A stretch of 64,000 nt of DNA from Myxococcota bacterium (GCA_963169045.1 CAUJDF010000069.1:1-64000), one strand, 5' to 3'; counted from the first letter of the stretch, positions 1 to 64,000 are shown. Numbers and translations: made by a program. The notes: generated by a model not told the origin, from the sequence alone.

Positions 1-16
1 CTGCTCGGAGGGGGGT

Positions 17-35
17 GCAGGGGGGTCCCCCCTGC
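17..35. repeat. Perfect G/C inverted repeat
   Basis: GCAGGGGGG (17-25) is followed by a single T and then its exact complement CCCCCCTGC (27-35). The one-base spacer means a real hairpin would open by one or two pairs. It sits 12 bp before a second hairpin, so the pair may be the end of a transcription unit entering from the left, but there is no T tract. Confidence 0.5.
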
Positions 36-47
36 TGGGGGTGGAGC

Positions 48-73
48 GTGAGGCGGGGCCCTCCCCGCCTCAC
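48..73. terminator. Candidate stem-loop terminator
   Basis: An 11-bp perfect stem, GTGAGGCGGGG (48-58) with CCCCGCCTCAC (63-73), closes a 4-nt loop. No U tract follows on either strand, so this is a terminator by shape only. It could also be part of the repeat-rich structure that follows. Confidence 0.35.
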
Positions 74-110
74 TCTGCGCCGCGCCAGCGGATGAGCGAC
101 CGCGGCGCTC

Positions 111-350
111 GCGCGCCGCACCCCACGCCCGCCGTGCCCACGGCGCGCCCGCCACGGCGGCAGCCGCCACGAGCGCCCGCGCCGCCGGCGCGCCGCACCC
201 CACGCCCGCCGTGCCCACGGCGCGCCCGCCACAGCGGCAGCCGCCACGAGCGCCCGCGCCGCCGGCGCGCCGCACCCCGCGCCCGCCGTGCCCACGGCGC
301 GCCCGCCACGGCGGCAGCCGCCACGAGCGCCCGCGCCGCCGGCGCGCCGC
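111..350. repeat. 77-bp tandem repeat, three copies plus a 9-bp partial
   Basis: Units start at 111, 188, 265 and (partial) 342, each opening with GCGCGCCGC. The three full copies are almost identical: I count one base change in copy 2 and one in copy 3. The unit is not a multiple of three, so translation changes frame from copy to copy and the array is unlikely to be coding. There are no unique spacers, so it is not a CRISPR array. Confidence 0.9.
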
Positions 351-442
351 GCCACGGCAGCCCGCGCCGCCCCCCACGCCCGCCGACCGACCCGAAGTCG
401 GGCCGCGCCGGCGCTGACAGACGAGGACCCGCCGGCCATGGT

Positions 443-495
443 GGGGGGTCAGTTCCAGTGGCGCCGAGGGGGGTCAATCTTGGTGGCGCGTGACA
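443..495 (-). mobile_element. Possible IS21-family terminal sequence (solo end)
   Basis: Two copies of GGGGGGTCA-N6-GTGGCGC lie at 443 and 468, 25 bp apart, and the second runs straight into TGACA at 491-495. Read on the minus strand this gives a TGTCA terminus followed by repeated GCGCCAC...TGACCCCCC blocks. From memory, IS21-family ends have this form: a TGTCA-type tip and several internal repeats. A second TGACA lies at 413-417. No istA or istB gene is present, so if correct this is a stranded end or relic. Confidence 0.45.
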
Positions 496-612
496 CCGGG
501 CTGAGAACGAGCCATCCGCCGAACGCGTCGGGGGATCAGGATCGGTGGCGTTCGACAGCCCGCGACCCGGCGGCGCCCACCCCGAGCGCCCGCGCCGCGC
601 CACGGCGCCCCC

Positions 613-1752
613 TCAAACGGCGTAGCCCCACGCCTCGAAGTTGCGGCGCCACGCCGACTCCACGCGCGCGCGCAGCGCCGGCTCGAGCGCCTCGTACCGG
701 TTCGTCCGGTACTTGCGCAGCCCGCCGAGGTAGGCACAGACGCGCGGCCGCGCCGCCTCGAAAGACGCGAGGTCGAGCGCCTGGTAGACACCGCGCAGCG
801 TGCCGACCGGATCGTCCGTCAGCGCGCGGTACGAGATCTCGGTGTACTGGCCCTCGGGGATGCGGCGGACGTCGGCGAAGAACGCGTCGTACATGACGAC
901 GTAGCGCCGCAGGATCTGGTCGTCGAGGTGCGCGAGGTCGGGCATCTGGAACTGGAACATCGGGCGGACCTTCAGCTCCATGTGCCGCGTCGACTGGAAC
1001 ACCCGGTACGGGTCGCGGTGGATGTGCACGAAGCGCGCGTCGGGGAACGCCTCGAGGATGAGCGGGATGCGCGCGGTGTGGCATGGCGACTTCAGCACGA
1101 CGGGCCGCCGGTGGCGCCACGTCAGGCGGCGCACGAGGCGGCGCAGGGCGAGCACCCAGGCCTCGCGCTCGGCGGGTCGGGCCTGACGCAACGTCAGGTA
1201 GCGCTCGTAATGGTCGGCGCGCTGGGGGAAGTGCCAGGCGAGGTGCGGCGAGAGGGCCGTCTCGGCGCAGAGCGCGAGCTCGTCCTCGGCGGGCGCGTCG
1301 AGGCCGAGCGCGACCGCGTCGTGGGGGCGCCGGCGCGGGACGAGCGCGTCGCCGAGGCGGGATGCCTCGGTCACGAGGAACGTCCGGGGAAAACTGCACT
1401 CGTAGTATCCGGCGTACGCCAGCCGGTCGTCGGCGGACAGCAGGTTGTGCAGGTGCGTCGTGCCGCTGCGGTAGTGGCCGAGCACGAAGACCGGCGGCGG
1501 GACGTCGAGCGCCTCGAGCTCCGCGCCGAACCGGCGCTCGGCGAGGCGCGCCTGGACGCTGTTGCGCGCGGCGACGGCGGTCGTGAGCAGCGCCCGCGGC
1601 CAGTAGGCGGGGTGCACGCGCAGCCGGTTGTCCACCAGCACGCGCGTCCAGGCGTCGAGGGTCATGCCCTGTAGCGGGTTGAACAACCAGCGGGCGAGGA
1701 ACTCGCGCATCGGCTCGCCACTTGGGCGCTCGGACAGGGACGCGGCGGTCAT
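613..1752 (-). CDS. Sulfotransferase family protein
   Basis: This 379-residue protein is a PAPS-type sulfotransferase, which would move a sulfuryl group from PAPS to a carbohydrate, lipid or small molecule. The 5'-phosphosulfate-binding loop is visible near residues 90-105 (LGHYRSGTTHLHNLL). The 3'-phosphate-binding motif follows later (HIHRDPYRVFQST). There is no signal peptide, so it should be cytoplasmic. The start is uncertain: ATG at 1752 has GAGGAGG only two bases upstream, ATG at 1788 adds 12 residues, and ATG at 1710 removes 14. It is divergent from the AI-2E transporter gene. The acceptor cannot be read from the sequence. Confidence 0.9.
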   Translation of the reverse strand: MTAASLSERPSGEPMREFLARWLFNPLQGMTLDAWTRVLVDNRLRVHPAYWPRALLTTAVAARNSVQARLAERRFGAELEALDVPPPVFVLGHYRSGTTHLHNLLSADDRLAYAGYYECSFPRTFLVTEASRLGDALVPRRRPHDAVALGLDAPAEDELALCAETALSPHLAWHFPQRADHYERYLTLRQARPAEREAWVLALRRLVRRLTWRHRRPVVLKSPCHTARIPLILEAFPDARFVHIHRDPYRVFQSTRHMELKVRPMFQFQMPDLAHLDDQILRRYVVMYDAFFADVRRIPEGQYTEISYRALTDDPVGTLRGVYQALDLASFEAARPRVCAYLGGLRKYRTNRYEALEPALRARVESAWRRNFEAWGYAV

Positions 1753-1855
1753 GGCCTCCTCGGGGGACGCCGGAGCGTCCGTCGGCATCGAACCTGCGTC
1801 GGAAGAAGCAAGGCGGGCGCCAGCCTCGCGAACCGGACGAAAGGAGCCGCACGAC

Positions 1856-2929
1856 GTGCCGACCGAGGAACCGAAGAGGTCCGAGGGGTTCGCCCGCAGG
1901 GTGCTCGTCGCGGTGTCCATCCTCCTCGGGGTGGTGGCCGTCGCCGTTCTGATGTGGCGCCTGGCCAACGTGCTGGCCCTGGTGTTCGCCGGCGTCCTGC
2001 TGACGCTCGCCATCAACGGCGCCTGCGACGCGCTGATGCGCCGGATGCCTCTGCCGCGCGGTGCCGCCGTCCTCTCGCTCCTCGTCGTCGTTCTCGGCGT
2101 CGCGGCGTGCCTCGCCTGGTTCGTGGGGCCGGACCTCGCCGCCCAGTTCGAGCGCCTCGAGCAGGAGCTGCCCGCCGCCATCGACCGCCTCCGCGAGTGG
2201 CTCGGCGGGCACGAGCTCGGGCGCCGCCTCCTCGACGACCTGCCCGGCGGCGGCGAGGCCGTCGACGCCGAGGGGGCGGGCGGCACGGAGCTCTTCGGGC
2301 AGCTGGCCGGCTTCTTCTCGACGTTCGTCGGCTTCGTCACCGGCGTCGTCGTCGTCGTGACCGTCGGCTTCTACGCGGCCTTCCAGCCGGACCTGTACGT
2401 CAACGCCGCCCTGCGCCTGCTGCCGCCGCCGAAGCGCGCGCGCGGCCGCGAGATCCTCGAGGCGCTCGCCCACGTGCTGCGTCGCTGGCTGCTCGGCCGC
2501 TTCGCCGCGATGACCGTCATCGGCGTCCTCACCACCATCGGTCTGTTCATCGTCGGCACGCCGCTGGCGCTCAGCCTCGGCCTCATCGCCGGCGCGCTCT
2601 CGTTCATCCCGTTCGTGGGACCCATCGCCTCGGCGGTGCCGGCGGTGCTGATGGGCTTCCTCGAAGGGCCGTCGAGCGCGCTGTGGGTGGTCGTGGTCTT
2701 CATCGGGGTGCAGATCCTCGAGAGCAACGTGATCACGCCGCTCATCGAGAAGCGCGCCGTCTCCATGCCGCCGGCGCTCGTCATCGCCGTGCAGTTCCTG
2801 ATGGGCTCCCTGCTGGGGCTGCTCGGCATCCTCGTCGCCACCCCGGTGGCGGTCGTGGTCACCGTGCTCGTGCAGATGGTCTACATCGAGGACATCCTCG
2901 GGGACCGGGTGACCGTGCTGGGCCGGTGA
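1856..2929 (+). CDS. AI-2E family transporter (PerM-like)
   Basis: The product has 357 residues and the profile of the AI-2E/PerM permease family. Two or three hydrophobic helices lie in the first 75 residues, a soluble amphipathic section follows, and a cluster of helices ends with the family-typical ESNVITPLI segment. It acts in the inner membrane; members are known as quorum-signal exporters or ion antiporters, and the substrate here is unknown. I chose GTG at 1856 because AAGGAG lies nine bases upstream; upstream in-frame starts would add a poorly conserved tail. It converges on the SulP gene across a short palindrome. Confidence 0.9.
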   Translation: MPTEEPKRSEGFARRVLVAVSILLGVVAVAVLMWRLANVLALVFAGVLLTLAINGACDALMRRMPLPRGAAVLSLLVVVLGVAACLAWFVGPDLAAQFERLEQELPAAIDRLREWLGGHELGRRLLDDLPGGGEAVDAEGAGGTELFGQLAGFFSTFVGFVTGVVVVVTVGFYAAFQPDLYVNAALRLLPPPKRARGREILEALAHVLRRWLLGRFAAMTVIGVLTTIGLFIVGTPLALSLGLIAGALSFIPFVGPIASAVPAVLMGFLEGPSSALWVVVVFIGVQILESNVITPLIEKRAVSMPPALVIAVQFLMGSLLGLLGILVATPVAVVVTVLVQMVYIEDILGDRVTVLGR

Positions 2930-2930
2930 G

Positions 2931-2942
2931 GCGGGGCCCCGC
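2931..2942. terminator. Palindrome between convergent genes
   Basis: GCGGGGCCCCGC is a perfect 12-bp palindrome in the 18-bp gap between the AI-2E transporter stop (2929) and the SulP stop (2948). It could serve as a small bidirectional terminator, but it has no T tract and no free loop. Confidence 0.3.
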
Positions 2943-2947
2943 GCGCG

Positions 2948-4690
2948 TCAGCGGTCCTCGGTGACCCCGGGGCCGACGACGAGATCCGGATCGCCGGCGG
3001 GGCGCACCGGCCGCTCGACCGCGGGCAGGCCGAGGACCTGGCGGGCGCGGTCGAGCGCGTCGTCGATGTCGGCGTGCACGTTGTCCTCGCCGATGTGCTC
3101 GAGAAGGCCCGAGCGTTCGAGGGCGATGAGCGGCTGCGCGTGCACGCCCGAGAGCAGCAAGATCGTCCCCTCGTGGCGCGCCTTCTCGTAGACGTACTCC
3201 ACCGCCTGCAGCGCGGTGGCGTCGACGCTCGGCACGTGCCGCAGGCGCAGGATCAGCACCTTCGGCGGCCGTGCGATGCGGCTGAGGGCGTCCTTGAACC
3301 GGTCGGCGGCACCGAAGAAGAACGGGCCGTTGACCTCGAACACCTCGACGTCCTTCGGCACGGCGCGCGTCGCGAGCGTCATCGGGTCGGACGCGTCGGC
3401 CTCCTCCTGGTTCATCATCGTGGTGATGTAGCCCACCTCGGTGACCTCGGCCATGCGCCGCATGAAGAGCAGCGCCGCCAGCAGCACGCCCACCTCGATC
3501 GCCACCGTCAGGTCGACGAGCACCGTCAGCAGGAACGCCGTCAGCAGGATGGCCACGTCGCTGCGCGGACTCCGGAACAGCTTCACGAAGTGCCGCCACT
3601 CGCTCATGTTGTAGGCGACCACGAGCAGGATGGCGGCGAGCGCGGCCATCGGGATCTGCGACGCCCAGTCGCCGAACGCCAGCACGATGAACAGCAGCAC
3701 GAGCGCGTGCACCATGCCCGCGATGGGGGTGCGGCCGCCGTTGCGCACGTTGGTCGCCGTGCGCGCGATGGCGCCGGTCGCCGGGATGCCGCCGAACAGC
3801 GGCGACGCGAGGTTGGCGACGCCCTGCGCGACGAGCTCCATGTTCGAGCGGTGTCGCTGGCCGGTCATGCCATCGGCGACGACCGCGCTGAGCAACGACT
3901 CGATGGCCGCGAGCAGCGCGATGGTCACCGCGGGCTGGAACATCTCCTGGACGAGCGGCCAGCTCATGTCGGGCAGCGAGGGCGCGGGCAGGGCGCCGGA
4001 CACGGTCCCGAACCGGCTGCCGATGGTCTCGACGTCGAGGCCCAGCAGGCGCACCGCCGCGGCGCTGGCGATGATCGCCACGAGCGAGCCCGGCACCCGG
4101 CGGGTCACGCGGGGCCACAGGACGATGACGAGAAGCGCGCCGGCGCCGACCGCGAGCGCCGCGGGGTTGAACGTGTGCAGGCTCTCCGCGTACGCGGGCC
4201 ACTTCGCGAGGAACTCGGCGGGTTCGCTCTCCATCCGCAGCCCGAGCAGGTCGCGCAGCTGGGCCGCGCCGATGATCAGCGCGATGCCCGCCGTGAAGCC
4301 GACCGTCACCGGATAGGGGATGAACTTGATGATCGAGCCCAGCCGGGCGATGCCCATCAGGACGAGCAGGCCGCCCGCGAGGAGCGTCGCCACGGCGAGG
4401 CCCGGGTAGCCGTGCTGCTGCACGATGCCGTGCACGATGACGATGAAGGCGCCGGTGGGGCCGCCGATCTGGACCCGGCTGCCGCCCAGCGCGGCGATGA
4501 GGAAGCCGGCGACGATCGCGGTGGCGATGCCCTGCTCGGGGCTGACGCCCGAAGCGATGCCGAAGGCGATCGCGAGCGGCAGGGCGACGATGCCGACGAT
4601 CACCCCGGCGAGCGCGTCGCGCCCGAGCACGCGGAGGGACAGGCCCTCTTGCAGTACGGTGCGGAGCTGAGGCACGAGGCGCGTGTGCAT
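2948..4690 (-). CDS. SulP family inorganic anion transporter with STAS domain
   Basis: This 580-residue protein has the SulP architecture. Roughly residues 25-410 form the multi-helix transport domain, with the early conserved ALPLAIAFGIASG and GPTGAF segments. A cytoplasmic STAS domain covers about 430-545 (EVNGPFFFGAADRF, then a SVDATALQAVEY stretch). Family members move sulfate, bicarbonate or dicarboxylates across the inner membrane. The ATG at 4690 is preceded by a purine-rich GGGGAAGG. It lies 75 bp downstream of the TetR gene on the same strand. The nearby sulfotransferase would need sulfate, but it belongs to another transcript. Confidence 0.95.
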   Translation of the reverse strand: MHTRLVPQLRTVLQEGLSLRVLGRDALAGVIVGIVALPLAIAFGIASGVSPEQGIATAIVAGFLIAALGGSRVQIGGPTGAFIVIVHGIVQQHGYPGLAVATLLAGGLLVLMGIARLGSIIKFIPYPVTVGFTAGIALIIGAAQLRDLLGLRMESEPAEFLAKWPAYAESLHTFNPAALAVGAGALLVIVLWPRVTRRVPGSLVAIIASAAAVRLLGLDVETIGSRFGTVSGALPAPSLPDMSWPLVQEMFQPAVTIALLAAIESLLSAVVADGMTGQRHRSNMELVAQGVANLASPLFGGIPATGAIARTATNVRNGGRTPIAGMVHALVLLFIVLAFGDWASQIPMAALAAILLVVAYNMSEWRHFVKLFRSPRSDVAILLTAFLLTVLVDLTVAIEVGVLLAALLFMRRMAEVTEVGYITTMMNQEEADASDPMTLATRAVPKDVEVFEVNGPFFFGAADRFKDALSRIARPPKVLILRLRHVPSVDATALQAVEYVYEKARHEGTILLLSGVHAQPLIALERSGLLEHIGEDNVHADIDDALDRARQVLGLPAVERPVRPAGDPDLVVGPGVTEDR

Positions 4691-4765
4691 GCCTTCCCCT
4701 CGAGGATCCGACGCCGATTGTCTTCCTCCCTTGCTCGCGAACGCAATGCGTGGGACGGACCTCGG

Positions 4766-5392
4766 TCACCGCTCCCTTCGCGCGAGCCCGCAAAGCAGCA
4801 GGTCTGCGATCTGCGCGGCGTAGGCCTCGAAGAAGGCGTCGTCCTCGGGGAGGGGACCCATCGTCTCGACGAGCAGCGGGCGCACCAGGAAGTGGGAGTA
4901 GGCGGCGCTGGCCATGGCCGGCGCGGCGATGTGCAGCGGCAGGCGCGACGTGTCGATCACCGCCGCCAGGTGCCGCTGCAGGAGCGCGCCGATCGCCGCG
5001 AGCCGCGCCGACTTGAGCGCGCCGAGCCCCGGCACCTCGTTCGGGTGCCCGGCGAACGCGATGCGCATCTCGTCGGGCCGCGCGCGGGCCACCTCGATGA
5101 GCGAGCGCACATAGCCGCGGACCTTGCCTTCGAGCGTCGTCTCGCCCTCGAGCGCGCGTCCCATCGCGTCGTGCCAGGCCGCGTACAGGCGATCCAGCAG
5201 CTCTTCGAGCACCGCGCGCTTGCTGCCGAAGTGATAGTTCACCATCGACAGCGACATGCCCGCCTCGCTCGCGATCTGTCTCAGCCCCGTGCCCGAGTAG
5301 CCGTGCGCGGCGAAGAGCCGCGCCGCCACGTCGAGCAGGTGCTCCCGGGTCTCGTTGCCGCGCGCGCCCGCGCCGGCCGTGGTCTTGCGCAT
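4766..5392 (-). CDS. TetR/AcrR family transcriptional regulator
   Basis: This 208-residue protein has an N-terminal TetR helix-turn-helix at about residues 10-60 (LRQIASEAGMSLSMVNYHFGSK), followed by an all-helical ligand-binding domain. The last third (around PLLVETMGPLP) resembles the C-terminal domain of AcrR-like efflux regulators. ATG 5392 is supported by GGGAGG six bases upstream. It is the third gene after the outer-membrane factor and the adaptor, 25 bp behind the latter. It most likely represses its own operon through the CGAACGTTCG palindrome at 8189; that is inference. Confidence 0.93.
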   Translation of the reverse strand: MRKTTAGAGARGNETREHLLDVAARLFAAHGYSGTGLRQIASEAGMSLSMVNYHFGSKRAVLEELLDRLYAAWHDAMGRALEGETTLEGKVRGYVRSLIEVARARPDEMRIAFAGHPNEVPGLGALKSARLAAIGALLQRHLAAVIDTSRLPLHIAAPAMASAAYSHFLVRPLLVETMGPLPEDDAFFEAYAAQIADLLLCGLARRER

Positions 5393-5417
5393 TCGTTCCT
5401 CCCCCCGCGACCGCCGG

Positions 5418-6686
5418 CTACTCCGGCGCGACCTCCGGCGCCGGCATGACGTCCGCCCGCGCCTCGACACCGCGCTCCGCCGTCGCCACGCTCGACACCA
5501 CCGCGATGCCCGGCACGGGCGCCGCCAGCCGGCTCACGATCACCCTGGCATCCACCGGCAGGTCCTCGGCGCGCACGAGCACACGCTCGCGCTCGCGCCG
5601 GACCACGCGCACGGACCGCACCTCGAGCACCTGCCCCACGTCGCGCCCGGGAAAGGACGCGCGCAGCGCCGGCTCGGCGCCGTCCAGCCGGACGTCGCGC
5701 GCCATCCACACCGCGTCGCCCCCGCGCAGCGCGCGCCGCGGGATCTCTCGCACGTCTGCGATCTCGCGGCCCTCGAGCGTCACGTCGACCACGCTGCCGA
5801 GCAGCAGCGGCGTCAGCTGCGGGTTGCGCAGGCCGAGCGGATCGTCGACCTCGACGAGCAGGCGTGCCATCAGGCCCACGGGGTCGACGTCCGACATCAG
5901 CCGCACGACGCGCCCGGTCCGGCTGGCGGTGCGCCCGCCGCCGAGGTCCTGGAGCACGGTGGCCCGCGCGCCCGGCACCTCGAGCCAGCCGAGCTCGTCG
6001 GCGGGCAGCGAGACCTGCACCCACCACTGGTCGGTCCCGACGAGCGACGCCACGGTCTGGCCCGGCCGCACGACCTGGCCGACCTCGACGCCCTCGGTGC
6101 GCACGACCGCGTTGAACGGGGCGCGCAGGCGCGTCCGCTCGAGCGCGATGCGCGCCTGCTCGAGGCCGCTCTCGGCGGCCTTCACGCCGGCGCGTGCGTT
6201 GCGCACCTGCGGCTCGCGCAGCGCCAGCGACTTGCCCTTGGCGTCGTGGGGCGCGTCGTCGCCGAGCAGCTTCCACTCGCGCTGCGCGACCGACTTGCGG
6301 CCCTGCTCCATGTCGAGCTCGTAGCGGGCCTTCTCCACCTCGGCGCGCCGCTGCTCGATGGCGAGGCGGTAGTCGCGCTCGTCGATGCGCATCAGCTCGG
6401 CGCCGCCCTCCACGCGGCCGCCGGGGGCCAGCGCGGCGCTCACGTGCGTCACGCGGCCGGCGATCTCCGCCTGCAGCGCCACCTCGCGGGCCGGCACCAG
6501 CGTGCCCTGCGCGCGCACCACGACCGGCCCGTCGGCGGGCGGCGCGTCGGTCACCTCCACCGGCGTCACGACGGGCGGGCGCGCCTTGCGCGGGGGCGCC
6601 TCGCGGCCTGCCAGGAGGGCGGCGGCGCCGGCGCCGCCACCGGCGAGCACCAGCACGGGCAACAGGATGCGGGCGGCCTTGCTCAT
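5418..6686 (-). CDS. RND-type efflux periplasmic adaptor (MFP/HlyD family)
   Basis: The product has 422 residues. A hydrophobic N-terminal helix of signal or anchor type spans residues 5-28. A lipoyl half-motif follows (ALQAEIAGRVTHV), then a coiled-coil hairpin near 115-195, the second lipoyl half (RLRAPFNAVVRTEG) and beta-barrel domains. Adaptors bridge an inner-membrane pump to a TolC-like channel. Its ATG overlaps the stop of the outer-membrane factor gene by 4 bp (6683-6686), so the two are probably coupled. No pump gene follows; TetR does. Confidence 0.93.
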   Translation of the reverse strand: MSKAARILLPVLVLAGGGAGAAALLAGREAPPRKARPPVVTPVEVTDAPPADGPVVVRAQGTLVPAREVALQAEIAGRVTHVSAALAPGGRVEGGAELMRIDERDYRLAIEQRRAEVEKARYELDMEQGRKSVAQREWKLLGDDAPHDAKGKSLALREPQVRNARAGVKAAESGLEQARIALERTRLRAPFNAVVRTEGVEVGQVVRPGQTVASLVGTDQWWVQVSLPADELGWLEVPGARATVLQDLGGGRTASRTGRVVRLMSDVDPVGLMARLLVEVDDPLGLRNPQLTPLLLGSVVDVTLEGREIADVREIPRRALRGGDAVWMARDVRLDGAEPALRASFPGRDVGQVLEVRSVRVVRRERERVLVRAEDLPVDARVIVSRLAAPVPGIAVVSSVATAERGVEARADVMPAPEVAPE

Positions 6687-8170
6687 CGGGTCTCCTTCGC
6701 GAGGGGGGCGGGGGCGGGCGGGCGCACGGGCAGCGGCTCGGGGGCCTGCATCTCGCCCATCCAGTCGCCGCCGAGGGCGCGGTGCAGGTCGATGCGGTGG
6801 ACGACGAGCGCCAGGCGCGCCGCCTCGAGCTCGCGCTGCGACCGGTGCAGCGTCTCCACGGCGTTCAGCACGGGCAGGTAGTCGGAGAGGCCCTGGGCGT
6901 AGCGCAGGCGGCTCTCGGCGACGAGGCGCTCCGAGATGGCGACCTGCTGCCGCACGCCCTCGACGCGCTCGCGCTGCCGCGCCTCGGAGACCAGCGCGTC
7001 CTCGACCTCCTGCATGGCGACGAGGAAGGCCTGGCCGAGCGCGGCGAGGCGCTCCTGCACGATGGCCTTCTGCTTGCGCACCTCCGCCTTGCGGCGGCCG
7101 CCGTCGAAGAGCGGGGCGACGATGTTGCCGGTGAGGCTGTAGACCCACTTCTCGATGATCCCGGTGAAGCTGCCCGAGGCGAGGCCCGTGGTCAGCTGGA
7201 TCCGGAACTGCGGGTACTGGTCGGCGACGGCGACCGCGACGCGCTGGTCGGCGGCGGCGAGCCGGTGCTGGGCCGACTGGATGTCGGGCCGCTTCTTCAA
7301 GAGAGCCGAGGGGATGCCGGTCTTCGGCGGCGTCGACGGGTCGGGGAGCGCCGCGGCCTCGCCCGACAGGGCCTCGCCCTCGGCCGGCACCCGCCCCGCG
7401 AGGACGGCGAGCTGGTGCTCGATCACCTCGATGCGCGCGAGCACCGGCGGCAGCTGGCTCTCGGTCGACTGCAGCTGCTGCCGCGCCTGGAAGACGTCGA
7501 CGGCGTTCGCCATGCCCTGGCCGAAGCGCGCCTCGACCAGCTCGTGCAGCGTGCGCGCGTTCTCGATCTGCTTCTCGAGCAGCGCCTTCTCCGCGCGGGC
7601 CTGCACGAGGCCGAACCACGCCTCGGAGACCTCGGCGGCGAGCGTCATCGCCAGGGCCTCGACGTCGAAGCGGCTGGCCTGCGTGTCGAACTTCGCGCCG
7701 CGGGCCTGCGCCGCGGCCTTGCCCCACACGTCGATCTCGTAGCTGGCGCCGAGCCCGACCGAGTGCCGGTTCGCGGTGACCGCCTCCTCGCCCGGCTTGT
7801 CGCCGGCGGCCTGCGGCGGCACCGGCTGGTAGGTGCGCGCCCGCGTCGAAGAGGCGTTGGCGTCGACCGGCGGCAGCCGCGACGCCTTCGCGCTCTTCGC
7901 GACGGCCTCGGCCTGCGCGAGCCGCGCCCACGCCTGGCGCAGGTCCAGGTTGTCGCGCTCGACCCGCGCCATCAGCGCGTCGAGGTCCCGATCACCGAAC
8001 GCCGTCCACCAGCGGTCGGGCGCCTCGGCCGTCGGTCCTTCGACGGATTCGCCATACATCGCGGGGACTTGCACCGGGCCGGCCGTCACGTCGTCGGGCT
8101 GCACGGCGTCGTAGGGCGAGCACGCGCCCGAGAGCGCCGCGAGAAGCGTCGCAGTGGCGATCTTCCTCAT
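6683..8170 (-). CDS. TolC/OprM-type outer membrane efflux lipoprotein
   Basis: This 495-residue protein starts with a lipoprotein signal ending LLAALSGAC (Cys 17). It carries the two outer-membrane-efflux repeats of the NodT/OprM family. DRWWTAFGD near residue 55, the KKRPDI segment, and LAAADQRVAVAVAD are typical. It forms the trimeric exit duct of a tripartite efflux system. ATG 8170 has GAGG six bases upstream. It heads the minus-strand operon outer-membrane factor, adaptor, TetR, and possibly SulP. A palindromic operator candidate lies 19-28 bases before the start. Confidence 0.93.
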   Translation of the reverse strand: MRKIATATLLAALSGACSPYDAVQPDDVTAGPVQVPAMYGESVEGPTAEAPDRWWTAFGDRDLDALMARVERDNLDLRQAWARLAQAEAVAKSAKASRLPPVDANASSTRARTYQPVPPQAAGDKPGEEAVTANRHSVGLGASYEIDVWGKAAAQARGAKFDTQASRFDVEALAMTLAAEVSEAWFGLVQARAEKALLEKQIENARTLHELVEARFGQGMANAVDVFQARQQLQSTESQLPPVLARIEVIEHQLAVLAGRVPAEGEALSGEAAALPDPSTPPKTGIPSALLKKRPDIQSAQHRLAAADQRVAVAVADQYPQFRIQLTTGLASGSFTGIIEKWVYSLTGNIVAPLFDGGRRKAEVRKQKAIVQERLAALGQAFLVAMQEVEDALVSEARQRERVEGVRQQVAISERLVAESRLRYAQGLSDYLPVLNAVETLHRSQRELEAARLALVVHRIDLHRALGGDWMGEMQAPEPLPVRPPAPAPLAKETR

Positions 8171-8188
8171 GGAACCTCGTCTACCGAA

Positions 8189-8198
8189 CGAACGTTCG
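8189..8198. promoter_or_regulatory. Candidate TetR operator
   Basis: CGAACGTTCG is a perfect 10-bp palindrome preceded by a further CGAA on the left. It lies in the 76-bp divergent gap between the outer-membrane factor start (8170) and the NRDE gene start (8247). Palindromes of this kind are common TetR-family binding sites, and a TetR gene closes the operon it would control. Confidence 0.5.
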
Positions 8199-8246
8199 AG
8201 AGAAACGCCGGCGAGGGGGAGCGCATTCCCTGCTAACCTGACGCCC

Positions 8247-8996
8247 ATGTGCCTGATGGTGGTCATGCGGCGGGTCCACCCCGCCTTCCCGGTGGTGCTC
8301 GCCGCCAACCGCGACGAGGCCTACGCGCGGCCCACGGCGCCGCCCGCCGCGCTCTGGCCGGGGGTGGCCGGCGGCCGCGACCTGCTCGCCGGCGGGACGT
8401 GGCTCGGCGTGCGCCGCGACGGCTTCTTCGCCGGCCTGACGAACCATCGCCAGCGGAGCATGGATCCCACCCGGCGCTCGCGGGGCGAGATCGTCACCGG
8501 CCTGCTTGAGGCGCCGGACCCCGTGGCGTGGATCGCGTCGATCGACCCCGCCGACTTCAACCCGTTCAACGCGCTGTTCGGCGACGCGGGCGACCTGCGC
8601 GTGGCCTACGGTCGCCGCGACGGCCTGCGGCTCGACGTCGTGCCCGACGGCGTCCACGCGCTGCCGACGGACGTGCTCGACGCGCCCGGCGTCTTCAAGG
8701 TCGGGCGCTCGGTGGCGCTCGCGTCGGCGGTGGCGACGCGGCCCTGGCCGGCGCTGGGGGACGCGCTGCGCGCCGTGCTCGCCGACCACGTGGAGCCGGC
8801 GGAGACACCCGCGGACTCGCCGTTCCCGCCCGAGATCACGCGCAAGCTCGAGGCGATCTGCATCCACACGCCGATCTACGGGACGCGCTCGTCGACGCTG
8901 CTGGCGCTCGCGCCGGGCCGCGTCGCCCACTACCTGCACGCCGAGGGGCCGCCGTGCACGGCGCCCTTCGCCGATTTCACGTCACTGCTCGGGTAG
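8247..8996 (+). CDS. NRDE (TANGO2-like) family protein
   Basis: This 249-residue protein shows the family-defining AANRDE motif near residue 17. It has Cys at position 2, as in the proposed N-terminal-nucleophile relatives, and later conserved FNALFGD and YGTRSS segments. TANGO2 relatives have been linked to haem or metabolite handling; the biochemical role here is unknown. The ATG at 8247 is only about ten bases after a possible extended -10 (TGCTAACCT), so the leader may be very short. Its last 15 bp overlap the convergent Uma2 gene. Confidence 0.85.
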   Translation: MCLMVVMRRVHPAFPVVLAANRDEAYARPTAPPAALWPGVAGGRDLLAGGTWLGVRRDGFFAGLTNHRQRSMDPTRRSRGEIVTGLLEAPDPVAWIASIDPADFNPFNALFGDAGDLRVAYGRRDGLRLDVVPDGVHALPTDVLDAPGVFKVGRSVALASAVATRPWPALGDALRAVLADHVEPAETPADSPFPPEITRKLEAICIHTPIYGTRSSTLLALAPGRVAHYLHAEGPPCTAPFADFTSLLG

Positions 8997-9572
8997 GGGC
9001 TCCCGGCCGAGGAGGAGGCCGACGTCGAGCTGAATCGCGTCGAAGGGCTCGGCGCGGACGACCTCGCCGGCGGACGCGCGCAGCGCGACGAGGTAGCCGT
9101 CGGCCGTCCAGCGGTAGACGGTGAGGACCGCGCGCTCGTGGTCGACGATCCAGTAGTGGCCAACGCCGGCGCGGTGGTAGACGCGGAACTTGTCGTGCTC
9201 GTCCCGGGCCGCGGTCGAGGGGGAGAGCACCTCGCAGACCCAGTCGGGGCGGATCGTCACGGGGCGCCCGGTCGGGCGATCCGGCACCCGCTCGCGCCGC
9301 CAGCCGGCGATGTCGGGCCGGAACACGTCGTGCGGCCCGAGCTCGATGTCGACCTCCGTCCCGAGCCACCAGCCACCCGGACCGCGGCGCCCGAACTGGA
9401 AGGGCGACTTCAGCTCACCGACGATCGCGCTCTGCGCGTCCGCGTGCTCGAACGAAGGCGCGGCCTTCTCGACGATCTCCCCGCCGAGCACTTCGCACCG
9501 GGCGTCGCCTCCGAGCGCGGCGAGGTCGGCGAACGTGGCCAGTCGGCGTGCGGCGTTTCCCATGCCGACCAT
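8982..9572 (-). CDS. Uma2 family restriction-endonuclease-like protein (DUF820)
   Basis: The product has 196 residues. It has the Uma2/DUF820 fold signature: a nuclease-like core with FRPDIAGWRRE, then VCEVLSPSTAARDEHDK and GVGHYWIVD. These supply the PD-(D/E)XK-type acidic and lysine residues. The family is abundant in cyanobacteria and myxobacteria and its role is unsettled, although the fold suggests a nuclease. ATG 9572 is the first start; another ATG lies at 9563. There is no clear ribosome binding site. Confidence 0.88.
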   Translation of the reverse strand: MVGMGNAARRLATFADLAALGGDARCEVLGGEIVEKAAPSFEHADAQSAIVGELKSPFQFGRRGPGGWWLGTEVDIELGPHDVFRPDIAGWRRERVPDRPTGRPVTIRPDWVCEVLSPSTAARDEHDKFRVYHRAGVGHYWIVDHERAVLTVYRWTADGYLVALRASAGEVVRAEPFDAIQLDVGLLLGREPLPEQ

Positions 9573-9644
9573 GTTCGCCGCGGCCCGGGGGAGCGTCAAC
9601 GGGCCGCTTGCCTTCGCGCCCGCGCGAAACGACACTGCGCCGCG

Positions 9645-10541
9645 ATGGCCGATTTCCCGAGCCGCGTCGCGCACCTCCCCGTCCTCGGCCTCGGCGTCTC
9701 GACCGAGTACGGCGCCGGCGACGCCCGCCACGCGCTCGACGTGCCCGCGCTGCGCGACCGCTGCCCGCAGTACGCCGGCTTCCTCGAGGTCGGCGTCGAG
9801 ACGGCGAAGGGCCTCGACGCCCACGCCCGCGCCTGGGCCGCCCGCGGCCTGCCGACGACCTACCACTTCCTCGACGTGAACCTCGACGAGCCCGAGGACC
9901 TCGACCCGGCGTGGCTCGACGAGGTGCGCGCGCTCGCCGCCGTCCTGCGCCCCGCGTGGATGTGCGGCGACGCCGGCCTCTGGCACTTCGGCCCGCGCGA
10001 CCGCGGCCACATGCTGCTGCTGCCGCCCGTCCTCAGCGATGAGCAGGCGACGGGCATGGCCCAGGGCATCCACGCCCTGCGCGCCGCCACCGGCTACGAG
10101 GTGCTGCCCGAGAACCCGCCGGGCGCCGTGTACCTCGGTGATCTGCATCTCCTCGATTTCTATGCGCTTTTGTGCGAACGCGGCGACACGGGGATGCTGC
10201 TCGACGCCGCGCACCTCGCCATCTACCAGCGCGCGCTGGGCCACGGCGCGCTCACCGCGCTCGACGGCTTCCCGCTCGACCGCGTCGTCGAGATCCACGT
10301 CGCCGGCGGCGCCGAGCGCCACGTCGACGGCTATGGCTTCGTCGAGGACGACCACACGCCCGACGTGCTGCCCGACACGTGGCGCATCCTCGAGCACGTG
10401 GCGCCGCGCGCGCCGAACCTGCGCGCCGTCGTCTTCGAGTGCGAGCGCAACGCGCTCGAGGCCTGTCTCCCCGGCTTCGGGCGCATCGCCGCCGCCCTGG
10501 CCGCCACGCCGTTCGGCCGCGCCGCGGGGCTCGCGCCGTGA
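9645..10541 (+). CDS. DUF692 family protein, MNIO-type iron oxidase
   Basis: This 298-residue TIM-barrel protein belongs to DUF692, now called multinuclear non-heme iron-dependent oxidases (MNIO). MbnB and TglH are characterised members and modify cysteine in peptide natural products. Probable metal ligands are visible: TYHFLDVN, PENPPG, LLDAAHLAIY, EIHVAGG and FECERN. It overlaps the next gene by GTGA (10538-10541), as MNIO enzymes commonly do with their partner proteins. I find no precursor peptide between 9573 and 9644 or immediately downstream, so the substrate is unknown. It may lie elsewhere in the genome. Confidence 0.88.
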   Translation: MADFPSRVAHLPVLGLGVSTEYGAGDARHALDVPALRDRCPQYAGFLEVGVETAKGLDAHARAWAARGLPTTYHFLDVNLDEPEDLDPAWLDEVRALAAVLRPAWMCGDAGLWHFGPRDRGHMLLLPPVLSDEQATGMAQGIHALRAATGYEVLPENPPGAVYLGDLHLLDFYALLCERGDTGMLLDAAHLAIYQRALGHGALTALDGFPLDRVVEIHVAGGAERHVDGYGFVEDDHTPDVLPDTWRILEHVAPRAPNLRAVVFECERNALEACLPGFGRIAAALAATPFGRAAGLAP

Positions 10542-11320
10542 GCGCCGTCGCCCTGCAGCGCGTCGCCGTCCGCATGCTCTTCGACGCCGCCTTCGCCGAC
10601 GCCGTGTACCGCGACGCCGACGCCGCGCTCGCCGGCGTGCCGCTCACCGCCGCCGAGCGCGGCTGGCTCCGCCGCCCCGACCGACGCGCCTGGGGCGCCG
10701 ATCCGCTGCGCCGCTGGCGCGCGCTCACCGGCCTGCTCGAGGAGTACCCGGTCACCGGCGCGCTCGTGCACCGGCGGCACGGCGATCTCGCCACGCTCGA
10801 CGCGTTCTTCTCGTCGCCGGCGTTCCACGCGTGCATCCAGTCGCGGGGCTCGCTGGCGCTCTGCTTCGGCGACTTCGCGGCCGGCCACGCCGATCCGCGC
10901 GCGCGCGCCGCCGCCCGCCTCGAGCGCGCCGTCGCCCGCGTCCGCCGCCCGCGCCCCGCCGCCGGCGAGCTCGTCGCCGCCGCCGAGGGCGTCACCGTCC
11001 CCGCCGGCGCGCTCGCGATGTACGAGGCGCTGGCGCCCCGCGTCCCGGGCGTGGAGGCGGTCGTCGACCCGCGCGCGCTCCCGCCTGCGCTCCCGAGCAT
11101 CGGCCCCGGCGAGGAGCACCTCGTCGCCGAGCGGACACCCGACGGCGGTGTCGGCCTCGGCGAGGCGAGCGCGCCGCTCGTGGCGCTGCTCGAGGCGGCC
11201 CGCGAAGGCGCGCGCCGCGAGGACCTCTTGGCGCTGGCGCGCCGCCACGGCTGCGACGCCGGCGAGGACGCCGAGGTCGTCGACGGCCTCATCGAAGAAG
11301 GGCTCTTGCGCAGGTCATGA
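10538..11320 (+). CDS. Probable MNIO partner protein with RRE-like C-terminal domain
   Basis: The product has 260 residues and no family I can name with certainty. It starts at GTG 10538, overlapping the MNIO stop. The N-terminal half is helical (LLEEYPVTGALVHR, then FFSSPAFHACIQSRG). The last 55 residues (about 205-260) read like a PqqD/RRE winged helix: APLVALLEAAREGA, then DLLALARRHGCDAG and a closing VDGLIEEGLLRR. Partner proteins such as MbnC and TglI are needed for precursor recognition in characterised MNIO systems, so I infer the same role. It is also coupled to the downstream pseudouridine synthase gene by ATGA. Confidence 0.65.
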   Translation: MSAVALQRVAVRMLFDAAFADAVYRDADAALAGVPLTAAERGWLRRPDRRAWGADPLRRWRALTGLLEEYPVTGALVHRRHGDLATLDAFFSSPAFHACIQSRGSLALCFGDFAAGHADPRARAAARLERAVARVRRPRPAAGELVAAAEGVTVPAGALAMYEALAPRVPGVEAVVDPRALPPALPSIGPGEEHLVAERTPDGGVGLGEASAPLVALLEAAREGARREDLLALARRHGCDAGEDAEVVDGLIEEGLLRRS

Positions 11321-12027
11321 GCGTTCGCCTCGACAAGCTGGTCTCGGAGCGCACGGGCCTCGCCCGCTCGCAGGCGCAGAAGCTGGTCCGCTGGGGCCGC
11401 GTGGCGGTGGGCGGCGCGGAGGTCCGCGATCCGGCCGCGAAGGTCGCCGAGGACGCGACGCTCGTCGTCGACGGCGACACCTACGAGGCGCCGCCGGCCA
11501 TCCTCGTGCACCACAAGCCGGTCGACGTCCACTCGACGATGGACGACCCGTGGGGCCGCGCGAACCTGAGCGACGTCGTGCCCGAGGTGTGGCGCGACCT
11601 CTTCCACCCGGTCGGCCGCCTCGACGCCGACACCTCGGGCCTGCTGCTCTTCAGCGCCGACGGCGGCTTCACCCAGTGGATGCTGCACCCGCGCCGCGCC
11701 ATCGAGCGCGAGTACGTGGCCACCGTCGAGGGGGCGCCCGGGCAGGCCCTGATCGACGCGCTCGCCGCCGGCGTCGCGACCGAGGAGGGCACCTTCACCG
11801 CCCGCGTGGTCGACGTCGACGGCCCCCACGTCCGCCTCGTCGTCACCGAGGGCAAGCACCGCATGGTGCGCCGCATGCTCGCCAACGCCGGGCACCCCGT
11901 GGCCGCGCTGCGCCGCGAGCGCTTCGGCGGCTTCCGTCTCGGCGATCTCGCCGAGGGCGAGATCCGCCCCGCCACCGCCGAGGAGCTGGCCTGGGTCGCC
12001 GAGTCCCGCGCGAAGAAGAAGACCTGA
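11317..12027 (+). CDS. RsuA-family pseudouridine synthase
   Basis: This 236-residue protein starts with an S4 RNA-binding domain (RLDKLVSERTGL, residues 4-15). It has the RsuA/RluB/E/F catalytic motif GRLDADTSGLLLFS near residue 105 with its nucleophilic aspartate. A GKHRMVRRMLANAGHPV segment completes the signature. It should isomerise a specific uridine in 16S or 23S rRNA. ATG 11317 overlaps the preceding stop by 4 bp. Which rRNA site it modifies cannot be told from sequence alone, so I give no symbol. Confidence 0.93.
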   Translation: MSVRLDKLVSERTGLARSQAQKLVRWGRVAVGGAEVRDPAAKVAEDATLVVDGDTYEAPPAILVHHKPVDVHSTMDDPWGRANLSDVVPEVWRDLFHPVGRLDADTSGLLLFSADGGFTQWMLHPRRAIEREYVATVEGAPGQALIDALAAGVATEEGTFTARVVDVDGPHVRLVVTEGKHRMVRRMLANAGHPVAALRRERFGGFRLGDLAEGEIRPATAEELAWVAESRAKKKT

Positions 12028-12037
12028 ACGGCGCGCC

Positions 12038-12571
12038 GTGGGTCCGCTGTGGAGACTCGCGCTCGCGCTCGCCCTGCCGGGGTGCGCCGCCGGCTGGCGG
12101 GTCGGCGCCGGGCCGACGCTGGACGAGCGCGGGCTCGCCGGCGCGCACGTGACGCTCGGCGGCAGCTTCGGCCTCACCGCCGACGACCGCGCGGCCGCGC
12201 AGGAGTTCGTCGCGCTTTCGGGCGGCGGGCGCCTCGGCCCCGCGTCGCCGACGGCGGGCGTGATGGCCGGCCTCGAGTACCTGAGCCAGGGCGCCGCCGT
12301 CGGCGACGCGACGTGGCGCCTCGGCCTGCACGCGCGCCTGCACGCCGCCGCCGACGGCGACGCGCTCGGCGGCGGCGGCCTGCACGCCGCCTTCCTCTTC
12401 ACGAACGACGTCGACGGCGGCACGTTCCGCAACTTCGGCGGCGAGCTCGCGGCGTCGGCGGGCGTCGCGCCCGGTGGCGGCCACGCGGTCCGCGGCCTGC
12501 TCGCCCTGGCGCTCGTCTACGAGACCAACCTCTTCGTCGACTTCGACGACCTGCTGCCGGAGAAGCACTGA
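12038..12571 (+). CDS. Hypothetical lipoprotein or secreted protein
   Basis: This 177-residue product starts at GTG 12038, ten bases after the RsuA-type gene. The N-terminus LWRLALALALPGC looks like a short lipoprotein signal with Cys 16. The rest alternates Gly-rich strands (GLEYLSQGAAVGD, LHAAFLF, LALALVYETNLFVDFDD) as in small outer-membrane beta-barrels. I do not recognise the family. It precedes the NUDIX gene by two bases and is likely co-transcribed. Confidence 0.6.
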   Translation: MGPLWRLALALALPGCAAGWRVGAGPTLDERGLAGAHVTLGGSFGLTADDRAAAQEFVALSGGGRLGPASPTAGVMAGLEYLSQGAAVGDATWRLGLHARLHAAADGDALGGGGLHAAFLFTNDVDGGTFRNFGGELAASAGVAPGGGHAVRGLLALALVYETNLFVDFDDLLPEKH

Positions 12572-12573
12572 GC

Positions 12574-13134
12574 ATGAGCGACGACTCCCTGCGCTGGACG
12601 CTCGTCGCGCGCCAGCCGCCCGTGGACTTCGACGTCTTCGGCGTCGAGCGCCGGCGCGCGCGGCACCCGACCACCGGCGTGGAGCGCACCTTCAGCGTCA
12701 TCCGCTGCCGCGACTGGGTGACCGTCATCGCGCTCACGCCCGACGACGAGGTGCTGCTGGTGCGGCAGTTCCGGCACGGGGTCGAGCGCGTCACGCTGGA
12801 GACGCCCGGCGGCATCGTCGACGAGGGCGAGGCGCCGCTCGCGGCCGCCGCCCGCGAGCTGCGCGAGGAGACGGGCCACGTCGCCGACCGCTACGTCCTG
12901 CTCGGCGCCGTCGAGCCCAACCCGGCGCTCCAGGACAACCGCTGCCACGTCGTCCTCGCCCTCGACGCCCGCCCCGCCGGTGATCCGACCCCGGACGAGG
13001 GCGAGGCCCTCGCCGTCGAGCGCCGCCCGCTCGCCGCCATCCCCGCCGCCGTCGCCGCCGGGGAGATCGGCCACGCCCTCGTCGTCGCCGCCTTCCTCTT
13101 CCTCGTCCAGCGCACCGGCGGCTGGCGCCGCTGA
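12574..13134 (+). CDS. NUDIX hydrolase (ADP-ribose pyrophosphatase-like)
   Basis: This 186-residue protein has a complete NUDIX box: GGIVDEGEA at about residue 73, leading into AARELREETGH with the metal-binding REXXEE residues. The N-terminal strand layout (FSVIRCRDWVTVIALTP, then VLLVRQFRHGVER) matches NudF-type enzymes that split ADP-ribose or related nucleotide sugars. ATG 12574 follows the previous stop by two bases. It is cytosolic housekeeping; the exact substrate is not fixed by the sequence. Confidence 0.9.
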   Translation: MSDDSLRWTLVARQPPVDFDVFGVERRRARHPTTGVERTFSVIRCRDWVTVIALTPDDEVLLVRQFRHGVERVTLETPGGIVDEGEAPLAAAARELREETGHVADRYVLLGAVEPNPALQDNRCHVVLALDARPAGDPTPDEGEALAVERRPLAAIPAAVAAGEIGHALVVAAFLFLVQRTGGWRR

Positions 13135-13196
13135 CGGCGATGTCACCGCACTTGCAGGGATTCATTGAAGAATCCCGCGAGGATGGAGGCGTCGTC

Positions 13197-14054
13197 ATGG
13201 CCGAGGAGAAGAGGGAGTTCCCGCCGCAGTCGCAGTCGCTCCCGGGCAGCGAGGAGGCGATGACACCAGAGCCGCGCTTCGACGCGCCCTGGTACAAGGC
13301 CGCCGGCAAGCTGAAGGGCAGGGTGGCGATCATCACCGGCGGCGACAGCGGCATCGGCCGCGCGGTGGCCGTGCTCTACGCGCGCGAAGGCGCCGACGTG
13401 GCCATCGCCTATCTGAACGAGCACGAAGACGCACAGAAGACGAAGGCGATGGTCGAGAAGGAGGGCCGCCGCTGCCTGACCTTCGCCGGCGACGTCGGTC
13501 AGAAGAAGTTCTGCCAGGACGTGGTCCAGAAGACGGTGGAGACGCTCGGCCGCCTCGACATCCTGGTGAACAACGCCGCGATCCAGGTGGAGCAGGCGCA
13601 CCTCGAGGAGATCTCCGAGCAGCAGCTCGAGCGCACCTTCCGCACCAACATCTACTCGTACTTCTTCATGGCCCAGGCGGCCCTGCGGCACCTGAAGGAG
13701 GGGGCGTCGATCATCAACACGACGTCGGTGAACTCGTTCAAGGGCCACAAGACGCTGATCGACTACACGTCGACCAAGGGCGCGATCACTGCCTTCACGC
13801 GCGCGTTGGCGCTGAACCTGGTCGAGAAGGGCATCCGGGTGAACAACGTCGCCCCGGGGCCGGTGTGGACGCCGCTCATCCCCGCGTCGTTCGACGAGGA
13901 CCACGTGGAGCGTTTCGGCGCGAACGCGCCGATGGGGCGCGCCGCGCAGCCGGACGAGATCGCGCCCTGCTACGTCTTCCTCGCGGCGCACGACTCGATC
14001 TTCCTGACCGGACAGACGCTCCACCCGAACGGCGGCTACGTGGTCGGGGCGTAG
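13197..14054 (+). CDS. SDR family NAD(P)-dependent oxidoreductase (YghA/YhdF-like)
   Basis: This 285-residue short-chain dehydrogenase has the cofactor-binding TGGDSGIGRAVA motif near residue 47 and the NNAA motif. The catalytic Ser, Tyr and Lys appear as TTSVNSF and DYTSTKG. The long N-terminal extension ending in WYKAAGKLKGR is typical of the general-stress SDRs related to YghA. GGAGG eight bases upstream supports ATG 13197 over the earlier in-frame GTG region. The substrate is unknown. It follows the NUDIX gene by 62 bp. Confidence 0.92.
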   Translation: MAEEKREFPPQSQSLPGSEEAMTPEPRFDAPWYKAAGKLKGRVAIITGGDSGIGRAVAVLYAREGADVAIAYLNEHEDAQKTKAMVEKEGRRCLTFAGDVGQKKFCQDVVQKTVETLGRLDILVNNAAIQVEQAHLEEISEQQLERTFRTNIYSYFFMAQAALRHLKEGASIINTTSVNSFKGHKTLIDYTSTKGAITAFTRALALNLVEKGIRVNNVAPGPVWTPLIPASFDEDHVERFGANAPMGRAAQPDEIAPCYVFLAAHDSIFLTGQTLHPNGGYVVGA

Positions 14055-14100
14055 CGCGCGCCGGGTGACTTGCGGCGGCGGCGATGGCACGCTGCCGCCG

Positions 14101-15396
14101 ATGTCGCTCCTGCTGGCCGCGGCGCTCACGATCGCCGTCCCCTTCGAGAAGCTCACGCTCGACAACGGGCTGGTGGTCATCCTGCACGAGGACCGCCGCG
14201 TGCCGCTCGTCGCCGTCGACGTCACCTACGCGGTGGGCTCCGCCGACGAGCCGCCGGGGCGTACCGGGTTCGCCCACCTGTTCGAGCACCTCATGTTCAT
14301 GGGCACGGCGCGGGCGCCCCGCGGCGCGTTCGACGCCTGGATGGAGGCCGAGGGCGCCTGGTCCAACGCGTGGACGAGCGAGGACGCGACCGAGTACCTC
14401 TCCGTCGGCCCGTCGCACGCGCTGCCGCTGCTGTTGTGGCTCGAAGCGGACCGCATGCAGGCCCTCGGCGGCCAGATCGACCGGCAGAAGCTCGACGTGC
14501 AGCGCGACGTGGTCCGCAACGAGCGGCGCGAGGCCGCCGAGAACACGCCCTTCGGCGTGGTCGACCTCGAGTTGCCGGCGCTGCTCTGGCCGCCCGGCCA
14601 CCCGTACCACCACCCCGTCATCGGCTCCCACGAGGATCTGCAGGCGGCCACCGTCGAAGACGTGCGAGCGTTCTTCGCGCGGTGGTACGTGCCGAACAAC
14701 GCCTCGCTGGTGATCGCCGGCGACTTCGATGCCGAGGCCGTGAAGCCCCTGCTGCGCCGCTACTTCGGGGCGGTGCCCCGCGGCGCCGATCCGCGCGACG
14801 GGGCCGCCCCGCCCCCGCCCCGACCGGCGCCGCCCGCGCCGCAGCCGCTGGTGCTGCGGGACCGCGTCGACGCGCCGCGCGTGGTGCTGGCGTGGCGCAG
14901 CCCGGCGGCGTTCGCTCCCGGCGACGCCGAGATGGCCGTCGTCGCCGACCTGCTCACCGACGAGCGCACCGGCCGCCTGTACGAGACGCTGGTCGCCCGC
15001 ACGCAGATCGCGCGCGACGTGGGCGCCGTCCATCGGCCGCTCCGGCGCGGATCGCAGTTCGTCCTCTGGGCCGAGCCGACGGAGCAGGTCACGCCCGACG
15101 TGCTCGAGGCGGCCCTGCGCGACGCGCTCGCCGAGGCCATTCACGCCTTCGAGGAGGACGAGGTCGCGCGCGCGCGCGCCCGCACCGAGCGCCTCTTCGT
15201 CGAGGAGCTGCAGTCCCTTCGCAACCGCGCGGGATTGTTGAACTTCTACCAGCTCGTCGCCGCCGACCCCGGCGCGCTGGAGCGCGACCTCGCCCGCTAT
15301 CGCGACGTGACGCTCGAGCGCGTGCGCGCCGTCGCCCGCGATGTGCTGCGCCCCGAGGACGCGGTCCGCCTGCGCGTCGTGCCGGCCGATCCGTGA
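14101..15396 (+). CDS. M16 family zinc metallopeptidase (catalytic subunit)
   Basis: This 431-residue protein begins with a short hydrophobic stretch (SLLLAAALTIAVP) that may be a secretion signal. The inverted zinc motif HLFEH lies at about residue 62, in GFAHLFEHLMFMGT, with the downstream glutamate region NERREAAENTPFG. M16 peptidases work as two half-clam domains that cut small peptides. The second half is the next gene, coupled by GTGA (15393-15396). ATG 14101 fits the signal; an in-frame upstream GTG at 14065 would only add a Gly/Thr-rich tail. It is probably a periplasmic heterodimer. Confidence 0.92.
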   Translation: MSLLLAAALTIAVPFEKLTLDNGLVVILHEDRRVPLVAVDVTYAVGSADEPPGRTGFAHLFEHLMFMGTARAPRGAFDAWMEAEGAWSNAWTSEDATEYLSVGPSHALPLLLWLEADRMQALGGQIDRQKLDVQRDVVRNERREAAENTPFGVVDLELPALLWPPGHPYHHPVIGSHEDLQAATVEDVRAFFARWYVPNNASLVIAGDFDAEAVKPLLRRYFGAVPRGADPRDGAAPPPPRPAPPAPQPLVLRDRVDAPRVVLAWRSPAAFAPGDAEMAVVADLLTDERTGRLYETLVARTQIARDVGAVHRPLRRGSQFVLWAEPTEQVTPDVLEAALRDALAEAIHAFEEDEVARARARTERLFVEELQSLRNRAGLLNFYQLVAADPGALERDLARYRDVTLERVRAVARDVLRPEDAVRLRVVPADP

Positions 15397-16856
15397 AGAC
15401 GACGGGGCTGCTCGCCCTCCTGCTGCTGTCGGCCTGCGGCTCGACGCCGCCGGTCCCCCCCGCGCCGCCGCCGCCGGCGCCCCCGACCGCGCCCGCGGTG
15501 GACGCCCTGGGCGCGCGGCCGGCGCTCGCGGCCCCGCGGCCCTTCACCCCGCCGGTGCCCACGCTCGTCTCCGTGCCGGGGGCGCCGCCGGTCTGGCTGC
15601 TCGAGCGCCCCGGGCTGCCGCTGGTCGTCGTGCACGTGGTGGTGCCCTACGGATCGGCCGCCGATCCGCCGGGCAAGGGCGGCCTCGCGGCGCTCACCGC
15701 CGAGATGATGGAGAAGGGCGCCGGGCGGCGCGCCTCGATGGCGTTCTCGCTCGAGGTGCAGCGCCTCGGCGCGGCGCTGTCGGTGTCCGCGGGGCGCGAT
15801 CAGGGCGACGCGCGGCTCGCGGTGCTCAAGCCGCGCCTCGAGCCCGCGCTGGCGCTCCTCGCCGACGTGGTGGCGCGGCCGCGCTTCGAAGCGGCGGAGT
15901 GGGACCGCATGCGGCCGCAGTGGATCACGTCCCTGCGCGCCGGCGCCTTCGAGCCGTCGATGGCGGGGGCCCTGGCCGCGGACCTCGCGCTCTTCGGGCC
16001 GACCCATCCCTACGGCCACCCCGTCGACGGCACCCCGGCCAGCGTGGAGCGCCTCACCGTCGACGACGTCCGCCGCTTCCACCGCACCCACTGGCGGCGC
16101 GACCGCGCAACCGTGATCGTCGCCGGCGACCTCACCGCCGCCGAGGTCCGCGCGCTGTTCACGCGGCGTTTCCTCGAGTGGGGCGCGGTGGGGCCGCCGC
16201 CGCCGGTCCCGGCCCCGTCCGCCGTCGACTCGCGGCCGCGTGCGGTCGCGGTGGCGCGGCCCGGGGCGCCGCAGACGCTCCTGCTGGCGGTGGCGCAGGG
16301 CTCGCCCGCCGCCGACGAGGACCGGGCCGCGCTCGAGCTCGCCAACCAGGTGCTCGGCGGCATGTTCACCTCGCGCCTCAACCAGAAGCTGCGCGAGGAG
16401 AAGGGCTACAGCTACGGCGCGACCTCGGCGCTGCCGTTCCAGCGCGGGCCCTACCGCGTGACCGCGCAGGCCTCGGTGGAGGCGCGGGCGACCGCCGCGG
16501 CCATCGTCGACCTGCGCGCGGAGCTCTCGCGGTTCTCGGCGACGGGGCCGGACGAAGCGGAGCTCGAGAAGGCTCGCGCCACCGCCCGCGCCATCGACGT
16601 CGAGACCTACGAGGCGGTCGACGAGGCCGCCGACCGCCTCGCGATGCTCGCTTCGCTCGGCCTCCCGCGGGACTTCGACGCCGAGGTGGCGCGGCGCCGC
16701 GAGGCCGTCACCCTCGACGACGTGCGCCGCGTGGCGACGACGCTGGCGCTCGCCGAAGCGACGCTCGTCGCCGTCGGAGACCCCGCGGTTGTCGAGCCGG
16801 CCCTGCGCGCCGCCGGCTTCCGCGACTTCGACCGGGTCGCCGCCGCCGAACGCTGA
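15393..16856 (+). CDS. M16-like lipoprotein, non-catalytic partner subunit
   Basis: This 487-residue protein has a lipoprotein signal (LLALLLLSAC, Cys 14) and a Pro/Ala-rich tether of about 40 residues, then an M16 fold. The HXXEH zinc motif is absent: the equivalent place reads GGLAALTAEMMEKGA. The substrate-binding Arg/Tyr region is intact (LREEKGYSYGATS, near residue 335). This matches the inactive partner of two-chain M16 peptidases. GTG 15393 overlaps the previous stop. Its own stop is directly followed, with no gap, by the stop of the convergent lipoprotein gene at 16857. Confidence 0.9.
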   Translation: MKTTGLLALLLLSACGSTPPVPPAPPPPAPPTAPAVDALGARPALAAPRPFTPPVPTLVSVPGAPPVWLLERPGLPLVVVHVVVPYGSAADPPGKGGLAALTAEMMEKGAGRRASMAFSLEVQRLGAALSVSAGRDQGDARLAVLKPRLEPALALLADVVARPRFEAAEWDRMRPQWITSLRAGAFEPSMAGALAADLALFGPTHPYGHPVDGTPASVERLTVDDVRRFHRTHWRRDRATVIVAGDLTAAEVRALFTRRFLEWGAVGPPPPVPAPSAVDSRPRAVAVARPGAPQTLLLAVAQGSPAADEDRAALELANQVLGGMFTSRLNQKLREEKGYSYGATSALPFQRGPYRVTAQASVEARATAAAIVDLRAELSRFSATGPDEAELEKARATARAIDVETYEAVDEAADRLAMLASLGLPRDFDAEVARRREAVTLDDVRRVATTLALAEATLVAVGDPAVVEPALRAAGFRDFDRVAAAER

Positions 16857-19487
16857 TCAGGGCAGCGCCGTCAAGTCGAAAGCGACCCGCAGCGGCAGGA
16901 CGTCGGGGAGCGGCGCGGCGCGGTCGAATCCGTACGCGGCCTTCACGAGGTTGGCGGCGCCGTCGGCGTCGATGCCGGCGATCGACGTGATGAAGCCGAC
17001 GAGGTCGGCGCTGCCGATGCCGCCGGCCAGCTCGCCCGTGGCGAGGGCCTCGGGACCGGCGCCGGCGACCGTCAGCGCCGGATCGCGCACGGTCAGGCGG
17101 CCGAGGACGGTGCCCGCGCCGTCGCGGATCGCCAGCGGCCAGCCGGCGGCCGTCCCCCGCCAGCCCTCGCCGTCGCGGGCCGCGGCGACCGCGATCTCGG
17201 AGCCGGCGTCGGGCTGCCCGTCGGACTGGTGATCGGCGGCGAGGCGCAGGTCCAGCGTCGCGTCGCCGTCGACGAAGGCCACGAGGAGCCGCGGCACGAA
17301 GCCCTGCATGACGCGCGCGGCGAGCGGCCCCGCCGGCTCGACGACGGTCATGGCGGCCTTCTCGGCGGCGTACACCGCGCGCGGATCGGCGGACCAGACG
17401 TCGTCGTCGGCGGAGAAGACCTCGTCGAGCAGCGCCGCGAGCTGATCGTCCCGGCGCGACCAGAAGAAGCCGGTGCTCGTCTCGGCGAGGTAACCGAAGC
17501 GATAGGCCGTGGGGCTCTCCGGTTTGGGCAGCGTAAGGATCTCGCGGGGATAGCGGTAGCGGTCCTCGGCGGCCACGAAGAGCGCGGTGACCTCGGCGGT
17601 GATGGCGCGGGCAAGGTCGAGCGCCGCGCGCGCGCGGGCCTCGTCCTCGGACGACCGGGAGGCGCGCCACGCCCGGGCCGCCGCGGCCCCGCCATAGAGC
17701 GCGACGGCGTGGTCGACCCGGCGCGCGGAGACGTGCAGCGCGTCGCGGGCCTCGGCGTACAGCCGCTTCTGCTGCTCGGTGCCCGTCCCCGCGGCGGGCA
17801 GCGCGTCGCGCAGCGCCGCGTACTCGCCGCGCATGCGCTCGAGCATCGCGAAGTCGCGCGCCTTCCAGGCGTCGAACGTCGCGTCGTCCCACTCGAGCAG
17901 CTGCCGGAACGCGATCTTCGGCCGCCGCGCCAGCACGCCGGCCTGCTCGCCGAGCTCGTCCTGGGGCAGCTCGCCGGCGAGGTAGAAGTAGATCAGCGGG
18001 TTTTCCTCATAAAAGTGGCGCACTTGCAGCGCCGTCCAGCCCTTGAGGGCGGTGGCGACCTCGGGGCCGCCGTACAGCGGCGCCAGCGACTCGAGGTAGG
18101 CGTCCCACGTCAGGTCGCCGTCCCACGTGAGCCGCGTGAGGTAGTGGTCGTACTGCCAGTACGTCCACTCGCGACCCGAGGTGAACGTGACGTGCCCCGA
18201 CACGGGGTAGTCTCGCAGCGCCTGCTGGACGTCGAACTGGCGGGACCAGCCGGTGATCGGCAGGACCAGGGGCACGTTGTTGTCGAAGCCGAGCCACCAG
18301 GCCGTCTCGGGAAAGAACACCAGCTCGCGGTCGTCGCCGGAGCGCTCGAGGAAGTCCTCCTGGTGGGAGAAGTCCTCGCAGTCGTACACCGGGGCCGGGT
18401 GGCGCAGCGTGTAGAACATCGTGGTGTGGACGAAGGCGCCGAGGCCCTCGACCTGCAACGGCAGGTGGTAGTACTTGCCGCCGCGCTCGTCTTCGAGGGA
18501 GCAGGTGGTGTGGATCCAGCCGTAGGGCGTCACGTCCGGCCAGCGCGCGCGCAGGTGGGCGATGGCGGCGCGCATCCAGCCGAGGGCGTCGGCGTCGGCG
18601 GGCTTGGTGAACTCGCTCGTCCCGATCTGCAGGCCGATGGCGTCGAGGCCGGCGGCGAGCACGCGGTCGAGGCCGGCGGCGATCTGGGCCTCGGCGCTCT
18701 CCGGGGCGTCCTCGCGGATGAGCCGGAAGGCGTGCTGCTGCTGGTCCACGAAGCCGATCACCGCGCCGACGCGGACGCCGCGCGCGTGCGCATCCTCAGT
18801 GATCTCGCGCATATACGGCACCCACGCGTCGAGGTCGACGGTGCCGAGCATGTGGAAGAACGCCATGTTCTGGCGGTTGCGCGCGAGCCAGCGCACGTAG
18901 TTCTTCGCCCACTTTCGTCGGGCCTCGTCGCCCGGCCTCAAGAGGAAGTCGCTCGCCGGGATGGGGTGCTGCGTGTGCTCGTGGAAGCCGCGCGTCGCGA
19001 AGTGGGGCACGTCCGCGGCGCCGTCATGACCGCCCGGCAGGCGCGCGTCGGGCCGCGAGGGGAAGAAGCTCTCCTCCGGCTCGAGGTAGACGGCGCCGAC
19101 GTCGGCGGCGACGCGGTACAGACCGTACATGGCGCCGATCTCGGTGGCGGCGCGCACCGTGAGCCCATCGTCGTCGGCCAGCAGCCGGTAGCCCTGCTCG
19201 CCGAGCGCGTCGTCCGCGGCGATCTCGACCCGCACGCGCGGGCCGTCGGCCTCGGCCACCGGCGCGGGAATGGCCGCGGTCGCACCGCCGATGCGGGCGA
19301 ACGCCTCGAGCAGGTCCGCGGCAGCGTCGCGCAGCCCCGTCCCCGCCGTCGCCGGCACCACCACGGCGACGGCCACCGCGCCGTCGCGCACGAGGAGCGG
19401 CCGCTCCGCCGGCGCCTCCCCGCCGTCCGTCCCGCCCCCGCACGCCCCGAGCAGCAACAGCCCCAGGGTGACCGTCCATCGCAGCAT
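16857..19487 (-). CDS. Large lipoprotein with GH20/GH67-type N-terminal domain
   Basis: The product has 876 residues. A lipobox (GLLLLGAC, Cys 17) is followed by a domain at about 30-145 that resembles the non-catalytic N-terminal domain of GH20 and GH67 enzymes, with the AATEIGAMYGLYRV segment typical of it. The middle part (about 160-520) reads like a TIM barrel: FATRGFHEHTQHP, YVRWLARNRQNMAFFH, then GLQIGTSEF. I cannot identify catalytic acids with confidence, so the substrate is open. GAGGTG precedes ATG 19487. It is ten bases downstream of the triple-repeat lipoprotein gene and surely co-transcribed with it. Confidence 0.75.
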   Translation of the reverse strand: MLRWTVTLGLLLLGACGGGTDGGEAPAERPLLVRDGAVAVAVVVPATAGTGLRDAAADLLEAFARIGGATAAIPAPVAEADGPRVRVEIAADDALGEQGYRLLADDDGLTVRAATEIGAMYGLYRVAADVGAVYLEPEESFFPSRPDARLPGGHDGAADVPHFATRGFHEHTQHPIPASDFLLRPGDEARRKWAKNYVRWLARNRQNMAFFHMLGTVDLDAWVPYMREITEDAHARGVRVGAVIGFVDQQQHAFRLIREDAPESAEAQIAAGLDRVLAAGLDAIGLQIGTSEFTKPADADALGWMRAAIAHLRARWPDVTPYGWIHTTCSLEDERGGKYYHLPLQVEGLGAFVHTTMFYTLRHPAPVYDCEDFSHQEDFLERSGDDRELVFFPETAWWLGFDNNVPLVLPITGWSRQFDVQQALRDYPVSGHVTFTSGREWTYWQYDHYLTRLTWDGDLTWDAYLESLAPLYGGPEVATALKGWTALQVRHFYEENPLIYFYLAGELPQDELGEQAGVLARRPKIAFRQLLEWDDATFDAWKARDFAMLERMRGEYAALRDALPAAGTGTEQQKRLYAEARDALHVSARRVDHAVALYGGAAAARAWRASRSSEDEARARAALDLARAITAEVTALFVAAEDRYRYPREILTLPKPESPTAYRFGYLAETSTGFFWSRRDDQLAALLDEVFSADDDVWSADPRAVYAAEKAAMTVVEPAGPLAARVMQGFVPRLLVAFVDGDATLDLRLAADHQSDGQPDAGSEIAVAAARDGEGWRGTAAGWPLAIRDGAGTVLGRLTVRDPALTVAGAGPEALATGELAGGIGSADLVGFITSIAGIDADGAANLVKAAYGFDRAAPLPDVLPLRVAFDLTALP

Positions 19488-19497
19488 GTTCACCTCG

Positions 19498-20613
19498 TCA
19501 TCGGGCGCGCAGCGCGACGCCAATCACGTCGTCGCCATTGACGTTGCCCGAAAGGTCCAGGCGGTGGAAGCGACCGTCGCCGCGCGTGCCGGTGCAGCCG
19601 AGGTCGCCGTCGTTGTACGCGGGCCGCGCCGGGCAGGGCCCCCACGCGGGGGAGCCGTTGCCGGGGCCGCCGTTGCTGTCGGCCCAGCCGACGAGGACCT
19701 CGACGGCCTCGGTCATGGCCTGGGCGCGCGCCCTGTCGGCGGGGTCCTGGCACAGCCAGGCGAAGCCGAGCTGGTCGTTCCCGTCGACGTCGCCCCCCAG
19801 GAACATCGGGCGGAAGCGGCCGTCGTAGCCGGTCGAGGTGCAGGCCACGTCGTCGCCCTGGGCCGCCTGCAGCCCGCCGGGGCAGGCGAGCCAGCTCGGC
19901 GAGCCCTCGGGCGGGCCGCGCCGGTTGTCGGCCCAGCCCACGAACAGCGCGCAGTGCGTCTGCACCCATGCCGCGAGCGCCGCGTCGTCGGCGGCCTGGC
20001 ACGTCAGCGCGAAGCCGAGCTGGTCGTTGTCGTCGACGTCGCCGTTCAGATCGAGCACGCGGAAGTTGCCGTCGCGCCGGGTCGAGTTGCAGCGTACGTC
20101 GCCGACCTGGTGCTCGAAGACCTGCGGGCACGGCCCCCACGACGCCGAGGTGCCGCGTGGGCCGCGGCGCTCGTCCGCCCAGCCGATCCAGAGCGTGCAG
20201 TGCCCCTGCACCCACGGACCGCAGACGCGGCCGTCGTCCGCGACGCCGTCGCAGTCGTCGTCGAGGCCGTTGCAGACCTCGGCCGCGCACGCGGGCCCTC
20301 CGTCGGGCGGCGGCGCGGCCATGTCGGGCGGCGGCGCGGCGGCGTCGTCCGCCGGCGCCTCCCCGTCGACGCCCGGCGCGGCGTCGCCGGGGAGGCCGCC
20401 GTCGGGCTCGGGCGCGCGCGCGTCCATGCGGGGCCGCGGCCGGCCGAAGTCGCGCAGCGGCGTGGCGTCGGGGCGCGCGAGCGGCGGCAGGAAGGCGTCG
20501 GCGCCGGCGTCGGGCCCGGCGTCCTCGTCACCGAGGTCGCCGGGCAGCTCCGCCGCCGCGCACCCCGCCAGCACGGCACAGAGGGCCATCGCTCCGAACG
20601 ACCGCGCGCGCAT
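19498..20613 (-). CDS. Lipoprotein with MopE-like motif and three Cys-containing repeats
   Basis: The product has 371 residues. It has a lipobox (LCAVLAGC), an Asp/Pro/Ala-rich linker of about 85 residues, and one MopE-type motif (EVCNGLDDDCDG). Three repeats of roughly 75 residues follow, each with (I/V)GWAD..(R/G)GP, SP.W..CP, a CT.T or CNST block, DG.FR, and GDV-type ND(Q/D)xLG(F/V)A. The repeats show 35-45 % pairwise likeness by eye. I know no named family for them. It would be anchored in the outer membrane or surface. GGGAG precedes ATG 20613. Confidence 0.75.
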   Translation of the reverse strand: MRARSFGAMALCAVLAGCAAAELPGDLGDEDAGPDAGADAFLPPLARPDATPLRDFGRPRPRMDARAPEPDGGLPGDAAPGVDGEAPADDAAAPPPDMAAPPPDGGPACAAEVCNGLDDDCDGVADDGRVCGPWVQGHCTLWIGWADERRGPRGTSASWGPCPQVFEHQVGDVRCNSTRRDGNFRVLDLNGDVDDNDQLGFALTCQAADDAALAAWVQTHCALFVGWADNRRGPPEGSPSWLACPGGLQAAQGDDVACTSTGYDGRFRPMFLGGDVDGNDQLGFAWLCQDPADRARAQAMTEAVEVLVGWADSNGGPGNGSPAWGPCPARPAYNDGDLGCTGTRGDGRFHRLDLSGNVNGDDVIGVALRAR

Positions 20614-20663
20614 CGGCTCCCCGCCTCCCGTGGGGCGAGGCTGACACGAAGCCGGCGGCGCGT

Positions 20664-21428
20664 TCAAACGCCCTGGCCGTGGCGGCCGGCGCCCCCGGCG
20701 AAGCGCGTGGCGCCGGCGAGGCTCTCGGCGCCCAGCGCGGCCTCGCCGATGCGGTGCTCGTTCTTCAGCGCTTCGGCGAGGTCGAGGTCCGCCTGCTCGT
20801 AGGCGCTCTGCCGGTCGCCGCGCATGCAGATCTGCGGAAACGCTGCGATTTCGGCGGCGAGCGCCTCGGCGGCGGCGCGCGCCTGCCCGGCGGGGACGAC
20901 GCGGTTGACGAGCCCCATGGCCAGCGCCTCGTCGGCGCCGACCCCGCGGCCGGTCAGGATGAGGTCGAGCGCGCGCCCGAGGCCGACGATACGGGGCAGC
21001 CGCACCGTGCCGCCGTCGATGAGCGGGACGCCCCAGCGCCGGCAGAAGACGCCGAGCACGGCGTCGGCCTCGGCCACGCGCAGGTCGCACCAGAGGGCGA
21101 GCTCGAGGCCGCCGGCGACCGCGTGCCCGGCGATCGCGGCGATCACCGGCTTCGAGAGGAAGAGGCGGGTCGGCCCCATCGGCCCGGGACCGTCGGCGTC
21201 GAGCCGGTTCGGCGCGCCGGCGGCCACCGCCTTGAGGTCGGCGCCGGCACAGAACGTGCCGCCCTCGCCGAAGAGCACGGCCACGCGGGCCGACGGATCG
21301 GCCTCGAACGCGCGAAACGCGGCCTCGAGCGCGTCGGCCGTGTCGCGGTCGACGGCGTTGCGCACCGCGGGCCGGTGCAGGACGACGGTGGTGACGGGAC
21401 CGCTCCGTTCGACGCGCACCGCGCTCAT
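20664..21428 (-). CDS. Crotonase / enoyl-CoA hydratase family protein
   Basis: This 254-residue protein has the crotonase oxyanion-hole segments FCAGADL and IAGHAVAGGLELAL. At the two positions where classical enoyl-CoA hydratase has catalytic glutamates it instead reads FCRRWGVPLIDGGT and LDLILTG. The first Glu is missing and the second is Asp. This variant is common in bacterial genomes, so the activity may be an isomerase or another CoA reaction rather than hydration. ATG 21428 is seven bases after the AgmX-like gene stop, so the two are likely co-transcribed although their functions look unrelated. Confidence 0.9.
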   Translation of the reverse strand: MSAVRVERSGPVTTVVLHRPAVRNAVDRDTADALEAAFRAFEADPSARVAVLFGEGGTFCAGADLKAVAAGAPNRLDADGPGPMGPTRLFLSKPVIAAIAGHAVAGGLELALWCDLRVAEADAVLGVFCRRWGVPLIDGGTVRLPRIVGLGRALDLILTGRGVGADEALAMGLVNRVVPAGQARAAAEALAAEIAAFPQICMRGDRQSAYEQADLDLAEALKNEHRIGEAALGAESLAGATRFAGGAGRHGQGV

Positions 21429-21435
21429 GGGCGCC

Positions 21436-22884
21436 TCAGCGAAGGGTGAGGGGGAGGTTCACGCGCATCGGATCGCCGGAGAACGCCGGAAACTTCGCGC
21501 TCCGCAGGGCGCCCTCGACGCAGGACGCCACCGGCGTGCCGCGGAACCGCGCCGTGACGACGGTGGCCTGGGTCACCGAACCATCGCGGTTGATCGTCGT
21601 CGAGACGCTGATCGTGCCGTTGAGATCGGGCTGGGCGTCGTTGCAGGCGTCGATCTCGCCGGCCTTGCTCCGGAGGACGCCGAGCATGTCGTCGCGGCTG
21701 AGGAGCCGGGGCTTGTCGCCCTCGGCGGCCTTCGGCTCGGACGGCGCGACGGGGCGCTCGCGGGGCGGCGGGCGGTCGCGCGGCTCGAACCGCTGCGCCA
21801 CCGACGCCGGCGCGGCCGCCGTCGCGGGCGCGGCCTCGGTGGCGGGCGCGGCGACCGACGCGGGGGCGGCCTCGGTGGCCGGGGCGGCCTCGGTGGCGGG
21901 CGGCGCCGGCTCGGTCGGGGGCGGCGGCGCCGCGTCGACCACCACCTGCGCCACCACAGGCGGCAGGTCGGTCTGCGCGACCGTCGGCGGCGGCTCGACC
22001 CGCTGCTTCTTCATGTACATCACGCCCAGCGCGGCGCCCGCGCCGAGCACCGGCAACAGGATCATCAGCGGGAGCACCCACGCCGGCCGCCGGCCGGTCG
22101 CGGCGCCGACGAGCGGCGCGCCGGGTGGGGGGAGCGACGGCGCGACGAACGCGACGTCCTCGTCGGGCGGCGGCGGCAGCGCCGGCCCGCCGAAGAAGTC
22201 GTCGACGGGCGCCCGGTCGCCGAACGGGCCGCCCGCGGACGGCAGCGGCGGCGGCGTGGGACGGCCCTGCACCGGCGCCGGCGGCATCGGCGCGACGCCG
22301 CCGGGCACCGCCCAGGTGGCGTCGGGGTCGGGGATGGGCTCGAACTCGACGGAGCCGCTCGCGGAGTCGTCGGGCGTCGAGAGCGCGTCGGGAATCCTCG
22401 GCAGCGCGGGCGGGCGCCCCGTCGCGGGACCCCGCGCCGGCGGCGGCGCGGACCGGGGCGCCGCGGACGAACGCTGCTGCTCAGCGGACCGGGGCGCCGC
22501 CGACGAACGCTGCTGCGGCGCCGGCGCACTGCGCGCGGCCGCCTCCGATGCCCGTCGCTGGTCGTCGAGGTCGGAGAGCATGCGGGACCACTTCTGCCCC
22601 TCGTCGCCCTCGACCATCACCGTGGCGCCCTCGTCGTCGTCGTCCCCGTCCTCGGCCACCGCGATGACGCCGGCGTCGTACAGGCCGTCCCGGGCGGCGT
22701 CGGCGATGTCGTCGGGTAGGAAGAGGTGGGCGAAGTCGGGCACGGACGAGAGGGGCAGCCACTCGGGCATCCCCGCCGTCCAGACGTACGTCTCGCCGTC
22801 GATCTGGCGACGACGGAACAGAGCGACGACGCCGTCGGGCGTCAGGGGCGCCGACTGCTGTTCCCCGATGAGCGCGTACCACAT
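21436..22884 (-). CDS. GYF-domain / TonB-like protein (AgmX/GltJ-like)
   Basis: The product has 482 residues with a clear layout. Residues 1-50 form a GYF_2 domain (MWYALIGEQQ, then VWTAGMPEWLPL). Residues 55-270 are Pro/Ala/Asp-rich and disordered. One membrane helix spans about 275-295 (WVLPLMILLPVLGAG). A Glu/Ala/Pro repeat linker follows, and residues 395-482 form the AgmX/PglI C-terminal domain, a TonB-like fold (INRDGSVTQATVV, CVEGALRSAKFP). In Myxococcus this architecture belongs to AgmX/GltJ of the Agl-Glt motility machine. GltJ also has a zinc ribbon, which I do not see here, so a paralogue is likely. Confidence 0.85.
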   Translation of the reverse strand: MWYALIGEQQSAPLTPDGVVALFRRRQIDGETYVWTAGMPEWLPLSSVPDFAHLFLPDDIADAARDGLYDAGVIAVAEDGDDDDEGATVMVEGDEGQKWSRMLSDLDDQRRASEAAARSAPAPQQRSSAAPRSAEQQRSSAAPRSAPPPARGPATGRPPALPRIPDALSTPDDSASGSVEFEPIPDPDATWAVPGGVAPMPPAPVQGRPTPPPLPSAGGPFGDRAPVDDFFGGPALPPPPDEDVAFVAPSLPPPGAPLVGAATGRRPAWVLPLMILLPVLGAGAALGVMYMKKQRVEPPPTVAQTDLPPVVAQVVVDAAPPPPTEPAPPATEAAPATEAAPASVAAPATEAAPATAAAPASVAQRFEPRDRPPPRERPVAPSEPKAAEGDKPRLLSRDDMLGVLRSKAGEIDACNDAQPDLNGTISVSTTINRDGSVTQATVVTARFRGTPVASCVEGALRSAKFPAFSGDPMRVNLPLTLR

Positions 22885-22942
22885 GCCAGCGGCACCTTAC
22901 CGCACCTGCGGGCCGGCGGCCACGTGGCGCCGATCCGCCGCG

Positions 22943-24967
22943 TCAGGAGAGCGCGATCTGCCAGCTGGGGGCCTCGCGGCCGCCGGCGTTCACCTCGGTC
23001 GCGGTGACGCCGTGGTGATCGTCCGGCACCTCGAGGCGGGCGTGGCGGCCGACGAGCAGGCTGCCGGCGCGCAGCAGGCCCTCGACGCGGACCGTCACCG
23101 CCTCGTCGTCGTCGATGGCGGAGCGCAGCTCGAGGGAGAGCGCTCGCAGGCCGCGGATCTCGTTCTCGAGGACGGCGGCCTCGTCGCGCACCTTCGCCGC
23201 CTTCGCCTCTTGCTCCGCCTGCTCCTCGGCCGCGACGCGGCGCCGCTTGTCCTGGCGCAGGAAATCGGCGGCGAGCGAACGCGCGGCGGGCCGGCCGCGC
23301 ATGCGCTGCAGCTCGCCGGCCAGCCGGTTGAGCACCTCCTCGGCGGCGGCGCGCTCCTGCGCCCGCATGGCGGCCCGCTGCATGTGCCCCGTCAGCTCGT
23401 CGCGGACGGTCCGCAACCGGCGCCGCAGGCCGGCCAGCGCGCCCTGCGTCTCGTTGAGGCGCCCCTGGCGCAGCGGGTCGACCCCGAACTGCAGGTGGCA
23501 GGGCGCCGAGCGCTCCGAGCCCACCCCCAGCGCCTCGACGCCCTGGCGGGCGATGATGCGGCACGCGACCAACCGCCCGCGCGGCACGTAGACCCGCCCC
23601 GAGCAGCGGATCTCGCACTCGATCATCTCCGCGCCGACGTGGACGTCGCCGAGCGCCTCGATGCGGCAGCGCCGCAGCGACCTGGCCCGCACCGTGCCGC
23701 CGGCGCGCACCGTGGTCGCGAGCCCCGCGCCGCGGATGAGCACGTCGCCCTCGGTCTCGATCTCCGCCTCGCTCACGTCGCTCACGTCGAGCCGCCCGCA
23801 GGCGACGCGGTAGCCAGGCTCCACGTTGCCGGCGACCTGTACGTAGCTCGCGGTGGCGAGGTTGCCCGTCGAAGGACCGACGTCCCCGTCGACGCGCAGG
23901 ACCGGGAACACGCAGACGCGCCCGTCCGCCAGCACGCACGGGCAGCCTTCGGCGGCGGCGACGATCGAGCAGCCGTCGGGCCCCAGCCTCGCGTTCGGCC
24001 CCGGACGGAGCACCACGTCGCGCGGCGGCTTCACCGGCAGCACCCGCCCGTGGATGGTCCGGCCGGCGCGGCCCGGCGCCATCGGCACCCGCACCGCCAA
24101 CCGCGCGCCGTCGGTCACGGGATCGCCTTCGCGCGGATCGAAGGCCAGATCGATGCGCGCGTCCTCGCCCGGGACGGGCGGCTCGCCGCGCGCCACCACC
24201 AGGGGGGCGCCCGGCGCCGCGATCCAGCGGGCCAGCGTGGCCTCGTCGATCAGGCCGGACTGCACGCGCTCTCGCTGGAACAGGCGATGGGCGTCGGCCA
24301 GCGACGGCGCGTGGCCCGCCTCGGCGCGCAGCTCCAGCGTCGCGGTCAGGCGGTCCTTCGCGATCCGCAGCCGGAGCGCGCCCTGCTCCGCCACGACGGC
24401 ATCGGTCCCCTCGACCGCCGACGGTTCGGCCTCGGCGGGCGGCGGCGCGGGGTAGTCCGCGGCCTCGTCGAGCAGGTCGTCGGCCGGCGGGGGGGCGAGC
24501 GGGCGCAGCGCGGGCGGGGCGGCGGCATACGCCGGCAGCGGGGCCGGCGGGGCGGCGGCGGGCGGCAGCGAGGGCGGCGTGGGCGCGGGCGGCAGCGTGC
24601 TGGGGGGCGGCGCCGGCGTCGCGAGGATCTCCTCGAGCGCGCGCACCGGGCGACCGGCCAGCCACTCGCGCTCCTGGGTGTCGAGGGCGGCGCGCAGGGC
24701 GGCGGCGTCGACGGCGCCGCGGCGCCGCAGCTCCGAAGCGGTGCGCAGATCGGCGGCGCACTGCCGCAGGAGCTCGCGCATCGAACGGATGCGCGCCACC
24801 TGCCGCGAGTTGAGCAGCCCGCGCTCGAACAGGCGGCCCGCCAGGTCGCCGTGGGTCGGCAGGCCGGCCAGGCCGCGGTCCGCGCGCTCGGGCGTCAGGA
24901 AGCCGAAGCGCAATGCCAGCTCCGCATCGAGCGGGCGCCGGCCGTCGTCGGTCACGGCGGAGAGCAT
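22943..24967 (-). CDS. FapA family (DUF342) protein
   Basis: The product has 674 residues. The first 110 are helical (LLNSRQVARIRSMRELL) and lead to a Pro/Ala-rich linker at about 115-165. The DUF342/FapA region follows, with the typical right-handed beta-helix of short repeats: VQVAGNVEPGY, VACGRLDVSDVSEAEI, EGDVLIRGAG, ALGDVHVGAEMIE. A long coiled coil (about 555-620) ends the protein. FapA relatives are linked to cell-pole or flagellum-related assembly, and the role here is unknown. The start could be ATG 24967 or GTG 24982; neither has a good ribosome binding site. Confidence 0.85.
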   Translation of the reverse strand: MLSAVTDDGRRPLDAELALRFGFLTPERADRGLAGLPTHGDLAGRLFERGLLNSRQVARIRSMRELLRQCAADLRTASELRRRGAVDAAALRAALDTQEREWLAGRPVRALEEILATPAPPPSTLPPAPTPPSLPPAAAPPAPLPAYAAAPPALRPLAPPPADDLLDEAADYPAPPPAEAEPSAVEGTDAVVAEQGALRLRIAKDRLTATLELRAEAGHAPSLADAHRLFQRERVQSGLIDEATLARWIAAPGAPLVVARGEPPVPGEDARIDLAFDPREGDPVTDGARLAVRVPMAPGRAGRTIHGRVLPVKPPRDVVLRPGPNARLGPDGCSIVAAAEGCPCVLADGRVCVFPVLRVDGDVGPSTGNLATASYVQVAGNVEPGYRVACGRLDVSDVSEAEIETEGDVLIRGAGLATTVRAGGTVRARSLRRCRIEALGDVHVGAEMIECEIRCSGRVYVPRGRLVACRIIARQGVEALGVGSERSAPCHLQFGVDPLRQGRLNETQGALAGLRRRLRTVRDELTGHMQRAAMRAQERAAAEEVLNRLAGELQRMRGRPAARSLAADFLRQDKRRRVAAEEQAEQEAKAAKVRDEAAVLENEIRGLRALSLELRSAIDDDEAVTVRVEGLLRAGSLLVGRHARLEVPDDHHGVTATEVNAGGREAPSWQIALS

Positions 24968-25040
24968 GCCGGGGTCGTTCACGCCCCTCGGAACGGCCCC
25001 CCGGGCGCCGCGCGGGAGGGCCGGGTGCGCGGCCACCCTC

Positions 25041-26006
25041 TCAGCGGGGGGCGCCGAACCAGCCGCGCAGCACGCCCGCCGCCGGCTTTCCTCGCGGCGT
25101 GTACCCGCGGTCGCCCTCGCCGCCCTCGCCGGCCCACACCCAGAAGAAGACGCCGCCGAGCTCCGGCACCGCGTCCCAGGCGCGGGCGAACGCGGCATAG
25201 GCGCGCCGCTGCTCCTCCGCGTCGGCGGCGACGTCGCGCGTGTAGTCCCATGGATAGCAGGCGCCGCAGTCGAGGCTCGGGTAGCCCACCTCGGTGATGA
25301 GCAGCGGGCGCCCCGCCGATCGCGCCGCCGCCCGGAGGCCCTCGCGGAGCGTGCGCCACTTCTCGGCCAGCTCGCGCTCCTCGGCGTGCCCGCGGTCGGT
25401 GAGCTCGTGGTAGGCGTTCACGCCGACGTAGTCGAGCGCGTCCCAGAAGGGCACGCCGGCGAAGCGGTCCCAGTTCGCCGAGTAGGTCAGGCGGCCCGGG
25501 AAGCGCCCGCGCACGTCGGCGACGAGCGCGCGCCAGCGGTCGCCGTCGGCCTCCATCGACACGAGCTCGCTGCCCACGCTGAAGATCGCCGCGCGCTCCT
25601 CGGCCGCCAGATCCGCGTAATACAAGATGAATCGGCGGTAGGCGCGCCACCAGGCCTCGCGGTCGGCGGGCACGAGCGTGCCGCGCCACTGGCCGGGCGC
25701 GCGCACCACGACCCGCACGATGGGGAAGACCATCGCCTGCAGGCCGAGCTCGCGCGCGCGCCGCAGGACGTAGCGGACGCGCGTGTCGTCAGTGCCGTAG
25801 CGGAAGGGGGTGATCGCGGTGGCGGCGACGTCCTCCTGGGCCCACTCGACGACCACCGAGACGTGCGTGGCGCCGAGCGCCGCGACCTCGTCGACGCGCG
25901 CGAGCGCGCCCTCGAGATCGAGGCCGCTCTCGAAGTGGGGCGCCACCGCGAGCCCGCGCACCGGGGGCGGCGCCGCCAGGACGAGCGCCGCGAGCAGCCG
26001 GATCAT
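25041..26006 (-). CDS. GH113-like glycoside hydrolase family protein
   Basis: This 321-residue protein has a signal-like N-terminus (LLAALVLAAPP) and a TIM-barrel pattern close to GH113 and related hydrolases. The presumed acid/base glutamate is in FSVGSELVSME and the nucleophile in LITEVGYPS, with YVGVNAYHEL between them. A plausible job is cutting a mannan-like or cell-envelope glycan outside the cytoplasm. ATG 26006 overlaps the tyrS stop by 4 bp, so it is translated behind tyrS although the functions look unrelated. Confidence 0.8.
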   Translation of the reverse strand: MIRLLAALVLAAPPPVRGLAVAPHFESGLDLEGALARVDEVAALGATHVSVVVEWAQEDVAATAITPFRYGTDDTRVRYVLRRARELGLQAMVFPIVRVVVRAPGQWRGTLVPADREAWWRAYRRFILYYADLAAEERAAIFSVGSELVSMEADGDRWRALVADVRGRFPGRLTYSANWDRFAGVPFWDALDYVGVNAYHELTDRGHAEERELAEKWRTLREGLRAAARSAGRPLLITEVGYPSLDCGACYPWDYTRDVAADAEEQRRAYAAFARAWDAVPELGGVFFWVWAGEGGEGDRGYTPRGKPAAGVLRGWFGAPR

Positions 26007-27292
26007 CCGAAGCGCAGGACGTGGAAGGTCTTCTTGCCGCGCCGCAGGACGACGTAGCCGCCGGCGAGGACGTCGACCGCCGACAGGCGTCGCGCGGGAT
26101 CACGGGCCGTGACGCCGTTGACGGAGATGGCGCCGGCCTCGACCTGCTTGCGGGCCTGGCCGCGCGAGGGATAGAGCTCGCTCGTCGCCAGCAGCGCCAC
26201 GAGGTCGGCGTCGGGCGTGCCGAGCAGGCCGGCGGCGAGGTCGGTGCGCGGCGCCGCGGCGAACGCGGCCTCGATGTCCTCGGCGGAGAGCGTCCGCCAG
26301 TCGCCCTCGCCGAAGAGCACCTCGGTCGTCTGCTGCGCGCGCCGGCAGGCCTCGGCGCCGTGGACGAGGCTCGTCACCTCGGCGGCGAGCGCGCGCTGGG
26401 CGCTGCGCGCCTGCGGCGCCCGCGCGGCCTCGGCCTCGAGGTGCGCGATGTGCGACACGTCGAGGAACGTGAAGAACTTCAGGTACTTGCCGACGTCGCC
26501 GTCGTCGGTGTTCAGCCAGAACTGGTAGAACTCGTAGGGCGACGTCAGCCCGGCGTCGAGCCACACGTTGCCCGCCTCGCTCTTCCCGAACTTCGTGCCG
26601 TCGGCCTTGGTGACGAGCGGCATGGTGACCGCGAACGCCTGCCCGCCGCGCATGCGCCGGATGAGGTCGGCGCCCGACACGATGTTGCCCCACTGGTCGC
26701 TGCCGCCGAGCTGCACCTTGCACCCGAGGCGGTCGTACAGCGCCAGGAAGTCGTAGGCCTGCAGGAGCATGTACGAGAACTCGGTGTACGAGATGCCGTG
26801 CTCGCGCTCCGCGAGGCGCAGCCGCACCGAGTCGCGCTGGATCATCGCGTTGACCGAGAAGTGCTTGCCGACGTCGCGCAGGAAGTCGATGAGCGGCAGC
26901 GCGCACAGCCAGTCGCCGTTGTCGACCATCGTCGCCGCGCCGGGGCCGGAGAAGTCGAGGAAGCGCTCGAGCTGGCCGCGGATGCCGGCGAGGTTGGCGG
27001 CGACGGCGTCGCGGTCGAGCAGCGTGCGCTCGGCGGTCTTGCCGCTTGGGTCGCCGATGAGGCCCGTGCCGCCGCCCACGAGCGCGACGGGCCGGTGCCC
27101 GGCGCGCTGCAGCCGCGCGAGCGCCAGCGCCGGCAGCAGGCTGCCCACGTGCAGGCTCGCCGCGGATGGATCGAAGCCGATGTACGCCGTGACCCGCTCC
27201 TCGGCGAACAGGGCGCTCACCGCGGGGTCCGACACCTGGTGCAGCAGGCCGCGGGCCTCGAGGTCCTTCAGGAACGGGGTACGGGTCGTCAT
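26003..27292 (-). CDS. tyrS: Tyrosyl-tRNA synthetase
   Basis: This 429-residue class I synthetase charges tRNA-Tyr. The HIGH-type motif appears in FDPSAASLHVGSLLPAL (residues 39-55), the KMSKS-type motif as KFGKS, and the tyrosine pocket includes QAYDFLALYDR and LGGSDQWGNI. A C-terminal S4-like RNA-binding domain follows (YPSRGQARKQVEAGAISVNG). The length is normal for TyrS. ATG 27292 has GAGG five bases upstream. It is divergent from the small gene at 27391. Confidence 0.98.
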   Translation of the reverse strand: MTTRTPFLKDLEARGLLHQVSDPAVSALFAEERVTAYIGFDPSAASLHVGSLLPALALARLQRAGHRPVALVGGGTGLIGDPSGKTAERTLLDRDAVAANLAGIRGQLERFLDFSGPGAATMVDNGDWLCALPLIDFLRDVGKHFSVNAMIQRDSVRLRLAEREHGISYTEFSYMLLQAYDFLALYDRLGCKVQLGGSDQWGNIVSGADLIRRMRGGQAFAVTMPLVTKADGTKFGKSEAGNVWLDAGLTSPYEFYQFWLNTDDGDVGKYLKFFTFLDVSHIAHLEAEAARAPQARSAQRALAAEVTSLVHGAEACRRAQQTTEVLFGEGDWRTLSAEDIEAAFAAAPRTDLAAGLLGTPDADLVALLATSELYPSRGQARKQVEAGAISVNGVTARDPARRLSAVDVLAGGYVVLRRGKKTFHVLRFG

Positions 27293-27390
27293 GGCGTCCT
27301 CGCGCACGGGCAGACGGCGCGGATGATGCCACGAACCGGGCGGGCTTTGGAGCGTTGCGCCGCGCCCGCGTTCGGCGCTATCTCGGCGCC

Positions 27391-27726
27391 ATGACCGAAG
27401 GCGCCCTCTTCTCGGTGTCGCTCGGCGGCGGCGCCGTCGCCGGCGGCAAAGTCCTGGCCGCCGGCGACGACGTCGTCCGCGTCGCCGTCGCCGGCATCGT
27501 GTGGGACTGCGCGCCCGACGCCGCCTGGGTCGACGAGGCCCCGCGCGCCGTCGACCACCTCGCGCTGCGCCCCGAGGCGCTCGACGGGGCCACCTGGCTC
27601 GGCGCCGCCGCCGTCCGCCCCGAAGAGCGGACGCCCGCCTTCGCCGCCTGGGATGCGCTGCCCCCCGGCGAGCGCCCCGTCGTGCGCGCCCCCTTCGCCG
27701 CGATCGCCGCCGCCCTCCTCGGCTGA
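27391..27726 (+). CDS. Small hypothetical protein
   Basis: This 111-residue product has no signal peptide or membrane helix. It is Ala/Val-rich, with segments such as GGKVLAAGDDVVRVAVAGIVW and several acidic turns, which suggests a compact beta-rich cytosolic protein. I do not recognise the family. It lies divergently 98 bp from tyrS and 64 bp before the GT-C-like gene, whose promoter follows it. Codon use is as GC-rich as its neighbours. It may be a false ORF, but the antisense alternative has no family match either. Confidence 0.5.
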   Translation: MTEGALFSVSLGGGAVAGGKVLAAGDDVVRVAVAGIVWDCAPDAAWVDEAPRAVDHLALRPEALDGATWLGAAAVRPEERTPAFAAWDALPPGERPVVRAPFAAIAAALLG

Positions 27727-27743
27727 GTCGGCCCGATGGCGCA

Positions 27744-27772
27744 TTGACTGTTCCGTGGGCCCATCGTGTAGA
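27744..27772 (+). promoter_or_regulatory. Candidate sigma-70 promoter of the GT-C-like gene
   Basis: TTGACT (27744-27749) matches the -35 consensus in five of six bases. After exactly 17 bp it is followed by TGTAGA (27767-27772), a weak -10. The spacing and the locally lower GC content favour a real promoter. A start of transcription near 27779 would leave only about a dozen bases before ATG 27791. Confidence 0.45.
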
Positions 27773-27790
27773 GTGCGCCGGCCTTCCGCC

Positions 27791-30613
27791 ATGCAGGACG
27801 CAGACCCCTCCGCCGAACCGGTCCCCGCGGCCGAGACCCGGGGCACACCGCCGGCGTCGAGCGAGTTGCGCGTCGGCGCCGATCTGCTCGTGACGGGGCT
27901 CCTGGCGCTGCTCGCGGCGGCGATGCTGCCGCTCGGCACGCCGCACTGGTGGTTCGGGGCGGCGTTCGGCGCGGCGGCGATCGCGTTCGGCCGGGCGCCG
28001 GTGATGGCGCTCCTGGGCCGCGTGGGCGCCCGCTGGCCGCTCCTCTCCGGCTATCGCGGTCCGGTGGCGGGCCTGCTCTGCGTGGCGACGCTGGCCGCGC
28101 TGGCGGCCCTGATGCTGGCGCCGGCGATCGGCGGCGATCGCCCCGTGGACCACGACCACCCGGTGCACTACCTGCGCACGTGGGAGATCCACGAGCACTT
28201 CCTGGCCGAGGGCCGGCTGCTCGGCTGGAGCCATCGCTGGTTCGCGGGCCAGCCCGTGAACTACCTGTACCCCTTCGGGGCCGATCTGTGGGTGATCGGC
28301 GTGTGGGCGCTCAGCTTCGGCGCGCTCACGATCTCGGAGGCCTACGGCGTGGCCCTGTGGCTCTTCTACGTGCTGCTGGGGTACTCCGCCTATCGGTTCG
28401 GCAGCCGCGCCTTCGGCCGCGGCGTGGGCCTCGTCGCCGGCTGCCTGACGCTGGTCGACGCGGGCGCCTTCCGCTACGGCGGCTGGGTGTTCTCGCTCGA
28501 GTGGGGCGTGTGGCCGCAGTCGCTCTCGGTCGCGTTCGCGGTGCTCGCGGTGGCCGAGCTGCCCGCGATCCTCGACGGCGCCGGCTGGCGGCCCGTGGCG
28601 CGCTTCGGGGCGCTGATGGGCATGGCCATCCTCACGCACCCGCTGCAGGTCGTGTTCGTCGTCATCGCGGCGGCGGTGGCGATGGTGGCGCGGGCGATGG
28701 CGCGGCCGCCGGTCCCCTGGCTCACGGGGCCGGCGCGGCTCGGCGCCGCCGGCGGGTTGGCGCTGATGGTGGCGGCGGGCTGGCTGCTGCCCTTTTTGAC
28801 GTCGAAGCCGTTCACCGCGTCGTTCGGCGTGCCGTGGGTCTCCGCGTGGGAGATGGGGGCGGCGCTCGTCGAGGGCGACGCGCTGCAGGGCACGCACTGG
28901 TTCGTGCTCGCCGGCGCGGTGCTCGGCGTGACCGCCTGCCTGCGCAGCCGCCAGTTCATCCACCTGTACACGGGCCTGATGGTCGTCGTGCTGCTCGGCG
29001 TGTCGGTGAGCAGCTTCGTCGACGAGCTGCACCTCACGGCGGTGAGCGACGCGTTCTCGCGCATCCAGTACGAGCGGTTCGCGATCCTGCTCAAGCCCTT
29101 CGCGCTCGTGGCCGCGGCGGCGGCCATCGTGCACGGCGCGCGGGCGCTCGTCGGCGAGCCGGCGGCGGGCCGGGTGGCGCGCGTGCAGGGGGCGGCCAAG
29201 GTCTTCGTCGTGGCGTTGCTGCTGGCGCCGCTGGCCGTGGGTGCCGGCACGGAGCTGTACCGGACGGCGATCGACCGCGATCTGAACTACGCGTCCGAGC
29301 GCAAGGACGCGAAGGGCCGCGAGGCGTTCCTCGCCTGGGCGCGCACGCTCCCGAAGGACGGCTTCTTCCGTTGGGGCGTCGTCGCCGCCGACCCCGACCA
29401 CGAGCTGATGGACCTCGGCGTCGAGCTCGACGCCCCGATCTACAAGTCGAGCTTCGTCCCCGCCGCCACCTACCGCTACAAGGTCTGGGGCACCACCCCG
29501 CAGACCCTGCGCGCGCTCAATGTCCGCTACCTGGTCACCCGCCAGAACCTCGCGGGGGCCGACTACGAATTGCTCAAGCAGTTCGGCAGCTTGCGCGTGT
29601 ATCGGTTCAGGCCGTGGCAGCCGCTGCCGTTCGAGGTCACCGGCTCGGGACCGGTGGCGCTTCAGCGGTTCGAGGACGAGCGGATCGAGCTCCTGGCGGG
29701 GCCCGGCGCCACCGGGAAGCTGAGCCTCAACGTCTCCCACTACGATCGCTGGCACGCCACGCGGGACGGCGAGCCCGTCGAGATCACCGCCGAGCCGCGC
29801 GAGCACGTGCCCGCCGGCGGCTTCATGACGGTGCCGCTCGCGCCGGGCGCCTACGTCTTCGAGTTCCGGCCCAGCTTCGCGGACCGCGCGGGCATGGCGC
29901 TGTCGCTGCTCGGCCTGCTGGTCGCCTTCGCGCTGCTGCTCGTCGACGTCGAGCGGCCGTTCGCGCGGCGGGCGCGCGGCCTGCTCGAGGCGGGCCTGGC
30001 GCCGCTCCGTCGCTGGGAGCTCCGATGGCCGGCGGTGCCCGTCGCCCTCCTCACCGTGCTGCTCGCGCTCGGCACCGCGACGGGCGTCGGCCTCGCCGCA
30101 TGGACGCCGCCGCTCCAGCGTAAGGACGACGGCCCCGTCTACTACGACTTCCGCGAGCGGCTCGACCGGGCGACGGTCACGCTCGTCGACAAGGGCGAAC
30201 CGCGTCCCTGCCGCCGCCAGATCGATCGCTTCACCTGCGCCGACACGCACAATTGGGACGTCGGCCCCGAGCTGCTGGCGATCGAGGGCTACAGCACCCG
30301 CCGCTGCATCGCCGTGCGTCCGCCGCGGCGCGGCAAGCTGGTGCTGCGCTTCGAGGACGTGCCGCTGCAGGGCCGCATCGTGGGCCACCTCGGCATGTCG
30401 CGCGAGGCCAAGGGCTACCGCGCCGTCACCTTCAACATCGCCGTCGACGGCCACAACGTCCTGAGGAAGGACGTCAAGGACGCCGGGCGCACGCACAGCT
30501 TCGCCACGCCGCTACCCAAGGGCGCGCAGGGCACCGGCGAGGTCTCGTTCAGCCTCGAGACGAAGGGCTCGTCCGACGAGCCCTTCTGCGTCTACGTCCA
30601 GATGGCGGAGTAG
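27791..30613 (+). CDS. Large GT-C-like integral membrane protein
   Basis: This 940-residue protein has about 12-14 membrane helices in the first 480 residues plus one near 700 and one near 755. Its first large extracytoplasmic loop has the acidic/His signature of polyprenol-dependent GT-C glycosyltransferases (PVDHDHPVHYLRTWEIHEHF), then a WFAGQPVNYLYPFG segment. The rest forms soluble domains outside the membrane. Such proteins attach or polymerise sugars using lipid-linked donors. It converges, six bases apart, on the GT2 operon (30620-34983), which would supply the lipid-linked sugar. The specificity is unknown. Confidence 0.75.
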   Translation: MQDADPSAEPVPAAETRGTPPASSELRVGADLLVTGLLALLAAAMLPLGTPHWWFGAAFGAAAIAFGRAPVMALLGRVGARWPLLSGYRGPVAGLLCVATLAALAALMLAPAIGGDRPVDHDHPVHYLRTWEIHEHFLAEGRLLGWSHRWFAGQPVNYLYPFGADLWVIGVWALSFGALTISEAYGVALWLFYVLLGYSAYRFGSRAFGRGVGLVAGCLTLVDAGAFRYGGWVFSLEWGVWPQSLSVAFAVLAVAELPAILDGAGWRPVARFGALMGMAILTHPLQVVFVVIAAAVAMVARAMARPPVPWLTGPARLGAAGGLALMVAAGWLLPFLTSKPFTASFGVPWVSAWEMGAALVEGDALQGTHWFVLAGAVLGVTACLRSRQFIHLYTGLMVVVLLGVSVSSFVDELHLTAVSDAFSRIQYERFAILLKPFALVAAAAAIVHGARALVGEPAAGRVARVQGAAKVFVVALLLAPLAVGAGTELYRTAIDRDLNYASERKDAKGREAFLAWARTLPKDGFFRWGVVAADPDHELMDLGVELDAPIYKSSFVPAATYRYKVWGTTPQTLRALNVRYLVTRQNLAGADYELLKQFGSLRVYRFRPWQPLPFEVTGSGPVALQRFEDERIELLAGPGATGKLSLNVSHYDRWHATRDGEPVEITAEPREHVPAGGFMTVPLAPGAYVFEFRPSFADRAGMALSLLGLLVAFALLLVDVERPFARRARGLLEAGLAPLRRWELRWPAVPVALLTVLLALGTATGVGLAAWTPPLQRKDDGPVYYDFRERLDRATVTLVDKGEPRPCRRQIDRFTCADTHNWDVGPELLAIEGYSTRRCIAVRPPRRGKLVLRFEDVPLQGRIVGHLGMSREAKGYRAVTFNIAVDGHNVLRKDVKDAGRTHSFATPLPKGAQGTGEVSFSLETKGSSDEPFCVYVQMAE

Positions 30614-30619
30614 CCCGGG

Positions 30620-32329
30620 TCAGTCGGAGAGGGCGCGGGGCGGGAGGTCGACGCGGCGGTCGGCGTTGAGGCGCTCGACCTCGGCGCCGAGGTCGATCCA
30701 CGGCAGCAGCACCGACTCCTGGAACGTGTTCGAGTTGGCGACGTAGATCGACGTGGCGTCCGGGCCCACCGCGAGCCGCGTGAAGCGGCCCTTCGCCTCG
30801 CCGGCGTCGATCTGGTCGCGCACGACCACGTCGTCCTCGGTCATCTCGATCTCGCGGCGGAACTTCACGTCGCTGCGCCGCTTGCCGGTGATCAGCACCT
30901 TCTGCAGCGAGGCGCGCACGAGGTTGGCGCTCGCGGGGAAGCGTCCGACGGTCAGGTTCATGCCGCGGAAGAGGATCTGTTTCGCCGGGTCGGACAGGTG
31001 CCGCTTCCAGCGGTGCATGCGCCCCTCGCTGGCGAAGCGCCCGCTCGACGGATCCGCCTCGATGGCGAACTCGGTGTCGACGAAGTTCGTCGCCAGCACG
31101 TGCCCCTCGTCCGTCTCGAGGAAGAGGCCGGTGTCGGAGAACAGCGGCCCGGACTCGTCGAACACCTTGAGGACGCCGCCCTTCGCCAGCGACAGCACGG
31201 CGTAGTAGCGGTCGGTCTTCTTCACGAAGAGGCGCGCGCCGGGGAACCAGCGCTCGAACGGCCCGCGGTGCTCGTCCAGGGTGCCCTGCCGCGGCTCGCG
31301 CCAGTCGAGCCACGACTGCATCCAGTCGTACACGTAGTGGGCGAGCATGCGGTTGTCGTCGTTGAAGTACCGTCGCCGCTCGGGCAGCGCCCGCCGCAGG
31401 TAGGTGTCGGCGATGCGCCCGGCCGCCGGGAAGAGCGGCGCCATCACCTCGAACCCGTGCGGATAGAAGTGATAGGTGTTGCGGCTCCCGTACTCGCCCG
31501 CGTAGCTGCCGTCGGGGTGCATGAAGTACTGGGCGAACTCGATGGCACGCCCGAGCGGCTCGATCAGCTTCTCGTCCTTGCTCTTCTGCCAGAGCTTCGC
31601 GAGGAAGGCGATGGAGCAGGAGTGGTAGCCCGGATCGGCGCCCTCGTACTCCTGGAACCAGCCCTCGGGGTGCTGCCACGAGAGCGTCAGGTCGCGGAAC
31701 GCGTCGCTGGCATCCCGGTACACAGGGTCGCCGGTGATGAGGAAGATGTTGTACAGCGCCAGCGCGGCGAACGCCTGGTGGTTGGCGAGCTGCCCCGTCT
31801 CGTTGTGGTTGCGCAGCCAGTCCCCGCGCAGCCTGAAGAAGTCGGTGAACTCCTTGCGCTCGAGCCCGAGCTGCAGGCAGCTCTCGGTCATGGCGTACGT
31901 GGAGAACACCAGCGCGCCCAGGGCCCGCTCGTAGGGGAAGTAGTCGTCGCACGAGCCGTCGGCGTGGGACGACCGGCGCGCGAACGAGATCGAGGCTTCG
32001 ACCAGCGCCCGCAGCCGCTCGTTCTTGTAATACGGGTTGTGCGGGAACGGATGCGCGTACGCCAGCGCCAGCGGCAGGCACATCTCCTGGCTCATGCCGC
32101 ACGGGAAGTCGACGGTGCGGTAGTGCCAGAATTCGCGGTCGAAGCAGCCGTACGTCTCGCTGAACGGGTTGCGGTCGATCAGCGTGAGCAGGCGCGGCAG
32201 GCTGCGCAGGGCCTCGTAGGCGTACCAGTCGCGGTGGCCGGGCGGCGGCTGCGGGAAGCGCTCGCCGGGCGCGCCGTAGGCCGCGTCGACCTTGGATGCG
32301 GGGGCCTTCTTCGTCATTTTCGTCGTCAC
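30620..32329 (-). CDS. Alpha/alpha-toroid protein, heparinase/uronyl-epimerase-like
   Basis: The product has 569 residues. The first 330 show alternating helical hairpins with aromatic and acidic clusters (GDWLRNHNETGQLANHQAFAAL in part, then WQHPEGWFQEYEGADPGY). This resembles the toroid domain of polysaccharide lyases and uronyl epimerases. The second half (about 350-560) is beta-rich, as in heparinase-II/III-type enzymes. There is no signal peptide, so it may act in the cytosol on a glycan precursor. I chose GTG 32329, which overlaps the methyltransferase stop by 4 bp; ATG 32317 is the alternative. Catalytic residues are not certain. Confidence 0.7.
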   Translation of the reverse strand: MTTKMTKKAPASKVDAAYGAPGERFPQPPPGHRDWYAYEALRSLPRLLTLIDRNPFSETYGCFDREFWHYRTVDFPCGMSQEMCLPLALAYAHPFPHNPYYKNERLRALVEASISFARRSSHADGSCDDYFPYERALGALVFSTYAMTESCLQLGLERKEFTDFFRLRGDWLRNHNETGQLANHQAFAALALYNIFLITGDPVYRDASDAFRDLTLSWQHPEGWFQEYEGADPGYHSCSIAFLAKLWQKSKDEKLIEPLGRAIEFAQYFMHPDGSYAGEYGSRNTYHFYPHGFEVMAPLFPAAGRIADTYLRRALPERRRYFNDDNRMLAHYVYDWMQSWLDWREPRQGTLDEHRGPFERWFPGARLFVKKTDRYYAVLSLAKGGVLKVFDESGPLFSDTGLFLETDEGHVLATNFVDTEFAIEADPSSGRFASEGRMHRWKRHLSDPAKQILFRGMNLTVGRFPASANLVRASLQKVLITGKRRSDVKFRREIEMTEDDVVVRDQIDAGEAKGRFTRLAVGPDATSIYVANSNTFQESVLLPWIDLGAEVERLNADRRVDLPPRALSD

Positions 32330-33066
32330 TTCGAGGGTTTGCGGGCGATGACCGCCTGGTTCACGAACGTGAAGCCGGCCCAGGGCGCGCGCTGCTCCAC
32401 CCAGCGGTCGATCTCGAGCGAGCGGCGCGGATCGACCGACAACCGCAGGTAGGGCAGGAAGCCGACCGGCGAGAACATGAAGGGGCGGAAGGTGACGTCG
32501 GCGAAGCCGGCCTCGGTCGCCAGGCGCATCATCGCCGGACCGTCCAGCTCCTGGGCGTGGTGCTCGTCGGCGACCATCTTGAGCGCGCCCGCCACGTGGT
32601 CCCAGACCGGGTGGGGGCAGGTGGCGACCAGCACGCCGCCGGGCTGCAGCATGCGCCACGCCTCGCGCAGGCACGCGCCGGGGTCGTCGAGGTGCTCGAG
32701 CAGGGCCAGCGCCGTCACCAGCGTGTACGTGCCCGCCTCGAGCTCGGCCGGCAGCTTCGTGACGTCGCCCTTCAGCATGCGCGTGTTCGGCGGCAGCGCC
32801 GGCGCCGCCGCGAGCAGCGCGTCGGAGAGCTCGACGCCGTCGTACCTGCCGGCGCCGCCCAGCAGGCGCCGCATCTCGAGCAGCGTCCGCCCGTCGGCGG
32901 CGCCCAGCTCGAGCACACCGTGCCCGGCGCCGAAGTCGGTCCGGCGCAGGTACTCGTCGACGGCGAGCCGCGCCCGCACGCGATACCGGAAGCTCAGGTA
33001 CGGCCGCGCCGTGCGCCCGGCGGCGTAGTCGGCGCCCATCACGCCCGAAGGCGCATTCGCAGTCAC
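32326..33066 (-). CDS. Class I SAM-dependent methyltransferase
   Basis: This 246-residue protein has the Rossmann SAM-binding motif I as GVLELGAADGRTLLE near residue 50, an acidic end of strand 2 (GVELSD), and the motif GDVTKLP. The C-terminal region (FMFSPVGFLPYLRL) is variable. The start is GTG 33066, with GGGGAG about eight bases upstream. It sits between the flippase-like gene and the toroid gene of the same operon, so a sugar or lipid-linked sugar is the likely acceptor. That is inference. Confidence 0.9.
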   Translation of the reverse strand: MTANAPSGVMGADYAAGRTARPYLSFRYRVRARLAVDEYLRRTDFGAGHGVLELGAADGRTLLEMRRLLGGAGRYDGVELSDALLAAAPALPPNTRMLKGDVTKLPAELEAGTYTLVTALALLEHLDDPGACLREAWRMLQPGGVLVATCPHPVWDHVAGALKMVADEHHAQELDGPAMMRLATEAGFADVTFRPFMFSPVGFLPYLRLSVDPRRSLEIDRWVEQRAPWAGFTFVNQAVIARKPSK

Positions 33067-33088
33067 GTTTGGATCTCCCCGAAAAGAC

Positions 33089-34054
33089 TCATGTTTCGGC
33101 GGCGGCGGGCGCGGCGTTCATGCGGAACGTGAACGGCAGGCCCACGAGCGCCCAGAGCCAGGTGCCGACGACGGCGTAGGCCAGCGTGGCTGCCAGGACC
33201 GCCGACTCGTCGACCGCGCCGCCGGCGAAGCGCCGCAGCAGCAGGACGAACGCGGCGTCGCGCGTCCCCATGCCCGCCATGCTCACCGGCAGCAGGCCGA
33301 CGAAGATCGCCGCCGGCCAGAAGGCGAGCACCACGTCCCAGCGGACGTCGGCGCCCATCATCTCGAGCAGCGCCACCAGCATCGCCCCGGCCAGCAGCCA
33401 CGACGCGATCGAGCTCGCGGCCACCGTCAGCAGCGCCCGCCGGCGGCTCCCCACCGCGTCGAGCGCCGCGTAGAGCCGCTCGAGCTTCGGGCGCGCGCGC
33501 CGGATGCCGGGCAGCGCCAGCAGCATCGCGCGGAACCGCATCGCCACGAGCATGCCCGTCCACAGCGCCAGGAGCGCCGCCAGCGCCAGCCCCGCGCCGG
33601 CCCACATCCCGGTGAGCGCGAGGCCGAGGCCGCCGAGGATGCAGAGGCTCTGCACGTCGATGAGCTTCTCGAGGATCACGCTGCCGATGCCCGCCGGCAG
33701 CGGCAGGCGGTCGCGCAGCGGCCAGGCGCGCAGCACGTCGGTCACGCGCGACGGCGTGACGGCGGCCAGCGGCCACGTGCCGAGTACGATGCGCAGCGCC
33801 TGCCCCAGGGTGAGCGGGCAGTCCATCGAGCGCACGATCAGACGCCAGCGGTGCGTCGCCACCATCAACTGCACGACGCTGAGCGCCAGGACGACCGGCA
33901 ACAGCGCCCAGCGGGCCCGCGCGAGCGCGTCGCCGAGCGCCGCGGCGCCGCCGAGCCACCGCACCACCGCGAACACGAGCACGCCCGTCAACGCCACCAG
34001 CAGCGCGTACTTCCAGCGCGCAGGGCGTCGCAGCGGCGGCCCGGCCACGGTCAT
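33089..34054 (-). CDS. Lysylphosphatidylglycerol synthase TM-region family protein (flippase-like)
   Basis: This 321-residue protein has seven or eight predicted membrane helices and the family landmarks THRWRLIVRS near residue 67, ITPSR-like AAVTPSRVTD, and a late PVSMAGMGTRDAAFV segment. The UPF0104/LPG-synthase-TM family is found beside polyprenyl-sugar glycosyltransferases and is proposed to move lipid-linked substrates across the membrane. Its ATG shares one base with the GT2 stop codon (34054), so the genes are coupled. It has no catalytic LPG-synthase domain. Confidence 0.85.
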   Translation of the reverse strand: MTVAGPPLRRPARWKYALLVALTGVLVFAVVRWLGGAAALGDALARARWALLPVVLALSVVQLMVATHRWRLIVRSMDCPLTLGQALRIVLGTWPLAAVTPSRVTDVLRAWPLRDRLPLPAGIGSVILEKLIDVQSLCILGGLGLALTGMWAGAGLALAALLALWTGMLVAMRFRAMLLALPGIRRARPKLERLYAALDAVGSRRRALLTVAASSIASWLLAGAMLVALLEMMGADVRWDVVLAFWPAAIFVGLLPVSMAGMGTRDAAFVLLLRRFAGGAVDESAVLAATLAYAVVGTWLWALVGLPFTFRMNAAPAAAET

Positions 34055-34983
34055 CAGTCGAGCCGCCGGTTGACCATGTCGGCGAGCATGCCGATGGCGA
34101 GGAGCTGCACGGACGTGGAGAAGAGGAGCACGGTCGTGACGTCCATCAGCTTGCCGGCGATGGAGCTGCCGACGCCGACGCCGAGCGCCGCCAGCATGAA
34201 GATCGCCGACACCGGGATGAACACCCGGAGCGGGTCGAAGAACATGATCGTGCGGATGATCAGCTTGAGGAAGTTGAGCGTGTCGTGGATCGGCCGGATC
34301 TTCGAGGTGCCCTCGCGCTTGTGATAGTCGATGGGCATGTACTTGACCGCGTATCCGCACGACAGCATCGCCAGCGTGATGGTCGTGGTGAACGAGAACC
34401 CGTCGGGCAGGATGCGGGTGAAGCGTTCGACCACGTCCCGACGCATGAGGCGCAGGCCGCTGTTGAGGTCGGGGATGTCGCGCTGGCTGAGGTACGAGGC
34501 GAGCTTGTTGAGCACCCACTTCGGCGGCCGGCGCAGCCACGGGATGTTGCGGACGGCGCCCGTGCGCGAGCCGACGACCATCTCGAACTCGTCGCGCAGG
34601 GCGACCAGCTTCGGGATGTCTTCGTTGGGATAGGTGCCGTCGGCGTCGGTGATGACGATCCAGCGGTAGCGTGCGTGGTGGATGCCCGTCTTGAGCGAGG
34701 CGCCGTAGCCCCGGTTCTTCGGGTGGCGCACGAGGCGGATCACGTCGTCCACGTAGGGCTGCACGGCGTCGGCCGTCTTGTCGGGCGAGCCGTCGTCGAC
34801 GACGATCACCTCGACCGGCACATCGGCGCGCATCTGCTCGACGATGCCCCGCAGCGACTGCAGGACGGGGCCGATGCCGCGCTCCTCTTTGTAGGCGGGG
34901 ATGACGATGCTGACGCCGTCCTCGGCGCTCTCGGCGGAGCGGCGAGGCTCCGCCACCAGCGTGCGGGTAGCCAGTCGAGTCAC
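34054..34983 (-). CDS. Family 2 glycosyltransferase, DPM1/GtrB-like
   Basis: This 309-residue protein has the GT-A nucleotide-sugar site (SIVIPAYKEERGIG, then VDDGSPDKT) and the metal-binding DADGTYP. Two hydrophobic helices near residues 240-295 anchor it in the membrane. Enzymes of this layout transfer a sugar from an NDP donor to a polyprenyl phosphate on the cytosolic face. The start is GTG 34983 with GAGG about ten bases upstream. It opens the four-gene operon GT2, flippase-like protein, methyltransferase, toroid enzyme. Confidence 0.92.
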   Translation of the reverse strand: MTRLATRTLVAEPRRSAESAEDGVSIVIPAYKEERGIGPVLQSLRGIVEQMRADVPVEVIVVDDGSPDKTADAVQPYVDDVIRLVRHPKNRGYGASLKTGIHHARYRWIVITDADGTYPNEDIPKLVALRDEFEMVVGSRTGAVRNIPWLRRPPKWVLNKLASYLSQRDIPDLNSGLRLMRRDVVERFTRILPDGFSFTTTITLAMLSCGYAVKYMPIDYHKREGTSKIRPIHDTLNFLKLIIRTIMFFDPLRVFIPVSAIFMLAALGVGVGSSIAGKLMDVTTVLLFSTSVQLLAIGMLADMVNRRLD

Positions 34984-35220
34984 GCGCAGCAGACCTCGGC
35001 CTCGAGGGCAACGGAAAAGAGCGCATCTGGTACCGCAAAGGGCGCCGGGGCGTCAATGCCGGGATCCGGCTCCGGTCGTTCGGCGGATGGGGCCGCGACG
35101 TCGCGTGGAGGCGTCTCGCGGGGCAACTTCTTGCACTTGGTTGTGTCGGGTCCGGTTCGTAGGTTGCGAGCTTCGCGGCGCGGAACGTCGTGCGGCGCGC
35201 GCCGCTACGGAGGCATCCGC

Positions 35221-36765
35221 ATGCGTTCCATCTTCCGTCTCGTTCCCTCCGCCTGGCCGGCGATCGCCGCCCTCGCGCTCGCGGCCTGCGGCCAGCAGGA
35301 AGGCACCGGCACCCTCGGCGAGGACTGCGGCAACGCCGGCGACTGCGCCAGCGGCATCTGCATCACGCTCGCCGGCGGCAACGCGATCTGCTCCGAGGCG
35401 TGCGAAGGCAGCTGCGAAGGCGGCTTCGCGTGCCAGGGGCGCGATCAGAACGATCCCAACGTCTTCTACTGCGTCCCCGGCGAGCGCGGCGTCGGCGGTC
35501 CCGGCGGCGAAGGGCCGGGCGCGGGCCCCGGCGGCGAGGGGCCGGGCGCGGGCCCCGGCGGCGAGGGGCCGGGCGCGGGCCCCGGCGGCGAAGGGCCGGG
35601 CGCCGGACCGGGCGCGGGTCCCGGCGGCGAAGGGCCCGGCGCGGGTCCCGGCGGCGAGGGGCCCGGCGCGGGTCCCGGCGGCGAAGGGCCCGGCGCGGGT
35701 CCCGGCGGCGAAGGGCCCGGCGCGGGTCCCGGCGGCGAGGGGCCGGGCGCGGGTCCCGGCGAAGGGCCGGGCGCGGGCCCCGGCGGCGGTCCCGGCCCCG
35801 GCGAGCTCGACTGCGCGGGCCTTTATGATTGCATCGTGCAGTGCGGCGACGATCGCGCCTGCGGCCAGGGCTGCTTCGAGCAGGGCACGCCCGGTGGCCA
35901 GCAGGACTTCTCGGCGCTCGCGCAGTGCCTCAACGGCAGCGGCTGCATGTCCGACGACGAGTGCCAGCAGGCGTGCGGCGGCGAGATCGCGGCCTGCTTC
36001 GGCGGCGGCGGCCCGGGCGGCGGCCCGGGCGGCGGCGGCGACCTGTCGTGCGCCGAGGTGGTCGACTGCATGCAGGTCTGCGGCGAGGACGACCAGGCCT
36101 GCCTCCAGGATTGCTTCGGTCAGGGCTCGCCCGACGCGCAGGACGCCTACATGGCGGCGGCCGAGTGCGTGAACGGCAGCGGTTGCGGCTCGCAGCAGGC
36201 GTGCGAGCAGGCCTGCGGCCGCGAGCTCGCCGCGTGCTTCGGTGGCGGCGGCCCCGGCGGCGGCCCTGGCGGCGGCCCGGGCGGCGGGCCCGGCGGCGGG
36301 CCCGGTGAGCTGGCGTGCGGCGAGATCGTCGGCTGTATGCAGAGCTGCGGCGAGTTCGACGACGCCTGCTTCCAGGATTGCTTCGCCCAGGGCTCCCCCG
36401 ACGGACAGGACGCCTACATCGCGGCCGCCGACTGCGTGAACGGCAGCGGCTGCGAGACGGAGGAGGAGTGCGAGCAGGTCTGCGGCCGTGAGCTCGCGAC
36501 GTGCTTCGGCGGCGAGATCCCCGGCGGGCCCGGCGGCGGGCCCGGCGGCGGCGAAGAGCTCACCTGCTCCGGCGTCATCGACTGCCTGAACGGCTGCCCC
36601 GAGGACGACGACCTCTGCGGGCAGGACTGCTTCGATGCCGCCTCGGCCGAGGCCGGTCGGCTGCTCGACGAGCTCGCGTTCTGCCTCGATGAGAGCGGCT
36701 GCAACTCGCAGCAGTCCTGCGAGCGGGCCTGCGGCGACGAGATCGACGCCTGCTTCGCCGACTGA
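35221..36765 (+). CDS. Cys-rich lipoprotein with GPG repeats and four ten-Cys modules
   Basis: The product has 514 residues. The lipobox ALALAAC gives Cys 23. A small disulfide-type domain with eight Cys covers about 34-82, then a Gly/Pro/Glu repeat of nine-residue units (GPGGEGPGA) covers 93-190. Four modules of about 60 residues follow, each with ten Cys in the order C..C..C..C..C (ending QDCF-like), then C..GC..C..C..CF. They are separated by GGGPGG linkers. Such a protein should be exported, heavily disulfide-bonded and surface exposed. GGAGG seven bases upstream supports ATG 35221. The astacin gene ends four bases after it, converging. Confidence 0.8.
   Translation: MRSIFRLVPSAWPAIAALALAACGQQEGTGTLGEDCGNAGDCASGICITLAGGNAICSEACEGSCEGGFACQGRDQNDPNVFYCVPGERGVGGPGGEGPGAGPGGEGPGAGPGGEGPGAGPGGEGPGAGPGAGPGGEGPGAGPGGEGPGAGPGGEGPGAGPGGEGPGAGPGGEGPGAGPGEGPGAGPGGGPGPGELDCAGLYDCIVQCGDDRACGQGCFEQGTPGGQQDFSALAQCLNGSGCMSDDECQQACGGEIAACFGGGGPGGGPGGGGDLSCAEVVDCMQVCGEDDQACLQDCFGQGSPDAQDAYMAAAECVNGSGCGSQQACEQACGRELAACFGGGGPGGGPGGGPGGGPGGGPGELACGEIVGCMQSCGEFDDACFQDCFAQGSPDGQDAYIAAADCVNGSGCETEEECEQVCGRELATCFGGEIPGGPGGGPGGGEELTCSGVIDCLNGCPEDDDLCGQDCFDAASAEAGRLLDELAFCLDESGCNSQQSCERACGDEIDACFAD
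35497..35775 (+). repeat. 27-bp coding minisatellite (GPGGEGPGA units)
   Basis: Nine full 27-bp units lie inside the Cys-rich lipoprotein gene. Each encodes GPGGEGPGA, with an extra GPGA insertion after unit four and a shortened last unit. The codons differ silently between units (GAA/GAG, CCG/CCC), so the array is not brand new. Its length is likely to vary between strains without breaking the frame. Confidence 0.92.
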
Positions 36766-36768
36766 CGG

Positions 36769-37626
36769 TCAATCCGGCCGCGAACCGTAGAGGCGCCTGA
36801 CACCCTCCACGTCCCGATCGCTGAGCCGCTGCCGGTGGCCCGGCACGGGCGCCCCGCTCTCCTTCACGACCAGGGTCGGCTCGCCGTTCTTCGAGAAGAT
36901 GTACGGCCCGTAGTGCATCACCGACTCGTAGTCGTAAGGGCCGAGCTCCTGCGCATCGTCCTCGAGGCGGCGGAAGTTGTGGGCGTGCCCCGGTTTCACG
37001 TTGTCCCAGAGCACCTCGACGAAGTCGTCGCGATCGGAGCGGGACTGCTCGTGCCACAGGCCCACGGCGTGGCCGATCTCGTGGATGACCGCGCCGGTGG
37101 AGCACCCCTCGCTCAGGTAGAGCACCTGCTGCCCGCCGACGCGGCCGACGTGGCTGCCGCAGCCGTCGCCGGGGCAGAACTCGACGAAGTCCGCCTCCTC
37201 GGTCCGCGGCACGAAGCGGATGCCGGTGCGCTCCTCCCAGTGGGCCATCGCCTTGCGGATGCGCTCCGGCCGGGGCAGATCCTCGCGGATCGCATAGGGG
37301 ATCACGCCGCCGGGCCAGAGGCGCGACTCGTTGCTCGCTGCGGTGAGCGGCGCCTGGCCGTCCTTCAGCAGCAGCGCGTCGTCGAGCAGGATGTCCGCTT
37401 CGGCGACCGCCTCGCCGTCATTGCGGAGGAAGGAGACCGGCACGAAGCCGCCGGGCACGGCATAGCGGCCCTCTTCGATCTCGCCCGCGGCGCCCGGAAA
37501 GAGGACCTCGGCCGCCGTCCGCATCATCGCCGCGACGGGGCGCACCGGCCGACAGAGGCTGCGGGGCGCCTCTTCGCCGCAACCCGCGACGGCGACTGCG
37601 GCGGCCGCCCAGAAGACCCAGCGCAT
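36769..37626 (-). CDS. Astacin-like (M12A) zinc metalloprotease lipoprotein
   Basis: This 285-residue protein starts with a lipobox (AAVAVAGC, Cys 16). The astacin zinc site is complete: HEIGHAVGLWHEQSRSDRD near residue 180, then the Met-turn SVMHY. The catalytic domain begins after a pro-like segment at about residue 100 (WPGGVIPYAI), as in typical astacins. It should cut proteins outside the cell or in the periplasm. ATG 37626 is used. It lies downstream of the RimK/GCS2 genes by 65 bp and converges on the Cys-rich lipoprotein gene, a possible substrate by proximity only. Confidence 0.93.
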   Translation of the reverse strand: MRWVFWAAAAVAVAGCGEEAPRSLCRPVRPVAAMMRTAAEVLFPGAAGEIEEGRYAVPGGFVPVSFLRNDGEAVAEADILLDDALLLKDGQAPLTAASNESRLWPGGVIPYAIREDLPRPERIRKAMAHWEERTGIRFVPRTEEADFVEFCPGDGCGSHVGRVGGQQVLYLSEGCSTGAVIHEIGHAVGLWHEQSRSDRDDFVEVLWDNVKPGHAHNFRRLEDDAQELGPYDYESVMHYGPYIFSKNGEPTLVVKESGAPVPGHRQRLSDRDVEGVRRLYGSRPD

Positions 37627-37691
37627 CGACCCTCGAGTGGGTGGACAGGTTCGTCATCTTCTACCCATCCGACGGCGCGAGGTCGAGTCGG

Positions 37692-38954
37692 TCAGCCGAA
37701 GAGGTGCCCCGAACGCAGGCAGGAGGCCAGCTCGGCGTAGACGGCGCGGACGCGGTCGCGGCGGGGCTCGCGGCCCAGGGCGCGCGCGAGCCGACGCGAG
37801 AGGCAGCCGTTCGCGAGCACGTGCCGGAGCGCCGTGTCGACCGCGGGCGGCATCGTCGGCCAGGGCTGCGCCAGGTGCCGCCAGACCTCGCCCGCCGTGG
37901 CGCTCGATGCGCGCAAGCCCAGCAGCGCCAGGTACTCGCGGTCGCGGATCACCGCGCGATCGCCGTCGCGCACGACGTCGAGGAAGAGGCGGGCGAGGGG
38001 CTCCACGCCCCAGCCGCGCTGCGCCGGCCCGTCGCCGTCGACCAGGCCGCGCAGCGCGTGCGTGATCGCGGTCAGCACGGCGAGGTCGGCCGCCGGCGTC
38101 TCCTGCACGTCCAGGACGCGGATCTCGATGGCGTGCCGGTCGAAGCGGGCGATCGCGCCGCGCGAGTTGATCCACTCGTGCCGCAGCACCGCGTCCGGGT
38201 CGAGCGGGGCCACCGCCCGGTACAGCGCGCCCAGCAGCTCGCCCTCGTAGTCGGCCCGCGTGAACACCGGCTCGGGGATCACCTGGCCGGTGAGGATGGG
38301 CACGCGCTGCTGGTTGGTGCGGTAGACCTCGAGCCGCGTGTCGGCGATGCCCGTCAGCCGGCCCTCCATCATCGGCGAGCTGGCGGCGAGCGCCGGCAGC
38401 AGCGGAAGCAGCACGCGAATGGCCGCGTGCAGGCGCCCGAACTCCTCGTCGCCGCGGAAGGGCAGGTTCAGGTGCACGCTCTGCAGGTTGGCCCAGCCGT
38501 GCCCCTGGCATCCGAAGATGCGATCGTAGGTCTCGTAGACGACGCTGTGCTCGTGGGGCCACAGCACGGTCTCGGTCGCCGGATCCATGAGGGGATGCAT
38601 GCCCCCGGGCAGCAGCATCGCGCCCATGGGCTCGAGCAACGCGTCGATGCGGCGCACGTGCTCCTGGAAGTGCCGCTCGCACCCCGCCAGCGCCGGCGCC
38701 GGCCCGTTCGTCTTCAGCTCGATCACGTGCAGGCAGAGCTCGTTCGACCAGCGGAGCGGCCCGACCTCGATCTCCGACTCGATCGCGCCGCAGGCGGCGC
38801 GGAGGACCTCGTCGCAGAGGGGTCGCACCGCGAGGCTGCCGCGGTCGACGATCATATACTCGACTTCGATGCCATGCCCCTCGAACAGGCCGAGGGGCTC
38901 GGGTGGGTCGTCCTCGACGGGCGCGGCCGTCGGTTCGTCTCCCGGTTGCCTCAA
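37692..38954 (-). CDS. GCS2-type glutamate-cysteine ligase family protein
   Basis: This 420-residue protein is of the GCS2/YbdK carboxylate-amine ligase class. Landmarks are GIEVEYMIVD near residue 28, the NLPFRGDEEFGRLH segment and the later FDRHAIEIRVLD. These enzymes join a glutamate to an amine or cysteine using ATP. The start is TTG 38954: it overlaps the RimK stop as TTGA, GGGGAGG lies five bases before it, and no ATG or GTG is available upstream of the conserved region. It works with the neighbouring RimK-like ligase, a pairing seen in other proteobacteria. The product is unknown. Confidence 0.88.
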   Translation of the reverse strand: MRQPGDEPTAAPVEDDPPEPLGLFEGHGIEVEYMIVDRGSLAVRPLCDEVLRAACGAIESEIEVGPLRWSNELCLHVIELKTNGPAPALAGCERHFQEHVRRIDALLEPMGAMLLPGGMHPLMDPATETVLWPHEHSVVYETYDRIFGCQGHGWANLQSVHLNLPFRGDEEFGRLHAAIRVLLPLLPALAASSPMMEGRLTGIADTRLEVYRTNQQRVPILTGQVIPEPVFTRADYEGELLGALYRAVAPLDPDAVLRHEWINSRGAIARFDRHAIEIRVLDVQETPAADLAVLTAITHALRGLVDGDGPAQRGWGVEPLARLFLDVVRDGDRAVIRDREYLALLGLRASSATAGEVWRHLAQPWPTMPPAVDTALRHVLANGCLSRRLARALGREPRRDRVRAVYAELASCLRSGHLFG

Positions 38955-40429
38955 GGCCGCCTCCCCAGGCGACGGATGGCTTCGATGCGTCTCACGAAGC
39001 CTTCCATGATGTGTTTGTAGAGCGCGGGACCGAGTACGGCGTCTTCGACGCCGGCGTCGATGTTGGGGTTGTCGTTGATCTCGATGACGACCACGCCGTT
39101 GTCGAGCTGCTTCAGATCGACGCCGTACAGGCTGTCCCCGATGAGGCTCGCCGCCTTGACGGCGGTCTCGATGACCGCCGCCGGCGCCTCGTCGAGCGTG
39201 ATCGAGCGGTGGTTGCCGTTGCGTTTGCGGCCGGCGGCGTCGCGCTTGATGATCTGCCAGTGTTGCGGTGCCATGTAGTACTGGCAGACGAACAGCGGCT
39301 TGCGATCGAACACACCCACCCGCCAGTCGAACCGCGTCGGCACATATCGCTGGGCGATCAGCAGGTCCGACCGGGCGAACATGTCCTTCAGCGCCGCCTC
39401 GAGCGCGTCCTTCGTCTCGCAGCGGACGACGCCGTGCGAGAACGTGCTGTCGGGGCGCTTGAGCACCACCGGCAGCCCCAGCGTCGGCACGATGCGGTCG
39501 ACGTTGTTGCGGTGCACCACCAGCGTGTCGGGCGTCGGGATGCCATGCCGCGCCAGCAGCTCGGCGAGGAAGACCTTGTTCGTGCAGCGGAAGATCGACG
39601 TCGGATCGTCGATGACCGGCATGCCTTCCGCCGCCGCGCGCCGCGCGAAGCGGTACGTGTGGTGGTTGACGTGCGTCGTCTCGCGGATGAACAGCGCGTC
39701 GTACTCGGACAGCCGGTTGTAGTCGTCCTTCTGGATGAGGTCGACCGCCACCTCGAGCGACTCGGCCGCGTCGATGAAGCGCTGGAGCGCGCGGGCGTCG
39801 GACGGCGGCTCGGGGTCGTCGGGGTCGTGCAGGATGGCCAGGTCGAAGCGCGCCGGCTTGCGTCGGAAGGCGCCCGCGCCCTTGGTCGAGAAATACCGCT
39901 CGGCGAGGGCCGCCAGTGTCTCGCGCTGCGTCTCGGGGACCTGGCTCACCGGCAGCGGCGACACGGCGCCGAGGCCCCACTGCTTCGTCTTCGGGTTGCG
40001 GACGAACGTCGCCTTGATCAGCGGCGACGGGAAGTGGCGGAACAGGCGCGACGCCAGCGCGCCGTGGCGGCCGTCGAGGCTCTGGCCGAAGGCGACGACG
40101 ATCGAGACCTCGTCGGCGGCCTCTTTGCACAGGGCCTTCTCGAGCGTGGCCTCGATCTCCTCCGCCTGCATGCGGGCGAAGCTGACGCTCTTCAGGTCCT
40201 GGATGGTGGTGACGTGGGGGACGGGCTTGTGGCCGCGCGCCTCGGCGAGCAGCGACACGTAGTACCCGACCGACTGATAGCGGAAGGACCGGCAGAGATT
40301 GAAGACCTGGGCGCGACGGAGCTCGGAGAGCTCCGTCGCGGTGAGGTACCGGCGCGCTTCGACGACTTCGGCGCCGGCCAGCGGTCTCGGCCAGTCGGTC
40401 TCCTGCTCGACGACGATGAGGTTCTTCAT
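38951..40429 (-). CDS. RimK-like ATP-grasp ligase family protein
   Basis: This 492-residue protein has a RimK-like N-terminal domain (about 1-240). An ATP-grasp domain follows, with VVLKRPDSTFSHGV and the metal/ATP site VVVIEINDNPNIDAG. It should form an amide or peptide bond from a carboxyl phosphate. It is longer than RimK itself and matches the standalone RimK-like family that usually sits beside a GCS2-type ligase, as here. ATG 40429 overlaps the stop of a 60-codon ORF by 4 bp, the usual coupling pattern in this genome. Confidence 0.92.
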   Translation of the reverse strand: MKNLIVVEQETDWPRPLAGAEVVEARRYLTATELSELRRAQVFNLCRSFRYQSVGYYVSLLAEARGHKPVPHVTTIQDLKSVSFARMQAEEIEATLEKALCKEAADEVSIVVAFGQSLDGRHGALASRLFRHFPSPLIKATFVRNPKTKQWGLGAVSPLPVSQVPETQRETLAALAERYFSTKGAGAFRRKPARFDLAILHDPDDPEPPSDARALQRFIDAAESLEVAVDLIQKDDYNRLSEYDALFIRETTHVNHHTYRFARRAAAEGMPVIDDPTSIFRCTNKVFLAELLARHGIPTPDTLVVHRNNVDRIVPTLGLPVVLKRPDSTFSHGVVRCETKDALEAALKDMFARSDLLIAQRYVPTRFDWRVGVFDRKPLFVCQYYMAPQHWQIIKRDAAGRKRNGNHRSITLDEAPAAVIETAVKAASLIGDSLYGVDLKQLDNGVVVIEINDNPNIDAGVEDAVLGPALYKHIMEGFVRRIEAIRRLGRRP

Positions 40430-40608
40430 GGTGACCCCGCTGAATCCCGCGGGCGGCTGAGTAGGACGTTGCGGACGGCTTCGATGAGGCAATGTTGCTC
40501 TACTTCATCGATGGCCCCGTGGGCCAGGGGATTCGGACAAAGCGAATCGGCGATACACACCACCGGTCTCTCGGGCGTCCCCGAGGCATCGTCGCGCGGC
40601 AGAAGCAT
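40426..40608 (-). CDS. Possible 60-residue peptide gene ahead of the RimK-like ligase
   Basis: This small ORF starts at ATG 40608 and ends in an ATGA overlap with the RimK-like gene, the same junction used by about a dozen real gene pairs here. The peptide has three Cys (near PVVCIADSLCPNP and VEQHCLIEAV), no signal peptide and a basic C-terminus. Its third-position GC is about 68 %, lower than its neighbours, and there is no good ribosome binding site. It could be a substrate or accessory peptide of the ligase pair, or a chance frame over the promoter region. Confidence 0.35.
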   Translation of the reverse strand: MLLPRDDASGTPERPVVCIADSLCPNPLAHGAIDEVEQHCLIEAVRNVLLSRPRDSAGSP

Positions 40609-40652
40609 GGAGCGGCCCACGGGCCATGGAGGTTCAGGGGGAGGGCGCATTC

Positions 40653-42287
40653 TCAGTACGCGCAGCCGAAGACGACGTCGACGTCGGCCACGCCATCTTC
40701 GCGAAGTCGTGTACAGGCGGAACCGAAGAACGTCACGGAGTTGTTCGCGGCGTTGTAGTCCCACCCCTCTTCGTGCTGCGGATCGCGGGGGACGCGCTCC
40801 CGATCGTCGAAGAACACGGCCAGCTCCAAGGGGTTGGGCGGCACCGCGTCGAGCCGGTACTCGCAGCTCGCGAGGAGGCCGGCGATGTCCCGCAGCGCTG
40901 CGAGGAGGGCCGGCGCGTCGTCGGCCTGATGGTATCGGGGCTCGCCGGGGCGGGGGACGCCGCCGGCGACGGCGAAGCGGGCGAGATCCGCGGGGCTCAC
41001 CTCGCCGCCGAAGCCCACCACGTACGTGGACACGCCGCGCTGCTCGTGGAGCGCGCGCAGCGCCCGCTCGGTGCCGGCGTCTCCGCCGTCGGCGGCGCAG
41101 GCCGACTGGCGTCCGTCGGTGACGAGCATCAGGTAGTGGGGCCGGGCCGGGTCGTCGAGCGCCGGGTCGAGCGCGGCCCGGGTCACACCCGAGTCGATGT
41201 TCGTGACGCACGGGCCGTCGGGCCAGTTCGGATCGGCGTCGTCGAGCGCGGCGCGCAAGAGGTCGGTGACGCGCGGTCCGTTGCCCTCGCCGAGCGGGAT
41301 CGCCGTCTCGTTCTGCCGGCACTCGTTGCCGATCCGGTCGGGGAACAGGACGAGGCCGAAGCGCAGCCGGTCCCCGAAGTCGCGGGTGATGGCGGTGATG
41401 GCGTCGACGGCGGCCTGCCACTTGCGCACGCCGCCCACGCGGGCGCGCATCGAGCAGGACCGGTCGAGCACGAGCATCAGGTCGGGTCGGACGCGCGTGG
41501 CGGCGAACGCCTGGCCGCCGCAGGGGCTGCCCGGCACGCACGCGCCGGCGTCGTCGCAGACGTGCTCGGCAGGGCAGTCGGCGCCGTCGGCACAGCGACC
41601 CTCGGGCAGGCAGCGCCCGGCGCGGCTGCAGAAGGTGCCCGCCGCGCAGTCGCCCACGTCGCGCGCGCCGTCGTTGCAGTCGAGCGCGCCGTCGACGTGG
41701 CCGGCCGGCGCCTCGCAGGCGTAGGTCACGGCCCCGGGGTCCCCCTCGCCGTCGCCGTCGCCGTCACGGAAGAACGCGCGGGCGTCGGCGGCGCCGTTGT
41801 CGGCCGTCCCGTCGCAGTCGTCGTCGCGGCCGTTGCAGCGCTCGGCGGCCTGGGGGCCCACGGTGGGATCGGCGTCGTCGCAGTCGCCGGGCTCGGCCAC
41901 GTGGCCGGGGAGCGGCGCGCAGACGTCGACCGCGCGGGCCGGGTCGCCAGCGCCGTCGCCGTCGCCGTCGGCGAAGTAGCGGAGCGGATCGGCGCAGCCG
42001 GGCGCCGCCGCGTCGGCGGCGGGCGCGGCGTCGGCCGCGCTGACGCCCACGTCGGGGGGCGGGCTCGACGCCGCGGCGTCCGCGGCGTCCACTGCGTCGG
42101 TGGGGACGGCGGCGTCGAGCCGCGTCGGATCCGGAGGTTCGCCCGCGTCGGCGCCCTCGACGCCGGAGGGCCCGCCGTCGCGCGACGGCCCCGCAGCGTC
42201 GTTCGCCGTGCAGCCGGCGACGAGCAACGCGGCGGCCAGCATGCCGGCCTGGTGGCGAGTGGCGATGGGGTGTTTCGAGCCGTTCAT
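40653..42287 (-). CDS. VWA-domain lipoprotein with MopE-like motifs
   Basis: The product has 544 residues. A long signal with lipobox (ALLVAGC) is followed by an Asp/Ala-rich linker and two or three MopE-like acidic motifs (CDDADPTVG, CNGRDDDCDG). A small Cys-rich module lies near 205-255. The von Willebrand A domain (about 265-480) has the MIDAS residues in LVLDRSCSM and VTDG. This would be a calcium- or metal-dependent adhesion protein on the cell surface. ATG 42287 overlaps the PHP gene stop by 4 bp, so the two lipoproteins are made together. Confidence 0.85.
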   Translation of the reverse strand: MNGSKHPIATRHQAGMLAAALLVAGCTANDAAGPSRDGGPSGVEGADAGEPPDPTRLDAAVPTDAVDAADAAASSPPPDVGVSAADAAPAADAAAPGCADPLRYFADGDGDGAGDPARAVDVCAPLPGHVAEPGDCDDADPTVGPQAAERCNGRDDDCDGTADNGAADARAFFRDGDGDGEGDPGAVTYACEAPAGHVDGALDCNDGARDVGDCAAGTFCSRAGRCLPEGRCADGADCPAEHVCDDAGACVPGSPCGGQAFAATRVRPDLMLVLDRSCSMRARVGGVRKWQAAVDAITAITRDFGDRLRFGLVLFPDRIGNECRQNETAIPLGEGNGPRVTDLLRAALDDADPNWPDGPCVTNIDSGVTRAALDPALDDPARPHYLMLVTDGRQSACAADGGDAGTERALRALHEQRGVSTYVVGFGGEVSPADLARFAVAGGVPRPGEPRYHQADDAPALLAALRDIAGLLASCEYRLDAVPPNPLELAVFFDDRERVPRDPQHEEGWDYNAANNSVTFFGSACTRLREDGVADVDVVFGCAY

Positions 42288-43804
42288 CGCAAGTAGATGG
42301 GGTTGCTGTAAATCCAGATGAGCTTCGTAATCAAGCGATCCGCGAAATCACCGAGCTCGGGCCGAAAATGCTCAGGGGTCACGCGGACTTCGACACGGTA
42401 GACGCCGGCCGCGGACGCCTCGTGCTCGAGGCGATCCCCGGCGCTCTCGGCGACGATCTCGACCCCCTCGGCGGTGACCCGCTTGAGGGCCACCTCGATG
42501 GCGTCGCCGCCGGGCGCGGCGGGGGGGACGACGACGAGGCGCGTGCCGGGAACGAACGGCCGCTCGGCGCCCATCTCGAGGGTCTCGCCGTCGGGCGTGA
42601 CCGCGTGGAAATCGAAGCCGTCGGGCGCCCCGAGCAGGTCGAAGGCCACGAAGAGGCGCCCGCCCTCGAGCGCGTCGCGCACGCCGGCGTAGTCGACGCG
42701 CCGGACGAGCAGGTAGTTGGCGAACCACGACGACAGGCGGCGGTAGCTGTCGATGCGGTCGCCGTCGGCGGGCCGCACGAGGGCCGTGTTCTCGTGGATG
42801 TCGGAGCCGGCGGTGCCCAGCATGCGCCGGTGCGGCGTCACGCCGTCCCAGGCGGTGAGCGCGAGCGGGTTCTCGCGCAGGATGCCGAGGAACCACAGGT
42901 CGGGGTGCGTCCCCCGGGCGCCGGCACCGGCGAGCGCGCTGAGCAGGCGCAGGAACTGCTGCAGCTGCTGCAGCTCGCCGTTGGGCGCGAGGTTCGCGTG
43001 CAGGTTGTAGATCTCGACGCCGTCGACGCCCATGGCGAGGACCTCGTCGGCAGTGAAGCGCTCGGTGTGCGCCTGCAGCAGGAAACCGCCGGCGAGCCGC
43101 AGGCGCTCCGCCGCCTCGGGGCTCGTGCTGCGGTAGGCGCCGAGGTCGTCCGGGTGCCTGCGCAGCATCACCGGCACGAGGTCGCCCTCGGAGCCGGCGC
43201 TCACCAACACCTCGTGGCCGCCGGGGCAGACGACGCGGTTGGCGATCGGCGCCTCGCCGTCGCGCTCGAGGCGGTCGCCCTCCCGATGCAGCAGCGCGTC
43301 CAGGAAGGGGATCTCGTCGAGGTGCGTCGGGTGGTCGGTCAGCAGCAGGTAGTCGAGGCCGACCTCGCAGATGGCGGTCCGCAGGCGATCGAGGCAGGGC
43401 GCGTTGACCTGGCCGTCGATGCGCGGGCGGCCGTCGCACGCGTCGTGGCTGTGCGCCGAGTGCATGTGGATCAGGCCTCGGGCGAACCGCCAGTCGCGGG
43501 GCGCCCGCAGCTGGGCCGCGGGGGTGGGCAGCGGGCGCCGACCGAAGGCCGGGCCGGGTGCGGCGTCGGGGGGCGCCGCGTCCGGGGGCAGGGCGTCGGG
43601 CGCGTCGGCCGCGTCGGGCGCGCGCGCGTCGGGCCCTGCCGCGTCGGCCGTCTCCGCGTCGGGCGCGCGGGCGTCGAGCCCCGCCGCGTCGACCGACACC
43701 TGCGCGTCGCCCGCCGGCGCAGCGCCCTCGTCCTTTCCGTCACCCGAGCACCCCGCGACGGCCATACACAGGACCGCCGCGACGACGCCGCCGCTCCACC
43801 GCAT
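42284..43804 (-). CDS. PHP-domain lipoprotein
   Basis: The product has 506 residues. The lipobox CMAVAGC gives Cys 19, followed by about 65 residues of Asp/Ala/Pro linker. The PHP metal-dependent phosphoesterase domain begins at about 110 with GLIHMHSAHSHDAC and continues with LLLTDHPTH, LLQAHTERF and GSDIHEN, so the metal-binding His/Asp set looks complete. Secreted PHP proteins of this kind are common in myxobacteria and uncharacterised. GGGGAGG lies before ATG 43804. It is coupled to the VWA lipoprotein downstream. Confidence 0.85.
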   Translation of the reverse strand: MRWSGGVVAAVLCMAVAGCSGDGKDEGAAPAGDAQVSVDAAGLDARAPDAETADAAGPDARAPDAADAPDALPPDAAPPDAAPGPAFGRRPLPTPAAQLRAPRDWRFARGLIHMHSAHSHDACDGRPRIDGQVNAPCLDRLRTAICEVGLDYLLLTDHPTHLDEIPFLDALLHREGDRLERDGEAPIANRVVCPGGHEVLVSAGSEGDLVPVMLRRHPDDLGAYRSTSPEAAERLRLAGGFLLQAHTERFTADEVLAMGVDGVEIYNLHANLAPNGELQQLQQFLRLLSALAGAGARGTHPDLWFLGILRENPLALTAWDGVTPHRRMLGTAGSDIHENTALVRPADGDRIDSYRRLSSWFANYLLVRRVDYAGVRDALEGGRLFVAFDLLGAPDGFDFHAVTPDGETLEMGAERPFVPGTRLVVVPPAAPGGDAIEVALKRVTAEGVEIVAESAGDRLEHEASAAGVYRVEVRVTPEHFRPELGDFADRLITKLIWIYSNPIYLR

Positions 43805-43865
43805 CGATGCCTCCCCGATGTCGCGAGATGCTACCGGGCGGCGATCGCCGACGCACGGCCGATCG

Positions 43866-44684
43866 TCAGCGGCAGCACCGGAAGCCGACGTCGTCGTCGT
43901 AGTAGGCCTCGGAGGCGAAGTAGTAGGTGTCGCAGCGCGCGGCGTCGACGCGGAAGGTGGCCGCGTTCACGCGGAAGCTGGCGCCGCGGCGGGAGCCGTC
44001 GGCGGTGAGCTCCCACACGTTGCCGGAGAGGTCGTGGACCCCCTCGGGGGTGGCGCAGTCGGCGAAGTCGCCGGTGGGGCGCAGGACGCTGAGGCCGCTG
44101 ACGTGGTCGTTGCAGCGGCCGGGCCCGTGGGCCTCGCCATAGGGGAAGATCCAGCCGCGGCCGCCCATGCAGGCGCCCTCCCACTCCGCGTCGCTGCAGA
44201 GGTGGAAGCCCGAGGCCTCGCAGGCGGCGCGGGCCTGGGCGTTCGTCACGTTCGTCCAGGGGAGGACGCCGGCGCGGCTGCACGCGCGCGACGTGTCGGC
44301 GCCGGCGCCGGCGCCGTCGGCATCCGGTCGGCTCGCCTCGTACGCGAAGATCTCGAGGGGGCCCACGCGGACGACGCCGCCGAGGCAGTCCGTCGAGGGC
44401 GGGGCGGCGTCGGGCGGGACGCCCTGGTCCGGCCGTGCGGCGTCCATCCCCGGCGGTGGCGGCTCGCCGCAGCCGCCGCCGGGGCGCGGCGCCGTCCCCG
44501 GACCGCAAGGCCCGGCGTCGGCCTCGTCGCGCGGCTCCGCGCCGCACTCACCGCCCGGTCGCGGTGCCGTCCCGGGGCGGCAGCTCGCGGCGTCGTTCGT
44601 CGCGGCGTCGGACACCGGCGCGCCGCCCTCGTCGGCGGCGCCGCACCCCGCGAGCAGAAGCGCCAGCACCGTGGCCGTCCGCAT
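43866..44684 (-). CDS. FGE-sulfatase-fold (SUMF1) lipoprotein
   Basis: The product has 272 residues. It has a short lipobox signal (LALLLAGC), two copies of a CRPGTAPRPGG-type motif with CGPGTAPRPGG, then an FGE/SUMF1-type domain. The latter shows FHLCSDAEWEGAC, LSGNVWELTADGS and the ending VGFRCCR. The cysteine pair used by true formylglycine-generating enzymes (CxxxxC near the C-terminus) is not present, so it is probably a structural or binding relative. GAGGGGG precedes ATG 44684. It lies 61 bp upstream of the PHP gene. Confidence 0.82.
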   Translation of the reverse strand: MRTATVLALLLAGCGAADEGGAPVSDAATNDAASCRPGTAPRPGGECGAEPRDEADAGPCGPGTAPRPGGGCGEPPPPGMDAARPDQGVPPDAAPPSTDCLGGVVRVGPLEIFAYEASRPDADGAGAGADTSRACSRAGVLPWTNVTNAQARAACEASGFHLCSDAEWEGACMGGRGWIFPYGEAHGPGRCNDHVSGLSVLRPTGDFADCATPEGVHDLSGNVWELTADGSRRGASFRVNAATFRVDAARCDTYYFASEAYYDDDVGFRCCR

Positions 44685-44739
44685 GGATCCCCCTCGTCGC
44701 GCGAGCGGCCACTGTACAACGTCCGCGCGCTCGCCGACG

Positions 44740-45456
44740 ATGCCCCGCATGTCGCACGTCGCCTTCGTCGCCGGCGCCACCGGGTACACCGGACGCGCGG
44801 TCGTCCAGGAGCTCCGCGCCCGCGGCGTCTCCACCTTCGCCCACGTCCGCCCCGACTCGTCGAAGCTCGACGCGTGGCGGGGCGTGTTCGAGTCGATGGG
44901 GGCGGTCGTCGACACGACGCCCTGGACGGCGGAGGCCTTCGCGGCGCGCTTCGCCGAGGTCCGCCCCACGGTCGTCTTCGCGCTGCTCGGTACGACGAAG
45001 GCCCGCGCCCGGGCCGCCGAGCGCGTCGGCGCCGCGTCGGCCGACTACCAGGCGGTCGACTGGGGCCTGACGATGCTGCTCGTCGAGGCCGCGCAGGCCG
45101 TGGCGGCGAAGGTGGTGTACCTCTCGTCCGCCGGCGCCGACGCGCGCTCGCGCAGCGCCTACCTGGCGGTGCGCGGGCGCGTCGAGGCGCGCCTGGAGGC
45201 GAGCGGGCGACCGTTCGTCAGCGCGCGGCCATCGTTCATCACCGGGCCGGACCGCGACGAGCCGCGGGCGGCGGAGCGCCTGGGCGCCGCGGTGGCCGAC
45301 GGGGTGCTCGGGCTGGCCGGCGCGCTCGGGGCGCGGCGGCTGCGCGATCGGTACCGGTCGACGACGAACGTGGCGCTGGCGCGGGCGCTCGTGCGGCTCG
45401 GCCTCGACGACGGCGCGGCCGGCATCTTCGAGTCCGAGGCGCTGCGGGATTCGTGA
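44740..45456 (+). CDS. NAD(P)-binding protein, atypical SDR
   Basis: This 238-residue protein begins with the dinucleotide-binding motif VAGATGYTGRAVVQEL and has the later strand VVYLSSAGAD typical of atypical SDRs (NmrA/YwnB-like). The classical catalytic YxxxK is not obvious beyond AYLAVRGRVE, so it may be a reductase of unusual type or a sensor. It starts at ATG 44740, or at ATG 44749 three codons later. It is divergent from the FGE-fold lipoprotein by 55 bp. Confidence 0.85.
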   Translation: MPRMSHVAFVAGATGYTGRAVVQELRARGVSTFAHVRPDSSKLDAWRGVFESMGAVVDTTPWTAEAFAARFAEVRPTVVFALLGTTKARARAAERVGAASADYQAVDWGLTMLLVEAAQAVAAKVVYLSSAGADARSRSAYLAVRGRVEARLEASGRPFVSARPSFITGPDRDEPRAAERLGAAVADGVLGLAGALGARRLRDRYRSTTNVALARALVRLGLDDGAAGIFESEALRDS

Positions 45457-45458
45457 CG

Positions 45459-45473
45459 CCGGCGCGGCGCCGG
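45459..45473. terminator. Stem-loop between convergent genes
   Basis: CCGGCG-CGG-CGCCGG forms a 6-bp stem with a 3-nt loop three bases after the stop of the SDR-like gene. A further GC-rich repeat follows before the TPR-like gene stop at 45521. There is no U tract. Confidence 0.35.
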
Positions 45474-45520
45474 GTGGAAGAAGCGGGCGGGCCGCCGGCG
45501 GACGATGGCCTCACAAGCTG

Positions 45521-46807
45521 TCAGCCGAGCGCGGCGCGGGCGGTCGTCAGGCGGTCGCGGGCGTCGGGCGGCGCGCCGGCGGGCAGGCGGGCCAGGGCGT
45601 CGTCGAGCGCCGCGGCGGCGTCGGAGACCTTGCCTTCGGCGGCGAAGGCGTCGGCGCGGACGAGCGCCAGCGTCCAGGTGTCCTCGTCGGCCACGACCAG
45701 GTCGAGGGCGTTGAGGAGGGTGTGCGCACGGTCGAGGCGCTCCTTGCGCGCGACGAGCAGGCGCGCGAGGCGCAGCGTCGAGTAGGCGTCGAGCTGCACG
45801 ACGCGCCGCCGCGGATCGAACTGCCAGCGCAGCTTCATGACCTGCTCGTAGGCGGCGATGGCCGCCTCGGCGCGCCCCGCCTCCTCCTCGAGGGTGCCGA
45901 GCGTGCGCCACAGCGTGAGGTCGGCGCTGCGCTTCGAGAGCTGGCGCCGGACGAGCGCGATCGCCGCGTCGTACTGCTTGCGGGCGCGCGCCACCTCGAC
46001 GCGGAGGGCCACGGCGTCGGGCTCGTCCTCGCCCTCGAGCGCGGTGAACCGGCCCGCCGCGTCGCCGGCGGCGTCGGTGTCGCCGGCGGCGAGCGCGGCG
46101 GCCACGAGCTGGGCCAGGGCCGGCGCCGCCTCGGGGCCGAGCCCGTCCGCTGCGGCGCGGAAGAGGCCGACGGCCTCGGCGGGGCGGCCGCCCAGCATCG
46201 CCGCGCGGCCGCGCTCGTAGGCGAGCCAGGGGGCGTCCCCGGGCACCTTCGCCAGCGCGGCGGTCGCGCCCTCGGCGTCGCCGTCGTGCAGCGCCAGCAC
46301 CGCGTCGCGGAAGTCGGGCCCGAGCGCCAGGTAGGCCGCCTGCCGCTCTTCGGGCAGCGTCTGGATGAGCAGGTCAAGCTCGGCGTCGGGATCGTCCGCG
46401 GGCTCGTCGGAGACGGGCATCGCGGCCTCAGCGGCGGCGACGCGCGCGGCTTCGGCGGCGTCGACGCGCGACAGCAGCGCCTCGGCCTCGGCCAGCAGCG
46501 CGGCGTCGCGCGGCCGCGCGAGCTCGACCGCGTTCCGCAGCGCGTGACGGGCCTGCTCGGCCGAGCCGCGCTCCAGCCAGCGTCGGCCCTCGGCGATCTC
46601 GCGCCGCGCAAGCTCGCGCTCGATCTCTGCGAGCCGCTCGCCGACGCGCGCCCGCTCCGCCGGGTCGTCGACGCCGTCGCGCCAGGCGTCGAGCGCCGTC
46701 GCGTACTCGCCGCGGGCCAGCCCGAGCTCGCCGCGCGCGGCCTGCGCGTCACCCCGCTTCGCCAACTTACTGAAGTTCTTCCGGAACAGGCCGAACACCA
46801 CAGGCAC
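45521..46807 (-). CDS. TPR-like repeat protein
   Basis: The product has 428 residues, almost entirely helical and Ala/Glu/Arg-rich, with tetratricopeptide-like pairs such as AQAARGELGLARGEYATALDAW in part and GRAEAAIAAYEQVM near 315. There is no signal peptide. A segment LPEERQAAYLALGPDFRDA breaks the repeats. The likely function is protein-protein scaffolding. The start is uncertain: GTG 46807 is the first, but GGGGAG spacing fits GTG 46801 better. It follows the phosphoglycerate dehydrogenase gene by 13 bp. Confidence 0.75.
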   Translation of the reverse strand: MPVVFGLFRKNFSKLAKRGDAQAARGELGLARGEYATALDAWRDGVDDPAERARVGERLAEIERELARREIAEGRRWLERGSAEQARHALRNAVELARPRDAALLAEAEALLSRVDAAEAARVAAAEAAMPVSDEPADDPDAELDLLIQTLPEERQAAYLALGPDFRDAVLALHDGDAEGATAALAKVPGDAPWLAYERGRAAMLGGRPAEAVGLFRAAADGLGPEAAPALAQLVAAALAAGDTDAAGDAAGRFTALEGEDEPDAVALRVEVARARKQYDAAIALVRRQLSKRSADLTLWRTLGTLEEEAGRAEAAIAAYEQVMKLRWQFDPRRRVVQLDAYSTLRLARLLVARKERLDRAHTLLNALDLVVADEDTWTLALVRADAFAAEGKVSDAAAALDDALARLPAGAPPDARDRLTTARAALG

Positions 46808-46820
46808 TCCCCGACGGATT

Positions 46821-48023
46821 TCAGATGGGCGTCACGCCGATCGAGAAGACGGCCTCCTCGGCGGCGATGGCGTCGAGCGTCTCGCGCGCCGGCTCGCCGA
46901 CGACGTGGATGCGGGCGACGGCGGCGCGCGCGCCGTCGAAAATGGTGTTCTGCATCTCCTCGACGTTGATGCCGGCCTGGCGCAGCGCGCCGAGCACGTT
47001 GGCGAGCACGCCCACGCGGTCGGCGTGGCGCACGACGAGCACGTGCGTGGCGGCGGTGCGCGTGGCGAGGTTCACGCAGTTGGGGATGGGCTGGCCGGCG
47101 CGGTAGGCGGCGACGATGCGCACGACCTCCTCGGCGACGGCCTCCTCGGCTTCGTGGGTGCTCGCCCCGATGTGGCACGTGCCGAAGACGCCGGGGTTGT
47201 CGCGCAGCGCGTCGGTGAACTCCCCCTTGCCGGCGGCGGGCTCGGCGTCGAAGACGTCCAGCCCGGCGCGGATGCCTTTCTCGGCGATGGCGGCGGCGAG
47301 CGCCCCGTGGTCGACCACCTCGGCGCGCGAGGTGTTCACGAAGGACGCGCCGTTGCTCATGGCCTCGAACACGCTCGCCCCGATGCGGCGCTTCGTCTCC
47401 GGCGTGAGCGCCAGGTGGACCGACACCGCGTCGGCGCCGGCGACGGCCTTCTCGGGCGTCTCGGCGCGCGTCACCCCGAGCGCCTCGGCCTGCTCGTCGG
47501 TGAGGCGCCGCGACCAGGCCACCACCCGCATCCCGAACGCCTGCGCGAGGCGGGCGACGTCCTGCCCGATCTGCCCGAGGCCGAGGATCGCGAGCGTCCG
47601 CGTGCGCAGGCCGCGCGCGGCGCCGAGCTCCTTCTTGTTCCAGACGCCGGCCCGCAGCGACGCCACGTTGTCGGCGAGGCGGCGGTCGAGGTTCAGCAGG
47701 TGCGCCAGTGTGAGCTCGGCGACGGCGGCCGCGTTCTTGCCGGGACAGTTCGCGACGTAGATGCCGTGCCGCGAGGCGGCGGCGAGGTCGATGGTGTTGA
47801 CGCCGGAGCCGGCGCGGACGATGAGCGCCAGCGAGCGGGCGGCCTCGACGTCGGCGGCGGTGACCTTCGTGCTGCGGACCACGAGCACCTCGGGGTCGAC
47901 GTCGGCGAGGCGCTCGGTGAGCGCGGGGCCGGCGAGGCCGGTCTCGGTGGTGACCTTGCCGCCCAGGTCCTGCAGGCGTCCGGCGGCGAAGCTGGCGAGT
48001 TTGTCGGCGATGAAGATGCGCAT
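46821..48023 (-). CDS. serA: D-3-phosphoglycerate dehydrogenase
   Basis: This 400-residue protein catalyses the first step of serine synthesis, oxidising 3-phosphoglycerate with NAD. The NAD-binding motif is LGLGQIGQDVARLAQ near residue 150, and the catalytic Arg, Glu and His lie in RAGSGVNTID, DVFDAEP and CHIGASTHEAE. A C-terminal ACT domain (about 325-400; LVVRHADRVGVLANVL) is the usual serine sensor. ATG 48023 is chosen; GTG 48029 is two codons earlier. Related 2-hydroxyacid dehydrogenases are the alternative, but the ACT domain favours SerA. Confidence 0.9.
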   Translation of the reverse strand: MRIFIADKLASFAAGRLQDLGGKVTTETGLAGPALTERLADVDPEVLVVRSTKVTAADVEAARSLALIVRAGSGVNTIDLAAASRHGIYVANCPGKNAAAVAELTLAHLLNLDRRLADNVASLRAGVWNKKELGAARGLRTRTLAILGLGQIGQDVARLAQAFGMRVVAWSRRLTDEQAEALGVTRAETPEKAVAGADAVSVHLALTPETKRRIGASVFEAMSNGASFVNTSRAEVVDHGALAAAIAEKGIRAGLDVFDAEPAAGKGEFTDALRDNPGVFGTCHIGASTHEAEEAVAEEVVRIVAAYRAGQPIPNCVNLATRTAATHVLVVRHADRVGVLANVLGALRQAGINVEEMQNTIFDGARAAVARIHVVGEPARETLDAIAAEEAVFSIGVTPI

Positions 48024-48106
48024 GGGCACCGGTCTACACCGGTCCGGCCCCCCGTCTCAACGCCCGTGTCCGCGTCGTCCGCCGCCCGATGGGCCCGGCC
48101 GGACGT

Positions 48107-48139
48107 GGCACATCGCCCCACGCGGGGGCACATCGCCCC
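48107..48139. promoter_or_regulatory. Paired 13-bp direct repeats in a divergent promoter
   Basis: GGCACATCGCCCC occurs at 48107-48119 and again at 48127-48139, exactly 20 bp apart, which is about two helical turns. They are enclosed by GACGTGG (48102-48108) and its complement CCACGTC (48142-48148). The site lies in the 213-bp gap between serA and the baeRF gene. The arrangement is typical of a two-site operator, but I know of no matching regulator. Confidence 0.4.
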
Positions 48140-48236
48140 GTCCACGTCGCGGCGAGACACGCTCGGAAGCATGGGCCGGCGCACGGGCACGGGCGTTGCT
48201 CGGTAGGGAACGGACGCGAGACAGGAGCTGAACTGC

Positions 48237-49406
48237 ATGACGCCGATCCGCCGCGAAGACCTCGAGGCGCTCACGACCCCGGAACGCACATCCTGCCTGT
48301 CGCTCTACGCGCCCATGGTCCAGGCCGGGCCGCAGACGCGGCAGAACGTCATTCGCTTCCGCAACCTCGTGCGCCGCGCCGACGAGATGCTCGCCGAGCG
48401 CGACATGCGGCCGCTCGAGCGCGAGCGGTTCCTCGAGCCGCTGGCGACGCTCGCGGCCGACGAGGACTTCTGGCTGCACCAGCTCGAGGGCCTGGCGGTC
48501 TTCCGCGCCGCCGACCGCTTCGTCCACTACCGCCTGCCGACACCCTGCGAGGAGCTCGTGACGCTCGGGCGGCGCTTCCACGTGACGCGCCTGATCGACG
48601 AGCTCAACCGGGACGGGAGCTTCCGGCTGCTCGCGCTGTCGCACGACGACGTGCGCCTGTACGAGTGCAACCGGCGGGGGCTGTACCGCCGCGTGCTGCC
48701 GCCCGACGTGCCGACGAGCATCACTCAGGCGCTCGGGCCGACGCGGCCGAGCCCGGCCGACTATCAGCACGCCAACTACGCCCAGCCCGGCGACCACCGG
48801 CCCGGCGCGGGCGGCAGCTTCTACCACGGCCAGTCCTACGGCGACGCCGACCCCAAGCAGGAGTTGCGTAAGTTCTTCTCGATGTTCGACGAGGGCGTCT
48901 TCGCCGCCGTCGAGGACAAGGACGTGCCGGTGGTGCTGGCGGGCGTCGAGTACGTCGTGAGCCTGTACCGCGACGTGTCGAAGCTGCCGAACGTGGTCGA
49001 GGCGGCGATCTACGGTCACCCGACCGATCTCGGCGAGCAGGCGCTCTACGAGAAGGCGTGGGCGATCATGGCGCCGTGGCTGGCGCGCGCCGCCGAGCGG
49101 GCGAAGGAGCGCTGGCACGTGCGGGCCGAGCGCGGTCGGGCCTCGAAGGACCTCAAGGACGTGCTGATCGCCGCCGGCGAGGGGCGGATCGACACGCTGC
49201 TCGTGGCGCGGGACGCGCACGCCTGGGGGTCGTTCGACTTCGACCACCGAAAGTTGGCGGTCGACGGCGGCCCGACGCCGCAGAACGAGGACCTGCTCGA
49301 CCTGGCCGCGGTCAACACCTGGCGGAGGCGGGGCGCCGTCTACTCGGTGGATCCGGCGCTGCTGCCCGATCCCGCCTGCCCCATCGCCGCGCTCTATCGG
49401 TACTGA
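48237..49406 (+). CDS. baeRF family protein (bacterial eRF1-like)
   Basis: This 389-residue protein belongs to the bacterial archaeo-eukaryotic release-factor-like (baeRF) families. The N-terminal section has TSCLSLYAPM at residues 18-27. The C-terminal eRF1-domain-3-like part has GRIDTLLVARDAHAWGSFD, EDLLDLAAVNTW and a closing PIAALYRY. These proteins are predicted to bind ribosomes in hibernation, rescue or RNA quality control. AGGAG about nine bases upstream supports ATG 48237. The winged-helix gene starts 23 bp downstream and is probably its partner. Confidence 0.82.
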   Translation: MTPIRREDLEALTTPERTSCLSLYAPMVQAGPQTRQNVIRFRNLVRRADEMLAERDMRPLERERFLEPLATLAADEDFWLHQLEGLAVFRAADRFVHYRLPTPCEELVTLGRRFHVTRLIDELNRDGSFRLLALSHDDVRLYECNRRGLYRRVLPPDVPTSITQALGPTRPSPADYQHANYAQPGDHRPGAGGSFYHGQSYGDADPKQELRKFFSMFDEGVFAAVEDKDVPVVLAGVEYVVSLYRDVSKLPNVVEAAIYGHPTDLGEQALYEKAWAIMAPWLARAAERAKERWHVRAERGRASKDLKDVLIAAGEGRIDTLLVARDAHAWGSFDFDHRKLAVDGGPTPQNEDLLDLAAVNTWRRRGAVYSVDPALLPDPACPIAALYRY

Positions 49407-49429
49407 GGTCCGCTCGAAGGGAGGAGCCG

Positions 49430-50245
49430 ATGGCGACGAAGGAGCGACGTTCGTTCGATGCGATGGAGGCGCTGCGTGCCGTGCGCGAGTTCGCGCAGGA
49501 GACGTGGCGGCGCATGGTGAAGGGGGGCGACGAGCCGTCGGCGCGGAACCGGCCGGACCTGCGTCCGGTGGGCGAGGGCGAGACGTTCGCGGCGGGCGCG
49601 GCGGCGCCGCGCCCGACCGAGGCGACGGCGAAGGCCGCCGCCGAGCGGCGTAGCCGGCGGCAGACCTCGTCGCCGAAACGCGGGGCGGTGAAGCCCGCCG
49701 AGCCGGCCCGCCCGCGGCGCGCGCCGGCGGTCGAGAAGCCGACGGAGGCGATGGCGAAGGCCGCCGCGGACAAGGCGCGGCGGCGCCGCGGCGAGGAGAA
49801 GACGACGCGCGGCGAGGGGAAGGCCGCGAAGCCACGGCCGACGACCGCGGCGACGACGGATCGCGCGCCGAACCGCCGCGCCCGCGCAGGCGCGGCGCCC
49901 GCCGTGAAGCCCGTCTCGCTCGCCAAGCCGACGCGCGCGCGCAAGGCGCCCGCGTCCCCGGAGACGACGACGCCCGCCGCCGCCGGCCTCGACGACGCGG
50001 AGCGCTGGAACCGCTACGTGAAGGCGCTGCCGGACCGCTCGCGCCGCTTCCTCGAGCTGCTCGAGCAGCGCAAGACGCTGAGCACCGACGAGATGATCGA
50101 CGCGCTGGGCCTCGAGGGGCCGCGCACCGTGGGCGGCGTGATCGGCGGCATCCGCCGCTGGGCGCCGCTGTATGGCGTCACCCCGCCGTTCGACGCCCGC
50201 GAGGACGACCTCGGCAATCGCGTCTTCCGCTGGACCGGCCGCTGA
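49430..50245 (+). CDS. Basic linker plus winged-helix-like protein
   Basis: The product has 271 residues. The first 35 are helical (AMEALRAVREFAQETWRRM). About 45-185 is a Lys/Arg/Ala/Pro-rich disordered linker of the histone-H1 type, with repeats PTEA(T/M)AKAAA at two places. The last 80 residues form a winged-helix-like domain (LEQRKTLSTDEMIDALGL, then GGVIGGIRRWAPLYGV and RVFRW). This suggests nucleic-acid binding, to DNA or to rRNA. GGGAGGAG is ideally placed before ATG 49430. It follows the baeRF gene by 23 bp. Confidence 0.8.
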   Translation: MATKERRSFDAMEALRAVREFAQETWRRMVKGGDEPSARNRPDLRPVGEGETFAAGAAAPRPTEATAKAAAERRSRRQTSSPKRGAVKPAEPARPRRAPAVEKPTEAMAKAAADKARRRRGEEKTTRGEGKAAKPRPTTAATTDRAPNRRARAGAAPAVKPVSLAKPTRARKAPASPETTTPAAAGLDDAERWNRYVKALPDRSRRFLELLEQRKTLSTDEMIDALGLEGPRTVGGVIGGIRRWAPLYGVTPPFDAREDDLGNRVFRWTGR

Positions 50246-50285
50246 CAGCGGCGGGCGCGGGGCCATGGGCTCACCCCGGAGGGGC

Positions 50286-50340
50286 CATCCCCTCGACGGA
50301 CAAGCGAGGCGTTGCCCACTTGGACGGCCGGCGCCGTGAG
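50286..50340. repeat. 55-bp dispersed repeat, copy 1
   Basis: This segment, containing CGGACAAGCGAGGCGT and CTTGG, matches 63018-63072 at 45 of 55 positions in the same orientation. Here it fills most of the gap between two convergent genes and ends seven bases before the stop of the small lipoprotein gene. In the other copy it also abuts the 3' end of a minus-strand gene. Confidence 0.7.
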
Positions 50341-50346
50341 CGCCCC

Positions 50347-50682
50347 TCAGGGCGTCGTGCGGCACGTCAGCACACCCCCGCCCTGGCTGCACGACATCCC
50401 CACGCCGCCGCAGATGGCCGTCGCCGCGCAGAAGCACGTCGCCGGCTGCGGCGCGCAGGGATTGGCGCGGCAGGCATAGAGGCCGGCGAGCCCGGCGTCG
50501 AGCTGCGTCTGCACCCGCGTGTCGAAGAAGACGCACACCTCGCCCTGGACGCACCGGACGTCCCCGCAGGCGAAGCCACCGGGGTCGATCTCGCCGACGT
50601 CGTCGTCGTCGTCGGGCTCGGTGCCCTCGACGTCGCAACCGCACACGGACAGCACGACCAGGAATCGCATCCAGCGCGACAT
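50347..50682 (-). CDS. Small Cys-rich lipoprotein
   Basis: This 111-residue protein has a lipobox (LVVLSVCGC), an acidic DDDDD stretch and ten further Cys in the mature part (GDVRCVQGEVCVF, NPCAPQPATCFCAATAIC). It should be exported and disulfide-bonded. I do not recognise the family, although Dickkopf-like or EB-module-like spacing is suggested. GGAGG sits six bases before ATG 50682. It is divergent from the AUR1-like gene by 34 bp. Confidence 0.75.
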   Translation of the reverse strand: MSRWMRFLVVLSVCGCDVEGTEPDDDDDVGEIDPGGFACGDVRCVQGEVCVFFDTRVQTQLDAGLAGLYACRANPCAPQPATCFCAATAICGGVGMSCSQGGGVLTCRTTP

Positions 50683-50716
50683 GGCGCCTCCACGAACCGC
50701 GGCCCTGTCGTTCGTG

Positions 50717-51742
50717 ATGGCCCCGCGACGGGGAGGGTCGCCGCCGCGTTCACCCGCGACGGCGGTCGGGGAGCGTCCGACGGCGAGGGAACTCCTCTTG
50801 CACGTTGGGCGCGGCGTGACGCGTCCTCACCTGCCCCCGGTGCCGGCCGTCGTGGCGATCCACCTCGCCGGCACCGCCGCGACCATGGGCCTTCGCGTGG
50901 AGCACTTCGCCGGGAACGCGCTGCTCCTGGGCCTGTGGGCGGGCGGCGGGCGGGCGAGGCGCCTCGCGACGTTGATGTTCCCGTTCTGGGTCACCGCGGT
51001 GGTCTATGACGCGTTCCGCTTCCTCGAGCCGCTGCGCGCGCCGGTGCGCGTCGCCGGGCCCTATCTCGTGGAGCGGGCCTGGTTCGGCGTCGGGACGCCC
51101 GCCGAGGTGCCCGCCATCGCGTGGCAGGCGGCGCCCGCCCCCGGGCTCGACCTGGTCTGCGGCCTCGCCTACATCCTGTACCTCCTGCAGCCGCTGGCCC
51201 TCGCCGCGTACCTGTTCGTCCGGGGACACCACGGGCGCGTGCGGTGGCTCGCGTGGAGCTTCCTCGCGGTGAACGTGGCGGGCCTGGTCACGCACCTGCT
51301 CTACCCGGTCGCGCCGCCGTGGTACGTGGCGCGCTACGGCCTCGAGTACGTGGGGCCGGTGCCCCCCGAGGCGGCGGGCGCGGCGCGTTTCGACGCGCTG
51401 ACCGGCACCGGCTGGTTCGCGGCATGGTACGCGCGCAGCCCGGACGTTTTCGGCGCCCTGCCGTCGCTGCACGCCGCGTATCCCGTGTTGTGCCTGGGCG
51501 CGACCTGGGGCCTCGGCGCGCGCTGGCGCGTCGGCGGCGCGGCCTTCGCGCTGCTCGTCGGCGCCGCCGCCGTCTACCTCGGCCACCACTACGTCATCGA
51601 CGTGCTCGCCGGCTGGGCGTACGCCGCCGTCGCGCTCGCGGGCGTGGCCGCCCTCGTCCGCGCGCCGGCCTTCCACGCGCGCCCCGGTCACTTCGGAGAG
51701 GACGCCGCCCGGGGGCGTCCCGCGGAAGGGGAGTCCGCATGA
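50717..51742 (+). CDS. PAP2-superfamily protein, AUR1/IPC-synthase-like
   Basis: This 341-residue membrane protein has six or so helices. It has the lipid-phosphatase/phosphotransferase motifs in the PAP2_3 form: PSLHAAYP near residue 255 and GHHYVIDVLAGW near 295, which supply the two catalytic His and the Asp. A YPVAPPWY segment precedes them. This form is that of the inositol-phosphoceramide synthases (AUR1) and bacterial relatives. The start is uncertain (ATG 50717, or GTG 50714 one codon earlier). It overlaps the CDP-alcohol phosphotransferase gene by ATGA. The head group it transfers is inferred, not seen. Confidence 0.85.
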   Translation: MAPRRGGSPPRSPATAVGERPTARELLLHVGRGVTRPHLPPVPAVVAIHLAGTAATMGLRVEHFAGNALLLGLWAGGGRARRLATLMFPFWVTAVVYDAFRFLEPLRAPVRVAGPYLVERAWFGVGTPAEVPAIAWQAAPAPGLDLVCGLAYILYLLQPLALAAYLFVRGHHGRVRWLAWSFLAVNVAGLVTHLLYPVAPPWYVARYGLEYVGPVPPEAAGAARFDALTGTGWFAAWYARSPDVFGALPSLHAAYPVLCLGATWGLGARWRVGGAAFALLVGAAAVYLGHHYVIDVLAGWAYAAVALAGVAALVRAPAFHARPGHFGEDAARGRPAEGESA

Positions 51743-52956
51743 TGGAGACGTTCGGGCAGTGGCTGCACGGCGATCTCGGCACGGCGGCCCGCATCGGCAC
51801 CGCGCTGGCGCCGGCGGCGCTGTTCCTGCTGTGGTTCTTCGGCGGCCTCGTGCCCTATGCGCTGCACCAGCGCCGGCACGGACGCCACCACGACGCCGAC
51901 CTCGAGTCGCGGGGCGACAGCGTCCTGCTCGGCATGCGCCTGCGGGTGTATTTCGGGTGGCTGATGCGGCCGGTCTGGTCGGTGCTGCAGCGCTCCGGCC
52001 TGCCGGCGAGCGCGATCACCGCCGGATCGCTGTTGTTCTCGCTCGCCGCCGCCGTGGCGCTGGCCAGCGGGCGATTCGCGCTCGGCGGCTGGCTGTACAT
52101 CCTGGCGGGGATCGGCGACTTCCTCGACGGTCGCGTCGCCCGCGCCCGCGGCGAGGCCGGGCCGCGCGGGGCGGCGCTCGACTCCATCCTCGACCGCTAC
52201 AGCGACACCGTCGTGCTCGTCGGCCTCGCCTGGTACTACCGCGGCTCGTGGGTGCTCGTGGCGGTCCTGGCGACGCTCGTGGGCTCGATGCTGGTGTCGT
52301 ACGTGCGGGCGCGCGGCGAGGGGCTCGGCATCAAGATCCGATCGGGGCTGATGCAGCGGCCGGAGCGCATCTTCGTGTTGGGATCGACGGTGGCGCTGAG
52401 CCCGGCGCTGGCGGCGGTCCTGGAGCCCACCGATCCCACGCCGATCCACTGGCTGGCGGTGGCCGGCCTGACGTTCCTGGCGGTGACCACGCAGATCACC
52501 GCGATGCGGCGCTTCTTCGACCTGCTGCACGCGCTCGACACCACACACCCCGCGCGCCGGTCGGCGGTCCTTCACGCCGGCGTGGCCTCGCTCGTGGCGA
52601 CGGCGGTCGACTTCCTCGTCGTGTGGCTGCTCGTGACGCGCGGCGCCCTGCCGCCGTGGCTGGCGACGGCGGTGGGATGCGCGGCGGGCGCCGCGCTGGC
52701 CTGGGTCGGGACGCGGCGCGACGCGCCGACGCCGTGGCGCTTCGTGTTGCTCAACATCGTCGGGGCGCTGCTCAACGCCGGCGGCGTGGCGGTGGTGATG
52801 CTGCTGCCGGACGTCGACTGGCGCGTGGCGTGGCTCGCGACGCGCGTCGTCGTGTTCGGCGCGTGGAACCTGCCGCTCCACCGCGAGTACCTCTTCGGCG
52901 ACCTCGAGCCCGGCGCCCGCGACGCGCGCGTCGCCGCACCCGGGCCGTCGCGATGA
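51739..52956 (+). CDS. CDP-alcohol phosphatidyltransferase fused to a GtrA-like domain
   Basis: This 405-residue protein has the complete CDP-alcohol phosphotransferase signature near residues 125-150: DFLDGRVARARG, GAALDSILD, with the four metal-binding Asp. It would join a CDP-lipid to an alcohol such as inositol phosphate or glycerol phosphate. From about residue 275 a second, four-helix domain of GtrA type begins (LVATAVDFLVVWLLV, then WNLPLHREYLF). GtrA proteins are linked to lipid-carrier or phospholipid translocation. The fusion is unusual to me. ATG 51739 has GGGGAG upstream and overlaps the PAP2 stop. Its stop overlaps the pgpA start by ATGA. Confidence 0.9.
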   Translation: MMETFGQWLHGDLGTAARIGTALAPAALFLLWFFGGLVPYALHQRRHGRHHDADLESRGDSVLLGMRLRVYFGWLMRPVWSVLQRSGLPASAITAGSLLFSLAAAVALASGRFALGGWLYILAGIGDFLDGRVARARGEAGPRGAALDSILDRYSDTVVLVGLAWYYRGSWVLVAVLATLVGSMLVSYVRARGEGLGIKIRSGLMQRPERIFVLGSTVALSPALAAVLEPTDPTPIHWLAVAGLTFLAVTTQITAMRRFFDLLHALDTTHPARRSAVLHAGVASLVATAVDFLVVWLLVTRGALPPWLATAVGCAAGAALAWVGTRRDAPTPWRFVLLNIVGALLNAGGVAVVMLLPDVDWRVAWLATRVVVFGAWNLPLHREYLFGDLEPGARDARVAAPGPSR

Positions 52957-53429
52957 GGGCGGCCGGGGCGGTGGCGGCGGGGCGTGAGCCCTGGCGCTTC
53001 GTGGCGACGGTGGGCTACGCCGGCCTGTCGCCGGTGGCGCCGGGCACGATGGGCGCGCTGGTGGCGCTCCTGGCGGGGCTGGGGCTGTTCGCGCTGCCGT
53101 GGCAGGTCTGGATCCCCCTGCTGGCGTCGCTCACCTTCGCCTCGATCCCGATCGTCGACCGCTACCTGCGCGGTGGCGACCTGCACGACCCGCAGGAGGT
53201 CGTGCTCGACGAGTTCGTCGGCTGCCTCCTCGCGATGGCGCTCGTGCCGGCGACCCTGCCGTGGCAGCTCGCCGCCTTCGGCCTCTTCCGCGTGTTGGAC
53301 GTCTACAAGCCCGGCCCCATCCGCCTGCTCGAGCGCCTGCCGGGCGGCGCGGGCGTCATCCTCGACGACGTGGCCGCCGGCATCGTGGCGGGCGCTCTGC
53401 TGGCCGCGCTGGGTCCGTTCCTCCCCTGA
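52953..53429 (+). CDS. pgpA: Phosphatidylglycerophosphatase A family protein
   Basis: This 158-residue membrane protein has the PgpA landmarks VGYAGLSPVAPGTMG near the N-terminus, VLDEFVG at about residue 88, and YKPGPIRLLERLPGG. The family removes the terminal phosphate from phosphatidylglycerol phosphate and, in inositol-lipid clusters, probably from phosphatidylinositol phosphate. ATG 52953 overlaps the previous stop. Together with the two upstream genes it completes a phospholipid head-group route: transfer, dephosphorylation, and head-group exchange. Which lipid is made cannot be settled from the window. Confidence 0.92.
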   Translation: MRAAGAVAAGREPWRFVATVGYAGLSPVAPGTMGALVALLAGLGLFALPWQVWIPLLASLTFASIPIVDRYLRGGDLHDPQEVVLDEFVGCLLAMALVPATLPWQLAAFGLFRVLDVYKPGPIRLLERLPGGAGVILDDVAAGIVAGALLAALGPFLP

Positions 53430-53430
53430 A

Positions 53431-53460
53431 TTCTCGATATCGGGCTGCAAATCCTCTAAT
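53431..53460 (+). promoter_or_regulatory. Weak candidate promoter in an AT-rich island
   Basis: TCTAAT (53455-53460) matches the -10 consensus at five of six bases, with TTCTCG (53431-53436) 18 bp upstream as a poor -35. The 50 bp around it are about 43 % GC, against about 75 % nearby, which is the main support. Transcription would begin almost at the first codons of the barrel protein. Confidence 0.3.
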
Positions 53461-53469
53461 TGTTTCAGA

Positions 53470-54555
53470 ATCTTCACCCCGATCGCCCATCAGGCCGCGC
53501 TCGCGTGGCTGCTCGCCGCCACGGCGCCTGCTCCGGCAGCGGCGCCGCCGGCCCGCCTCGCGCCGCCGGCGGCCGAGGGCGGGCTCGTCGGCGCGCCCTA
53601 CGTCTTCTACTCGCCGGAGACGCAGCTCGGCGGCGGGGTGGGCGGCCTCTGGTACGGCGAGCCGGCCGAGGGCGCGTTCGGGCTGATGAAGGCGTCGGTC
53701 CGCTACACGCAGAACGACCAGGTCATGGCCTCGGTGGCGCCGGAGCTCGAGCTCGGCGACGTGCGCCTGAAGCTCAAGCTGGGCTTCGAGCGCTTTCCCG
53801 ACCGCTACTTCGGCCTGGGCGCCCGGGCGCCGGCCTCCGCCGAGGAGGGCTTCACCCCCGTCGTGTGGACGGCGAAGGGCGAGGGCGAATACCGGCTCGC
53901 CGGCGACGTGTTCGTGGGGGGAGACCTGGAGGTCAGACACGTCCGGATCGCCGACAGCGAGGCCGGCGGCCTCGTCGAGGGGGCGCCGGGCGCACGGGGC
54001 GGGCTCGCCCTGGGGCTCGGCGCGCACGTCAGCCTCGACACCCGGGACGCCCCGCGCGGGACGCGGTCCGGCGGCCTCCTGCGCCTCTCGGCCATGCACT
54101 TCGAAGGCGCGCTCGGTGCGGATCGCTTCGAGCGCTTCACCCTGGACGCCCGACGCTTCGTGCCGCTCTTCGGCGAGCACGTGCTGGCCCTGCGGGGGCT
54201 CGCCGAGGTCCACCAGGGCGACGTCCCGTTCCACCAGATGTCCATGCTCGGCGGCGGCGACCTGCTGCGCGGGCTCTACCGCGGCCGCTACCGCGACCGT
54301 CACCTCGCGACGGCCCAGGCCGAGTACCGCATGCCCCTGTTCTGGCGCCTCGGGCTCGCCGGCTTCGTCGAGGCGGGGACGGTCGCCCACGAGATCACCG
54401 ACCTGGCCGTGCCGGGGCTCGACGCGGTCAAGCTCGGCGGCGGCCTGGGGCTGCGCTTCCTCGTGAACGCCGAGAAGCGGCTGGCCTGCCGACTCGATGT
54501 CGGCCGCTCCGAGGGACACACCCAGTTCTACTTCACCTTCGACGAGGCGTTTTGA
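53470..54555 (+). CDS. Outer-membrane beta-barrel protein (BamA/TamA family, POTRA-less), start unresolved
   Basis: The frame encodes about 360 residues. A hydrophobic signal-like stretch (ALAWLLAATAPAPA) is followed by a barrel of the Omp85 surface-antigen type: VFYSPETQLGGG, VRLKLKLGFERFPDRYFGLG, SLDTRDAPRGTRSGG, GGGDLLRGLYRGR. It ends with the aromatic beta-signal (FTFDEAF). No POTRA repeats are present. No ATG, GTG or TTG lies in frame between the pgpA stop and the barrel, so the given start (an ATC) is only a marker. The gene may use a rare start, have lost its 5' end, or contain a sequence error. The next gene overlaps its stop by TTGA. Confidence 0.7.
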   Translation: MFTPIAHQAALAWLLAATAPAPAAAPPARLAPPAAEGGLVGAPYVFYSPETQLGGGVGGLWYGEPAEGAFGLMKASVRYTQNDQVMASVAPELELGDVRLKLKLGFERFPDRYFGLGARAPASAEEGFTPVVWTAKGEGEYRLAGDVFVGGDLEVRHVRIADSEAGGLVEGAPGARGGLALGLGAHVSLDTRDAPRGTRSGGLLRLSAMHFEGALGADRFERFTLDARRFVPLFGEHVLALRGLAEVHQGDVPFHQMSMLGGGDLLRGLYRGRYRDRHLATAQAEYRMPLFWRLGLAGFVEAGTVAHEITDLAVPGLDAVKLGGGLGLRFLVNAEKRLACRLDVGRSEGHTQFYFTFDEAF

Positions 54556-56000
54556 AGCCGATCCTCCGTCTCTTGCCGCTGCTGCTCGCCCTGCTGGCCG
54601 GCTGCCGCCGCCACGCCGAGCTCCCGCTCGACGCCGAGGGCGCGCGGCAGTGCGCGCCCATCGAGGACGGCGGCGTGCCGCTCGACTGCGCGCGCTTCCG
54701 CGCCACGCACAACTCGTACTCGACCACCGTCGACCGTTCGCTCGCGGCGCAGCTCGACGACGGGGTGCGCTTCCTCGAGCTGGACGTGCACGACGAGGAC
54801 TTCCGCGGCAAGGGCGACTTCGAGGTGGGGCACGCGCTGCCGGGCTGGGAGCTGCGGAGGGGTGGCGGCAACCCCGACTCCGACCGCCTCGGCGAGTGGC
54901 TGCGCGTGGTGGCGGCGTGGTCCGCGGCGCACCCGGGGCACGCGCCGGTCACGGTGGCCCTCGACCTCAAGGACGACCTCACCGACAACGCCGACGCATC
55001 GCGCGGCGATCCCGGGGCGCTGAACGCGCAGTTGCGCGCCGTCTTCGGCGAGAAGCTGTTCACGCCGGAGGCGCTCGAGGCCGCGGGGGGCGAGTGGCCC
55101 ACCGTCGACGCGCTGCGGGGGCGCATCCTGGTGGTGCTCTCCGGCGACGTCGGCACGCGGCTCGACTACCGGCGACGGACGGCGGCCTCGCCGGCGGTCG
55201 CGCTCGCGGCGGACGGCCGCGCGGTCGCCGTCTTCGAGGGGCCGCACGGCTGGCTGTGGGCCTGGACGGGCCACCGCCGTGCCGACGGCACGTTCGCCTG
55301 GACGCACCGCGCCCGCTACGCGCGCGGCCGCGCGCCCGCCGTCGCGATCGGCGCCGGCGGCGAGGTGGTCGTCGTGCACGCCTCGGGCGTGGACGCCGGG
55401 CTGTGGTACCGCGCGGGCCGGCTCGGCCCCGACGGCATCGCCTGGGCCGGCAGCGGCCGCTACGACGAGGGCGACGCGCCCACCGTCCGGTTCGAGGGGC
55501 CGGGGCGCCTGGTCGGGCTGCACCGCGATCCGTCGGGGCAGGGGAACCGCATCGTCCGCGGCACGCTCGGCGCGGCGGGGGTGGCGTGGTCGGCGCCGCT
55601 GCGCACGTGGCGCGCGCGTCACGACAAGGCGACGGACCGCGTCGCCGGCCGCTTCCTCCGCGTCTCCGTGGGGCCCGACGCCTCCATGCCCGCGGAGACG
55701 CTGCGCTACTCGTCCGACGCCGTGCCGGACGCGCGCCTGCGCTTCGATCAGCTCGCCTTCGTCGAGCTGCAGCCCGGCGATCCGCCCGAGCTCGCCGACG
55801 ATGGGCTGCGGCATGCGGCGGCGCCGAGCGGGGACCGCGCGTTCGCCACGGACCAGCTCGCCGCCGGGCGCATCGTGCGGTGGTGGGGGTTCGACGATGG
55901 GGCGGTGTCGGCGGGCGTGCCGGTGCACCTGCCGGCGACGGATCGGCCGCTGGCGCGGTGGTATCGGGCGTTCGCGGACAAGATCCGCGCCGAGGAGTAG
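54552..56000 (+). CDS. PI-PLC-like (SaPLC1-type) lipoprotein with WTG repeats
   Basis: The product has 482 residues. TTG 54552 overlaps the barrel gene stop and has GAGG five bases upstream; the lipobox is LLALLAGC (Cys 17). A calcium-type PI-PLC X domain spans about 35-210, with catalytic His in RATHNSYS and VGHALPG and metal ligands in LELDVHDED and VALDLKDDL. The middle, about 215-385, has repeats such as WAWTGHRRADGTFAWTH and WYRAGRLGPDGIAWAG, like a small beta-propeller. It should cleave or bind a phosphoinositide-type lipid at the surface, which fits its place in a lipid operon. The catalytic set has not been checked by alignment. Confidence 0.82.
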   Translation: MKPILRLLPLLLALLAGCRRHAELPLDAEGARQCAPIEDGGVPLDCARFRATHNSYSTTVDRSLAAQLDDGVRFLELDVHDEDFRGKGDFEVGHALPGWELRRGGGNPDSDRLGEWLRVVAAWSAAHPGHAPVTVALDLKDDLTDNADASRGDPGALNAQLRAVFGEKLFTPEALEAAGGEWPTVDALRGRILVVLSGDVGTRLDYRRRTAASPAVALAADGRAVAVFEGPHGWLWAWTGHRRADGTFAWTHRARYARGRAPAVAIGAGGEVVVVHASGVDAGLWYRAGRLGPDGIAWAGSGRYDEGDAPTVRFEGPGRLVGLHRDPSGQGNRIVRGTLGAAGVAWSAPLRTWRARHDKATDRVAGRFLRVSVGPDASMPAETLRYSSDAVPDARLRFDQLAFVELQPGDPPELADDGLRHAAAPSGDRAFATDQLAAGRIVRWWGFDDGAVSAGVPVHLPATDRPLARWYRAFADKIRAEE

Positions 56001-56020
56001 AGCGCGGCGGACGGTCGACG

Positions 56021-56506
56021 TTACGGCCCGTCGTCGTTCCACCGCGGGTCGCGCGGTCCCTCGACGCGCGCGACGGCGACGCCGTGCGCCTCGAGGTAGT
56101 CGATGCCGTTCTCGCCGATGTAGCCGCCTTCGACGACGAGCACCTTCTCGATGCCGGCGTGGTGGATGAGCTTGGCGCAGAGGAGGCACGGCTCGCCGGT
56201 GACGATGAGCCATGCGCCGCGCGTGGGCACGCCGTTGGCGGCGGCGTTGCACACCACGTTCATCTCGGCGTGGTGGCAACCCACCTCCATGCGGGTGCCC
56301 GAAGGGATGGCGAGGGTGTCGCGCAGGCACACGTCGCCGCCGCAGAGCTCGCCGCCACCGCGCGGACCGCCGTTGTAGCCGTCCATCAGGATGACGTTGC
56401 GGGTGGGATCGAGGAGGAGGGCGCCGAACCGTCGGCGGACGCAGTTGGAGGCGCGCGCGAGCGTCAGGCACTGCTCCACGCGGATGCGGATGTGCTTGTC
56501 CTTCAT
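56021..56506 (-). CDS. Deoxycytidylate (dCMP) deaminase family protein
   Basis: This 161-residue protein has the zinc-deaminase motifs: CHHAEMNVV near residue 78 and EPCLLC about 30 residues later. A YNGGPRGG segment near 45 is the known dCMP-deaminase loop (as in ComEB). It would make dUMP for thymidylate synthesis. ATG 56506 has GGAG about ten bases upstream. It converges on the PI-PLC-like gene with a 20-bp gap. Confidence 0.92.
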   Translation of the reverse strand: MKDKHIRIRVEQCLTLARASNCVRRRFGALLLDPTRNVILMDGYNGGPRGGGELCGGDVCLRDTLAIPSGTRMEVGCHHAEMNVVCNAAANGVPTRGAWLIVTGEPCLLCAKLIHHAGIEKVLVVEGGYIGENGIDYLEAHGVAVARVEGPRDPRWNDDGP

Positions 56507-56920
56507 GGCGATCGGGCTCCGTCGAAAAAATCGCGCCGCGGCGACTCGACTTTCTGAGGGGGCATCTTCTGGGCGAGGCCGCGGCCGGGCGAAAGAAAAA
56601 AAGACGCCTCGACGCGACGCCTCTGCGGGCCCGGAATCGAAAGGGCGCAGGGCAGAAGAGAAGGGCACGGGCCGGGACACACAGCATCTCAGAAATGGCG
56701 GTCGCGCAGCGCTCCTTGCCCCCCAACCTCCCCCGGACGCTGCGAGACTGCTTGCCCGGACGGCTTCGGCAACCCCGTGCCGCCCGCCGGAGCCTCCGGG
56801 CACCCTTTCCCACGGTCCCGCCTCCGCCCCTCCTCGAGACCGGGTCGGAGGCTGCCGGGGCCCCGCGGACGCGGCTGGAAGAACGCCGCTGCCCGCGGGG
56901 CCCCGAAAGACCCCCGCGAC
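56507..56920. other. 414-bp gene-free stretch with hairpins
   Basis: No gene is supported here; the open frames on the plus strand are Arg/Pro/Gly-rich and have no family. It begins with the promoter region of the dCMP deaminase gene, including A/T tracts near 56525 and 56596. It also contains the palindrome CCGGAGCCTCCGG at 56787-56799 and the strong stem-loop at 56856-56905. A structured RNA cannot be excluded. Confidence 0.5.
56856..56905 (-). terminator. Strong stem-loop behind the DMT transporter gene
   Basis: CGGGGCCCCGCGG (56856-56868) and its exact complement (56893-56905) form a 13-bp stem. An inner GCGGC/GCCGC stem (56871-56875, 56885-56889) extends it around a 9-nt loop. It starts 15 bases after the stop of the minus-strand transporter gene at 56921. 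There is no T tract, so it may be a rho-assisted or bidirectional terminator. Confidence 0.5.
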
Positions 56921-57784
56921 TCACCGACGCAACAGGGCGAGGGCGACCGCGGCGAGCGTGACCGCGCAGCCGGCGGCGACGACCGGCGGCACCGCCTCGC
57001 CGAGCCACAGCCAGGCCAGCACGGCGGCGCCGACCGGCTCCCCGACGGTGGCCATGCCGACGACGGCGGGGCGCGCGTGGCGCAGGGCCCACGTCAGCAG
57101 CGAGTGGCCGACGAGCTGCGGCAGCAGGGCGGCGGCGACGAGGGCCCAGAGCGCCCGCTCGCCTTCGGGCAGTGGCGCCGTCCCGGCGGCGAGGCCGGCG
57201 AGCGCCAGCAGGAGCGCGCCGACCGCCACCGCGACGCCCATGAAGGCGACGGCGTCGAGGCGCGGGCCCTGGGCGCGCGCCAACAGCAGGTAGGCCGCCA
57301 TCGCGCCGGCCCCGGTCAGCGCCAGCGCGTCCCCGACGAGCGCCTCGCGGGAGAGGCTCAGGTCGTGCCAGCCGATGATCGTGACGCCGGTCGTCGCCAG
57401 CGCGATCGCCGCCCAGAGGCGCGCGTCCGGCCGGTCGCGTCCCGTCGCCGCCGCCACGAGCGCCAGCAGCAGCGGCGTCGCGGTGACGAGCGTGACCGAG
57501 GCGGCCACCGACGTCAGCGTCAGCGAGGTCACCCACGTCCCGAAATGGACGGCGTACGCGACCCCGCCGAGGACCGCCGCGCGCAGCGCCTCCGGCGGCA
57601 GGCGTCCCGCCCGCCGGCTCCGCGCCACCAGCGGCGCGAGGAGCGCGGCCGCCAGCGCGAGCCGGAACGCCGCGGCGGCGAGCGGCGGAGTCGGCGCGGC
57701 GAAGCGGAAGAGCGGCGCCGCGAACGAGAGCGCGAGGCTGGCCGCGCCCAGGCCGAGCGGGACGAGGCGCCCAGGCGTGTTCAT
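56921..57784 (-). CDS. EamA/DMT family transporter
   Basis: This 287-residue protein has ten predicted helices in two EamA repeats (about 5-140 and 150-287). The second repeat has the typical ending AVVGMATVGEPVGAAVLAWLWLGE in part. Members export amino acids, sugars or other metabolites; the substrate is unknown. ATG 57784 is used. It is divergent from the DUF2203 gene by 47 bp and followed by the strong stem-loop listed above. Confidence 0.92.
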   Translation of the reverse strand: MNTPGRLVPLGLGAASLALSFAAPLFRFAAPTPPLAAAAFRLALAAALLAPLVARSRRAGRLPPEALRAAVLGGVAYAVHFGTWVTSLTLTSVAASVTLVTATPLLLALVAAATGRDRPDARLWAAIALATTGVTIIGWHDLSLSREALVGDALALTGAGAMAAYLLLARAQGPRLDAVAFMGVAVAVGALLLALAGLAAGTAPLPEGERALWALVAAALLPQLVGHSLLTWALRHARPAVVGMATVGEPVGAAVLAWLWLGEAVPPVVAAGCAVTLAAVALALLRR

Positions 57785-57831
57785 CGGCGCGCGCCGCGCG
57801 GCCGGCGCAGATCATCGATCTGGTGAGAGCC

Positions 57832-58161
57832 ATGCCGAAGCGCTTCACCCTCGCGGAGGCGCGCGGTCTGCTGCCGGAGGTCCGGCGGCTCACCGACGAC
57901 GCCCGCCGCGACTTCTCCGCCGCCCAGCAGGCGCTGGTCTTCGCCGACGAGCGCGGGGCCCGCGCGCTCGAGGCCCGCATGAACCGCGCCGTGGGCGACT
58001 GGGCCGAGGCGATCGCCGCCCTCGGCGCCGAGGCCAAGGGTCTGTGGCTCGTCGACTTCGACAACGGCGCCGGCTACTACTGCTGGTCCCACCCCGAGAC
58101 CTCCCTCGACCACTTCCACGGCTACGAGGACGGCTTCGCCGGCCGGATGAAGATCAATTGA
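57832..58161 (+). CDS. DUF2203 family protein
   Basis: This 109-residue cytosolic protein opens with a helix, FTLAEARGLLPEVRRLTDDARR. It ends with the DUF2203 core GLWLVDFDNGAGYYCWSHPE and a GYEDGFAGR segment. The family is widespread and of unknown function. ATG 57832 has GGTGAG five bases upstream; GTG 57823 is an earlier alternative. The last eight bases overlap the convergent amidohydrolase gene. Confidence 0.82.
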   Translation: MPKRFTLAEARGLLPEVRRLTDDARRDFSAAQQALVFADERGARALEARMNRAVGDWAEAIAALGAEAKGLWLVDFDNGAGYYCWSHPETSLDHFHGYEDGFAGRMKIN

Positions 58162-59185
58162 CGACGGCGATCTCGAGGTCGAGGAGGCGGGCGGCGTTGG
58201 CCCAGAGGACCTGCCGGCGCAGCGACCGGTCGCCGTCGCTGGCGATGAGGACCTTCGCGAGCGGCAGGGCCAGGTGGTAGAAGGGCCAGTCGCTGCCGAA
58301 GACGATGCGGTCCGAGGGCGCCTTCTCGAGGATCGTCCGCACGGCGGGCAGGCCCTGGGACGAGAGCTCGAGCCAGACGTTCGGGTACTTGCGGGCGAAG
58401 CCGAGCGCCGTCTCCATCTGCAGCGCGCCGGAGTGGCCGAGCACGAACGTGAGGTCCGTGCACTCGGCGATCGTCTTCTCGTAGCGGTAGACCTGGGAGC
58501 GCAGGCGCCCGGCCTTGGGCTCGATGCCCACCGGCCCGCAGTGGAAGAGCACCGGCAGCCCCAGCCTCTCGCAGTGGCGGCACAGCGCCCGCGACCTGGG
58601 GTGGTCCGGCGCGACCATCTGCACCGCGGGGTGGATCTTCACGCCGCGCGCGCCCTCGCCCTGCTGCCGCCGCAGCTTCTTCTCGGGATCGCGCGCGTGC
58701 GGGTGCACCGAGCCGAAGGGCACGAACGCCGGATCGCCGCGCACCGCGTCCATCCACGTCTTCGCGTTGCGCGAGAGCGCGGGGAAGTCGATAGGCAGCA
58801 GCACCGCGTGCCGCACGCGCATGTCGGCCATCTCCCGCTTGAGGTTGGGGATGGTGTGCGTGCCGCGCATGCCGCCCGCCGCCAGGCTGCCCAGCGTCAG
58901 GTCCTTCTTCATGGCCGTCAGGCCCTGCGGCTGGAAGTTCTCGTTCGCATAGGGGACGAGGTCGATCGGCCCGTCGGCGTCGAGGTAGTGCTGCGTCCGC
59001 GGCGTCGCCCGGTGCAGGTCGACGCGCGGCGGCAGGACGTAGGAGAGCGCCAGGTGCGCGTGCATGTCGATGGACGGCGGCACGTCGGGATCGGCGAGCA
59101 CGAGGCGCCCGTCCTGGACGTCGAACCACGGCAAGCGCGCGAAATCACGGACGTTCTGGAAACGGGTCGGCAGATCGTCTTGCAT
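58154..59185 (-). CDS. Amidohydrolase family protein (TIM-barrel metal hydrolase)
   Basis: This 343-residue protein resembles amidohydrolase-2 (ACMSD-like) enzymes. The first metal pair is IDMHAHLAL near residue 40, followed by GVKIHPAVQ, LFHCGPVG, VLGHSGALQ and the closing FGSDWPF with its metal-binding Asp. It probably hydrolyses or decarboxylates a small carboxylic substrate. ATG 59185 is used. It follows the PilZ gene by 29 bp on the same strand. Confidence 0.88.
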   Translation of the reverse strand: MQDDLPTRFQNVRDFARLPWFDVQDGRLVLADPDVPPSIDMHAHLALSYVLPPRVDLHRATPRTQHYLDADGPIDLVPYANENFQPQGLTAMKKDLTLGSLAAGGMRGTHTIPNLKREMADMRVRHAVLLPIDFPALSRNAKTWMDAVRGDPAFVPFGSVHPHARDPEKKLRRQQGEGARGVKIHPAVQMVAPDHPRSRALCRHCERLGLPVLFHCGPVGIEPKAGRLRSQVYRYEKTIAECTDLTFVLGHSGALQMETALGFARKYPNVWLELSSQGLPAVRTILEKAPSDRIVFGSDWPFYHLALPLAKVLIASDGDRSLRRQVLWANAARLLDLEIAVVN

Positions 59186-59214
59186 GGGGCCGCATCTTGA
59201 CACGGCCCACGCGC

Positions 59215-59892
59215 TCAGGCCACGTGCTCTTGTCGACGCAACGTGTAGACGGTGAGCGCGTCGCGGGCGGCGTCGGGCAGCCACGTGAACTCCACGGCGA
59301 TGGCGTGGGCCACCGGGCCGCCGTCGCTCGGCCGCGTGGCCTCGGTGCGCAGCACGCGCGCGACGGCGCGCCACGTCTGCGGCGCCTCGGCCACGCCCAT
59401 CTCGAGCAGCAGCGTCGCGTCGGCCGCCGGCGGTCGCAGGTCCTCGAACTGCAGGCCGGTCACGCTGAAGTTCATCAGCGGGTCCGGCGTGGACCAGGCG
59501 CCCGCCAGCTCGCGGGCGTTGGCCCCCTGCAGCCACGCCTGCGCCTCGCCCTCGCCCCAGCGCGACGGCATCAGGCACCAGCGCAGCGGGACGTTGCCGA
59601 GCAGCCGCGGGAACGCGCGCTTCTCCGGCGGCACGACGCGCTGCAGCAGGGCGTGCATGCGCCCGGCCCGGGACGTCGCGACCGTGGCGCGCACGCGGCC
59701 GCCGAAGTCGCCGCCGAGGTCGAGCACGACGCGGGAGCCGGCCGGGACTTCCTCCCGACCATCGTCGAGCTCCACGTCGAACATGCGCTGGTCGAAGGCA
59801 CGGACGCGTCCGCGCAGCACGCGGACCGCGGGTCCGCCGACGCAGATGACGTCCACCGGGACGGCGATGGGATCCCCCACCGGAACGAGCAT
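59215..59892 (-). CDS. PilZ-domain protein (c-di-GMP binding, YcgR-like)
   Basis: This 225-residue protein has an N-terminal YcgR-like part (about 1-90) and a C-terminal PilZ domain. The latter shows the binding loop KRAFPRLLG (the RxxxR pattern) near residue 93, and NFSVTGLQF for the (D/N)xSxxG motif. It should bind cyclic di-GMP. GGAG six bases upstream supports ATG 59892. The neighbours give no clear target. Confidence 0.9.
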   Translation of the reverse strand: MLVPVGDPIAVPVDVICVGGPAVRVLRGRVRAFDQRMFDVELDDGREEVPAGSRVVLDLGGDFGGRVRATVATSRAGRMHALLQRVVPPEKRAFPRLLGNVPLRWCLMPSRWGEGEAQAWLQGANARELAGAWSTPDPLMNFSVTGLQFEDLRPPAADATLLLEMGVAEAPQTWRAVARVLRTEATRPSDGGPVAHAIAVEFTWLPDAARDALTVYTLRRQEHVA

Positions 59893-59966
59893 CGGTCACT
59901 CCAGGCGGCCCCGCGGCCGCTCGTGGCCGAGAGAACGGCGGAGAAGGCCGCGGCCTTGAGCCCCGG

Positions 59967-62573
59967 TCACTCGGCGACCACGGACAGCTCGTAATCCCAG
60001 GGGCCGTCGTGGGCCGGCGTCACCTCGAGATCGGCGGCGAGGGGCTGCGTCAGTCCGATCCCGCCGATCCGGTTCACGACGGCGTAGAAGGTGAGGGGCA
60101 GGCGGACGCGACGCGCGGCGATCGTCACCTCGAGGCCGTCGAGCGCATAGGTGACGTCGTCGAACCGCAGCGGATCGCTCGGCACGAGCGCGTGAATGAC
60201 GGTCATCCCCCAGCCGGCGCGCCGCTGGGTCGCCATGTAGGGGATGCGGAGGGCGCCGGCGTCAATCTCCCCGATCCCGCGGCGCCACTCGCCGGCGCCG
60301 AGCGTGCCGCGGACGGTGAACGCGACCTCGACGTCGTCGCCCTCGGCGGCGGGCAGCAGACGCACCCGCCACACGCCCGCGCCGGCGAAGTCGCTGACGA
60401 CGCGCATCGCGACGTCGCCGACCACGACCTGGCGGTCCCCGACCCGCGCGTCGAGGGCCGCCTCCGCGCCGCCGGCGGCCACGCGCAGGGTGCCGTAGGT
60501 GTCGAAGGCGTCGTCGCCGCCGTCCGCCCAGCCGTGCTCGCCGAGGTCGTCGTGGCGCGGCTCGAAGTCGGGGAACTGCGGTACGTCGATCGGACCGCCG
60601 CGGCTGGCGACGCGCCAGCCGCCGGCGGCGTCGACGACGACGAAGTACTCGCCGGGCTCGGCGTCGACGAGGCGGACGGTGGGGGCGGGTCGCACCGCGT
60701 GACCGGCGCACGCGATCGTCGAATACACGTCGTGGCAGTTGCGCCGGACCGAGACGTACGCCGGGAACGTGGTGCCGGGGTGCGCGGCGCTCACTGTCAC
60801 CGTCCCGCGGCGATCCAGCGTGAAGCCGAGGGCGGCGTCGGCGCCGCCGCGCGGACCGCAGGGCGTGTCGTACGCGTCCGGCGCGCCGGCGAGCGATCCC
60901 CGAGCGACCCCGCCGACGGCGATCACCCCCGACTCGCCGAGGCACTCCTGCCATTCGCCGTTGTCGCCGGCGGCGCTGCAGCCGGGATCTGCGGGCCAGT
61001 CGACCAGGCCGTCGCCCTCGTCGTCGACGCCGTTCGAGCACCCGCGCGCGACCTCGCTGCCCGCCTCGCCGGCGTCGTGGCCCGAGTGGATGCAGGCCCG
61101 GTCGGCGAGGTCCGTCAGGCCGTCGCCGTCGTCGTCGACGCCGTTGCCGCAGGCGGGCAGCGCCGCGCCGGGGTCGAGCTCGTCGGCGTCGGCGGCGGCT
61201 CCGCAGCCCGGGTCGCGCGGGAAGTCGGCGCGGCCGTCGAAGTCGTCGTCGAGGCCGTTGGCGCAGGTCGGCGCGATGGCGGGATCGGCCTCGTCGCGGT
61301 CGGCGGGACTGGCGCACCCGGGATCGGCCGCGTCCGCCCGGCCGTCGCCGTCGTTGTCGGCGCCGTCGGCGCAGGCGGGGCGGCGTCGGCCGATCATGGA
61401 GGCCATCAGCGCCACGCTCTGCGGCGAAAGGTCGCCCTCCCGGTCCTGCCAGTCCGCTTCGACGAGCCAGAGGCGGCCCGCGCCGCGGTCGACGTAGCCG
61501 AGGGAGACGGCCTCGGGCGTCCAGCCGCCGAGCGGCACGAGGCCGGGGACGCCCGACAGGTCGTAGCCGCAGCCGCTGTCGCCGAAGGGGAGCGGCACGA
61601 ACTCGTTCTCGCTCCAGAACGGGTCGCCGGCCGTGTGCTGCACGACCGGCTGGATCTGGTTGTTGCATCGCCCCTGGCGGTCGCGCGGCTGTTCCAAGTC
61701 CTCGTCGAACAACGCGGCGTAGGTCGCGTGCGACGTGCCGTGCTCCGTGATCACATTGCCGCCGCCGTCGAGGTACGCGCGGATCGCGTCCGCCTCGCGG
61801 GCGACGTCCAGCTCGCTGAAGCGGACGACGAGGAGCGCCCGCACGTCGGCGTCGGGCCGGCAGCCGCCGACCACCGGGAGCCCGGCGAGACCGCCGACGA
61901 GGAACTCCGCGACGTCGCGCGCGCTTCGGCCGCACAGCATGAGCACGCCGCGCGCGCAGGCGCCCCCGACACAGGCCTGGCCCGCCGGACAGGCGTTGCC
62001 GCAGCGGCCGCAGTGGGCGGCGTCCGTCGCGAGGTCGAACGCCTCGTCGACGGCGCCGTCGCAGTCGTCATCGGCGTCGTTGCAGACCTCGGCGGGGCCG
62101 ACGCAGGCCGACCAGTCGCCGTCGGCGCAACGCTGGGTGCCGTCGGCGCACGCGGGGTCGGGGCACGGCCGCGAGGCGCCCTCGGCGCAGCGTGGATCGC
62201 CGCCGTCGGGCGGGGTCGCGCCGCCGTCGGGCGGGGGGGCGCCGCCGTCGGCGTCCGGATCGCAGGCGTCGCCGGCGCCGTCCCCGTCGTCGTCGGCCTG
62301 GTCGAAGTTGGCCGCGCCGGGGCAGTTGTCGCAGGCGTCGCCGCGGCCGTCCTCGTCGGCGTCGGCCTGGTCGAAGTCGGCGACCTCGGGGCAGACGTCG
62401 AGGTCGTCGGGGACGCCGTCGTCGTCGGCGTCGGGCGCCGGCGCGGCGTCCGGTGCGGCCTCCGCCGTCGCGTCGCCCGCCGCGCCGCCGTCCCCCGCGC
62501 CGCCCCCGGCGCTCTCGCCGCCGCACGCCGCCAGCGCCAGCGCCAGCGCCACCACCCACCCCGATCGAGTCAT
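59967..62573 (-). CDS. Large lipoprotein with TSP3-like and MopE-like calcium motifs
   Basis: The product has 868 residues. The lipobox is LALAACG. Residues 45-110 have thrombospondin-3-like acidic repeats ([24 protein letters not shown]). A MopE-like [12 protein letters not shown] lies near 165, and a Cys module ([12 protein letters not shown]) follows. The middle is a folded domain of unknown type (about 210-400). Four C(A/G)NG(V/L)D(D/N)D-type repeats lie at 400-510, and a beta-rich C-terminus follows. This looks like a calcium-binding surface protein. ATG 62573 is chosen because it gives a proper signal; earlier in-frame starts would not. Confidence 0.82.
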
Positions 62574-63068
62574 GGCACGTCCCACCGCCGTTCCCCTCAG
62601 CATGGGACAGACCGTCACGTCCGGCAACGCCCGCCGTGAGACGGCGGAATTCGACGTGTTTCAGAGGGTGTTCCCATGAAAATGTCGCCGCGAGCGGACG
62701 GATGGCCGAGCGAGCCCGTGGCGCCGACCGAGGACGGCCGCAGGCGTGCCCGAAGGCACGTCGAGGACCGGCCGACCGAGGCGCGGGCGCAGCCGGTCAG
62801 CGGTTCGCGCAGCAGGCATTTCCGTGGGAACACCCTCTCACAGCGGCGGGCGTTCAAGTCGACGAAGGAACGCGCCGGACGGTGAGGCGAGGCCCAGGCG
62901 CGAAGCCGCAGTCATCGCCGAGCCCGAGCCGATGGCGAGGGGGGCGGAGCAGCGCGTCGCCCGCCTCCGCCCCGCGGGCGGCGCAGGGCAGGAGCCCGGC
63001 GAGCCGCAAGACGCCGGCATCGCGTCGCCGGACAAGCGAGGCGTCGCCAACTTGGGCGCCCGCCGCTG
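62574..63068. other. 495-bp gene-free stretch with inverted repeats
   Basis: No gene is supported. Short frames on both strands begin inside the inverted repeat and are Arg-rich without family likeness. The region contains the promoter side of the large lipoprotein gene, an inverted repeat pair (62663/62817) and the start of a dispersed 55-bp repeat (63018). Confidence 0.5.
62663..62838. repeat. Inverted repeat pair flanking 132 bp
   Basis: A 22-nt arm at 62663-62684, beginning AGAGGGTGTTCCCA, is matched by its complement at 62817-62838 with two mismatches. The 132 bp between them have no gene. Possible readings are a small non-autonomous mobile element, a long hairpin RNA, or a duplicated regulatory motif. 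Confidence 0.65.
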
Positions 63069-63072
63069 TCAG
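63018..63072. repeat. 55-bp dispersed repeat, copy 2
   Basis: This segment matches 50286-50340 at 45 of 55 positions. Its last bases include the TCA that is the stop codon of the ApaH gene on the minus strand, so it marks the 3' end of that transcript. Confidence 0.7.
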
Positions 63073-63884
63073 TCGGGGCGGCGCGCCTCGAGCGCCGGCT
63101 GCGCGAACACGGCGCCGTCGTCGAGGCGCACGGCGGTGAGACGGTCGCCCCAGACACAGCCCGTGTCGAGGCCCAGGAGGCCGGGCCGGCGCAGGAAGCC
63201 GAGCGCCGCCCAGTGACCGAAGAGCACGGTCACGTCGGCGCTGCGGCGGCCCGGCACGTCGAACCAGGGGAAGAGTCCGGGCGGGATGGCCTCGGGGCCC
63301 TCCTTGAAGTCGCGATCGGGCATGCCGTTCGCGTCGCAGACCCGGATCGTGGTCATCACCGCCGCGATGGCGGCGTGGCGATCACGGCCGCGCTGCGAGG
63401 GCGTCCACGGCGGCGCGCCGCCGAAGAGCGCGGCGACCTCGCGCGCCCAGTGGCGGCCGCGGAGCGCGTCCTCGACCTCCGCGGCGAGCGCCTGCGCGTC
63501 GTCGGCCGTCCAGTCGCGGTGCAGGCCGGCGTGCACCATCAGGCGGTCGCCCTCCCGGTGCACGAGCGGCCGCGAGCGCAGCCAGTCCAGCAGCGCCTCG
63601 GCGTCGGGCGCCCGCAACACGTCGTCGAGCGTGTCGCGGTGCTTCCGGCCGCGGGCGCCGGCGGCCACCGCCAGCAGGTGCAGGTCATGGTTGCCGAGGA
63701 CGGCGGTCACCGCGTCGCCGGCGTCTCGCGCCCAGCGCAGCACCTCGAGCGACTTCGGCCCGCGGTTGACGAGGTCGCCCGCCAGCCACAAGCGGTCGCG
63801 CCGCGGGTCGAACCGGATGCGCGCCAGCAGCGCCTCGAGCGTGTCGAAGCAGCCCTGGACGTCGCCGATGGCATAGGTGCTCAC
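63069..63884 (-). CDS. apaH: Symmetrical bis(5'-nucleosyl)-tetraphosphatase
   Basis: This 271-residue calcineurin-like phosphoesterase splits Ap4A. The metal motifs are GDVQGCF (residues 7-13), GDLVNRGP and GNHDLHLLAV, with a late VLFGHWA and GLDTGCVWG typical of ApaH. GTG 63884 begins in a GTGA overlap with an upstream aminotransferase gene, and the protein start (STYAIGDVQG) agrees with other ApaH proteins. It is cytosolic. Confidence 0.93.
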   Translation of the reverse strand: MSTYAIGDVQGCFDTLEALLARIRFDPRRDRLWLAGDLVNRGPKSLEVLRWARDAGDAVTAVLGNHDLHLLAVAAGARGRKHRDTLDDVLRAPDAEALLDWLRSRPLVHREGDRLMVHAGLHRDWTADDAQALAAEVEDALRGRHWAREVAALFGGAPPWTPSQRGRDRHAAIAAVMTTIRVCDANGMPDRDFKEGPEAIPPGLFPWFDVPGRRSADVTVLFGHWAALGFLRRPGLLGLDTGCVWGDRLTAVRLDDGAVFAQPALEARRPD

Positions 63885-64000
63885 CGTCCCATCAGCGCCG
63901 CGAGAACGTCCACGCCGCGCCGCACGACGTCGGGCGGGGCGCATGTGTAACAGAGGCGCACGTGGGTGGGGTAGGGGCCGCACGAGGTGCCCGGCGCCAC
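63881..64000 (-). CDS. C-terminal end of a PLP-dependent aminotransferase (partial)
   Basis: The last 39 residues of a protein run in from the right edge. VAPGTSCGPYPTHVRLCYTC is the usual end of the substrate-arginine region of class I/II aminotransferases, and PDVVRRGVDVLAALMG is the typical closing helix. The stop overlaps the apaH start by 4 bp. The rest of the gene, including the PLP lysine, is outside the window. Confidence 0.75.
   Translation of the reverse strand: MAPGTSCGPYPTHVRLCYTCAPPDVVRRGVDVLAALMGR

Follow-up and report, generated by a model that had tools for sequence, protein, structure and literature searches.

An inositol-lipid operon with a fused PIP synthase and GtrA domain in a Myxococcota bacterium

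Five genes and an AT-rich gap

The window analysed here, a 64,000-nucleotide stretch of DNA from a Myxococcota bacterium, carries five reading frames between 50,717 and 56,000, all on the plus strand, as a preliminary description had placed them. The first (50,717–51,742; P0001), which starts at the ATG at 50,717 or a GTG at 50,714, encodes a PAP2 transferase resembling AUR1-type IPC synthases. It is followed by a gene for a PIP synthase (PIPS) joined to a GtrA membrane domain (51,739–52,956; P0004), and by one for a PgpA-type phosphatase (52,953–53,429; P0005). Further downstream lie genes for an Omp85-type outer-membrane barrel (53,482–54,555; P0002) and for a PI-PLC-C1-like lipoprotein with a TTG start and the lipobox LLAGC (54,552–56,000). 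The predicted family assignments of all five genes rest on Pfam matches far above chance level (PAP2_3, 1.1e-20; CDP-OH_P_transf, 2e-13; PgpA, 1.2e-36; Omp85, 2.2e-10; PI-PLC-C1, 8.1e-11).

The genes are coupled in two groups. An ATGA at 51,739–51,742 places the start of the CDP-alcohol gene within the stop of the AUR1-like gene, a second ATGA at 52,953–52,956 overlaps the start of pgpA with the end of the fusion gene, and a TTGA at 54,552–54,555 links the barrel gene to the PI-PLC-like gene. These overlaps had all been described before; between pgpA and the barrel gene, however, there is no overlap. The two are instead separated by about 60 bases (53,430–53,490) with a G+C content of 46% in a window of 75%, one of two such stretches in the 64 kb. 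The inositol operon probably ends at this gap, which may also hold the promoter of the barrel gene; a scan of the gap gave no sigma-70-type promoter and no terminator. Because all genes lie on one strand and the last two share the TTGA, a read-through transcript is possible.

A synthase joined to GtrA and its partners

Two domains make up the CDP-alcohol gene product, a PIPS domain at residues 67–263 and a GtrA domain at residues 284–384 (Pfam). The GtrA match (25.5 bits, 1.6e-5) is slightly below the Pfam cut-off of 26.1 for this sequence, and the full-length fusion is present in many relatives. The preliminary description did not include the fusion.

The PIPS domain carries the motif DFLDGRVARARGEAGPRGAALDSILD, which has every position of the CDP-alcohol signature D-x2-DG-x2-AR-...-G-x3-D-x3-D. 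Several comparisons indicate what kind of CDP-alcohol enzyme this is. First, the best NCBIfam matches are to archaetidylinositol-phosphate synthase (1.4e-38), PIPSynth (5.5e-31) and the BT1523 type (2.7e-30), with pgsA at 1.5e-4. Second, its closest solved relatives by sequence are the PIP synthases 6h53 (6e-17), 6wm5 and 5d92. Third, in a fold search with an AlphaFold model built from 38 sequences (pLDDT 89.6), 14 PIPS chains came out on top (E-values of 9e-8 to 3e-5), with PgsA 7drj at 2e-2. Its assignment as a PIPS and not a PgsA, on sequence and model alike, therefore appears well supported, and the grouping with PgsA-type enzymes that would have undone the original proposal did not occur.

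The AUR1-like protein matches the NCBIfam family for phosphoinositol dihydroceramide synthase (NF052609) at 1.6e-46, its 159 bits lying below the curated cut-off of 480. A profile of 25 of its relatives matched fungal AUR1 (9vj3) at 1.8e-38 with nearly the whole length aligned, and the two top hits of its modelled fold were the AUR1 structures 9vj4 and 9ivc (4e-8 and 1e-7), all others exceeding 0.1. Its invariant catalytic residues are H252 (in PSLH) and H290/H291 and D295 (in HHYxxD). The structural comparison suggested earlier thus gives the fungal AUR1 IPC synthase, and not PgpB, as the best match. As the PIPS score (107.8 bits against a curated equivalog cut-off of 170) also falls short of its NCBIfam threshold, the exact substrates of the two enzymes are not assured.

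An ordinary phosphatidylglycerol pathway, in which a PAP2 phosphatase would act alongside PgpA and a synthase of the PgsA type, would draw on similar families: PgpA and PAP2 proteins serve there in many bacteria, and the CDP-alcohol motif is common. We regard this reading as extremely improbable, given that the E-value margin of PIPS families over PgsA exceeds 20 orders of magnitude by sequence and is about five orders when folds are compared, that the PAP2 protein matches AUR1 rather than PgpB, and that MIPS, the inositol-phosphate synthase, is encoded within the operon in relatives. It was rejected on the NCBIfam, solved-structure and fold comparisons.

In this genome, MIPS is encoded outside the operon, by two genes on other contigs (C94 and C44), and the inositol-synthesis genes that the preliminary description had called for are accordingly present. 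The C94 enzyme closely resembles cluster-type MIPS. Its gene adjoins one for a protein resembling IPCT-DIPPS, an enzyme of the CDP-inositol route. The reading of 50,717–53,429 as a three-gene inositol-lipid operon, with AUR1-like, PIPS–GtrA and PgpA-type products, is well supported.

Such operons are widespread in myxobacteria. When 84,980 species genomes were scanned with the synthase, 80 named loci were returned, 55 of which have PIPS and GtrA in one open reading frame; Myxococcus xanthus, Corallococcus, Pyxidicoccus and Polyangium are among them. The commonest arrangement of the fused loci is MIPS–AUR1–PIPS.GtrA, with MIPS and AUR1 directly upstream of the fusion and the AUR1 gene overlapping its start in many cases; an MMPL lipid transporter is often close by and PgpA sometimes. 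In the window's operon the MMPL transporter is absent, its nearest homologue in the genome being 28% identical and on another contig. Among 96 relatives, clusters with a separate PIPS occur in nine genomes; their recurrent members are MIPS, AUR1, GtrA, PgpA and an HpnN-like MMPL transporter. Within the phylum, 11 further genomes have the full-length fusion, four of them from the same family as the window's genome. M. xanthus is a reported maker of ceramide phosphoryl-myo-inositol (ceramide phosphoinositol), as cited in PMC9246714. A literature search of incomplete coverage did not find the myxobacterial operon or the PIPS–GtrA fusion described.

The barrel and PI-PLC-like genes as probable neighbours

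The barrel protein has an Omp85 domain (41 bits against a Pfam cut-off of 24), and no POTRA match was found in Pfam or NCBIfam; there is little room for one N-terminal of the barrel. By sequence it would at most be of the Omp85 'noNterm' type, proteins that likewise have an Omp85-family barrel without POTRA (PMC4104836). No ATG, GTG or TTG lies in its frame near the signal peptide, where there are just ATA, ATC and CTG, the GTGs being far inside pgpA. The PI-PLC-like protein scores 42 bits for PF16670 (cut-off 29.9), and H53, N54, E76, D78 and H94 are invariant across six homologues. Both catalytic histidines, whose loss would have counted against the original proposal, are kept: H53 and H94 align with the histidines of 3h4w and 5fyo. 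The lipoprotein is thus predicted to be probably active. It shares H53/H94, N54/E76/D78 and the surrounding domain with these Ca2+-dependent PI-PLCs of the PF16670 type, but differs from them in being a lipoprotein and in having an insertion some 165 residues long (at about 205–370). A search of viral contigs with it gave one weak match.

The preliminary description had taken all five genes as one system, in which an inositol lipid is made, crosses the outer membrane by means of the barrel and is cut at the cell surface by the lipoprotein. Shared strand and close spacing speak for this, as do the intact PI-PLC active site next to genes that could produce its substrate, and the pairing of a lipoprotein signal with an outer-membrane barrel. 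The distribution of the genes argues otherwise. No barrel or PI-PLC gene lies near the synthase in any of the 80 named loci, 45 of the 55 fused loci having at least 5 kb of sequence 3' of the fusion. Across 379 genomes of the phylum, four besides this one have a full-length PI-PLC homologue (G003, G014, G258 and G010, the last with two copies) and 25 others have a barrel homologue, yet a comparison of contigs and positions showed the two never together and never beside the cluster. G003, G010 and G014 have no AUR1 cluster at all, and the genes preceding PI-PLC in G003 and G010 matched no Pfam family. The five-gene order was met in no other genome searched. Since the two genes lie apart from the cluster elsewhere and an AT-rich gap precedes the barrel here, we treat them as a separate two-gene unit that adjoins the operon solely in the window's genome, among those searched. 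They are probably neighbours of the pathway and not members of it, and a surface system of all five genes seems very unlikely. That model was dropped as unsupported, with no recurrence in the other genomes searched.

A proposed route, its acceptor and known systems

We consider it likely that the operon is an inositol-lipid operon of the myxobacterial type, with the barrel and PI-PLC-like genes a separate unit, and that it acts by the following route. The PIPS domain would couple CDP-diacylglycerol with inositol phosphate from the MIPS encoded elsewhere to give PIP-DAG, from which the PgpA-type protein, a candidate PIP phosphatase by analogy with BT1525 of Bacteroides thetaiotaomicron, would remove a phosphate to yield PI. 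The fused GtrA domain would then carry PI over the inner membrane. Facing the periplasm, the AUR1-like enzyme would use this PI as phosphoinositol donor for a lipid acceptor, which would be ceramide in relatives having serine palmitoyltransferase. Gene identities, catalytic residues, folds, the layout of the operon and the conserved fusion are observed; the reactions, the GtrA step and the acceptor are deduced.

We propose the GtrA step because of the fusion itself, an annotation that makes GtrA a putative lipid-linked-sugar flippase (PMC7775120) and the lipids of a B. thetaiotaomicron mutant. When BT1524, the GtrA gene, is mutated, IPC is lower and PI higher (PMC8791184), as expected if PI fails to reach the IPC synthase; the fusion suggests that GtrA hands PI over to AUR1 through the membrane, which would account for this phenotype. 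A BT1524 knockout made by a second group had lipids unchanged by TLC (PMC9246714), which either weakens the argument or reflects a coarser method. The function of GtrA in the Bacteroides cluster is thus disputed, and a fusion that myxobacteria have kept, the tractable M. xanthus among them, ties GtrA directly to the making of PI and opens the flippase idea to testing. The MMPL lipid transporter that recurs in myxobacterial operons is a candidate for later export.

The acceptor is a further question. A search of the genome for the serine-palmitoyltransferase superfamily yielded one enzyme, a glycine C-acetyltransferase (Kbl; 680 bits against a cut-off of 460) whose gene adjoins tdh, a threonine dehydrogenase-like gene, and a search started from a myxobacterial SPT-like protein led to the Kbl gene alone. 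Genomes of the Polyangium type that carry AUR1 possess a distinct enzyme resembling SPT. In a genome 95.4% complete, of which about 5% may be missing, the absence of serine palmitoyltransferase is therefore likely, not proven. With none found, a ceramide acceptor is doubtful in this genome and we do not class the locus as an inositol sphingolipid pathway: the inositol half of the original proposal holds, and its sphingolipid half is weakened.

One possible consequence is that the operon yields PI only in this strain, the AUR1-like enzyme being a relic or a hydrolase and no ceramide being made. The missing serine palmitoyltransferase fits this reading, and so do the four same-family genomes, which have the fusion without an AUR1 match; the two of them with complete genes (G002 and G004) have Kbl-type enzymes only. 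Against it, the AUR1-like protein keeps all its invariant catalytic residues, its gene is first in the operon and overlaps that of PIPS, which suggests that it is in use, and the missing fraction of the genome could hold the absent gene. We think a PI-only operon somewhat unlikely and favour the full route, with transfer to an acceptor. Were GtrA in this lineage a dedicated PI flippase joined to the PI-making enzyme, and were the AUR1-like enzyme, in a genome lacking serine palmitoyltransferase, to use a non-sphingoid acceptor, the product would be an undescribed class of bacterial inositol lipid; that both should hold is a long shot. An AUR1-like enzyme in a genome with no detectable serine palmitoyltransferase is what raises the acceptor question, and it is the missing serine palmitoyltransferase, together with the fusion and its myxobacterial spread, that gives the locus its value.

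Among known systems, the fungal AUR1 IPC synthase (9vj4, 9ivc) shares with the window's protein the PAP2 triad, the best fold match and a near full-length profile match, but identity is about 22% and ceramide supply is doubtful in this genome. The mycobacterial PIP synthase PgsA1 (6h53, 6h59) and that of R. salmoninarum (5d92) have the same fold and CDP-alcohol motif and are the best structural matches to the PIPS domain; unlike it, they have no GtrA domain and no AUR1 partner. The B. thetaiotaomicron cluster comprises BT1522 (AUR1-like), BT1523 (PIPS), BT1524 (GtrA), BT1525 (PgpA-like PIP phosphatase) and BT1526 (MIPS) (PMC9246714, PMC8791184). The preliminary description had compared the first three of the five genes to three of these activities, and the identities found bear this out. 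Gene order is that of BT1522–BT1525, with the equivalents of BT1523 and BT1524 joined; the Bacteroides cluster differs in including MIPS, in belonging to another phylum and in that no serine palmitoyltransferase was found in the window's genome. With MIPS encoded elsewhere, we class the operon as a variant of the BT-type cluster. Also close are the myxobacterial MIPS–AUR1–PIPS.GtrA(–MMPL–PgpA) operons of M. xanthus, Corallococcus and Polyangium: the window's operon is without MIPS and MMPL and has PgpA right behind the fusion, but the fusion protein is common to both, at about 44–53% identity.

Start of the barrel gene and neighbouring features

Around the signal peptide of the Omp85-type barrel gene (window 53430-53510), no ATG, GTG or TTG is present, just ATA, ATC and CTG, and the GTG codons that could serve this frame are located within pgpA. 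The lack of a canonical start codon near the signal peptide reflects either an assembly error or an unusual start. Between pgpA and the barrel gene lies an AT-rich gap (53413-53490), whose AT-richness is matched by only one other stretch of the window, 42271-42351. The window also contains, at 48237-49406, a protein assigned by family match to the bacterial archaeo-eukaryotic release-factor-like family (baeRF 3/6/7).

The PI-PLC-like lipoprotein and its homologues

Within its PI-PLC-like domain, the lipoprotein (P0003) carries a repeat-like insert, GRAVAVFEGPHGWLWAW..., spanning residues about 205-370 (window 55164-55660), which is common to close homologues only. In two other genomes of the phylum, the PI-PLC-like gene is preceded by a pair of genes about 400 and 315 codons long (G010, L061 5787-9540; G003, L062 6841-10699), which matched no Pfam family where tested.

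Cluster variants and a predicted second inositol route

Members of the window's own family that have the PIPS.GtrA fusion but lack AUR1 encode an MMPL transporter and PgpA as one fused protein (L169 10234-13152; L173 4451-7315); at another locus, pgpA sits between two AUR1-like genes in one cluster (L054 8742-11320). The myxobacterial synthase is also present at L228, L218 and L273, whose records bear the titles Comamonas, Candidatus Dadabacteria and Rhizobiales and are possibly mislabelled or contaminated.

Elsewhere in the window's genome, on contig C94, a nucleotidyltransferase/CDP-alcohol fusion gene is overlapped by a gene for inositol-phosphate synthase (L058 8701-11531). Judged by sequence, this pair is a predicted second inositol route, of the CDP-inositol type, its fusion gene resembling IPCT-DIPPS.
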